Shown: in pieces, positions 1 to 41,097 of the stretch
Numbering within the stretch: the stretch's first letter is position 1
Layout of the letters: each line of letters opens with the position of its first letter
Assembly (NCBI GenBank): GCA_003165235.1
Contig: PLSV01000171.1
Location: 1-41,097, forward strand
DNA: 41,097 nt
DNA from: Syntrophobacteraceae bacterium
GTDB taxonomy: Bacteria > Desulfobacterota > Syntrophobacteria > Syntrophobacterales > Syntrophobacteraceae
Direction of reading: 5' to 3'
Notes under the pieces: generated by a model
What the model was told of the DNA's origin: nothing
The model's input: the letters and a program-made list of their open reading frames with translations, nothing else
The model's database searches: none
Program-made: the position numbers and the translations under genes

Positions 1-1684
1 TTTGCTCCGTATCGGTTTTGGCAGCGATAGCCTCCGCCCCGGCCTCAATCGAAGCGCTCAATTTTGCGGCCGTGGATTCAGCAGCCGGAACCGCTTTTTC
101 CCCAGTGTCGCCCAAAATTTGGTTCACTGAGGCCGCCTTTCCGTTATTTTCCACCGCCGGCAGGGTTTCTCCAGACTCCGCCTGGATTTTCTCATGGCCG
201 GCTGCAGGGGCCGGCGCCTTAGCTTGAATTTCTGGAGAAGGGACCGCCTCCTGATTAGGATTGCCGTCAAAAGACCTTTCACTCGAAGGAAATTCGGCCG
301 CCACCGTTTTTATCCGAGCCGCCTCAGTCTGTTCGGCCATGTCCTGCGGAAGCCTCAATGAACTCAACGTCCCGCGAGGCCCGTCGGCCTGTTTTTCAGC
401 CCCCTTGACCGGAGGCGCCAGGTTCTGGGCCTGAGCGGCCAAGGCTTCATAAGGACCGCCCGGTGCCGGGGTTGGAGCTGTGTTTACTTCCGGTTGCTGA
501 GAACCCGCAGACATTATCCTTGCGTCGAAGTATTTCAAAACCGGTTCAAGATCTTCAACAGGTATGCTTGCCGTTTCCTGACGGGTGGAAGACAAAGCGG
601 ACGCCGGCAATGTTGACGATCCGGTTCCATCACCCTTTATTCCGGCCCCCGTAACGAGTGCGGCCCCTTCGTTATCCTCGCCTCCCGAGGCGACTTTTGC
701 TGCGGCTGACTGCTCCTCAGACTTCAAGTTATCTGAAACATTTTCGATAGAATTTTCGCGGACATCTCTCACCTTTGCGCTTTGCGCTTCAGATGTTTGA
801 TCGTTCGAACTTGCGGCGAAAATCTTTCTAGTCGAATCATTTTCGTGATCTGGTGAAATAAACGAAGGAAGAACAGTTTCAACAAGGCTCTCTGTCTGGT
901 CCTTTTTTGGACCTTCCTCCGTTTTCGCCGTTTTCACCGAACCCGGCTGAGGCGCCGGCTCCGCAAGTTGCGTCCGTCCCGTTGTCGTGTCCGCCTGTTG
1001 CAAAACCTTTTCCAGCAGTCCCCGAAATTCTTCTGGAGTGTACGATCCTTCGGTCTTGATCTGGACAGATGACTGAAGGGCCCCTACGGATGCTGACTCT
1101 TTTTGGTTTGTGCCGCCCCCCTTGACGATTATCGACTCCACCAGCATACGGGCGTGTTCTGCGGGAACTTGAGCGCGGATTTCGGAACCAATTGCAGGCT
1201 GGGTATCCAGGAGAGATTTCAAGTCTTTAATGGAAATCTGGCCTTCCTTATTCTGCATGCCTTCGCACGCTTTCCTGGTTTGCGCAGGATATTGAAGGTC
1301 GGCGAGCACTGTCGCGGCGATAGCGGGGTTGGTGACGGCGAGGCGTTGCTCTTTTTGGGCCTTCGCTGTTATCGCGTTTATCTTCGTCCTGGAATCTGTA
1401 GCGTCTTTCCGGTCCCGGATTGAGGGCGACGCGCTGCTTTTTGTTTCAGCTCCGGCGAGTGTCTCGCCGGCGGAAGTCTTTAGCCTGTGATCGGCCGCTT
1501 CCACCTTCCCATGCTTTGCCGTGGCATTCCGGGCAGAGGCCCCGGCGCCGTTGGCCTTCGCTGGCATGAGCTTTTTAAGTTCACCGGCAAAATCCTGCTG
1601 GACTATACTTTGCCCGATTTTTTCATTTTCGCTTCCAAGAAAGGATGCCAGCAGTTGCGAAGCATTTACCTGTCCTGATTGCAT
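1..1684 (-). CDS. Probable flagellar hook-length control protein (FliK-like), N-terminal part, runs off the window
   Basis: An uninterrupted minus-strand reading frame runs from ATG at 1684 to the window edge, about 561 codons without a stop. The start is MQSGQVNASQLLASFLG. The protein is low-complexity, rich in Ala, Glu, Gln, Pro, Ser and Thr, with no membrane segment, signal peptide or cysteine clusters. This is the composition of the long disordered N-terminal region of FliK hook-length rulers, whose conserved C-terminal switch domain would lie left of base 1. Support for the call is indirect: composition, length and a well-formed sigma-54 promoter upstream, the usual control of mid/late flagellar genes in this phylum. 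FliK is a secreted molecular ruler that stops hook growth. Another disordered secreted or scaffold protein is possible. The existence of the gene is much more certain than its name. Confidence 0.6.
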   Translation of the reverse strand, partial: MQSGQVNASQLLASFLGSENEKIGQSIVQQDFAGELKKLMPAKANGAGASARNATAKHGKVEAADHRLKTSAGETLAGAETKSSASPSIRDRKDATDSRTKINAITAKAQKEQRLAVTNPAIAATVLADLQYPAQTRKACEGMQNKEGQISIKDLKSLLDTQPAIGSEIRAQVPAEHARMLVESIIVKGGGTNQKESASVGALQSSVQIKTEGSYTPEEFRGLLEKVLQQADTTTGRTQLAEPAPQPGSVKTAKTEEGPKKDQTESLVETVLPSFISPDHENDSTRKIFAASSNDQTSEAQSAKVRDVRENSIENVSDNLKSEEQSAAAKVASGGEDNEGAALVTGAGIKGDGTGSSTLPASALSSTRQETASIPVEDLEPVLKYFDARIMSAGSQQPEVNTAPTPAPGGPYEALAAQAQNLAPPVKGAEKQADGPRGTLSSLRLPQDMAEQTEAARIKTVAAEFPSSERSFDGNPNQEAVPSPEIQAKAPAPAAGHEKIQAESGETLPAVENNGKAASVNQILGDTGEKAVPAAESTAAKLSASIEAGAEAIAAKTDTEQ

Positions 1685-1775
1685 TATCTCATCCGATTTA
1701 GGTTAGATAGCTCTGTTTGAGCAAAACCCAACATCTTCTTCACATGGATTTCAAAGGCTTTCGGAGAGAGTTGCG

Positions 1776-1791
1776 AGCAAACTTGATACCA
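1776..1791 (-). promoter_or_regulatory. Sigma-54 (RpoN) promoter for the FliK-like gene
   Basis: On the minus strand this reads TGGTATCAAGTTTGCT: the -24 GG and -12 GC elements are exactly 10 bases apart and match TGGYAY-N5-TTGCW. Transcription would start near 1766, giving a leader of about 80 nt before the ATG at 1684. A short palindrome, TTAAAAG-G-CTTTTAA (1805-1819), lies just upstream; a role as an activator site is only a guess. Confidence 0.6.
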
Positions 1792-1922
1792 AAGAATCAG
1801 GCTATTAAAAGGCTTTTAAATCAGAGACTTACAATGAGACGTTTTCTTTCGGCAGAATCTTTCGGCTTTAGGGAGGAATTTTTTTCTCGTTGTGCGCGCA
1901 AATATTTCCTCTTTGGGTCGGA

Positions 1923-3005
1923 TTAGGCCCTGAGACCTTGGGAATTGAGGAACGGATCGGAGAGCATGGCAAGGGCCATTTTCCCTTCTTCTCTGAAACG
2001 GCTCCGGACAGCCGCCCTGACATCCGGTCCGGACGACCCGAACTGACCCGCTCGCATATCGTAGATGGAGCCGATCAGTTGGGCCATTTTAACTCCATTG
2101 TTTTTGGCTTGTGCGCGCTTGATCGCTTTGGTGAAAATCTTTGACGCACCCTTTGGCCCATGCTGAACGGCCGTGCTCCAGAGCACCTCCTGAAGCGCCC
2201 TGGGGGCTTTTGAGATATCCAGACCGGTTCGCTCCGAAATTTCCTGAACGGCCGGCAGATAATGGCTTTTTTCGATAAAATCGTACTGGAGTTTAGAAAA
2301 CCGCACAGGGTCTTCAGCCGCCATTTTTTTCCAGACTGAGGGCATTTTTCCGAAAGTGTCGCCAGTGTTTGCCGGTCCGGCGGCTTTCAGTTTATTGGCG
2401 ATATCCGGCGCCTGCTCGGACAGGTAATCGACAAAGAGCTTCATGGTGCCTGCCCTGGAGGAAATCTGGTAGGTCCCGTAGGATGTCCCGCCGTTGTAGT
2501 CATAGCCGATCACCCCAGGACCTTTTTCGCTCGATTCGAAATGAGCGGACAGAACGCCGATTCCCTGACATGGACACAGCACGGTCCCGGCTCCCGGGGT
2601 CGATGCGCAAAACCCTCCAACGCCTGAAGTCCCGCTGCCCCTGCCGTGTCTCGCGGCCCCCTGCGAGTAGAAGCCTCCCATATGGTTCTGACCGGATGAA
2701 ATGGCTGCCAGGGCGATCAGAGCTGATGCCGCCAGATTATTGACGTTCTCCAAATGCAGGCCCCGAGCCCCGCCAGGGTTTTTCGAGGACTTGGGATGAT
2801 CGTGTTTGACCAGTTCTGAGGATGCAGGCCTGTTTCGCAGATTGCTGACCTGCTCGCTGCTTTCTTTCAATTTTAGCTTGCTTAGAAGGGCTTGAAACAC
2901 GTTGGAGTTTTCGGCTTCTTTATTAGAGGTGGATTTAGTGGCTTGAGTGAGCTTCTCGTTGGTTTCAACCCGGTCAGTTTTTCCGAAATCGACCTTTGTC
3001 GCCAT
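1923..3005 (-). CDS. VgrG3-type lysozyme-like peptidoglycan hydrolase
   Basis: A 360-residue protein. The ATG at 3005 is chosen because GGAGG lies 9 nt upstream; a GTG two codons earlier would sit too close to it. Residues 1-145 are polar and low-complexity, with a short hydrophobic patch around 90-104. The C-terminal half (about 150-360) resembles the lysozyme-like domain at the end of VgrG3-type type VI secretion effectors. It carries SAHFESSEKGPGVIGYD followed by GGTSYGTYQIS, with Glu157 as the likely catalytic acid. Such domains cut the glycan strand of peptidoglycan. There is no VgrG spike domain and no type VI gene nearby. The FliK-like gene follows on the same strand, so a flagellar role, like that of FlgJ in rod assembly, is a reasonable inference. 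A phage-type or secreted muramidase is the alternative. Confidence 0.65.
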   Translation of the reverse strand: MATKVDFGKTDRVETNEKLTQATKSTSNKEAENSNVFQALLSKLKLKESSEQVSNLRNRPASSELVKHDHPKSSKNPGGARGLHLENVNNLAASALIALAAISSGQNHMGGFYSQGAARHGRGSGTSGVGGFCASTPGAGTVLCPCQGIGVLSAHFESSEKGPGVIGYDYNGGTSYGTYQISSRAGTMKLFVDYLSEQAPDIANKLKAAGPANTGDTFGKMPSVWKKMAAEDPVRFSKLQYDFIEKSHYLPAVQEISERTGLDISKAPRALQEVLWSTAVQHGPKGASKIFTKAIKRAQAKNNGVKMAQLIGSIYDMRAGQFGSSGPDVRAAVRSRFREEGKMALAMLSDPFLNSQGLRA

Positions 3006-3082
3006 GACCACACGCCTCCAGATAGTTGTCTGACAGAAAATTTATGCAAAAGGCGTGCTTGAGGACGGAGGATAGAAACAGA

Positions 3083-3103
3083 AGGGGGTGGACAACACCC
3101 CCT
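3083..3103 (-). terminator. Intrinsic terminator after the L,D-transpeptidase gene
   Basis: A perfect 8-bp stem (AGGGGGTG / CACCCCCT) with a 5-nt loop begins 7 nt past the L,D-transpeptidase stop codon. Read on the minus strand it is followed by the T-rich TTCTGTTTCT. It separates that gene from the muramidase gene downstream. Confidence 0.65.
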
Positions 3104-3109
3104 CACTTT

Positions 3110-3802
3110 TCACTGCTCAACGGTCAGCGCCTGCTCCGATACGAGGACCGGGGTCCCCGGCTCTGCCCACCTGAACAGTGCTTCCGCCTTTTCGACCGGC
3201 AGGATCACGCAGCCATGCGAGCAGTGCGCTCCAAAGACATTTCCCGCGTGAATCCAGACTGCTTCGTAGATGCGGAGCGAAAACGGCATCCAGGCGGGAG
3301 ATCCAAAATCATTGGGGTATGAGCTTGAAGTGTGTTCGGCGTCTTTTTCCTCGACCCGGTAAAACCCGGCCCTGGTGTCCTGCCCGGAAACGCCCGTGCA
3401 TGCCTGGCTGTCGCCGACAAGCACCCCTGATTCGTACCATCCGATAAAAGCAATGTCCTTAACCACCAGGATAAGCTTCGGCCCGCACAGTTTTTCAGGC
3501 AGCCGCGCCGGCATGGGAGTCCAGTCCCTGTAAGCGTTGAAGTCCCTGGGGACTTTGAGTTCCCGGCCCTGCCGGATATCTTGGCGAATGTAGAAAGCTT
3601 CCTTGTTATTGAGCCTGGCCAGTATCTCGCGGCAGGTATTCAAGTCGAGTGAGGCATTCGATCTTTCAACAGCGAGCAGTTCCACCTCGGAAATGACCCG
3701 CTCGGTCCAGGAAAGCTCCGGGCGGTTTGAGGCGGCAAAGCCGGTCCGCCCTCCAGGGAGGCAAAACCAGGATATCAAAAGAAAAAGAGAAATAAGCTTC
3801 AT
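3110..3802 (-). CDS. Periplasmic L,D-transpeptidase (YkuD family)
   Basis: A 230-residue protein. The start at 3802 is preferred over an upstream in-frame codon at 3907 because it follows AGGAGA by 10 nt and begins directly with a signal peptide (MKLISLFLLISWFCLPGG, probable cleavage after GFAA). The C-terminal half is a YkuD catalytic domain with the signature IHAG ... SHGCV: the histidine and the nucleophilic cysteine are both present. These enzymes form 3-3 crosslinks in peptidoglycan or attach proteins to it, acting in the periplasm. No LysM or other wall-binding domain is visible. It stands alone, closed by a terminator and divergent from the DAC-domain gene. The substrate cannot be told from sequence. 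Confidence 0.85.
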   Translation of the reverse strand: MKLISLFLLISWFCLPGGRTGFAASNRPELSWTERVISEVELLAVERSNASLDLNTCREILARLNNKEAFYIRQDIRQGRELKVPRDFNAYRDWTPMPARLPEKLCGPKLILVVKDIAFIGWYESGVLVGDSQACTGVSGQDTRAGFYRVEEKDAEHTSSSYPNDFGSPAWMPFSLRIYEAVWIHAGNVFGAHCSHGCVILPVEKAEALFRWAEPGTPVLVSEQALTVEQ

Positions 3803-3937
3803 AAGGTGAAATTCTCCTGCGTTCATTCTGTTCGCCAACTTTCTAAAATTTGTCCTGATTTTTGGTTCTCCGTGAGTTTGCGCCCCCATTTGTGCCATAT
3901 TCGACAACGTTTCGCAAGGCTCATCCAGTCCAGCCGG

Positions 3938-3957
3938 GGTCCATCCGGAAACACCGG
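3938..3957. repeat. Single copy of a GGAAAC-type palindromic motif in the divergent intergenic region
   Basis: The bases GGTCCATCCGGAAACACCGG resemble the paired palindromes at 8784-8830 and the motif at the right edge of the window. The rest of the gap between 3802 and the promoter at 4103 (about 300 nt) shows no reading frame, RNA gene or clear promoter for the L,D-transpeptidase. Confidence 0.3.
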
Positions 3958-4102
3958 ATTAAGATAGTAGAATTTTCACTCTTCAGTCTGCGATAATGGG
4001 AAATGGGGCCCATGGCCTGAGACAGAAAATGATTAAGTTAAGTAAAACTGTATTCAACAGCGGGAAATAGGGGATTTTACAAACCTCCGGGACCGTCATT
4101 GT

Positions 4103-4131
4103 TTGTCAGTTTCGCTAAACGGTCTTATAAT
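4103..4131 (+). promoter_or_regulatory. Sigma-70 promoter for the DAC-domain gene
   Basis: TTGTCA (4103-4108), a 17-bp spacer and an exact TATAAT (4126-4131). The predicted start near 4138 leaves a leader of about 80 nt before the ATG at 4219. It also rules out the long N-terminal extension that a TTG codon at 4099 would give. Confidence 0.75.
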
Positions 4132-4218
4132 TTTATAATCTTTATCCTCACCTTACCATATATGATTCTTGCAGCTTGCCCGCTGCCTTTGGTCATTGCC
4201 TCGGAGGAGGGCCGCAAC

Positions 4219-4815
4219 ATGGAAAGATACTTTATGAAAATGCCGGAGGATATGTTCTGCGAGATATGCTCTGAGAAAAGGGGTATAAATCCCAATACCC
4301 TCCGGGAAGTCATCATGCTGGCCGTGGAGATCGCTCGTGAGGGCAGGGAGGGCAGAAGAATCGGGACAATGTTCGTGGTCTCGGACACGGAAAATGTCAT
4401 GAAGCATTCTCGAAGCCTGATTCTCGACCCTCTTCTGGGGCATCCCGCTGATTTGAAGCAAATTTCCGATACAGACATGCGTGAAACGGTCAAGGAACTT
4501 GCGCAACTGGACGGGGCTTTCGTGGTCTCCGATGAAGGAACGGTCGTTTCGGCCTGCCGCTACCTGGACTCTTCCTCAGAAGGCATTCACTTGCCGCTTG
4601 GCCTTGGCAGCAGGCACATGGCGGCTGCATCCATTACGAAACTGACCACCTCGGTAGCCGTGGTGGTCTCCGAGAGTTCGGTGGTCCGAATCATCGACGA
4701 CGGGGGAATTGTCTCTGAAATAATCCCCGAACTCCTGATGTTCAAGAGATATTCCGCCCTCAGCAAAGGCAAGATGGTGGAACAGGAAATAATAGTCAGC
4801 ACCATCGAGGATTAA
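4219..4815 (+). CDS. Stand-alone diadenylate-cyclase (DAC/DisA_N) domain protein
   Basis: A 198-residue protein. The ATG at 4219 is chosen because GGAGGAG stands about 9 nt upstream and because the promoter occupies the 5' part of any longer frame. The whole protein is a DAC domain: GTMFVVSD near residue 50, LDGAFVVSDEG with the Asp-Gly-Ala motif at 98-100, and GLGSRHMAAASITKLT near 129-144. DAC enzymes condense two ATP into cyclic di-AMP. There are no membrane segments like those of CdaA and no HhH or DNA-binding part as in DisA, so it is most like the soluble archaeal-type (DacZ) layout. The usual Arg-His-Arg motif reads Arg-His-Met (132-134), so catalytic activity is uncertain. Family membership is clear; function is inferred. 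Confidence 0.8.
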   Translation: MERYFMKMPEDMFCEICSEKRGINPNTLREVIMLAVEIAREGREGRRIGTMFVVSDTENVMKHSRSLILDPLLGHPADLKQISDTDMRETVKELAQLDGAFVVSDEGTVVSACRYLDSSSEGIHLPLGLGSRHMAAASITKLTTSVAVVVSESSVVRIIDDGGIVSEIIPELLMFKRYSALSKGKMVEQEIIVSTIED

Positions 4816-4865
4816 GAATTCACACTCCCCCAGCGGGCAGGGGCCGGCGGCGCCGCAACTTGATG

Positions 4866-7025
4866 TCAATCCTGACCGTAGAATTTTTCTTCGTGCTCGG
4901 CCATATGAACGAGAATGGGCGCGGGCTCAAACCTGCGGCCGTGAGTTGAGCACAGATTTTCCATTTCCGAGACCACCCGCCCTATTCCCGCCGAATCCAG
5001 GTAGCGGAACGGTCCTCCCAGAAAAGGAGGAAAGCCGAGCCCAAAGACCGCTCCGATGTCTCCGTCCTCGGGACTGGAGATAGTCCCCTGCTGTAGGCAC
5101 AGGGCCGCTTCGTTCACCATGAGATATACAAGCCTTTTACATATTTGCGAAAAACCGACGCTCTTTCTTCGGCCTCCTCCAAAAAAACCGTAGATTTTCG
5201 AATTAACCGGCCTTGCAGGTTCGAAGCCCCGAATGCGCGCCATGTCGATCAATCGTGGCTGGTAGTCGTAGAATCCCACGCCCTTCTTTTTACCCGCATA
5301 CCCGTATTTCAGAATGGATTCAAGGCCAGGCGGCGCGTGGATATCGCGGTGGACAAAAAACTCTTCGAGTTCGCGCGCCACATGCGCGCCGACCTCTATT
5401 CCCACCTCATCCAAAAGCTTGAGCGGCCCCAACGGAAAGCCAAAACCCCTGATTGCGCCATCCACATCCTCAACAGCGGCCCCTTCTTCGATCAGTTTTA
5501 TCCCCTCGAGCATAAAAGGCATCAGTATGCGGGTTGTATAAAACCCCGGTCCATCCCTGACTACGATCACCGTCTTGCCCTGTTTGCGTCCCACTGAGAC
5601 GGCTGTCGCCAGGACCCAGTCCGCACAGCGCTCCGTCACGATCACTTCCAGTAGCGGCATTTTCTGCACGGGCGAGAAATAGTGCATTCCGATCACGTTT
5701 TGCGGACGCTTGGAGACCTCGGCGATGCGGGTTATAGGAATCGCAGATGTGTTGGAGGCGAAAATGGACTCCGGTGAAGTGACAGACTCGACTTCACGCA
5801 GTACTTGATGTTTTATGCCAAGGTCTTCGAAAACCGCTTCAATGACGAGCCCTGCGCTTGAAATACTGGAGTAATCCACAGCGGGAATAACCAGACTGTA
5901 GATCTTGTCCCTCTGGACCGGCGTCAGCTTCCTGGATCGGGTCTGCCGGTCCAACGATTTCCAGATCTGCTTCAGGCTCACCGAAAGCTTTTCCTGAGAT
6001 ACGTCCTTAATCGCTGCCCTGTACCCGCTGTCCGCCGACACCGCGGCGATGCCTGTCCCCATGAACCCGCTTCCAACGACTCCGATAAGCTCGACCCCAA
6101 CGGGCTCTGCCCCGTAGTGTTTCTTTTTCAGTCCGGTCCGACTGTAAAACAGATGCCGAAGTGACTGCGACTGCGGTGATGCCGCCAGTGATCCGAACGC
6201 CTCCATTTCAGCCTTGAAGCCATCGGACATTGTACCCGCAATTCCCGCTTCCACGCAGTCGATTATCTTGAAAAGGGCCGGATAGTGGTCATCGCTCTGT
6301 CTTGCAACCCGCCTGCGCGCGGTATGAAAATAGACTCTTCGGGCTGGTGGGACAGTTCCGAGCAACCAGTCTAGTGAAAACAACGCCGGATGGGAAACCT
6401 GCCTGGGGAATTTCTTCCTCAGAAACGGTACGCACCTCTTTACCGTATTTGGCAGGTCCCCCGGATAGACTACAATATCGACTATGCGCAGAGTTCTTGC
6501 CTCGTCGGTGCTCAGCCGTTTTCCGGTCAGCATAAGCGGCAGCGCTCTTCTGATTCCGGCTGTGCGGGTCAGGCGCTGTGTCCCCCCTGCTGCAGGCGCA
6601 ACCCCGAGCGTTGCTTCCGGAAGACCAAGGACGGTCTTACTCGATTCGGTCGCAATCCGGAAATGACAGGCGAGCGCAAGCTCCATCCCGCCGCCCAGAC
6701 AAGGTCCGTTTATTGCGGCGATCGATGGGTAGTGGAGGTTGGCGATGCGGTTGAAAAGGGTATGCACGCGGGTGAGGATTTCCCTTGCATGCCCCGCCTC
6801 ACCCATCTTGTCGAATTCCAGGATATCAGCCCCCACAATGAAATTGTCTTCCTTGGCGCTGATGAAAACGAGGGCTTTTGCGAAATGGTCTGTCCCAACT
6901 TCGTCCAGCACACTTTCGATATCCGATATGACGGGTTCGCTCAGCGTGTTCATCCGGCCGTGTGGATTATCGATGAAAGCGAACAGGACTCCGTCTTCAT
7001 GCTTTTCGAGTCTCACAAAATCCAT
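4866..7025 (-). CDS. fadJ: Bifunctional enoyl-CoA hydratase / 3-hydroxyacyl-CoA dehydrogenase (fatty acid oxidation complex alpha subunit)
   Basis: A 719-residue protein, the usual size of FadB/FadJ. The ATG at 7025 follows GGGGAG by 6 nt; an upstream in-frame codon at 7085 lacks this. The N-terminal crotonase domain has the oxyanion-hole segment INGPCLGGGMELALAC and GLPEATLGVAPAAGG, so both catalytic glutamates (about E115 and E137) are present. A Rossmann NAD domain follows (GVVGSGFMGTG, about 315-325), with the catalytic histidine in IGMHYFSPV, then two C-terminal 3HCDH domains. It hydrates trans-2-enoyl-CoA and oxidises L-3-hydroxyacyl-CoA with NAD+ in the cytoplasm. It lies 73 nt downstream of the thiolase gene on the same strand, giving the fadI-fadJ order. 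Confidence 0.93.
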   Translation of the reverse strand: MDFVRLEKHEDGVLFAFIDNPHGRMNTLSEPVISDIESVLDEVGTDHFAKALVFISAKEDNFIVGADILEFDKMGEAGHAREILTRVHTLFNRIANLHYPSIAAINGPCLGGGMELALACHFRIATESSKTVLGLPEATLGVAPAAGGTQRLTRTAGIRRALPLMLTGKRLSTDEARTLRIVDIVVYPGDLPNTVKRCVPFLRKKFPRQVSHPALFSLDWLLGTVPPARRVYFHTARRRVARQSDDHYPALFKIIDCVEAGIAGTMSDGFKAEMEAFGSLAASPQSQSLRHLFYSRTGLKKKHYGAEPVGVELIGVVGSGFMGTGIAAVSADSGYRAAIKDVSQEKLSVSLKQIWKSLDRQTRSRKLTPVQRDKIYSLVIPAVDYSSISSAGLVIEAVFEDLGIKHQVLREVESVTSPESIFASNTSAIPITRIAEVSKRPQNVIGMHYFSPVQKMPLLEVIVTERCADWVLATAVSVGRKQGKTVIVVRDGPGFYTTRILMPFMLEGIKLIEEGAAVEDVDGAIRGFGFPLGPLKLLDEVGIEVGAHVARELEEFFVHRDIHAPPGLESILKYGYAGKKKGVGFYDYQPRLIDMARIRGFEPARPVNSKIYGFFGGGRRKSVGFSQICKRLVYLMVNEAALCLQQGTISSPEDGDIGAVFGLGFPPFLGGPFRYLDSAGIGRVVSEMENLCSTHGRRFEPAPILVHMAEHEEKFYGQD

Positions 7026-7098
7026 GAGTTCTCCCCGTCTTGCGCCCTGTTCCGGTCCCAGGATACAAAATAAAAAACCCGCCACCCAGCATCCGGAT

Positions 7099-8397
7099 TC
7101 AACTCAAGCGCTCTATCAGCATTGCATGACCGAGGCCGCCGCCCGCGCAGCTTGCAATAATGCCCAGGCTGCCGCTTTCCCGCCTAAGCCTGTCGCAACA
7201 GCTTATCAGAAGGCGGATGCCCGTAGCGCCGAACGGATGGCCGATGGAAAGAGATCCTCCTCTCGTATTCAACCGGTCCATGTTCACTTCGCCCACCTTT
7301 GAGGGCAGGCCCAGCTTTTCGCGCGCAAACGCGTCGCTGTCGAGAGCGTTCAAGTTCGCGAGAACCTGCCCGGCAAAGGCTTCATGGAATTCGAAAACAT
7401 CGATCGACGAAAGTGCGACGCCGGCTTTTTCGAGTAGCTTCGGGACCGCATAAGCCGGACCCAGTAGAAGCTCATCGTCCGGATCGCACCCGTGGAAAGA
7501 AAATCCGGCAATTCTCGCTACAGGCTTGTACCCGAGGGTTTTCGCCTTTCGGTAAGACATGAGCAGGACCGCCGCTGCGCCATCGCTGAGAAAAGAGGAA
7601 CTCCCGGCGGTTGCCGTCCCAAAAGGAAAATAAAAGGCAGGAGGAAGCCCCGCCAGCCTTTCCAATGTTGTGTCTCCCCTGATCCCATTGTCTTCTTCGA
7701 TGCGCTTGAACCGGGGCGGGACATGCACCGGCAGGATTTCATCCGAAAAAAGCCCGTTGCGGGTCGCCTCAAAGGCCAGGCGATGAGATCTCAATGCATA
7801 CCGGTCCTGCTCCTCCCGGCTGACGCCCCAGCGGGCCGAGAGCCTGTCGCAGCTCTGGCCCATGGTCAACGAGTTGGAAAATTCCGCAATCTCCGGAACC
7901 TCCGGGAGAAAGTAGCCGAGCCGCAGCCCGAAAGCCCATTTGATCCAGTCGACAGGATTTTTGAGGCGGCGCATCTCCATCAGTTTGCGCCTCATGGGGC
8001 GCTTAAACATAATGGGTATATTGCTGAGGCTCTCGGTTCCCCCGGCTATGGCCGTAGAGGCCTGACCGCTCGAGATGAGCGCGGCGGCCTGCGAAATCGC
8101 CTGAGAGCCGGATATGCAGGCCATGGCGACGGTATGGGCTGGAATCTCAAGCGGCAGGTTCGCTCCAATCAGCGCCTCACGCGCCACGTTGCTCGTTCGT
8201 GGTTCGTTCAGCACGCATCCGAAAATAACCTGCTCGATTTCCCGGGCACGCAGGTTCGCCTTGTCAATAACACCCTTGAGCGCTATGCGCGCCAGGTCAT
8301 AGGTAAGAAGATCCCTGAATTCGGTTCCCGAGCGCAGAAAGGGTGTGCGGCAACCAGCCACGATAACGGGAGAAAAGTCATTTGGTTCCGTCAGCAT
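7099..8397 (-). CDS. fadI: Acetyl-CoA acyltransferase (3-ketoacyl-CoA thiolase)
   Basis: A 432-residue thiolase, near the usual length of FadI (about 436). The nucleophilic Cys94 lies in TVAMACISGSQAI, the active-site His in FEFHEAFAGQV, and the C-terminal Cys in IIASCAGGGLGHAM; NTRGGSLSIGHPFGATG is the thiolase signature. It cleaves 3-ketoacyl-CoA with CoA to acetyl-CoA and a shortened acyl-CoA. Its partner FadJ follows on the same strand, and the two should form the multienzyme beta-oxidation complex. Unlike the thiolase at 12.8-14.0 kb, this copy is fully intact. No convincing promoter was found in the 570-nt region upstream. Confidence 0.92.
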   Translation of the reverse strand: MLTEPNDFSPVIVAGCRTPFLRSGTEFRDLLTYDLARIALKGVIDKANLRAREIEQVIFGCVLNEPRTSNVAREALIGANLPLEIPAHTVAMACISGSQAISQAAALISSGQASTAIAGGTESLSNIPIMFKRPMRRKLMEMRRLKNPVDWIKWAFGLRLGYFLPEVPEIAEFSNSLTMGQSCDRLSARWGVSREEQDRYALRSHRLAFEATRNGLFSDEILPVHVPPRFKRIEEDNGIRGDTTLERLAGLPPAFYFPFGTATAGSSSFLSDGAAAVLLMSYRKAKTLGYKPVARIAGFSFHGCDPDDELLLGPAYAVPKLLEKAGVALSSIDVFEFHEAFAGQVLANLNALDSDAFAREKLGLPSKVGEVNMDRLNTRGGSLSIGHPFGATGIRLLISCCDRLRRESGSLGIIASCAGGGLGHAMLIERLS

Positions 8398-8969
8398 TCT
8401 ATTTCCCCGATTAAGACCTCACTTGAAGATGAACATGCCCGGCAAGCGCCTTGTCTGCCCGAGGTTTGGTTGAATACGGGGTAAAAACACGGTTGCGCGC
8501 AAATACACCGCTCAACCTACCAATCAAAATAAGTCGGAACTTTCCTTCATCAATATTGGCCGGACCGCAGAAAGCTACTTTCGGCGTGGAGATAACTCAT
8601 TCCGAGTTGATCAAATTTTCTTTTCTTTCGCCAAGGAGTCATGATTATTCCCGAATTCAGAAAACCTGGGCCGTTGGCAGGAATTGTCTTGCTTTTTCCA
8701 TCGTGTTTTATGAGAATCCAATGGTCTGGTCGACATGACCAACCAGGGGCTGGTGTATATCGATCCGGTGGCGAACCAGGCTGGTTTCCATCTGGAAACG
8801 GTTCTTTTCCAATTGGAAACCCGGTTCTTATCCGGGCTTCCTGATCGACACGAAACTAAAATCGCTGCAGAGTCATTTGGGAACTGATCGAGGGCGGCGC
8901 CCTTCGGCAGAATCGGAGAAGGATTTGCTCCTTCCTGTATAACCGCTCCAACCGGCGTCAGGAGAAAAC
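8398..8969. other. Divergent intergenic region between fadI and remA (572 nt)
   Basis: No credible coding frame or RNA gene was seen. It holds the paired palindromes at 8784-8830 and a small inverted repeat, AACTC-ATTCC-GAGTT, near 8593-8607 on the fadI side. The latter could be an operator for a beta-oxidation regulator, but that is speculative. The remA ribosome-binding site (AGGAGA) closes the region. Confidence 0.5.
8784..8830. repeat. Two tandem palindromic units of the TTTCCA/TGGAAA type
   Basis: Unit 1 is GTTTCCATCTGGAAAC (8784-8799) and unit 2 centres on the perfect palindrome TTTCCAATTGGAAA (8806-8819). Each is followed by a C-rich GGTTCTT tail, making a direct repeat of 22-24 bp whose core is itself an inverted repeat. 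Related single motifs occur at 3938-3957 and 41065-41081, always outside genes. Confidence 0.55.
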
Positions 8970-9248
8970 ATGGAAGTGAAACTGCTCAACATCGGTTTTG
9001 GCAACACAGTCATCGCTAATCGCGTCGTGGCGATCGTATCGCCTGCGTCCGCCCCCATGAAAAGGCTAAAAGAAGACGCAAGGCAGGGAAACAAATTGAT
9101 AGACGCGACCATGGGCCGTCGCACCCGCTCAATAATTGTCACCGACAGCGACCACGTAATCCTGTCCGGCGTTCAGGCCGAAACCATTGCCCAAAGGCTT
9201 CTTCTGGATGGAAACTCCAAAGAGGCCAACTTGGTGAAGCAGCTTTAG
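8970..9248 (+). CDS. remA: RemA/DUF370 family regulator
   Basis: A 92-residue protein with a good ribosome site (AGGAGA, 6 nt spacing). It matches the DUF370/RemA family along its whole length: [45 protein letters not shown]. In Bacillus, RemA is an oligomeric DNA-binding activator of biofilm matrix genes. In most other phyla the gene is found directly before gmk, as here (25 nt gap), and its role is not established. It should be cotranscribed with gmk and rlmB. Confidence 0.88.
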
Positions 9249-9273
9249 AATCCCGATACCTTGGGACAGGTCT

Positions 9274-9909
9274 ATGCCCCCTCCAGCCACTACCGGGCAG
9301 CTCTTCATTGTATCGGCCCCTTCCGGAGTCGGAAAATCTACTATCATCCGGAGAGTAATTGCCTCTTGTCCAAAGCTGAAGTTTTCTGTCTCCTCTACCA
9401 CACGTCCGATCCGCTCAGGTGAAGTTGCCGGACATGATTATCATTTCCTGTCCATGGAGGAATTTCTGCGCGGAATAAGCGCGGGGCGCTTCCTTGAGTG
9501 GGCTGAGGTCCACGGCCATCTCTACGGAACAGACCGGCGCCTTGTCGACAAATGGCTTAAAGCCGGAGACGATGTGCTCCTGGACATAGATGTTCAGGGG
9601 GCCCGCTTTGTCCGTTGCGCCTATCCGGCCGCGAAAACCATCTTTATTCTACCTCCTTCGATGCATGTGCTCGAGGAACGCCTCCACAATCGGGCGACCG
9701 AGACCGAGGAGCAACTCGCCATCCGGGTTGCCGCCGCCCGGCGCGAGCTTCTGGAATCGCCATGGTATGACTACATCATCATCAATGACAACTTGCAGGA
9801 GGCGGTCGAGGACCTGAATGCGATCCTTCGGGCGGGCCGATCCGGCCGGGTAGTCCGGGCAGCCGGGCTGAAGAACTTTCTGATGTCGCTTTCAAATCCC
9901 GATTCTTAA
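9274..9909 (+). CDS. gmk: Guanylate kinase
   Basis: A 211-residue protein of the standard size. The P-loop SAPSGVGKST lies at residues 14-23; FSVSSTTRPIRSGE and GHDYHFLSMEEF form the GMP-binding part. It phosphorylates GMP to GDP with ATP in the cytoplasm, an essential step in nucleotide supply. The ribosome site is weak. Position between remA and rlmB suggests a housekeeping operon. Confidence 0.95.
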   Translation: MPPPATTGQLFIVSAPSGVGKSTIIRRVIASCPKLKFSVSSTTRPIRSGEVAGHDYHFLSMEEFLRGISAGRFLEWAEVHGHLYGTDRRLVDKWLKAGDDVLLDIDVQGARFVRCAYPAAKTIFILPPSMHVLEERLHNRATETEEQLAIRVAAARRELLESPWYDYIIINDNLQEAVEDLNAILRAGRSGRVVRAAGLKNFLMSLSNPDS

Positions 9910-9918
9910 ACTTTTTCA

Positions 9919-10686
9919 ATGAAAAAGATTCATTCCTCTGAGCGCGAAATCTGGATTTCAGGCGCAAATCCCGTAAGGGAAGCCCTGCGTGCGGAGAAAA
10001 TTGCCGCAGGCGAGCTTGTGATTTCCCGAAGCGATTCAAGAGGGCAGGAGATCGAGGGACTTGCACTAAAACGAGGGGTACCCGTGACCCGAAGCGTCCG
10101 TGAGCGCGTAACGCAACTGGCGGGCCACGCACACCACCAGGGAGTGGCCCTCAGGATAGCAGAGTTCCCCTACACCGAACTTGAGACCCTGCTCGAAAAA
10201 CCTCTTGCCGACCGGGAACCGCTTCTTGTCCTGGACAGCATACAGGACCCGCAGAACCTTGGGGCAATGCTCAGGAGCGCCTGCTTTCTGGGCGCCAGGG
10301 GGGTAATAATCCCTAAAGACCGATCGGCGAGTGTGAGCGCCACCGTGATAAAAATTGCGGTTGGAGCTACCGTTTATGTTCCTGTAGCGCGGGTTACCAA
10401 TTTGGCCAGGGCGCTCAAACAGCTCAAATCGGCCGGCTACTGGGTGGCGGGCCTCGAAGTTAAGGGAAGCAAAAGGTCCTATGAGGCGGATTTTACCGTT
10501 CCGCTCTGCCTGGTGATTGGAAACGAGCAAAAGGGATTACGTCCCTTGATTAGAAGCGAATGTGACCTGTTGGTTCAAATTCCACCCGCCGGCCCCCTGG
10601 ATTCTCTCAATGCCGCATCCGCCGCAACCGTTGTCCTCTATGAAGTCCTGCGCCAGAGACTTATACTGGGGAACCACGGAAGATAA
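9919..10686 (+). CDS. rlmB: 23S rRNA 2'-O-ribose methyltransferase (RlmB/TrmH, SpoU family)
   Basis: A 255-residue protein. An N-terminal substrate-binding domain (WISGANPVREALRAEKIAAG) is followed by a knotted SPOUT domain. The three SpoU motifs are present: LDSIQDPQNLGAMLRSA, IGNEQKGLRPL and SLNAASAATVVLYE. RlmB methylates the ribose of G2251 in the peptidyl-transferase region of 23S rRNA using SAM. It starts 10 nt after gmk. RlmB is the best fit for an N-terminal-extended member, though the exact target nucleotide cannot be read from sequence. Confidence 0.9.
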   Translation: MKKIHSSEREIWISGANPVREALRAEKIAAGELVISRSDSRGQEIEGLALKRGVPVTRSVRERVTQLAGHAHHQGVALRIAEFPYTELETLLEKPLADREPLLVLDSIQDPQNLGAMLRSACFLGARGVIIPKDRSASVSATVIKIAVGATVYVPVARVTNLARALKQLKSAGYWVAGLEVKGSKRSYEADFTVPLCLVIGNEQKGLRPLIRSECDLLVQIPPAGPLDSLNAASAATVVLYEVLRQRLILGNHGR

Positions 10687-10827
10687 AACCACGATGACCA
10701 TGAAGAACCCCCCGAGCACGGCAGCGGGAGGACAGCATTGAGGTAAAGCGAGTGCAGCGCCCACACGGTCAACCCCACGTAGTTTCGGCTGCGGTTTTAC
10801 ACCCAGCATTAACCTACGTGCTAAATT

Positions 10828-10842
10828 TAACCAATTGGGTTA
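10828..10842 (+). promoter_or_regulatory. Putative MqsA operator upstream of mqsR
   Basis: TAACC-AATTG-GGTTA, a 5-bp inverted repeat 13 nt upstream of the mqsR start and overlapping the likely -10 region (TATTTT). It resembles the AACCT/AGGTT palindromes bound by E. coli MqsA, so autoregulation of the pair is likely. Confidence 0.5.
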
Positions 10843-10854
10843 TTTTATAGACGT

Positions 10855-11151
10855 ATGGAAAAGCTCACGCCTCACTGGAAGCTATCGGTCGTCAAAGGCA
10901 TGATCCAGGCAGGCAGGGTGCGGATAACTCTGTCGGCGCTTGCAGGCGGGGCGGTGTTGGGATTCGATGCGGCCGGCATTTACGGCGTGGTCATGAGGCT
11001 GACGCCGAAGGACTTTTATAAGAGCATGACGACGCACGCCGATAATCGGATCTGGCAAGACGTTTACCGACCTTCAACATCAGCAGGTGAGGCGTATCTG
11101 AAACTGACTGTCGTAGATGAAGTGTTCATCGTGTCTTTTAAGGAGCTATGA
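10855..11151 (+). CDS. mqsR: MqsR toxin (GCU-specific mRNA interferase)
   Basis: A 98-residue protein, the same length as E. coli MqsR and clearly related over its whole length: LTPHWKLSVVKGMIQAG, FYKSMTTHADNRIWQDVYRP and LKLTVVDEVFIVSFKE. The residues that line the active site in the E. coli enzyme (Lys in FYKS, Gln in IWQD, Tyr in EAYLK) are kept. It is a ribosome-independent RNase that cleaves mRNA, mainly at GCU. No clear ribosome site is visible in front of the ATG, so translation may be weak. The toxin comes first and overlaps the antitoxin gene, as in E. coli. Confidence 0.93.
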   Translation: MEKLTPHWKLSVVKGMIQAGRVRITLSALAGGAVLGFDAAGIYGVVMRLTPKDFYKSMTTHADNRIWQDVYRPSTSAGEAYLKLTVVDEVFIVSFKEL

Positions 11152-11555
11152 TCATGAGATGTCCAGTTTGCGGAGTCGCCGAATTGGTGCGCGATACCCG
11201 TGACATGCCTTACATATATAAGGGCGAATCAAAGATCATTTCCATGGTGACGGGTGATTTCTGCTCGGCGTGTGGCGAAGCCGTGCTTGAACAGAGTGAA
11301 GCGGAGCGTATCAGTTCGTTGATGCTGGAGTTCAACAAGCAGGTGAACGCTTCCTTTGTTGATCCCGCATTCATTGCGGCTGTGCGCAAGAAGCTTGCTC
11401 TCGATCAACGAGAAGCCGGCAAGATTTTCGGCGGCGGCGTCAATGCATTTTCACGTTATGAAAACGGCAAGACCAAGCCGCCTCTGGCGCTGGTGAAACT
11501 GCTCAAGCTGCTTGATCGTCACCCGGACCTTCTAGCGGAAATCAGATCGACTTAG
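11148..11555 (+). CDS. mqsA: MqsA antitoxin and autorepressor
   Basis: A 135-residue protein. It starts in an ATGA overlap with the end of mqsR; a second ATG at 11154 gives MRCPVCG, which matches the family better. The N-terminal zinc domain has CPVC and CSAC, which bind the structural zinc and cover the toxin. The C-terminal XRE-type helix-turn-helix contains IFGGGVNAFSRYENGKTKP, almost identical to E. coli MqsA. It neutralises MqsR and represses its own promoter, probably through the palindrome at 10828. The pair sits between housekeeping genes of opposite orientation, consistent with insertion of an accessory module. Confidence 0.93.
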   Translation: MIMRCPVCGVAELVRDTRDMPYIYKGESKIISMVTGDFCSACGEAVLEQSEAERISSLMLEFNKQVNASFVDPAFIAAVRKKLALDQREAGKIFGGGVNAFSRYENGKTKPPLALVKLLKLLDRHPDLLAEIRST

Positions 11556-11727
11556 CGTACGATTTTTTCCTTTTCGTGAGGAACCGTGCCTCCCACTCCC
11601 CCTCCACCTGGCCGAGCCTCAAGATCCTGGGGGGTACGGGTATCTTTAAAATGAAAAAGATTTCCCCCGCGCAGTTTGGGGTTATTAGACGCTCAATGAA
11701 CGCAACTTGGTATAAAGCCTTCACTCT

Positions 11728-12450
11728 TCATTCTTCTTTGTGCCGGCTTCCAAAAAGGGCCGTCCCGATTCGCACAAGCGTAGCTCCCTCCTCTATGGCC
11801 ACCTCAAAATCGCCGCTCATGCCCATTGAAAGCTCGGTCAGCCTTTCGGGGCGGGGGGACGTGCGCCTGAGCGAATCCATGAATGCGCGCATCTGCCTGA
11901 AGTAAGGTCTCGCCCGTTCCGGCTGGTCGAAAAAGGGCGGCAGGGCCATCAATCCTCGTACATCCAGCCAGTCAAAACCCGACACAAGTTTGAAGAAAGA
12001 ATTCAGCTCGTCGGGCCGTATGCCGCTCTTGGTCTCTTCGCCCCCAATATTTACCTGGATCAGGACCGCAACCTTTCTGCCCGCAATCTCGGCCCTGCGG
12101 TCAAGCTCGATTGCAAGGGCCTCGCGGTCCAGCGTTTCAATCCAGTCGCAGCACTCGACGGCCGTCTTCGCCTTGTTTGTCTGCAAGCGCCCGATGCAGT
12201 GCCAGGAAACCGGAAGCCCCGCCAGCGCCTCCCTCTTTCTCTTCGCCTCCTGGATGTAATTCTCGCCGAGAATATCTATTCCAGCTTCTATTCCCTCGCG
12301 GATTCTCTCAATAGGGACCGTCTTGGTCACGCCGACCAGCTTCACCCCTTCGGGGTCGCGGCCCGCACGTGCGCACGCGGCCTTGATCCGCTCCCGGATG
12401 GCTGCCAGATTGCCGGCAACCTCTGTTCTCACCTCAGCAATTCTTCCCAC
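11728..12450 (-). CDS. yggS: PLP homeostasis protein (YggS/PROSC family)
   Basis: A 240-residue protein with a GTG start at 12450 behind a strong GGAGG site (6 nt). Its first base is the last base of the TAG that ends the thiS remnant, so the two are translationally coupled. The protein is a single-domain alanine-racemase-type TIM barrel: Lys43 in KLVGVTKTV binds PLP, and ILGENYIQEA, WHCIGRLQTNK, LIQVNIGGEETKSG and LSMGMSGDFEVAI are family motifs. It buffers free PLP and affects amino-acid and vitamin B6 metabolism; no enzymatic reaction is known. By position it is the only intact gene downstream of a TPP riboswitch, which is unusual. Confidence 0.93.
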   Translation of the reverse strand: MGRIAEVRTEVAGNLAAIRERIKAACARAGRDPEGVKLVGVTKTVPIERIREGIEAGIDILGENYIQEAKRKREALAGLPVSWHCIGRLQTNKAKTAVECCDWIETLDREALAIELDRRAEIAGRKVAVLIQVNIGGEETKSGIRPDELNSFFKLVSGFDWLDVRGLMALPPFFDQPERARPYFRQMRAFMDSLRRTSPRPERLTELSMGMSGDFEVAIEEGATLVRIGTALFGSRHKEE

Positions 12451-12605
12451 TAACCCCCTCCAACCAGCCTGACTATCTCAAATGCGTCTCCCGATTCGAC
12501 GGGTTCACTTTCCATCAGGCTTCGGGGAACGATTCTTTTGATTTTGCTTTCGTCCGATAAACTAAAAAGACCGTACCCCCACGGCAGGGAGACGGTCCTG
12601 TGCAC
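12450..12605 (-). pseudogene. Truncated thiS (sulfur carrier), C-terminal half only
   Basis: A minus-strand frame ends in KIKRIVPRSLMESEPV and then GDAFEIVRLVGGG, followed by TAG. This matches the second half of ThiS, where VPRS, the GD turn and the C-terminal Gly-Gly (thiocarboxylated for thiazole synthesis) are typical. The first half, about 30 residues with the start of the ubiquitin-like fold, is missing. Reading upstream, the frame passes straight into the terminator stem. A GTG at 12605, 9 nt after AAAGG, would open a 51-codon frame, but the first 20 residues would be encoded by the terminator. It is therefore most likely a deletion remnant that still serves to couple yggS. It is absent from ordinary ORF lists because it lacks an ATG. 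Confidence 0.6.
12562..12597 (-). terminator. Intrinsic terminator, expression platform of the TPP riboswitch
   Basis: On the minus strand GACCGT...ACGGTC pairs as an outer 6-bp stem, with TCCC/GGGG pairing inside, followed by TTTTTAGTTT. It lies about 30 nt after the aptamer and before the thiS remnant, the classic arrangement for TPP-dependent transcription termination. Confidence 0.75.
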
Positions 12606-12625
12606 AGCTATCAACCTTTTTCACA

Positions 12626-12711
12626 AGCCATTTTCCTGCGCTGGCATTGCCCAGATCAGGTGTATCGAGGGCTTTTCTCAGCCCGGCTCTAGACGGGCGC
12701 CCCTAACGGCT
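12626..12711 (-). promoter_or_regulatory. TPP riboswitch (THI element) aptamer
   Basis: The minus strand contains, in order, the conserved parts of the thiamine pyrophosphate aptamer: AGGGGCGCC, GGGCTGAGA, ACCTGATCTGGG and AATGCCAGCGCAGGAA. The closing P1 helix pairs AGCCGTT (12711-12705) with AATGGCT (12632-12626) with one G-U pair. A promoter ends 14 nt upstream and a terminator follows. Such elements shut off thiamine biosynthesis or transport genes when TPP binds. Here the downstream genes are a truncated thiS and yggS. Confidence 0.93.
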
Positions 12712-12724
12712 GTCAGCCAAAAAA

Positions 12725-12753
12725 ATCTTAATGCGAGTCTGCAATATTGTCAA
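12725..12753 (-). promoter_or_regulatory. Sigma-70 promoter of the riboswitch transcript
   Basis: On the minus strand: exact TTGACA (12753-12748), a 17-bp spacer, TAAGAT (12730-12725). The start would fall near 12718, a few bases before the aptamer. The riboswitch therefore has its own promoter and does not depend on read-through from the thiolase remnant. Confidence 0.75.
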
Positions 12754-12782
12754 ACAACATCTCGATCTGCACCATATTTGAA

Positions 12783-14047
12783 TCAGGATGCACCTTCCAA
12801 GACGATGGCCACTCCCTGGCCTCCGCCCCCGCAGATTGTCTCGAGCCCGAAAGTTGCGCCCCGCCGTCGCATTTCATTCACAAGGGTCACCATTCGCATT
12901 GTGCCGGTAGCGCCAATCGGGTGCCCAAGCGAAATTTCCGAACCATTGACGTTTACCTTGAGATCACGTTCCCGCTCGGTAAGGCCCATGATCTTGGCTC
13001 GGCAAGCATCTGAGCGGCAAACACCTCCTGAATCTAGATCAGCGCGCAATCGTCCAATGCCAGGCCTGCTTTGAGAAGAGCCTTATCGACCGCCGTTTTG
13101 ACGGCCGGGTAGGTCAAGGTTGGATCGCAGGCCGCATTGCCGCCCGCTATGAATCGGGCAAGGGGTTTAATTCCCATTTCGCGGGCCAGACTCTCAGAGG
13201 CAAGCACGACTGCCGCTGCTCCGTCGTTTTCCGAAGAAGAATTCCCGGCCGTGCATATGCCGCCGGGATAGACTGCTTTGAGCCTAGCCAGTCTCTCGAT
13301 GCTGGCGCCCGGGCGAGGGGTTTCGTCTTCGATGAAAAAGCCCTTCCGGCCTTTTTCCAGTGAGATCGGGACCGGGACGATTTCTTCCGCGAACTTACCC
13401 TGCTTAACGGCGGCGCAGGCCCGCTGATGACTTCTGAGTGCCCACTCGTCGGCAGACTGCCTGGTAATGCCCTCTGCTTTTGCCGCAGCTTCCGCCCACG
13501 TCATCATCGAATCGAGCTCGTCGTAGCGTTCGACCGGCTGAGACATCACGCGGGCGCGCTGAATGCGGTCGAAAAAGGGGAGCCCCCACATCGGAAGCGC
13601 TCCATGGCCCCGTGGCATGAAGCCCCATTTTTGGTCCATGCGGCCTCCCAATCCCCACCGGATATCCCCCGGCAGGTAGAGCTCGGCCTGGCTCATCGAT
13701 TCCAGGCCGCCGGCTGCAACTACCCTGGCGTTACCCGTCTGGATTTTGAGTGCGGCGAAAATGATGCTGTCAACGCCCGAGCAACAGCGCCGATCAATGG
13801 TAACGGCGGGAACCGCTTCAGGCCAACCCGCAGCCAGGACGGCGAACCTTGCGGCATTGGCGCATTCTCCATTCTGGTAGGATTGGCCCATAACGACCTC
13901 TTCCACCTGGGCGGGTTGAATGCCGGCCCGCTTGACGGCCTCATTGAGGACCAAAGCTCCGAGTTCATAGACCGGGACGGCTTTGAGACTTCCTCCGAAG
14001 GCGCCAATAGGCGTGCGCACCCCGGAAAGGATGACTGCTTTTTCCAT
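12783..14047 (-). pseudogene. Decayed acetyl-CoA acetyltransferase (thiolase), one nonsense codon and one frameshift
   Basis: From ATG at 14047 (GGAGG 8 nt upstream) the frame encodes a thiolase with the nucleophilic cysteine in DRRCCSGVDS, but ends at TAG (13036-13034) right after LDDCALI. The family has Glu there (LIEINEAFAAQ), so a GAG-to-TAG change fits. Translation past the stop gives [12 protein letters not shown] and then leaves register. [28 protein letters not shown] and the end [15 protein letters not shown] continue in another frame from about 13005. The total of 1265 nt is one short of 422 codons, consistent with a 1-nt deletion. Two lesions about 35 nt apart remove the His and C-terminal Cys active-site regions. 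The intact fadI lies 4 kb away. Confidence 0.85.
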
Positions 14048-14216
14048 TATCTCGCCCTCCATCAGCGGCGGGCGGCGAGGCGCCGCAGCCGGGATTATCG
14101 CTCGGGAGCGCGCCGCCGGCCCCGGATCGGGTCCGGGGGGTTGGCGCGATCGTGCGTCTGAAGTCCCCCTTTTTTAGGGGTGGACTTAGAGGGATTTTTA
14201 AAGCGGTAAGTCTTCT

Positions 14217-15099
14217 CTAAGCGGACTTCTTCTTCATGCTTCCGTCCGGATTGTATTCGTACCAGCCTCTGCCGGTCTTCCTGCCCAGATGTCCCATTTT
14301 TACCTTCAGCCGAAGAATGGCCGGCGGGTAGAAAGAAGAATCTCTTGTTTCCTCATAGATTGACATCAGGGCGCCATAGGTCACGTCCAGGCCTACCATG
14401 TCGCCGATTTCAAAAGGCCCCATCTTCCTTCCGGAGGCCAGCCGCAGCCCTTTGTCGATATCTTCCACGGTGGTCACCCCATCCTCGACCAGGCGCATCG
14501 CCTCGATATTGGCCCTGTAATTAATGCGATTGATGACGAAACCCGGAATATCACGCTTAACCAGTATAGGCTCCTTTCCGACCTGCCTGACGAAAGCTGC
14601 GCCTGAAGCAAAGGTCTCTTCGCTGGTGTGCGTTCCTCTTATCACTTCCGCTGCAGCCATCATCGGCACAGGAGAAAAGAAATGGATGCCCAGCACCTTG
14701 TCGGCGCGCCGCGTCTCTGCCGCCAGGCAGGAAATGGAAATTGCGCTTGTGTTGCTCGCAAGGATTGCGCCGGGGTTTGCCGCACTGTCCAGCTTGCGGA
14801 AAATCTCGCGTTTCAGGTCCAGGTTTTCAAAAACTGCCTCGATAACCAGATCGGCCTCACTTGCAGCTTCCATACTGCCCGACGTGCCGATGCGCGACGT
14901 GATCGCCTCCGCCGGGCCAGCCACAGATCCCTTTTCCACAAGCTTGCCGACTGACCACGATATGCTTTTCAGGGCCTTTTCGACAGCTTCGGGTTTCTCG
15001 TCGTGCAGGGCCACACTCAGCCCTGCCTGGGCGCATACCTGTGCTATGGCCGCTGCCCATCAGTCCGCTTCCAACTATGAACACCCTGGCGATGCTCAT
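14217..15099 (-). pseudogene. 3-hydroxyacyl-CoA dehydrogenase with a +1 frameshift in the NAD-binding motif
   Basis: The start MSIARVFIVGSGLMGSG (ATG at 15099, ribosome site AGGAAAGGA) is in one frame. The rest, IAQVCAQAGLSVALHDEKP onward, including the catalytic motif LGIHFFSPVPMM, SNTSAIS and KTGRGWYEYNP, is in another. Removing one C of the GGCC at 15048-15051 joins the two exactly inside the GxGxxG dinucleotide-binding loop. The length of 883 nt (294 codons plus one) agrees with a 1-nt insertion. As written, a product starting at an internal codon would lack the Rossmann loop and could not bind NAD. It lies 169 nt upstream of the broken thiolase on the same strand, so the two probably formed one operon. 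A sequencing error is possible for this single lesion. Confidence 0.8.
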
Positions 15100-15251
15100 C
15101 ACGTTCCTTTCCTGTTTATAGCACTTCAATCGCGCCCTCAATCCCCGGCAGCGCTCCCCGGGGCGATAACGCATCGATCTGCTCGCCGGGATCCCTCAGG
15201 ATCAAACGCTGTGGATGGACTTCGAACAAAATCCCGTCCGAAACTCGCAAA

Positions 15252-15713
15252 TCATTCCTCCTCAATCTTCCTCAGCGCCTCCTCGTGCGCGCTGCGTACA
15301 GCAGCCCTGGCAAAAAGCTCTTCATACTTTCTCCTGATAAATTTTGCTGCAAAGCCGGGATTTTTCATGTATTTGAGACTTGAGCGAATAAATTCATCCA
15401 TCATCTCTTGTAAGGTCTTTTCGACCTCCTTTAGGACTACGAAGTTCCGTATCTTAACTGTCTGGAACTCAACCGGGTCGGGGCCGGCAAGCGATATTAA
15501 CCGGCGAAGCGCCCCTGAGGGGTCGGGGTAGTTGCTGAAATGGTCCTCGGTCGGTTCCACAGCCGCCCGAATCAGCAGTCGGACCTGGCAGCGCCCGGCG
15601 ACAGGCGGGCTGGACCGGCCGATGAAATAGACAATCAGGCCGTTTTCGAGATTCAGGTGGTCAAGAGTGCGCTCTTGAGGCTCCCTTCGTTCAAGCTCCT
15701 GATATTCCGGCAT
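15252..15713 (-). CDS. Conserved hypothetical protein
   Basis: A 153-residue soluble protein with no signal peptide, membrane segment or cysteine motif. The N-terminal half contains LENGLIVYFIGRSSPPVAG followed by a beta-rich stretch, and the C-terminal half is charged and helical (about 95-153). From memory it resembles small uncharacterised proteins of Geobacter and relatives that share an LxNGLxxxxxDxSRxxAGDRW-like segment; no function is known. The ATG at 15713 follows AAGGGG by 7 nt. It is the first gene of the minus-strand run that leads into the two pseudogenes. Confidence 0.6.
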   Translation of the reverse strand: MPEYQELERREPQERTLDHLNLENGLIVYFIGRSSPPVAGRCQVRLLIRAAVEPTEDHFSNYPDPSGALRRLISLAGPDPVEFQTVKIRNFVVLKEVEKTLQEMMDEFIRSSLKYMKNPGFAAKFIRRKYEELFARAAVRSAHEEALRKIEEE

Positions 15714-15757
15714 CGGCTGCCCCTTTCAAAAGTAGAACAAGGAAAACGTTCCGTGCA

Positions 15758-15786
15758 TTGACAACCTTATAAGCATAAACCATAAC
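15758..15786 (+). promoter_or_regulatory. Sigma-70 promoter for the ferredoxin oxidoreductase gamma/delta genes
   Basis: Exact TTGACA (15758-15763), 17-bp spacer, CATAAC (15781-15786, 4 of 6 matches to TATAAT). The start would be near 15793, with a leader of about 130 nt before the ATG at 15926. Confidence 0.5.
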
Positions 15787-15925
15787 AGGGAAATGTGAGA
15801 CTGGAAATCGGATAGCTACAGGAATCGAATGAGAGAGGTTGACTTGGGGCCGCGAAAAAGCTATTAACCTGCGTCAAAAAAATTACTTGCTTCAGGGAAT
15901 AGAACAAAATGAGGTCGCCGGCAAA

Positions 15926-16519
15926 ATGAACAGCAAATACATTGAGGTGAGATGGCACGGTCGCGGTGGTCAGGGCGCGGTCACGGCTGCTGAGATTCTG
16001 GCTCAAGCCGCCTACTACGACGGGTACAAGGGAGTAACAGCCGCTCCGTTCTTCGGGGCCGAAAGAAGAGGCGCTCCTGTCATCGCCTCAAACAGGTTTG
16101 CGCGCGAGCCGGTGAGGACCTTCTCCCTGGTTCAGAAGCCTGCGGTGGTGGTCGTGCTCGACGACACCATACTGCGCGTGGTGGACGTCGCAGCAGGAAT
16201 CCAACCGGACGGCATCGTTATTATAAACAGCCGGAAATCGCCCGATCAGATAGGTTTGCCGTCGCACCTGCGGGTTGCAGTGACTGACGCAACGCAGTGG
16301 GCCATAGAAGCCGGCCTCATTATCTCCGGGGCGGTCATGTTCAATACGGCGATTTTGGGCGGGTTCTCCAAGGCCACCGGACTTATTGGCATGGAAAGCA
16401 TCGAAAAGGCCCTGAGAAACCATTTCAAGGGTGATGAGGGCCAAAAGAATGTGCTTGGCGCAAGGCTGGCGTGCAAGGGAACCATTGTTTCCAGGACCAC
16501 GGGGAATGGCTGCTCCTGA
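15926..16519 (+). CDS. 2-oxoacid:ferredoxin oxidoreductase, gamma subunit
   Basis: A 197-residue protein. The ATG at 15926 (MNSKYIEVRWHGRGGQG) matches where gamma subunits begin and follows GAGG; an upstream TTG at 15839 would overlap the promoter leader. WHGRGGQGAVTAAEILA, FFGAERRGAPV and ISGAVMFNTAILGGF are typical of the PorC/KorC family. In the complete enzyme this subunit works with alpha, beta and a ferredoxin-like delta to decarboxylate pyruvate or another 2-oxoacid to acyl-CoA and reduced ferredoxin. The delta gene follows after 88 nt, but no alpha or beta gene is present. The substrate cannot be assigned. Confidence 0.88.
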   Translation: MNSKYIEVRWHGRGGQGAVTAAEILAQAAYYDGYKGVTAAPFFGAERRGAPVIASNRFAREPVRTFSLVQKPAVVVVLDDTILRVVDVAAGIQPDGIVIINSRKSPDQIGLPSHLRVAVTDATQWAIEAGLIISGAVMFNTAILGGFSKATGLIGMESIEKALRNHFKGDEGQKNVLGARLACKGTIVSRTTGNGCS

Positions 16520-16607
16520 TTTATTCCACCGGCCGGCTTGGGGAGCTTTCCTTTGTTCCCTTTAGCCGCAAAGACGCTTGGCGCGCTAATAATAAAAGGA
16601 AGATTAC

Positions 16608-16910
16608 ATGGAATCCAGCAAAGCTCATCAAGACCCCTTTACAGTTGCCAGAGGAAAACTTTGCACGGCTGAGGCCGGAATGACCGGCGACTGGAGATCC
16701 TCGCGACCTGAAATAGACAGCTCGAAATGCATTCTGTCCAAAACAGGAAACAAACCCTGTTTTCTTTGCTGGATGTATTGCCCCGAGGGAATCGTCACGA
16801 AGTCCATCCCTGTGAAAATCGACTATGATTACTGCAAGGGATGCGGCATCTGCGCGCAGGAGTGCCCTGCCAAAGCGATCCGGATGGTTGCCGAGCAAAA
16901 CATCGATTAG
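16608..16910 (+). CDS. 2-oxoacid:ferredoxin oxidoreductase, delta subunit (2x[4Fe-4S] ferredoxin)
   Basis: A 100-residue protein with ribosome site AAAGGAAG. The C-terminal 60 residues carry two [4Fe-4S] binding motifs: CFLCWMYCPEG, with an additional Cys ten residues before it, and CKGCGICAQECPAKAI. The first motif has an expanded gap (CILSKTGNKPC) compared with the usual CxxC start. About 35 N-terminal residues precede it, as in PorD-type subunits. It passes electrons from the catalytic subunits to ferredoxin. Cotranscribed with the gamma gene. With no alpha or beta subunit in the window, the partners must lie elsewhere or the pair is a leftover. Confidence 0.85.
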   Translation: MESSKAHQDPFTVARGKLCTAEAGMTGDWRSSRPEIDSSKCILSKTGNKPCFLCWMYCPEGIVTKSIPVKIDYDYCKGCGICAQECPAKAIRMVAEQNID

Positions 16911-16935
16911 ACGGCCCGCGCACGTAGCGTAGAGA

Positions 16936-16988
16936 GAATTGAGAGATTCAGGAATTTAATTCCTCAATTCAGGGATGGATTTAATCCC
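16936..16988. repeat. Overlapping short inverted repeats after the delta-subunit gene
   Basis: GAATTGAG (16936-16943) pairs with CTCAATTC (16963-16970) around the palindrome GGAATT-T-AATTCC (16951-16963). A second hairpin, GGGAT-GGATTTA-ATCCC (16972-16988), follows, and each is trailed by CTCAAT. No T-run follows, so a Rho-independent terminator is not supported; an RNA-stabilising structure between the convergent genes is possible. Confidence 0.4.
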
Positions 16989-17041
16989 TCAATGCCCTGC
17001 GCCATAGCCCTTTCCGCTAATCCTGTCTAAGCTTTTCTCCG

Positions 17042-17752
17042 CTACCGCTTTCGAAACGCGAAAGTCGCCCGGTCAAAGTATTCATCCATATTTTCGGCGG
17101 CCAAAGCGAGCTTTGCGAATCCGGCGGCGTCGAATGCCGCGCTCAATTCATTCTGCGACAGAGCGCCGCTCATGCACCACGCCCATGCGTCCGGCTCGGA
17201 GGCGAAGTAGTCCGGAAGAATTCCCCTTCGGCATAGATCGGCCCCTGCCACGACCCCACCCCGCCTCAGTACGCGGGAAAGCTCGACGATCAGATCGCCT
17301 TTCTCCGGGAAGAGATTGAACACTCCATTTAGAATTATCCACTCAAAGGAACCCGGCCTAAAAGGAAGGCTGTCGCCATCGGCGCAGACGAATTCAAACT
17401 CAAGACCCGGAAAAGATTGTCCAGCCAGGGCCCAGGCCTTTATCAGCGCCGGGATCGCCGAATCCAGGTTCACTATCCTGAAGCCGGAGCCGGCAGAGAG
17501 CTTCAGCATAATTGAATCGACCCCGGTCCCGCAGCCTAGGTTAAGAACCCTGTCACCAGGTTTTGGATGCAGATGGTGGAGCACGTTTCCGCAGGGCAGG
17601 AAATCTTCCCATATCTCATCAGGAAGGCGATCAATGAGGCCGGCAGGATAACCAAGTTCTGCAGCCAGGGATTTGCCGCCCAATCCGGGGGCCTTGAGCC
17701 TTTTTTGCCCTTGGTGCAGTTGCTCGTAATATTTTCGGATATGTTTTTTCAA
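17042..17752 (-). CDS. Class I SAM-dependent methyltransferase, substrate unknown
   Basis: A 236-residue protein with the Rossmann-like methyltransferase fold. Motif I is GDRVLNLGCGTGVDS near residue 70. FVCADGDSLPFRPGSFEWI carries the acidic adenine-contact and motif II region, and VLRRGGVVAGADLC is motif III. The layout resembles the UbiE/ArsM branch, and GALSQNELSAAFDAAGF recalls ArsM, but the cysteine set needed to bind arsenite is absent. No neighbouring biosynthesis gene suggests a substrate. It is convergent with the oxidoreductase genes and divergent from the dehydrogenase at 18107. Confidence 0.75.
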   Translation of the reverse strand: MKKHIRKYYEQLHQGQKRLKAPGLGGKSLAAELGYPAGLIDRLPDEIWEDFLPCGNVLHHLHPKPGDRVLNLGCGTGVDSIMLKLSAGSGFRIVNLDSAIPALIKAWALAGQSFPGLEFEFVCADGDSLPFRPGSFEWIILNGVFNLFPEKGDLIVELSRVLRRGGVVAGADLCRRGILPDYFASEPDAWAWCMSGALSQNELSAAFDAAGFAKLALAAENMDEYFDRATFAFRKR

Positions 17753-18106
17753 TTCTTTTGTCTCACCGGCGAACGGGATCTCTTGGGCGCCGGGCTAAGG
17801 TCCCGAAACGCGCATTCAGCCTATGGCACCCTCGTATGATAAACTTATATAATACTCTACCGAAAAAAAATAACCACTCTGCGTCGTGAGAGCGTGTAGC
17901 GGGCAGGCCGGCCGCTGTGAGTTTTGCGAAGACCGCCGCATCTCTTGCTGCACAGGGCAAGAAGACATATCCTGAAATTGCTGAAACCCTTGGCGCGCAG
18001 CTTGCCTTTTTCATTAGTATATGGGAAAAGTTTATCCTTTCCCTGTTCGAGTAACGGTCCGGCAAATGCGCTCCACATTGAATCAAACTCAGAATGGAGG
18101 TGTGTC
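17753..18106. other. Divergent intergenic region (354 nt)
   Basis: Sits between the methyltransferase and 3-hydroxyacyl-CoA dehydrogenase genes. It contains an AT-rich segment around 17836-17872 with an exact TATAAT (17848-17853, plus strand), but no convincing -35 element at the right distance on either strand. No coding frame with a ribosome site was found. Confidence 0.4.
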
Positions 18107-19051
18107 ATGATCAAAAAAATCGCCGTAGTGGGTTCGGGAACGATGGGGCATGGTATTGCCGAGTCTTTTGCCATGTATGGATATGATGTCAATATATACG
18201 ACATAGATGACGCCAGGCTGAATGCGGCGATAGAAGAAATCAGGGAAGAGCTCGAGCTGTTGTCCGAGGAAAAATTCATTGAGCCTCATGTAATAGGGGC
18301 AGCCCTTCAGAGAATCAAAACATTCACGGATCTGAAAAAAACGGTGGCGGACCGCGATTATGTAATAGAGGTAGTCCCTGAGGAACTGGAGCTCAAGCAG
18401 CGCTTATTTCAGGAACTGGACGGATACTCCCCGCCGCATGCCATTCTGTCCAGTAATACGTCCAGTCTGAAGTTAAACGATATGACGGCTCGCCTTGGTG
18501 ATGAGCGCAAACAGCGGGTGATGGTGAACCATTGGTATAACCCGGCCCACCTCATGCCCATCGTGGAGCTGTCCTTTTTCGGCAATATGCCTGAATCGAT
18601 CTATGCGGAGGTCGAACAACTTTATGCCGGGATCAGGAAGCAAACGGTCAAGGTCCTCAAAGACGTCCCCGGTCTTGTGGCGAACCGGATTCAGCAGGGT
18701 GTCGCCAGGGAGGCTTTCTCGATCATCGAACAGGGTATCGCGGCGCCGGAAGACGTGGACAAGGCCCTTAAGTTCGGGCCGGCCTTCAGGTACGCAACGA
18801 CCGGACAACTGGAGGTGGCCGACTTCGGCGGGTTGGACATCTGGTGTATCGTTGGTGATAACCTGCTGAAGGTAATGGATAATTCCCAGTCTTCCAATAA
18901 CCTTTTGAGGCGGAAGGTAAAGGAAGGGAAGCTGGGCATCAAGACAGGAGAGGGATTTTACAAGTATCGGAAGGAAGAGATCCCGGAAATCAGAAAGAAG
19001 TTTATGAAAAAGCTCATAAACCAGTTAAAGGCGTCGGCATTCTATGTTTGA
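18107..19051 (+). CDS. 3-hydroxyacyl-CoA dehydrogenase, NAD-binding
   Basis: A 314-residue protein. The ATG at 18107 follows GGAGG closely and begins directly with the NAD-binding loop IAVVGSGTMGHGIAESFA; an upstream in-frame codon at 17924 would add 61 unrelated residues. SSNTSSLKL and VNHWYNPAHLMPIVEL, with the catalytic His, follow, then the C-terminal dimerisation domain ending in KTGEGFYKYR. It oxidises an L-3-hydroxyacyl-CoA to the 3-keto form with NAD+. The next gene, 53 nt downstream, is a short-chain fatty acid carrier, so a C4 substrate such as 3-hydroxybutyryl-CoA is a reasonable inference. This copy is intact, unlike the one at 14.2-15.1 kb. Confidence 0.88.
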   Translation: MIKKIAVVGSGTMGHGIAESFAMYGYDVNIYDIDDARLNAAIEEIREELELLSEEKFIEPHVIGAALQRIKTFTDLKKTVADRDYVIEVVPEELELKQRLFQELDGYSPPHAILSSNTSSLKLNDMTARLGDERKQRVMVNHWYNPAHLMPIVELSFFGNMPESIYAEVEQLYAGIRKQTVKVLKDVPGLVANRIQQGVAREAFSIIEQGIAAPEDVDKALKFGPAFRYATTGQLEVADFGGLDIWCIVGDNLLKVMDNSQSSNNLLRRKVKEGKLGIKTGEGFYKYRKEEIPEIRKKFMKKLINQLKASAFYV

Positions 19052-19104
19052 TCGTCGAACTGAAAGGATAAGCGCATCGCCAAACAGAAGTGAGGTATGA
19101 AAAG

Positions 19105-20430
19105 ATGATAAACAGAATTCTCATGTTTTTCGTAAACCTGATGCAAAAGTATCTTCCCGACCCTTTTGCAATTGCCTGGATCATCTCGCTGGTAGTGGTT
19201 GCTATGGCGATGGGCATAACCCACAAAGGCCCCGTGGAGATAGTCAATTACTGGGGGCAGGGATTTTTTGACATCCTGGCCTTTGCCATGCAGATGACGC
19301 TTGTAATCATTACGGGCTATGCTCTGGCCTCGGCCCAGGTCGTGCGCAGGTTTCTGCAGGCTATCGCGCGCATACCTCGCACTCCCTGGCAGACCGTCCT
19401 TTTCATTGGTTTTGTCTCGATGGCTCTCTATTACTTGAACTGGGGGCTGGGCTTGATCGCGGGCGGCCTGCTCGCTCGAGAAGCCGCCAAACTGCATCCG
19501 GATGTGGATTTTCGACTTATGGTCGCGGCGGCTTTTTCCGGAATCATCATTACGCATGGCGGCCTTTCAGCATCTGTTCCCCTGCTCGTGAACACCAAAG
19601 GGCATTTCTTGGAAAAGGATATTGGGCTCATTCCTCTCTCCCAAACCATCTTTCATCCTCAGGCGCTATTTATCGCCATTACCCTCGCTATCGTAATTCC
19701 CTTTGTGCTCGTACTGATGATTCCGAAAAAGGAAGATACCGTTTTGGCCGATCCTGCGCTCCTCCAGGAAGAACAGGTTGCAGTTGTTGCAGGCCCTGTC
19801 GAAAAGCAATTGGCGGATCGCGTTGAGTCCAGCAAAATCCTAAACTACACACTGGGATTGATGGGCCTCATATATCTCATTTATTATTTTGGAAAAAATG
19901 GGTTTAACCTCAACTTGAATATAATCATATTCACATTCCTGACCCTTGGGATACTTGCCCATGGTACGCTCATCAACTACTCAAAAGCTGTAAGCAAGGG
20001 AAGCAACACCGCCGCCGGGATTATTCTGCAATATCCCTTTTATGCCGGCATAATGGGGATTATGAAGGGAAGCGGCCTGGTCTTCGTGATATCCGGCTGG
20101 CTTTTGCAGATGTCTTCTTACAGGACTTTCGAGATGTTTTGTTACTTCTGTTCTCTCGTTATCAGTGTTTTTATTCCTTCTGCCGGGGGGCACTGGGTTG
20201 TGCAGGCGCCGTTCATGCTGCCCGCTGCCGCGCAGTTGGGCGTCGAGCCCTGGAAAGTCGCCATGGGTGTTGCATGGGGCGAGAGTATCTGGAATGTTGT
20301 CTGCCCCTTCTGGGCATTGCCCCTTTTGGCGATAGCCAACATAAGCATTCGTGATTTAATAGGTTTTACCGTCCTGTTATTCATTATTGGCAACATCGTC
20401 GCCATAACGGGTATCCTGCTGATTCAATAG
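19105..20430 (+). CDS. atoE: Short-chain fatty acid transporter (AtoE family)
   Basis: A 441-residue integral membrane protein, the length of E. coli AtoE (about 440). The ATG at 19105 follows GAGG by 9 nt; a GTG at 19090 is a weaker alternative. Roughly ten to twelve hydrophobic segments are seen. LPDPFAIAWIISL, ALYYLNWGLGLIAGGLLARE, FSGIIITHGGLSASVPLLV and FIPSAGGHWVVQAPFM are typical of the family. E. coli AtoE takes up acetoacetate and butyrate. A soluble loop of about 50 residues lies in the middle. Paired with the preceding dehydrogenase, it suggests growth on, or exchange of, butyrate-like acids. Confidence 0.9.
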   Translation: MINRILMFFVNLMQKYLPDPFAIAWIISLVVVAMAMGITHKGPVEIVNYWGQGFFDILAFAMQMTLVIITGYALASAQVVRRFLQAIARIPRTPWQTVLFIGFVSMALYYLNWGLGLIAGGLLAREAAKLHPDVDFRLMVAAAFSGIIITHGGLSASVPLLVNTKGHFLEKDIGLIPLSQTIFHPQALFIAITLAIVIPFVLVLMIPKKEDTVLADPALLQEEQVAVVAGPVEKQLADRVESSKILNYTLGLMGLIYLIYYFGKNGFNLNLNIIIFTFLTLGILAHGTLINYSKAVSKGSNTAAGIILQYPFYAGIMGIMKGSGLVFVISGWLLQMSSYRTFEMFCYFCSLVISVFIPSAGGHWVVQAPFMLPAAAQLGVEPWKVAMGVAWGESIWNVVCPFWALPLLAIANISIRDLIGFTVLLFIIGNIVAITGILLIQ

Positions 20431-20498
20431 CGGGCTGGGCGCAGGCGGATATTTAGCTTGCCTCATCCTGTTTAGACTAAAGAAACCGGACAAAACGC

Positions 20499-21395
20499 AT
20501 GGGGTTTTGGACAAAGTTCTTGGCGCGTCGCAAGGTAAATGATTTCATTGAAGCCGCAATGCACGGCAATCTGCCCGAGGTCAAACTTCTGCTGGCGGAG
20601 GGCGCCGAGGTAAATGCCAGGCACAAATACGGCATAACCGCGTTGATGCTTGCTTCCAATAATGGCCATCGTGAGGTCGTGCAGGCGCTGCTGGCCGAGG
20701 GCGCCGAGGTCAATGCCCAGAACGGGGAAGGCATAACGGCGTTGAAGGGCGCCTCCCAGAATGGTCACAGTGATGTAGTGCAGGTGCTGCTCGCCGGTGG
20801 GGCCGAGGTCGATGCCAGGGACGTGAACGGTTTAACCGCGTTGATGATTGCCTCCCATAATGGCCACAGTGAGGTAGTGCAGGCGCTGCTCGCCAAAGGG
20901 GCCGAGGTCAATGCCAGGCACAAGGGCGGCCATATCGCGTTGATGATTGCCTCCCGGTTTGGCCACCGTGAGGTCGTGCAGGCGTTGCTCGCCAAAGGGG
21001 CCGATGTCAATGCCAGGAACGAGAACGGCACAACCGCGCTGATGTTTGCCTCTCAGAACGGTTACCCTGAGGTCGTGCAGGTGCTGCTCGCCAAAGGGGC
21101 CGACGTCAATGCCAGGAACGAATACGGCATAACCGCATTGATAATTGCCGCTCAGAATGGTCACAAAGAGGTCGTGCAGGCGCTGCTGGCCGAGGGCTCC
21201 GAGGTCAATGCCTCGAACGAGGAAGGCGTAAGGGCGTTGATGGGCGCCTCTGAGAATGGCCACCCTGAGGTCGTGCAGGTGCTGCTCGCCAAAGGGGCAG
21301 AGGTCGATGCCAGGAATAAACACGGCAAGACCGCGCTGATGCTTGCCTCCAATGACGAAGTGATAGAAATGCTTATGAAGGCGCGAGCAAAGTAA
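20499..21395 (+). CDS. Ankyrin-repeat protein
   Basis: A 298-residue protein made almost entirely of ankyrin repeats: an N-cap (from about residue 12), seven 33-residue units and a C-cap. The consensus is TALMIASQNGHxEVVQALLAKGAEVNAR. There is no signal peptide, membrane segment or other domain, so it is probably cytoplasmic and acts through protein binding. The partner is unknown. The ribosome site is weak. The codons of the repeats are nearly identical from unit to unit, which suggests recent expansion. It follows atoE by 68 nt but has no obvious functional link with it. Confidence 0.85.
   Translation: MGFWTKFLARRKVNDFIEAAMHGNLPEVKLLLAEGAEVNARHKYGITALMLASNNGHREVVQALLAEGAEVNAQNGEGITALKGASQNGHSDVVQVLLAGGAEVDARDVNGLTALMIASHNGHSEVVQALLAKGAEVNARHKGGHIALMIASRFGHREVVQALLAKGADVNARNENGTTALMFASQNGYPEVVQVLLAKGADVNARNEYGITALIIAAQNGHKEVVQALLAEGSEVNASNEEGVRALMGASENGHPEVVQVLLAKGAEVDARNKHGKTALMLASNDEVIEMLMKARAK
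20601..21293 (+). repeat. Seven tandem 99-bp repeats inside the ankyrin gene
   Basis: The segment encoding GAEVNAR-type boundaries recurs at exact 99-bp spacing from 20601 to 21294 (693 bp = 7 x 99). Stretches such as GAGGTCGTGCAGGCGCTGCT recur with few or no changes between units, far closer than protein-level conservation requires. The array should be prone to copy-number change. Confidence 0.8.
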
Positions 21396-21535
21396 TCTGG
21401 CGTGTGCTCCGAACGGCCGGATCTTGGATTTAGTAATACAGTCGGCCGGCTGACGCAAAGACAAGCAGAACCGTGGAAGCTGACAGCGATACCGCAGGCA
21501 ATGTAAGAGCTGAATCGAAACCTGGAGAAGCGATA

Positions 21536-21961
21536 ATGAAGAGAGCTTTACTTGCTTTAATGATGTGGTGTGCAGTGTTGGCGGTTGTTCTGCCGGTTCA
21601 TCGAGTCAAGGCCGGCACAGAAACGATAGTGACGGCAGCGCAGGTCAATGGCTCATGGGAGAACAAAAATGGCGCGTTCAATATCCGGGCCCTGGGCAAG
21701 CAGCGGCTCCAGGTCTCGTTTTCAGGTATTTACAGGTACAACACGCCCGCTGGTCCGTCGGAAAACGAAGGAGAAGCCGGCGGCATTGCTTTCATCGAGG
21801 GGGACACCGCGACATTCAAGCCCGAAGATGCTCAGGATGAGTGCTTGATTACGATGAAATTCACAAAGGACAAGCTCACTGTAACTCAAGAAGGTATCTG
21901 CGGTTTCGGCTTCCATGTCACTGCCGCCGGGGTTTATCGCAAGGTGGGCAGTCCTAGATAG
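21536..21961 (+). CDS. Secreted protein of unknown function
   Basis: A 141-residue protein. The ATG at 21536 follows GGAG and starts with a clear signal peptide (MKRALLALMMWCAVLAVVL, likely cut after VKA). The mature part of about 115 residues looks beta-rich (SWENKNGAFNIRALGKQRL, VSFSGIYRYNT, ITMKFTKDKLTVTQEG) with two cysteines that could form a disulfide. I do not recognise the family; it may be a small beta-barrel or lipocalin-like periplasmic protein. It lies 13 nt before another secreted-protein gene, probably cotranscribed. Confidence 0.65.
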   Translation: MKRALLALMMWCAVLAVVLPVHRVKAGTETIVTAAQVNGSWENKNGAFNIRALGKQRLQVSFSGIYRYNTPAGPSENEGEAGGIAFIEGDTATFKPEDAQDECLITMKFTKDKLTVTQEGICGFGFHVTAAGVYRKVGSPR

Positions 21962-21974
21962 AAAGGAGCGCCCC

Positions 21975-22710
21975 ATGTTTGACAGGCTCGGTTTCTTTTC
22001 GATCGTGTTGCTGGCGTGCCTGGTCGTCGCAGGCCCCGTTTTGGCCCAGGATGCTGCCGAACTCACGCGCGCCTTCGATGAGCACAATTCTGCAGCCAAA
22101 GCGGGTGAACTAAAAAAAATGCTATCACTGCGCACGATTGAACAACAAAAGGATATCAACAGGGAGATAGTGAAAAGACAGGATCGCCATTACTTCCTGT
22201 TGCTGGCGCGCGCTCAAATACCGGAATCATACGAGGTGGAGCATGTTGCGAAGGGCAGGGACGGCCAAAGCGCCACCCTCTATTTGCTTGGGCAATTTCC
22301 GGCCATGCGCGAAATAGAGCGGCCGCGCACCCGTATGGAGGAGATGATTTCCTTCAAGAAAGAAGAAGGCAAGTGGGAAATTGATTCGGCCCTGCCCCTG
22401 GGCGATCCGGACAAGGTCAAAACACCCCGGGGACTTGAATTACGACCCTCAGAATGCCGATAAGAATGTTTCAGGTAATATCGGCGGCCGTATTGTGAAG
22501 ACCGGGTTCCACCCCGAGTATACGCTTGTGCTGCTGCGTGTGATGGATGAGGAGGACGCGGTTTTCCTGCCCGCCAAAGAGGTGTTCCAGCGCGCTGGAG
22601 CGCCTCTGGAAGAACTCGAGCCCTGGAACCTTTACGAGTTTTCAGGGCATCCGCACAAAAGCGATAAGCAGAAATTTTTCGCTGTCAGCGGTAAAATGGT
22701 TGAAGAATAA
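21975..22710 (+). pseudogene. Secreted protein of unknown function, interrupted by a frameshift
   Basis: From ATG at 21975 (AAGGAG, 7 nt) a signal peptide (FFSIVLLACLVVAGPVLAQ) leads into a frame that ends at 22463 after KTPRGLELRPSECR. In the next frame a coherent sequence with no start codon or ribosome site of its own continues to 22710: DLNYDPQNADKNVSGNIGG through VSGKMVEE. Removing one base from CCCCGGGG (22425-22432) joins them as KTPRDLNYDPQNADK. The total length (245 codons plus one base) fits a single insertion. The intact ancestor would be a 244-residue periplasmic protein with a helical N-terminal and a beta-rich C-terminal domain. A homopolymer-type sequencing error is a real alternative, in which case the gene is functional. 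Confidence 0.65.
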
Positions 22711-22748
22711 GTTTTAAGCCGCCGTGTTTTGGCCGGACAATGTATCTT

Positions 22749-23090
22749 CTATCTGACTTTCGCTTCAATGGCGGTGATATGGTCAGTAGCCACCAGAGCA
22801 TCATAAAATTCTTTCTGGCTTATTTTAGCAAGGTGCAGGAGGTTGCCTTTAACGCCACTCACTATGCCGGTAATTGTCTGGCCTGATGATAAAGTGAGTG
22901 TTACGCTCTTGCCTTTGAGCCCAGCCAGATTCTCCATCATGGATGTATTTACATCGAAGTCGGCAGCTTCCCTTATCCCTTCTTCACCGGCTGAGAAGCT
23001 TCGTGGCGCTATAAATGCATTCACTCCAAAGATCATGACTAGAGCTAGAACGGCTACCATTAGATTCTTTCTGTTAAGTTTTTTCATCAT
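22749..23090 (-). CDS. Small secreted Sm/SH3-like protein
   Basis: A 113-residue protein starting MMKKLNRKNLMVAVLALVMI, a signal peptide; an AGGAGAGGGG region precedes the start. The mature part contains NLAGLKGKSVTLTLSSGQTI, then TGIVSGVKGNLLHLAKIS and KEFYDALVATDHITAIEA. This is the five-stranded Sm-like pattern seen in small exported proteins of Geobacter and other Desulfobacterota. Function unknown; it probably forms oligomers in the periplasm. Monocistronic by position, convergent with the frameshifted secreted-protein gene. Confidence 0.7.
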   Translation of the reverse strand: MMKKLNRKNLMVAVLALVMIFGVNAFIAPRSFSAGEEGIREAADFDVNTSMMENLAGLKGKSVTLTLSSGQTITGIVSGVKGNLLHLAKISQKEFYDALVATDHITAIEAKVR

Positions 23091-23182
23091 TACCCCTCTC
23101 CTGTTCCATCTTATAGGTTTTCCGTTTGGCCCTGTTTCCGCCTGCCCTCAGTCCTCCGAATCGGAGTGCGCCACAGATACGA

Positions 23183-24895
23183 TCAACCAAGAGGCGCCAC
23201 GGACACCACATTGCCTTGCAAGTCAAATGTCACCCACCCGTTCTTGCCGGCGCTCTCTTCCCGAATCTCGACGGTGACTTTCCGGTTGATGGGCTGCATC
23301 TTCGGGTGTTTAGTAATTGTAATGAATTCAATTTTGCCCTCGGTGATTTTCAGGCGCTCGAGCGTGGTCTTCTCCATCTGCGCCAACTTCGAAGAAAGAG
23401 CGGTTTCAATTTCGTCGAGATCGAAGAATGACTCAGCGCCAAAACCGCGGTAGAAGGGCGTCATGTCCGTACCGGGGAAGTCGGCGAAGTGGTCCTCGTC
23501 ATACAGGAAGTCACGAAGGCGGCCGGGCTGTTTTGGGTTGGCGGCCGTGATTGTAGCTCGGTGTTCATCGAATCGCAACTCGATGAGCTTCGCATGGGGG
23601 CCGAACCTTTTCTTGATGCCGAGGATGGCTTTCCCGGCCCCATCAGGTTCGAACATGTTCACTCTGACATGCCGGCTCTTGGGCAGTTTTACCTGCATGA
23701 CGGCGCCTTTGGGATCGAACTCCACTTCGCCGTTCTCACCCTCTGCATCCCGGATTTCGACTGTCCAACGCAGCGCTTGCGCATTGCCCTCAAAGGTCGG
23801 TTTGTCCAGAGTGACCGCAGATAAGCCGCCTTTGGGAATCTCGAGCTTCAACTGGGCCTGCTCGATCATCTCTGGGATGCGCGACCAGTCAACATCGTCC
23901 ACAGCGAAGAACCGGTCGTTAGGAAGCTGAGGCGCGCCGGGTCCGCCATTGAATGCGTCGCCGCGCATCAAGACGCCGTTGAGGTTGGCCGTAAAGCTCA
24001 TCAGCCTTTTTGGTTTCTGTGGATCGCGCGCATCGAAGCCCAGGAAGTTCTTGTTCAGGTGAAGCTTCAGAATGCCGGGGGCGCTGCCGAAGACCTCGCG
24101 CATCATGCCGACGATGTGTTGCGTCTCCTTCACGTCGGCAAAGAGGTTGAGGTTCTTCGCGCGGTTGGTTCCGTCGAGATTGAGACGGTTTACGCGCCCT
24201 TTGGCGTCGGCGTAAGCACTGGCGTATTCACGGTCGCTCTTCACCTGGATTTCCCACTCGACATCGCCGCAATGAGCCGATGGCATAAGGAACAGCTCCC
24301 GCTGGATGTGAATCGTCGCGACCGCGCCGTCTTCGAACGAGGTGCGATCAACGGCGGACTTTGATGCCTCTGCGACGCCTGCCATGTTCACTTCGCTGAG
24401 GTCAAAAAGATTTTCCTCGAGGTTCTCGTTGATAAGAGTGAGTTGCACCGGCTTGGGGCCGGATACGCGCACGTTATGGTATAAGCCGTTGAGCACATAC
24501 TCATGTTCGAGACTGTATTCGTCTATATGAGAGGGTTGCGCCGGGTCCTGCACGCGAACGATTAGAGAAAGCGGCGTGATGTCAACATTCAGCGCCCTGG
24601 CAGGGTGTCCGATTTTTTTGGAAAGCTCGGTCATCAAGTCCTGCGCTGCCGTACCTTCAAAGAGATTGACCTGCTTCCGATCTCCACCGCAGCCGGACAG
24701 CATCACCAGGCCGGCGAGAAGCAATGCCGATGTAGCCTTGCCAAATATTCGAGCCGCAAGGCGAAGGCTTGAACGAACCGGGGATATGCCTTTCATCGCC
24801 GGCGTTAAAGCGCGTGCATCCTTATGCGGGGTCGGTGCGGATTGGCATTCGGTTTTGTCGATTGGCGCCGGAAGGGCCGAAAAGACAGCGGACAT
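23183..24895 (-). CDS. Lipoprotein with three copies of one domain, unknown function
   Basis: About 570 residues from ATG at 24895; a TTG at 24907 or an ATG at 24796 are alternative starts. The lipobox is VMLSGC, so the mature protein would be anchored through that Cys, but the signal region is preceded by about 50 residues if the first ATG is right; the 24796 start gives a more normal signal but lacks a ribosome site. The mature part is three repeats of about 160 residues. Each begins with a helix and a motif such as EVFGSAPGILKLHL, continues to a DPQKPKRL-type turn and ends with a beta pair such as WTVEIRDAEGENGEVEFDPKG. No catalytic motif was recognised. PepSY-like or BamC/LolB-like folds are possible but unproven. 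Confidence 0.7.
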   Translation of the reverse strand: MSAVFSALPAPIDKTECQSAPTPHKDARALTPAMKGISPVRSSLRLAARIFGKATSALLLAGLVMLSGCGGDRKQVNLFEGTAAQDLMTELSKKIGHPARALNVDITPLSLIVRVQDPAQPSHIDEYSLEHEYVLNGLYHNVRVSGPKPVQLTLINENLEENLFDLSEVNMAGVAEASKSAVDRTSFEDGAVATIHIQRELFLMPSAHCGDVEWEIQVKSDREYASAYADAKGRVNRLNLDGTNRAKNLNLFADVKETQHIVGMMREVFGSAPGILKLHLNKNFLGFDARDPQKPKRLMSFTANLNGVLMRGDAFNGGPGAPQLPNDRFFAVDDVDWSRIPEMIEQAQLKLEIPKGGLSAVTLDKPTFEGNAQALRWTVEIRDAEGENGEVEFDPKGAVMQVKLPKSRHVRVNMFEPDGAGKAILGIKKRFGPHAKLIELRFDEHRATITAANPKQPGRLRDFLYDEDHFADFPGTDMTPFYRGFGAESFFDLDEIETALSSKLAQMEKTTLERLKITEGKIEFITITKHPKMQPINRKVTVEIREESAGKNGWVTFDLQGNVVSVAPLG

Positions 24896-24907
24896 CTCTT
24901 GTTCCAA

Positions 24908-25267
24908 TTCTGTTAAATGGGCGGTTCAGTCCCCGTCGACACCGTGGAACAAATCGCTCTCCCTCCACAATTCCAAAACCGGGATTTTTGGAGCTCATCC
25001 CTTCGTGGCAGGTCCGCGTTCACCTGGCTTGGGCGCGCAGAACACGAAGCTTCGTGATAAAAAACTTTAGTAAATGCTGCTGAGCGGATCGGGAATCGAG
25101 TATCCCATCTTGTGGGCGAAAGGTCAACGACTTGGTTTGGGCGTCCTTGTTCGTGGCCTGAGCAAATGAGGCAGCCGCTCAGGGGGAAAAGAACACGCCG
25201 GCTTGCCCTGTCTTCGGGATATTGAAATTTACCTCATCTCTTCTTGAGATTGAGACCCTGCTTTCAT
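24908..25267. other. Intergenic region without a recognised gene (360 nt)
   Basis: Lies between the lipoprotein gene and the end of the crotonase gene. Short frames in it lack ribosome sites and family features. A weak hairpin, ATCTC-TTCTT-GAGAT, lies near 25235-25249 without a T-run. No promoter for the lipoprotein gene was identified with confidence. Confidence 0.4.
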
Positions 25268-26062
25268 TTATTTTCTGAACCTTGCAAAGTCCGGGGGCCT
25301 TTTATCCAGGAAAGCCTGAACGCCCTCGTGAGATTCCTCGGAGTGGTAGTAGAGACTGACGGCGTGACGGGCCATCGCCGTTATCCCTGTGGCGTGGTCG
25401 GTATCGGCGTTGAATGAGGCTTTGAGACATGCAAGTGAAGTGGGGGCTTTCGCGAGAAGCTCCTGCGCCCAGGTCTCCACCTCCCCATCCAGTTCTTCCT
25501 TCGGCGTGACTTTGTTGACCAGGCCCATCTCAAGAGCTTCCATGGCGGAATACTGTCTGCACATGTACCAGATTTCCCTGGCTTTTTTCTCCCCGACAAT
25601 CCTGGCGAGGTAGATTGTGCCGAAGCCGGCGTCGAAACTGCCCACCCTGGGGCCGGCCTGACCGAATCGGGCGTTGTCAGAGGCGATGGTGAGGTCGCAG
25701 ATTATATGCAGGACGTGTCCGGCGCCGATCGCATAGCCTTTTACCGCCGCGATTACCGGCTTGGGTATCGTTCGAATGATGCTGATGAGCTGCCCGTAGG
25801 CGTCCAGCAGTTCGAATTTGGCTTCCCCCCGGCCATATCCTTCCTCCTCTTTGGTTTTCTGGTCCCCGCCGGTGCAAAACGCCTTATCTCCCGAACCGGT
25901 CAGAACGACCACTCCCACTTCTTTGTCCGCCCATGCATCACGAAACGCCGAAAACATCTCTTCGAGCGTTAGGGCCGTAAAAGCGTTATATCTTTGAGGT
26001 CTATTGATGATGACTCTGGCGATGCCTCTGTCCTTCTCATAGATGATTTCCTTAAATTCCAT
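25268..26062 (-). CDS. MenB-like enoyl-CoA hydratase/isomerase (crotonase) family protein
   Basis: A 264-residue protein. The ATG at 26062 follows GGGAGG by 7 nt. FCTGGDQKTKEEEGYG, GYAIGAGHVLHIICDLTIA, FGQAGPRVGSFDAGFG and ARIVGEKKAREIWYMCRQY are the landmarks of 1,4-dihydroxy-2-naphthoyl-CoA synthase (MenB), including the GSFDAG active-site segment. MenB closes the second ring in menaquinone synthesis. No other men gene lies nearby. Related anaerobe enzymes in this branch act on alicyclic CoA esters (ring hydration or hydrolysis in aromatic acid degradation), and the fatty-acid setting leaves that open. It lies downstream of the 2-oxoglutarate dehydrogenase genes but probably has its own promoter. 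Confidence 0.75.
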   Translation of the reverse strand: MEFKEIIYEKDRGIARVIINRPQRYNAFTALTLEEMFSAFRDAWADKEVGVVVLTGSGDKAFCTGGDQKTKEEEGYGRGEAKFELLDAYGQLISIIRTIPKPVIAAVKGYAIGAGHVLHIICDLTIASDNARFGQAGPRVGSFDAGFGTIYLARIVGEKKAREIWYMCRQYSAMEALEMGLVNKVTPKEELDGEVETWAQELLAKAPTSLACLKASFNADTDHATGITAMARHAVSLYYHSEESHEGVQAFLDKRPPDFARFRK

Positions 26063-26186
26063 ATCCGCGCCTCCCATGATTGATGCTGCGATTCAATCTC
26101 TCCACCCCCGATTAAGCCAAACTTTCTTTGAGCTGGTGAATCCATTCTTGCCATGGATGTGCTGCTTTCAAGATTGGGATGCCTCT

Positions 26187-26213
26187 ATTCTAAACTACTA
26201 TGCCAAATTTCAA
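26187..26213 (-). promoter_or_regulatory. Possible promoter for the crotonase gene
   Basis: Minus strand TTGAAA (26213-26208) and TAGAAT (26192-26187), each 5 of 6 matches to consensus, but the spacer is only 15 bp, shorter than the usual 16-18. It would give a leader of about 120 nt. Confidence 0.3.
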
Positions 26214-26276
26214 CAGAACTTGGCGGCCTCACCCCGCACGCAAGCGATCCAGTAGACCGTCTTCCGCCGGCATGAG

Positions 26277-27668
26277 TCATCTTCTGAGCAGCATGGCCGC
26301 GCTCTCATGCACGGCTTCCGACAGGGTGGGGTGGGCGTGAACGGTTCGGCTCAGCTCTTCGGCGCTCATATGTGACTGAATGGCGATGACGCATTCGGCG
26401 ATCAGTTCAGAGGCGCGCGGACCGATGATGTGTACGCCCAGGATGCGTCCGGAGCCGGAGCGTGCGAGGATTTTAACAAATCCGTCCGTCTCGCCCAGAC
26501 ACTGTGCCCGCGCGGTCCCGGAAAACGGAAAAACCGCCGATCTGTAGGCGACCCCGAGGGTTTTGAGCTCCTCTTCGGTTTTTCCCACAGATGCCGCTTC
26601 AGGGGAGGTATAGACCACGGCGGGAATGGAATCGTAGTCGACCTCGCCTGCAAGTCCCGCAATTCGCCCGACTGCGGCGATCCCTTCCGCCGACGCCTTG
26701 TGGGCGAGCATCGGGCCGGGTATCAGGTCCCCTATGGCATAAACTCCCGGAACATTTGTCCGGTAATTTTCGTCAACCATGACGAAGCCCCTCGCGTCGA
26801 GCTGGATTCCGAGTTCCTCCAGTCCAAGGCCCCGGACCAGGGGCTTTCTGCCTACCGCGACAAGCACCCTGTCGAATTCGGCTTCTTCCTCTTTACCGCC
26901 GTCCGAATCGAGGAACAGTTTCACTGCGCCTCCGGCGTTCGCGCCTCGCGCTACTCTTGTTTTGAGGCGGAAATTGAGGCCATCCCGGCGGAGCAGCCGT
27001 TCGAGACGCCTGCCTGTCTGTCCGTCAAGCGTAAACGCGATTCTTGGTAAAACTTCAATCACGGTTACATCGGATCCCAGGCGCGCCCAGACAGACCCGA
27101 GTTCAAGGCCTATATAGCCTCCTCCTATGATTCCCAGCCGTTTCGGGACCGATTCGAATTTCAGCGCCTCCGTCGAGCTTACGACCCTTTCGCCGTCAAA
27201 TGGCAGAAACGGGAGCTCTACCGGCTCGCTCCCGGTCGCAAGCAGGAGCGCCTGAGCGTCGTAGCATTCGGAGGTCTGGTCCGGGTCGAGCACCTCGATT
27301 TCCCCGGCGGTTCTCAGGCGCGCAGATCCCCGAATCAGCCGCACGCCGTTGCCCTCCATCAGCTTGCGGACGTTTTCAGTCAGACCGGAAACGATTTTTT
27401 CTTTTCGCTCCATTAACCGGGTCAGATCGATTGAGACCCCTTCCACCCTTATTGCGTGTTCGCCAAGACGCTTGTTTGCAATGCTGTACTGTTCCGTCGA
27501 TTCCAGAAGCGCCTTGCTCGGGATGCATCCCACATTCAGGCAGACCCCTCCAGGGCGGGCGTCTCTTTCGACGCAGGCCGTCTTCATGCCCAGCTCAGCC
27601 GCGCGGATGGCTGCAACATAACCGCCGGGCCCCGCGCCGATCACGATCAGATCGAATTTCTCAGGCAT
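26277..27668 (-). CDS. lpdA: Dihydrolipoyl dehydrogenase (E3)
   Basis: A 463-residue flavoprotein of the standard size. The FAD-binding GAGPGGYVAAIRA is at the N-terminus. The redox pair is Cys43/Cys48 in GGVCLNVGCIPSK. The NAD-binding LGIIGGGYIGLELGSVWARLG, the second FAD contact GVYAIGDL and the C-terminal catalytic HAHPTLSEAVHE are all present. It reoxidises the lipoyl arm of the E2 with NAD+. It begins 15 nt after sucB on the same strand, so it is the E3 of the 2-oxoglutarate dehydrogenase complex and may serve other lipoyl enzymes too. Confidence 0.95.
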   Translation of the reverse strand: MPEKFDLIVIGAGPGGYVAAIRAAELGMKTACVERDARPGGVCLNVGCIPSKALLESTEQYSIANKRLGEHAIRVEGVSIDLTRLMERKEKIVSGLTENVRKLMEGNGVRLIRGSARLRTAGEIEVLDPDQTSECYDAQALLLATGSEPVELPFLPFDGERVVSSTEALKFESVPKRLGIIGGGYIGLELGSVWARLGSDVTVIEVLPRIAFTLDGQTGRRLERLLRRDGLNFRLKTRVARGANAGGAVKLFLDSDGGKEEEAEFDRVLVAVGRKPLVRGLGLEELGIQLDARGFVMVDENYRTNVPGVYAIGDLIPGPMLAHKASAEGIAAVGRIAGLAGEVDYDSIPAVVYTSPEAASVGKTEEELKTLGVAYRSAVFPFSGTARAQCLGETDGFVKILARSGSGRILGVHIIGPRASELIAECVIAIQSHMSAEELSRTVHAHPTLSEAVHESAAMLLRR

Positions 27669-27683
27669 CCATATCCCCCTAAA

Positions 27684-28997
27684 TCATAACTCAATCATTA
27701 TGCGCTCGGGATTTTCGACCAAATCCTTGATCCTGCGCAGAAAAGTAACCGCCTCCCTGCCGTCGATTATCCGATGATCGTAACTGAGCGCCACATACAT
27801 CATCGGCCGGATGACAATCTGTTCGGCTGCCACGACGGGCCGGTCCTCGATCTTGTGCATACCAAGGATGGCGCTCTGGGGCGGGTTCAAAATGGGGGTG
27901 CTGAGAAGCGAGCCGAAAACCCCCCCGTTGGTGATCGTGAAGGTCCCTCCTTCAAGATCTGAGATATCGAGCCTGTTTTCCTCGACCTTTTTTGCGAAAT
28001 CGGCGATCGCCCGCTCAAGGGCCGCGAACCCGAGACTGCCGGAATTTCTGATTACCGGTACTACCAGGCCTCGCTCAGCCCCGATCGCCACGCCTATGTG
28101 ATAATAGTTATGATAAACAATTTCATTTCCCTCGATGAAGGCATTGACCTCGGGCATTTGCTTCAGGGCGGCGACGCTTGCCTTGAGGAAAAAGGACATT
28201 ATCCCAAGCCGGATTCCATGTTTCTGCCGGAACTCTTCCCCGAACTGTTTCCTGAGCGCCTGCACCCGGCTCATGTCGATCTCGTTAAACGTTGTGAGCA
28301 TTGCGGTATTTTGACGGGCGTCCAGGAGCCTTGCAGCAATCCGCTGCCGAATCGGGGACATGGGCTTGCGGATAATTTCTTCGCGGGCGGGATATAGCCC
28401 TTCTTCCTGCGCGGGTGCGGCAGGGGGGTGTTCCCGTTTTGGCGCCTGTGCCGCCGGTTTTTCAGGCGCATGCTGCTCAACGAAAAGCAGAACGTCTCCT
28501 TCGGTAATTCTTCCTCCGGGGCCCGTGGGCGTGACGGCGGAAAGGTCAACTCCCTTTTCCTCCGCCAGGGCGCGGACCAGCGAGGAGATGATCGGCTTGG
28601 ATGGCGTAGCCCCTTCCGGCCGGGGTGGGGGCGAAGGTTCGGGTGCGCGCCGTTCCGGCGGGGCGGGTCCGGGCGCCTCAGGACGAGGGGCCTTGCTCTC
28701 TTCCTCGGGGGCTTTTTCCGCCGGTTCGGGCGGTTTTTTTACACCCGCGGCGCCTTTCTTCTCCGCAGTCTCCTCAATTTGCCCGACGACCGCCCCGACC
28801 TTCACGGTCTGTCCTTCCGGGACAAGGATTCTCAAAACACCGTCAGCCGGCGCTGAAATCTCAAGGGTAACCTTGTCGGTTTCTATAACGAACAGGATGT
28901 CGTCCTTGCGGACCGACTCTCCGTCCCGCTTGAGCCATTGCGCAAGCAGCGCTTCCTGGACTGATTCGCCAACTTCGGGAATCTTGAGCTCAATCAT
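27684..28997 (-). CDS. sucB: Dihydrolipoyllysine-residue succinyltransferase (E2 of 2-oxoglutarate dehydrogenase)
   Basis: A 437-residue protein. The ATG at 28997 follows AGGAG by 5 nt and begins [13 protein letters not shown], the standard E2 start. A single lipoyl domain has the target lysine in [12 protein letters not shown] (about K42). A Pro/Ala/Glu-rich linker of about 60 residues, a peripheral-subunit-binding domain ([15 protein letters not shown]) and the acyltransferase domain with catalytic [13 protein letters not shown] follow. It forms the core of the complex and makes succinyl-CoA. One lipoyl domain and placement between sucA and lpdA support the 2-oxoglutarate rather than the pyruvate complex. 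Confidence 0.93.
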
Positions 28998-29059
28998 GGC
29001 GTCTCCTGGTTTGTAATGGTTCACTGTGGAGTTTGACGGCAAATAAGATGTCGCGCCAG

Positions 29060-29167
29060 GTTGCGTTCAAGACCAGGCGGGATTTATCCCGCCCCTACAG
29101 CATTGTCGCACGCTCATTCGTAGGGGAGGGCTTTATGCCCTCCCGGAGCGCCCGACTTGAACGCAAC
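29060..29167. repeat. 108-bp element with nested inverted repeats between sucA and sucB
   Basis: Outer 12-bp perfect arms, GTTGCGTTCAAG (29060-29071) and CTTGAACGCAAC (29156-29167), enclose two perfect 8-bp hairpins: GGCGGGAT-TT-ATCCCGCC (29076-29093) and GGGAGGGC-TTTAT-GCCCTCCC (29124-29144). Between them CCCCTAC (29092-29098) pairs with GTAGGGG (29120-29126). It has the form of a REP/MITE-like non-coding repeat and ends 7 nt from the sucA stop codon. A partial match to the outer arm, TGAACGCAAC, occurs near 11698-11707. Confidence 0.75.
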
Positions 29168-29173
29168 GTCGTA

Positions 29174-31882
29174 TTAAGACCCGAACGCCATTTCCAGCAG
29201 CATCTCCTGGTCTTGTCTGTACGTGGCCAGGTAGCCGGAAGCGGGGCTTGCCGCCGGCGCTCTCCCTATATAGGCCGGATCGTGACCGGTCAAGGTTTTT
29301 AGCCTGGATCGGATGAACTCCCATCCGCCCATGTTTTCAGGCTCCTCCTGGACCCAGTAGAACTCGACGGCCGAGGAGTATTTGGATAGGGCATCCCTTA
29401 GTTGCGCTTCGGGAAAAGGATAGAACTGCTCCACCCTCAGGATCGCCTTGTCCTTCACGCCGGAGGCTTTTCGCCTTTCGATCAGCCCGTAATATATTTT
29501 CCCGCTGCAAAAATATATCTTCTGCGCCTCTTCAAAGCCGGGGTCTTCGAGTACTTCCCTGAAATGGCCTGAAGAGAGTTCCGATACGGTGGAAACCGCC
29601 TCGGGAAGCCTCAGGAGGCTCTTGGGAGTCAAGATTATCAGAGGTTTGCGGAAATTTCTCCGCATCTGCCTGCGGAGCAGGTGAAAATACTGCGCCGGCG
29701 TGCTGGGGTAACAAACCTGCATGTTATCCTCTGCGCAAAGCTGCAGGAATCTTTCCATACGGGCGCTCGAATGCTCGGGTCCCTGTCCTTCGAGACCGTG
29801 AGGCAAAAAGATCGTCAGGCCGCTGAGCTGATGCCACTTGGACTCAGCGCTCGAGATGAACTGATCGAAAACCGGCTGGGCGTTATTGGCGAAATCGCCG
29901 AATTGGGCTTCCCAGATCGTCAATGTGTTGGGGGCCGCCAGTGAATAGCCGTATTCAAACCCAAGCACGGCTTCCTCGGAGAGCATGCTGTCGTAGACCA
30001 TGAACGGGGCCTGGCCGGCAGAAAGATTGTTCAGGGGTATGTAGCGTTCCTCGGAGTTTACGTCGAACAGGACGCTGTGCCTCTGGCTGAAAGTGCCTCG
30101 GCCGCTGTCCTGTCCGCTGAGGCGAACCGGAGTGGCTTCGGTCACAAGTGAGGCGAAGGCAAGTGTTTCGGCGTTGGCCCAATCTATGTCCTGCCCCTGC
30201 TCCACTGTGCGGAGCCTTCTTTCAAGTATGCGCGCAAGACGGGGATGAACGGCAAAGCCTTCGGGAAAAGAATTCAGTTTTTGGGCGAGTTCTAGAAGTC
30301 TTTCGCTGCTAACGCCTGTTTCAACCGGTTCGTGGGAATATTGTCCGCTTATTCCCTGCCAAAGGTCGTAAAAGTTCTCCTCCGGCATTTTGCAGAGTTT
30401 GTCGTGCACTTTCGAGTAGGCCAGTTCCATGCACTCGTTTACGCCCTCGACGTACCGGTTCAGTTCCTCCTCCGAGGCGATCCCGGATTCTTTCAAAGAA
30501 TTGAAATAAATCTTGTAGACAGGGGGTCGCTCCTTTATCCTGGCGTACATTTGGGGCTGAGTGTAATAAGGCTCGTCTCCCTCGTTGTGCCCGTACCGCC
30601 TGTAGCAAACCAGGTCTATTACGACGTCCTTTGCGAACTTCGTCCGGTAATCCAGCGCCAGTTTCACAACGTGAAGCGCCGCTTCAGGATCTTCGCCGTG
30701 GACATGAAAGATCGGCGCCAGGAGCGTCTTGGCTATGTCCGTGGCGTACCGGGTGGACCGAGCGTGCTCGGGAAGCGTGGTGAACCCGATCTGGTTGTTG
30801 ATGACGAGGTGGAGCGTCCCCCCGGTGGAATAGCCTTCCAACTGCGACAGGTTGAGGGTTTCGGCCACGACCCCCTGGCCCGCAAAGGCTGCATCCCCAT
30901 GGATCAGAATGGGAAGCACCTGTTGGCGGCCTTCTTGTCCAAGCTGTTCTTGTCTTGCGTACGCCAGTCCTTCGAGCACCGGGTCAACCGCTTCCAGATG
31001 GCTCGGGTTGTTTGGGATCAATACTCTCAAATGCCGGGCGTCGCTTAAATCCAGGTCGACCATGTATCCTCTGTGGTACTTGACGTCCCCCGACCCGAAA
31101 AGCGACTCAGGGTCATAATGCTCCTCGAATTCGCAGAAAAGATGTTCGTAGAGCTTATTTAGAACGTTTACCTGTATATTCAGGCGCCCCCGGTGCGCCA
31201 TTCCCATAAGGATTTCGCGGCATCCCCCCCGCCAGGCATGCTTCAACAGGGCAGCAAGCATCGGGATGATGATCTCGGCGCCTTCGAGCGAGAATCGCTT
31301 CTGACCGACGTACCGCGTGTGGAGGAAGTGCTCAAAAAGAGTAGCCTGGCAAAGCTTCTGGAGGATTCCTATCTTTTCTTCCCTGGTAAACGGGGGTTTG
31401 TTTCGCGATGGTTCCATGCGCTCCTGGAGCCACAGCCTTTCGTCAGGGTCCTGAATGTGCATGTGCTCAACGCCGATCGACCTGCAGTAGGTCTCTCTTA
31501 GCGCCGATATAATCTGCCTCAGAGGGGTCTCCTGCGGGAAAAGGGTGGCCGGGGTGTAGAAAAGCCGCTCAAGGTCCTCTTCCGAGAGACCGAAACTGGA
31601 AAGGGTGAGCAGCGTATGCGTGTCAACACATCTGTGCAGCGGGTCCAGGCAGGTCAGAATATGCCCCAGATCGCGGTAGCGATAGATGAGTTCCTGTACG
31701 CTGCACTGCCTCAATAATTCGCTCTTGTCGCAAAAGCCCGCGCTTACCTGTTCGGGACGGGCCGCAAGATCAAAACCCTCGAAGAAAATCCGCCACTCGC
31801 GGCTCACGCTCTCCGGGTTCGATTTCCATTTTTGATATTCCGAATCTATGAAGTCTGCATGGAGGCTAAGGGAGTAATTCAT
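29174..31882 (-). CDS. sucA: 2-oxoglutarate dehydrogenase E1 component
   Basis: A protein of about 902 residues, the usual size of bacterial SucA. The ATG at 31882 begins MNYSLSLHADFIDSEYQKWK; a TTG at 31888 is better spaced from GAGG and may be the true start. The N-terminal E2-binding helix (SEYQKWKSNPESVSREW) is typical. IHGDAAFAGQGVVAET is the thiamine-diphosphate region, and MGMAHRGRLNIQVN, YRRYGHNEGDEP and FGDFANNAQPVFDQF are further family motifs. It decarboxylates 2-oxoglutarate and passes succinyl to the SucB lipoyl arm. First gene of sucA-sucB-lpdA. An NAD-linked complex is uncommon in strict anaerobes, many of which use a ferredoxin enzyme. Confidence 0.95.
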   Translation of the reverse strand: MNYSLSLHADFIDSEYQKWKSNPESVSREWRIFFEGFDLAARPEQVSAGFCDKSELLRQCSVQELIYRYRDLGHILTCLDPLHRCVDTHTLLTLSSFGLSEEDLERLFYTPATLFPQETPLRQIISALRETYCRSIGVEHMHIQDPDERLWLQERMEPSRNKPPFTREEKIGILQKLCQATLFEHFLHTRYVGQKRFSLEGAEIIIPMLAALLKHAWRGGCREILMGMAHRGRLNIQVNVLNKLYEHLFCEFEEHYDPESLFGSGDVKYHRGYMVDLDLSDARHLRVLIPNNPSHLEAVDPVLEGLAYARQEQLGQEGRQQVLPILIHGDAAFAGQGVVAETLNLSQLEGYSTGGTLHLVINNQIGFTTLPEHARSTRYATDIAKTLLAPIFHVHGEDPEAALHVVKLALDYRTKFAKDVVIDLVCYRRYGHNEGDEPYYTQPQMYARIKERPPVYKIYFNSLKESGIASEEELNRYVEGVNECMELAYSKVHDKLCKMPEENFYDLWQGISGQYSHEPVETGVSSERLLELAQKLNSFPEGFAVHPRLARILERRLRTVEQGQDIDWANAETLAFASLVTEATPVRLSGQDSGRGTFSQRHSVLFDVNSEERYIPLNNLSAGQAPFMVYDSMLSEEAVLGFEYGYSLAAPNTLTIWEAQFGDFANNAQPVFDQFISSAESKWHQLSGLTIFLPHGLEGQGPEHSSARMERFLQLCAEDNMQVCYPSTPAQYFHLLRRQMRRNFRKPLIILTPKSLLRLPEAVSTVSELSSGHFREVLEDPGFEEAQKIYFCSGKIYYGLIERRKASGVKDKAILRVEQFYPFPEAQLRDALSKYSSAVEFYWVQEEPENMGGWEFIRSRLKTLTGHDPAYIGRAPAASPASGYLATYRQDQEMLLEMAFGS

Positions 31883-31973
31883 GGGCAAGATAATCCTCGC
31901 AATTCGGTTTAATGGCGCTTGCCGGATAAGCGCAAAGCTGCATGCTTTGATTGTTCGGTTCTGTTCAGCCTAA

Positions 31974-32001
31974 GAGATAGCTATCATGGAGTTGATGTCA
32001 A
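31974..32001 (-). promoter_or_regulatory. Probable promoter of the sucA-sucB-lpdA operon
   Basis: Minus strand: exact TTGACA (32001-31996), 16-bp spacer, TATCTC (31979-31974, a poor -10). Transcription would start near 31966, about 85 nt before the sucA start. The weak -10 suggests need of an activator or low basal use. Confidence 0.45.
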
Positions 32002-32141
32002 GAATGAGAGCATTTAGTGCGGGACTTCAAAGCGCCCTGAACCGTCAGCAGACGAATCGGCAGGCGCGATTGGGAACAATAAAAAAAGTGTGTGTGCGGC
32101 CGGGTCCTCGATGAGCACAGGGGAAGGTAAGGCAACCAGCC

Positions 32142-32528
32142 CTATGGGTTCTCGAATTGGTTTTCATCAAAGGCAAAATTATCGATGAATTCCTGCAGTT
32201 GGGACAAGTGCTTGACAGACAGGTTCTCGAACTCCACGCCACAGCGCCTGGTGCTGATCTGCTCCCAGGAGCCCTCAGGCACTTCCTGATCGTACACGAT
32301 TCTGCATTGAACCCTGTCCAGGTGAATGAAACGGTCGTTGCTGCCGAATATTTTTATTGCGGAGCATCCCCCATCATTATCGTGCGTAGACAAATACCGG
32401 ACACACAGCCCGCCCATGCTGATATTCTGGACCTGCCCCATGTTAATGAGTTCATTGGGCTTTATGAAAGCGGCAAATGCTCCATCTTTGCCTTTAAACC
32501 TCTTGAATTTTCTTTTCTCATCCAACAT
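32142..32528 (-). CDS. PilZ domain protein (c-di-GMP receptor)
   Basis: A 128-residue single-domain protein. The ATG at 32528 follows GGGTGA. The c-di-GMP-binding signature is complete: an RxxxR-type element at RKFKRFKG (residues 5-12), then VQNISMGGLCVRY (N-x-S-x-x-G) about 30 residues on. RRCGVEFENLS and a C-terminal helix end the domain. Such proteins change partner binding when c-di-GMP is present and often regulate motility, exopolysaccharide or surface attachment. Divergent from the second PilZ gene at 33267 across a 738-nt gap. Confidence 0.85.
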   Translation of the reverse strand: MLDEKRKFKRFKGKDGAFAAFIKPNELINMGQVQNISMGGLCVRYLSTHDNDGGCSAIKIFGSNDRFIHLDRVQCRIVYDQEVPEGSWEQISTRRCGVEFENLSVKHLSQLQEFIDNFAFDENQFENP

Positions 32529-32912
32529 TTTTTCACCCGTCCGATAAGTGAATCCCCAGCCAAAACGATAGGAAAAGCCAGGGAATCAGCTATCAATACG
32601 CCGGCTTCTGAAAATCTCCTCCACGTCCGCATAGGATTTTGAATCGTTTACAGCATTTCAATTCAATGCGAAAGGGGGATTTTTCAGGGTAGTAATAGGG
32701 TATATGCTTAACTCTTATCCATAAAAATGAAATAAATTCACATAGATATGCTTTTTAGAGCTATTGCGTCCCAGCAAAGTTTTTTAAAATCCTTCATCAC
32801 CGAGGTGTTTGACCATAAGTAAACAAAGAGATCTCAATTTTGGCCGGGTTTGGCAGGGTGATGAAAAAGCGTTCTCTGGTGGGAGAAAGGCCTGAAAATT
32901 GCTTGTGATTTC

Positions 32913-32941
32913 GTCATTCCGGCGAAAGCTGGAAGCCAGAC
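32913..32941. repeat. REP-like hairpin
   Basis: GTCATTCCGGCGAAAGCTGG starts a sequence in which TTCCGGC pairs with GCTGGAA (one G-U pair) around a GAAA tetraloop. Very similar GTCATTCCGGCGAAAGCCGG elements are scattered through intergenic DNA of many Proteobacteria. Confidence 0.65.
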
Positions 32942-33175
32942 TTTTGACCAACTAATTGATGCCAAAGCAAAAATACCGCCCTCCGGCTCTCGCCGGGGCG
33001 ACGTCTATAAGCTTTTGCATCTGATCCGAATTCGCCCCCGGCTTTTTGGACGTTCTCTTCAATTACGGATTGGAAAGCAAAACCGTGCCTTTCGAAATAC
33101 TGTATGTAAACCGAGGGATCGGTCTCGATGTCCATGAGATCGCGGGAACAGGGAGCTTTGTGAAGATATTCTAGA

Positions 33176-33211
33176 CATTCAGCGTATGTAAAGATATTTG
33201 AACGCTGAATG
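33176..33211. promoter_or_regulatory. 10-bp inverted repeat upstream of the cNMP-fold/PilZ gene
   Basis: CATTCAGCGT (33176-33185) and ACGCTGAATG (33202-33211) are perfect inverse complements separated by 16 AT-rich bases, ending 55 nt before the ATG at 33267. The spacing is suitable for a dimeric regulator or a stem-loop in the leader. Confidence 0.4.
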
Positions 33212-33266
33212 CTCACTAAAAAAGGCTTCTGCATGAGTTCGAATCGGTGTGGCGCCGGGAAGTAAA

Positions 33267-34295
33267 ATGGAAAACTTGATCGAGAAGGAAGAAGTTATAC
33301 GGAATTGCCTGGAACAGGGCGACAGGGAAGCGGCGATAAAGCTGCTTTTCGATCTCGTGGTGGACTGCGCGAAGGAGAAGAACTTCGAAGCGGCGGAGGC
33401 CATGAGATCGCGCATCTTCGAAATAGACTCCATGGCGCTTAGCGAGATAATCCGTTCCGGGGAGGTCATCGAAGAGGAAAAAAGCCGAACCATCGGCAGA
33501 GGCCACCGGGAAATCTGGGGCAAACTCTACGACAGCCTCACCGCTGAGGAAACCAACGCCCTTTACTTTGCCTTCAAGAATGCGAATTATCAGGCCGAGG
33601 GGAAGATTTTCCAACAGGATGAGTTGCAACCTCGGCTCTATTTCATTAACAGCGGACGAGCCAGGGTGGTTTATTTCCTGGACGGCCAGGAGGTCTTTTT
33701 GAGGGCTGTCGAAACAGGCGAACTGGCGGGCGAAGACACCTTCTTCCGCCTTTCGATGTGTACGACGACTATGATAGCGCAATGCGCGACAGAGGCAAGC
33801 TACCTGGATTCAGACATTCTGAAGGTGTGGAGGACCAATTTCCCGATGCTCGAATCCAAATTGCAAAGCTTTGCGTCGAGTGCAGAAAAGATAGCAGACC
33901 TGCTCAAAGCCAGGAAATTGGACCGTCGCCGTCTGAGAAGGTTCAACCCTGGAGGAAAGGCGACAGCGCTCCTGATGAACACATCTGGACAGCCGGTCGG
34001 CAAGCCCTTCAAGGTGGACTTATGCGACATATCCAAGGGCGGGACATGTTTTTTTGTGAAGATCGCCAAAAAAGAGTCTGCCTGCCTGCTGCTCGGAAAA
34101 AGGCTCTACATCAGCTATCTTCATCCACTGCTGGATTCTTCACACACTGTCAGGCAGAGCGGAACAATCGTAGCAGTCCATTTCCACCCCTTCGAGGACT
34201 GCGCTGTCAATGTAGAGTTCGACACGCTTCTACCCAAAGAACTGATAGAGCAACTGGAAAAACTCTCTCCGCCTTTGATGGTTTTTGATTTCTAA
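33267..34295 (+). CDS. cNMP-binding-fold protein fused to a PilZ domain
   Basis: A 342-residue soluble protein; the ATG at 33267 is preferred over a GTG at 33249. Residues 1-95 are helical and charged. About 96-210 looks like a cyclic-nucleotide-binding (CAP effector) fold: KIFQQDELQPRLYFINSGRA and VETGELAGEDTFF. The phosphate-binding cassette, usually FGExALLxxxPRxA, is degraded here, without the key Arg. The C-terminal part is a PilZ domain with RRRLRRF (about 220-226) and CDISKGGTCFFV (about 253-264), the c-di-GMP signature. It has no DNA-binding helix-turn-helix, so it should act by protein contact. It probably senses c-di-GMP; binding of cAMP or cGMP is doubtful. Confidence 0.75.
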   Translation: MENLIEKEEVIRNCLEQGDREAAIKLLFDLVVDCAKEKNFEAAEAMRSRIFEIDSMALSEIIRSGEVIEEEKSRTIGRGHREIWGKLYDSLTAEETNALYFAFKNANYQAEGKIFQQDELQPRLYFINSGRARVVYFLDGQEVFLRAVETGELAGEDTFFRLSMCTTTMIAQCATEASYLDSDILKVWRTNFPMLESKLQSFASSAEKIADLLKARKLDRRRLRRFNPGGKATALLMNTSGQPVGKPFKVDLCDISKGGTCFFVKIAKKESACLLLGKRLYISYLHPLLDSSHTVRQSGTIVAVHFHPFEDCAVNVEFDTLLPKELIEQLEKLSPPLMVFDF

Positions 34296-34297
34296 TT

Positions 34298-36036
<1,739 letters not shown>

Positions 36037-38268
36037 ATGAGAGTGTTTCGTTTTTTTCGTAACCTTCGCATTCGGTACAAACTGCTCCTGAGTTATTCTG
36101 CAGTCTACATTCTGGCCATAATCCTGGGGAGCGCCATCATCTATCCCCTCGTTCGCACAATGATTGAAGATAACATCGAGCACGTACTGAAAAACTCAAC
36201 GTCATCGATCCTCGCCATGGTTAAGACGTCAGTGGAAGTCTCCATCAAGAACCACCTCCGTGCCGTAGCGGAAAAGAACCGGGAGATCGTCGCCCATTTC
36301 TATGAGATGTACAAAGACGGGACCCTGTCGGAAGATGAGGCCAAAAGGCGGGCGGAGTCAGTGCTGCTCAGTCAAAAGATCGGGGAAACCGGCTATATCT
36401 ATTGCATCGACTCCGATGGGTTTACGGTGGTCCACCCCAAAAGGGAGCTCATCAACCAAAATTTCTCCATCTATTTTGAATTTGTCAAAGAGCAAATGGC
36501 GAGAAAAGAGGGATATATCGATTACGAATGGAAGAACCCGGGTGAGGCCGGCTCTCGTCCAAAAGCGCTCTACATGACCTACTTTGCGCCCTGGGACTGG
36601 ATCATCTCCGTATCTTCTTACCGAAGCGAGTTCAGTAAATTGGTCAATGTTGAGGATTTCAGGGACAGTATCCTTTCGCAGCGATTCGGAGAGACCGGTT
36701 ATTCATTCGTGGTGGACGGCAATGGGAATACAGTGCTGCATCCGAAGTTGGAAGGAATGAACTTCCTCGACGCCAAAGACATTAACAGCCGTGAGCTCGT
36801 AAAGGAGATGTGCGACCGGAAAAACGGAAAGATCGTCTATTCGTGGATGAATCCTGGTGAGACCGTTGCGCGCTATAAGCTGGCCATATTCAACTACATT
36901 CCCGATCTGGATTGGATAGTGGCGTCTTCGAGCTATCTCGACGAATTCTACGCTCCCCTGCATACTGTAAGGAATCTGTTCGTCGCTATGGTCATAGTGT
37001 CTCTTCTCCTGGTCCTTCCTCTTACCATGAGGATCAGTTCGGCCATAACCAATCCTTTGCAGCAACTGATAAACCGTTTTGCAGCCGACACTCCGGGCGA
37101 TTTTTCCGCCAGAGTCGACACCCAATCGGGTGATGAACTTGGACAGCTCGCATCCTATTTCAACCTCTTCATGGAAAAGCTCGAACAATACAATAAGGAC
37201 CTGCAAGGAGAAATCCTGGAGCGAAAGCAGGCGGAGGAAGGGTTGCGCCTCTCCGAGGAGATGTTTTCCAAAGCGTTCAGATCGAATCCCAACGGAATTT
37301 GCATCATTTCCCTCGCAACCGGGCGATTCATCAACGTGAACGATGCCTTCCTGGTTTCCACGGGATACTCCCGTGAAGAAATCATCGATAAAGCGGCAAT
37401 GGAGACAACCATTTTCGGCAATAGGGGTAAAACTCGAAGGCTGATCAACTCGATCGGCAGGCAAGGGCATGTGCATGACCTCGAGACAGAGATTTTTACG
37501 AAGTCAGGCGGAGTGCGGCTCGGAGTTCTGTCTGCCGAAGAGATCGAACTTCGGGACGAGCGATGCACGCTATTGAGCATCGAGGATATTACCGCTCGAA
37601 AGGACCTCGAAAGAGAGATAATGGAGATAGGCGACCGGGAACGCCAGAGAATAGGCCAGGACCTCCATGACGATGTCTGCTCCCATCTTGTAGGAATTGA
37701 GGTGTTGAGCGAAGTCTTGAACAGAAAGCTCGAAAAGAAGGGTTCGGAACAAGCTCCCTATGCAGACAGAATCAGGTCCCTCACCAGCGAGGCAATTGAA
37801 AAGACAAGGAGACTCGCAAGAGGGTTGTGCCCGGTGCATTTTGTCGCTTACGGACTCGAGTCCTCCCTGAGGGAATTGTGTATCAGGGTCAGCGAGTTAT
37901 TCAATATATCCTGCCAATTGCAATGCGAAGACTCTGTCTGCGTTAATGATAATATTGTAGCTACCCATCTTTTCTACATAGCTCAGGAAGCTGTGCAAAA
38001 TGCAATAAAACATGGCCAGGCGAAACAGGTCGCCATCTACTTGTCATCAGACTGTGACATCATCACTCTCAGGGTGGAGGATAACGGCCTGGGAATCCAG
38101 GAAGCAATACCTGCAACGGGGATGGGTTTGCGCATCATGAGTCATCGCGCGCAAATGGTCGGGGCCTCCTTCGAGGTAAAACGAGATCCTGAGGGTGGCA
38201 CTATCGTGGAATGCGTTGTCAGGGGATCCGGCAGAAAGGAAACAGTATATGGAAAAGCTCAGGCCTGA
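36037..38268 (+). CDS. Membrane sensor histidine kinase, tandem Cache - HAMP - PAS - HisKA_3 - HATPase
   Basis: A 743-residue protein. TM1 is about 15-38 and TM2 about 312-332. Between them lie two related sensor units, each with an IGETGYIYCIDSDG / FGETGYSFVVDGNG motif and a PWDWI / DLDWI end, typical of sCache_2 domains that bind small organic acids. A HAMP (about 333-385), a PAS domain (about 405-520) and a NarL-class kinase core follow. The phosphorylated His is H544 in IGQDLHDDVCSHLVGIE. The ATP site has N656 (EAVQNAIKH), EDNGLGI and GMGLRIM. The response regulator gene overlaps its end by 20 nt. Ligand unknown; periplasmic carboxylates are plausible given the metabolic genes around. Confidence 0.9.
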   Translation: MRVFRFFRNLRIRYKLLLSYSAVYILAIILGSAIIYPLVRTMIEDNIEHVLKNSTSSILAMVKTSVEVSIKNHLRAVAEKNREIVAHFYEMYKDGTLSEDEAKRRAESVLLSQKIGETGYIYCIDSDGFTVVHPKRELINQNFSIYFEFVKEQMARKEGYIDYEWKNPGEAGSRPKALYMTYFAPWDWIISVSSYRSEFSKLVNVEDFRDSILSQRFGETGYSFVVDGNGNTVLHPKLEGMNFLDAKDINSRELVKEMCDRKNGKIVYSWMNPGETVARYKLAIFNYIPDLDWIVASSSYLDEFYAPLHTVRNLFVAMVIVSLLLVLPLTMRISSAITNPLQQLINRFAADTPGDFSARVDTQSGDELGQLASYFNLFMEKLEQYNKDLQGEILERKQAEEGLRLSEEMFSKAFRSNPNGICIISLATGRFINVNDAFLVSTGYSREEIIDKAAMETTIFGNRGKTRRLINSIGRQGHVHDLETEIFTKSGGVRLGVLSAEEIELRDERCTLLSIEDITARKDLEREIMEIGDRERQRIGQDLHDDVCSHLVGIEVLSEVLNRKLEKKGSEQAPYADRIRSLTSEAIEKTRRLARGLCPVHFVAYGLESSLRELCIRVSELFNISCQLQCEDSVCVNDNIVATHLFYIAQEAVQNAIKHGQAKQVAIYLSSDCDIITLRVEDNGLGIQEAIPATGMGLRIMSHRAQMVGASFEVKRDPEGGTIVECVVRGSGRKETVYGKAQA

Positions 38269-38935
38269 GGCTGCCAGGGGCGAGAAGGTCAGGATTGTGA
38301 TTGTAGATGATCATCCTGTTTTTCGACTCGGGCTTCGCGAGCTCATCCAGCAGGAAAAAGATCTTGAGGTGTGCGGAGAGGCGGAAGACGCCGCAACGGC
38401 ATGGAATGGGATTCAAAGGCTCAAGCCTGATATGGCGATCGTAGACTTGTCGCTGAAGGGAGGAGACGGCATCAATCTCATAAAAGAAATCGCCAGGCAT
38501 TACAGTGATTTGCCAGTCCTTGTGGTATCCATGCATGACGAAAACAGGTTTGCCGAACGGTCCCTGCTGGCCGGTGCTAAAGGCTACCTCATGAAGCAGG
38601 AAACATTAACGTCAGTCGTGAAAGCGATACGCTGCATCCTCAGCGGAAAAATCTACCTCAGTGAAAAACTCAAGGATTCAGTTTTGATTCAATTCGCCAG
38701 TGGTTCCAGGAAAGCTGAAAAGACCTTGGTGGATACGCTCAGCGATCGTGAACTGGAAGTTTTTCGGATGATCGGTTTTGGCTTCGGCACCAATGAGATA
38801 GCGCAGCAGTTGAACTTGAGCGTGAAAACCATCGGATCCTACCGTGAAAGGATAAAGGAGAAGCTGCAATTGAATAGCGGCAATGAGCTTGTTCGAAACG
38901 CCATACATTGGGTCGAGAATCAGAAGCTCGCATAG
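38249..38935 (+). CDS. NarL/FixJ-type response regulator
   Basis: A 228-residue protein. The ATG at 38249 follows AAGGAAA and overlaps the end of the kinase gene, so translation is coupled. The receiver domain has Asp20/Asp21, the phosphorylated Asp66 in PDMAIVDLSLKGGDG and the conserved Lys in GAKGYLMKQE. The C-terminal LuxR-type helix-turn-helix is LSDRELEVFRMIGFGFGTNE and QLNLSVKTIGSYRERI. It should bind DNA as a dimer after phosphotransfer from the kinase. Targets are unknown; the malic enzyme gene downstream is a candidate by position only. Confidence 0.92.
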   Translation: MEKLRPEAARGEKVRIVIVDDHPVFRLGLRELIQQEKDLEVCGEAEDAATAWNGIQRLKPDMAIVDLSLKGGDGINLIKEIARHYSDLPVLVVSMHDENRFAERSLLAGAKGYLMKQETLTSVVKAIRCILSGKIYLSEKLKDSVLIQFASGSRKAEKTLVDTLSDRELEVFRMIGFGFGTNEIAQQLNLSVKTIGSYRERIKEKLQLNSGNELVRNAIHWVENQKLA

Positions 38936-38976
38936 TCGCGTCTTGCGAGCTTGCAACCCGCAAACCCTCCAAAACC

Positions 38977-39010
38977 GATGTAGGTTATAAGCCTACATCA
39001 TTTTCATCTT
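38977..39010 (+). terminator. Intrinsic terminator after the two-component genes
   Basis: A perfect 8-bp stem GATGTAGG / CCTACATC with a 7-nt loop, followed by ATTTTCATCTT. It begins 42 nt after the regulator stop codon and separates this unit from the malic enzyme gene. Confidence 0.65.
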
Positions 39011-39217
39011 CTAACGCACAAAAGAATCGGTGCTCTACCGCTTCCGCTTCTACAAAAAATCTCCAAGGATATAAGTTAAATATGCAGCGCCTCCTCGAGA
39101 ATTCGTAATCCTTGTGGGTTCGCTCTCTACAGAATCCCGGAACCTGCGCTTGGCGTTGCTCCTTACCATTCATCCGGGTGGCGGTCGCCATTTCCGGCGG
39201 ATGCTGTGGAGGTTTGA

Positions 39218-41008
<1,791 letters not shown>

Positions 41009-41064
41009 CTACAATACAACATGCTCAAGGAATCATGATTTCCAAATTGGACGGACTAAGGATC

Positions 41065-41087
41065 GGTTCCATCTGAAAACCCTTTTT
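41065..41087 (+). terminator. Weak hairpin at the right edge, possible terminator of the malic enzyme gene
   Basis: GGTTCCATCTGAAAACC followed by CTTTTT: a short GGTT/AACC stem with a T-run, about 55 nt after the stop codon. It is also a degenerate relative of the palindrome at 8784-8799. A 10-bp palindrome AATCATGATT (41031-41040) lies just before. Confidence 0.3.
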
Positions 41088-41097
41088 GAGGAGCCTA

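Follow-up and report, generated by a model that had tools for sequence, protein, structure and literature searches.

We conclude, with a probability of roughly 60%, that the leader preceding yggS in the window (the whole stretch of 41,097 nucleotides analyzed here) is the remnant of a TPP-riboswitch thiG-thiH-thiS-yggS operon, and that it is still an OFF switch, which now governs yggS alone. According to this model, the lineage would have given up thiazole synthesis and would salvage thiazole via ThiM-ThiE. At low TPP, the 3' strand of the aptamer would pair with the 5' arm of the terminator and yggS would be transcribed; with TPP bound, P1 would form and the terminator would halt transcription ahead of yggS. 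YggS translation would start from a GGAGG sequence within the old thiS end, and the TPP control of yggS would be an inherited one, now without its former partner genes.

A first-pass annotation of this DNA had proposed a TTGACA-17-TAAGAT promoter, a full TPP aptamer with a closed P1 helix and an intrinsic terminator, and all three were confirmed (Table 1). The aptamer scored 57.2 bits with the RF00059 covariance model (gathering cut-off 54.3; model positions 1-105), which places it in this family, and it was the single match at the gathering threshold within the whole window (12714-12616, minus strand). Its P1 was closed in the predicted fold, and the CUGAGA, ACCUGAU and CG-AGG core of the TPP riboswitch was present. 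Both the aptamer and the terminator could be aligned with those of relatives of the same genus, and a -35-like box (TTGACA or TTGACT) stood at the equivalent position in eight of nine aligned relative leaders, the sole exception being G006, whose contig starts at that point. The 5' arm of the terminator was predicted to pair alternatively with the 3' strand of the aptamer, forming an antiterminator. The leader has the aptamer, the P1 switching helix and the intrinsic terminator in common with RF00059 (THI element) systems of the transcription-attenuating type, but differs from them in that yggS is here the full gene directly 3' of the switch.

Table 1. Positions of the leader, the thiS remnant, yggS and the synteny anchor in the window
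Feature	Position	Strand	Basis or remark
yggS (COG0325 PLP-homeostasis protein), 240 aa, intact	11728..12450	-	TIGR00044, PF01168
thiS C-terminal 29 codons and stop, ends GGG	12450..12539	-	in frame, without internal stop
GGAGG, Shine-Dalgarno-like, within thiS remnant, 6 bases 5' of yggS GTG	12457..12461	-	sequence; putative function
Deletion junction	12540..12563	-	about 2.0-2.1 kb (thiG-thiH-5' thiS of relatives) absent
Intrinsic terminator, hairpin 12599-12567 and T-run	12564..12599	-	-20.8 kcal/mol, z -3.0
TPP riboswitch aptamer RF00059, without optional P3a stem	12616..12714	-	covariance-model match
Sigma-70-type promoter TTGACA-17-TAAGAT	12725..12753	-	10/12 consensus letters; chance expectation by shuffling 0.2 sites
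2-oxoacid:ferredoxin oxidoreductase gamma and delta subunits, synteny anchor	15839..16910	+	profile matches

The yggS product matched TIGR00044 over its full length (positions 5-229 of 229; 200.3 bits, cut-off 106.25), and its branch length of 0.2 was not unusually long, since those of other genus members ranged from 0.06 to 0.45. The partial C-terminal ThiS reported earlier, overlapping the yggS GTG by one base, was also recovered: 29 codons of it are recognizable, and base 12450 is common to its stop codon (TAG, 12452-12450) and the GTG of yggS. These 29 residues belong to a 54-codon ORF and align to the C-terminus of the relatives' ThiS. The ORF matched PF02597 at profile positions 50-76 of 76 only (16.7 bits, cut-off 22.5) and TIGR01683 at positions 37-64 only (21.4 bits, cut-off 37.45), scores that fall below the family cut-offs as expected because this is a fragment; a full ThiS domain (about 65 residues above the family cut-off) is absent, and the ORF is a remnant, not a ThiS protein. 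From the T-run to thiS codon 38 there are 24 bases in the window versus 2110, 2109, 2063, 2063 and 2034 in five relatives, the missing stretch starting just 3' of the terminator and ending near thiS codon 37. When compared with the relatives' post-terminator leader and with their thiS codons 21-37, the junction bases gave a consistent match to neither (shuffle fractions of 0.012-0.91 on the leader side and 0.08-0.71 on the thiS side).

We compared the locus with ten further genomes of the genus (G001-G010). In five of these (G001, G006, G007, G009 and G010), a TPP leader, thiG, thiH, thiS (66 aa) and yggS lie on one contig, although that of G001 stops within yggS. These operons resemble the window in their aptamer, terminator and thiS end, which overlaps the yggS start in four of the five and directly adjoins it in G007, but the window is without thiG, thiH and approximately the first 37 codons of thiS, in agreement with the earlier proposal that half of thiS and perhaps other thi genes had been deleted. 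This shared gene order indicates that yggS belonged to the TPP operon before the deletion, and that the deletion made yggS its first gene. The TPP match of G006 (C176; L062 72-172), near a contig end, reached 41.2 bits, below the cut-off, and its 5' half was unlike that of relatives; this poor aptamer is probably a contig-edge error.

The porG gene (gamma subunit) is divergent upstream of the TPP-thiGHS leader and adjoins it in G001, G007, G009, G003 and G008; it is about 1.5 kb away in G010, with a 311-codon frame in between, and the porG side of G006 is not visible because the contig starts too late. In the window, porG is about 3.1 kb upstream of the leader, with thiolase and 3-hydroxyacyl-CoA dehydrogenase genes in between. 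These two genes (12783-14062 and 14217-15174, minus strand) each seem divided between two frames, the N-terminus of the dehydrogenase having been assigned to the second frame by reading the sequence, and they appear to be either pseudogenes or carriers of assembly base errors. The order porG-TPP-thiG-thiH-thiS, with yggS elsewhere, was found in G003 (with one extra frame before thiG) and G008, while G005 and G002 contain a TPP switch and thiG with an additional ThiF-like gene between them (assigned by reading the sequence); yggS is at another place in G005, and a DNA search of G002 did not find it. In G004, an interval of 123 bases separates the divergent porG and yggS genes, and no switch or thiGHS remains there.

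The main competing explanation, possible but in our judgment rather unlikely, is that the deletion is real and the switch a decaying relic, with yggS expressed by read-through or from another promoter. Consistent with such decay, the window aptamer is the lowest-scoring of the 56 above the cut-off (59 matches in all, in 39 genomes of the order), and the A preceding the CCC of P2 is missing, a change unique among the 38 of the 59 aptamers that were read. Its identity to the leaders of G001, G007, G009 and G010 was 72-79%, with a mean of 76.0% (G006 was omitted from these means due to its contig edge); the mean identities of four leaders with thiG behind the switch to the same four were 77.5% (G003), 78.3% (G008), 78.0% (G002) and 81.5% (G005), so that the window aptamer resembled its kin slightly, although not clearly, less than functional aptamers did. 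Furthermore, two A-C mismatches, read from the sequence, weaken the GGGAAA/UUUCCC pairing of the antiterminator helix, and G004 might represent a later stage of the same decay, as no switch remains there between porG and yggS.

However, neither the terminator nor P1 is disrupted in the window, both the CUGAGA and the ACCUGAU core are preserved, and the thiS remnant has diverged no faster than working thiS genes: it was identical to the five operon-bearing relatives at 14-20 of 29 residues, while in the same comparison the working thiS of G008 was identical at 14-17 and that of G003 at 15-19. An aptamer identity that is only slightly lower, together with a thiS remnant that is not faster-changing, fits either a recent deletion or continued use. 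For the antiterminator, we folded the transcript ending before the 3' arm of the terminator and calculated the mean pairing probability of the 11 arm bases with the 3' region of the aptamer. This was 0.62 in the window, 0.84 in G009, 0.80 in G001, 0.48 in G010 and 0.04 in G007, values that are thermodynamic, without ligand or kinetics, and whose limits are shown by the 0.04 obtained for the full operon of G007. The remaining four leaders gave 0.91 (G005 and G003), 0.92 (G008) and 0.99 (G002), and the antiterminator was thus predicted in the window and in seven of eight relatives (mean of at least 0.48). Taken as a whole, the features of the leader suggest that the switch is most likely somewhat worn yet functional.

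The first-pass annotation had held that a thiS of normal length at the corresponding position of related genomes would point to a local assembly deletion; relatives do have such a gene, but other observations argue against that implication. Under that explanation, the living genome would have an intact thiGHS-yggS operon of which the contig dropped about 2 kb, and we consider this decidedly improbable. The genome of the window (G000) is a 7.07-Mb MAG (97.8% complete, 8.9% contamination) in 424 contigs, the two genes neighboring the leader seem frameshifted, and the locus is intact in relatives, all of which would allow an artifact. However, there is no N within the window, and the rest of the assembly argues against it. 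Full-length ThiG (PF05690, 357-368 bits) was found in 9/11 genomes of the genus, but a search of the G000 assembly yielded only 20.8 and 20.7 bits, below the 23-bit cut-off, at ThiE loci. Additionally, a second type of ThiE (73-79% identical to that of G001), present in G002, G003, G005 and G006 as in G001, was absent from the ThiE matches obtained in G000 and G004, and so occurs in 5/5 checked genomes with full ThiG versus 0/2 without. The lack of a full ThiG in the assembly and of the second ThiE type argues for a real loss, and the loss of thiazole synthesis in G000 looks real by these gene contents.

Within the seven genus genomes (G000-G006) in which ThiM and ThiE were examined, G000 carries adjacent thiM (287 bits) and thiE (219 bits) genes. 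Salvage alone is no proof of thiazole loss, because ThiM is also present in three genomes with a full ThiG (G002, G005 and G006); it is absent from G001 and G003. G000 also retains a thiC-like gene (read from the sequence), which has a separate TPP switch of 69.2 bits in front of it. Contig C252 of this genome (L152 2041-2493) contains a truncated salvage-type thiE that covers profile positions 48-180 of 180 and shows 92% identity with the full copy on C56 across 150 residues. We rejected a different location of thiG or thiH in G000, where the best ThiH match was 38% identical and lay in a 499-aa frame, which we read as a HydG-like radical-SAM protein. Full-length Thi4 (PF01946) was not found in the G000 assembly either; it was rejected as a substitute for ThiG, since the best of 21 matches listed reached 35.5 bits over 49 positions versus 242 bits at full length in G004, and only full-length matches were counted, since short ones above the cut-off occur, among the matches listed, in 40/40 genomes.

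The deletion of thiGHS from this locus in G004 likewise speaks against an assembly artifact in G000. The only ThiG match of G004 scored 22.0 bits (24.2 with its neighbors, counted as above the 23-bit cut-off) and overlaps its ThiE. G004 is like the window genome in being without a full ThiG, in having salvage thiM-thiE and in the side of yggS on which porG lies, but unlike it in that both the switch and thiGHS are gone at yggS, and in that Thi4 is present. This Thi4 (C155:1104-2040, L153; 242.2 bits) lies directly behind a TPP switch, and in G004 one thiazole synthase appears to have been replaced by another, in a genus where full ThiG is otherwise usual. A single locus in one genus thus presents stages of pathway loss, namely the whole operon (five genomes), an internal deletion with the switch kept (the window), and a complete loss in a genome that encodes a different thiazole synthase at another site (G004).

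A reading in which TPP control of a B6 gene arose through the deletion itself, which was then favored by selection for this reason, is most improbable and, selection on the solo arrangement aside, largely refuted: yggS is now the sole full gene directly behind the switch, but it already stands behind thiS in the TPP-leader operon of five relatives, contrary to the original claim that the deletion had placed it under TPP control. What the window offers is therefore a snapshot of pathway loss and no newly invented link. In the five intact relatives, yggS is one of the genes that follow a TPP leader, and this offers a connection from B1 sensing to B6 homeostasis that can be tested. We propose only tentatively that YggS abundance in this genus is purposely set by the TPP level, at first within thiGHS-yggS, and that in the lineage of the window selection kept this B1-to-B6 cross-control after the loss of the thiazole genes. 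Thiazole and PLP synthesis both use deoxyxylulose 5-phosphate, the product of a TPP enzyme, which is a possible rationale for such cross-control.

In order to place the linkage more widely, we used 80 yggS loci, 773 kb in total and all of named genomes, drawn from the matches listed, a sample from which close kin of the window may be missing; the three best by E-value among these matches were 50-55% identical and came from Deltaproteobacteria, Desulfobacteraceae and Syntrophobacterales MAGs. In tblastn searches that detected their positive controls, thiG, thiH, thiS, thiE, thiC or porG was near yggS in 0/80 loci, and the same loci contained no clear TPP element reading into yggS. Because none of them showed thi or por genes or such a leader, the yggS-TPP operon linkage appears, in the 80-locus sample, to be confined to this genus. 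Weak TPP-like matches in L113 (E 0.35) and L096 (E 0.51) were taken as chance, and a clear TPP-like match near yggS in Candidatus Carbobacillus altaicus (L094 4427-4509, minus strand) is oriented away from yggS. The portions available of the literature searched (including PMC6522883, PMC13353753 and PMC2258182) yielded no TPP switch tied to yggS/COG0325; the query 'thiS' also matches 'this'.

The age of the arrangement was evaluated with RpoB and YggS trees. The RpoB tree (14 rows; G003, G008 and G010 had no match, and the G000 row was 46% filled) grouped G001, G004, G006, G007 and G009 (96/96) apart from G000, G005 and G002, for which it gave no branching order. In the YggS tree the same five were joined by G010 (100/99), again apart from G000 and G005. 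These groupings therefore suggest, most simply, that TPP-thiGHS-yggS is older than the split of G000 from the G001/G004/G006/G007/G009 group, and that G004 lost it inside that group. On the far side of yggS, rlmB and gmk are found in G000 and, judging by similarity, also in G005, with other genes in G009, G010 and G004; this differing gene order means that rearrangement also occurred. In the window, an MqsR/MqsA toxin-antitoxin pair (10855-11555, plus strand) lies between rlmB and yggS.
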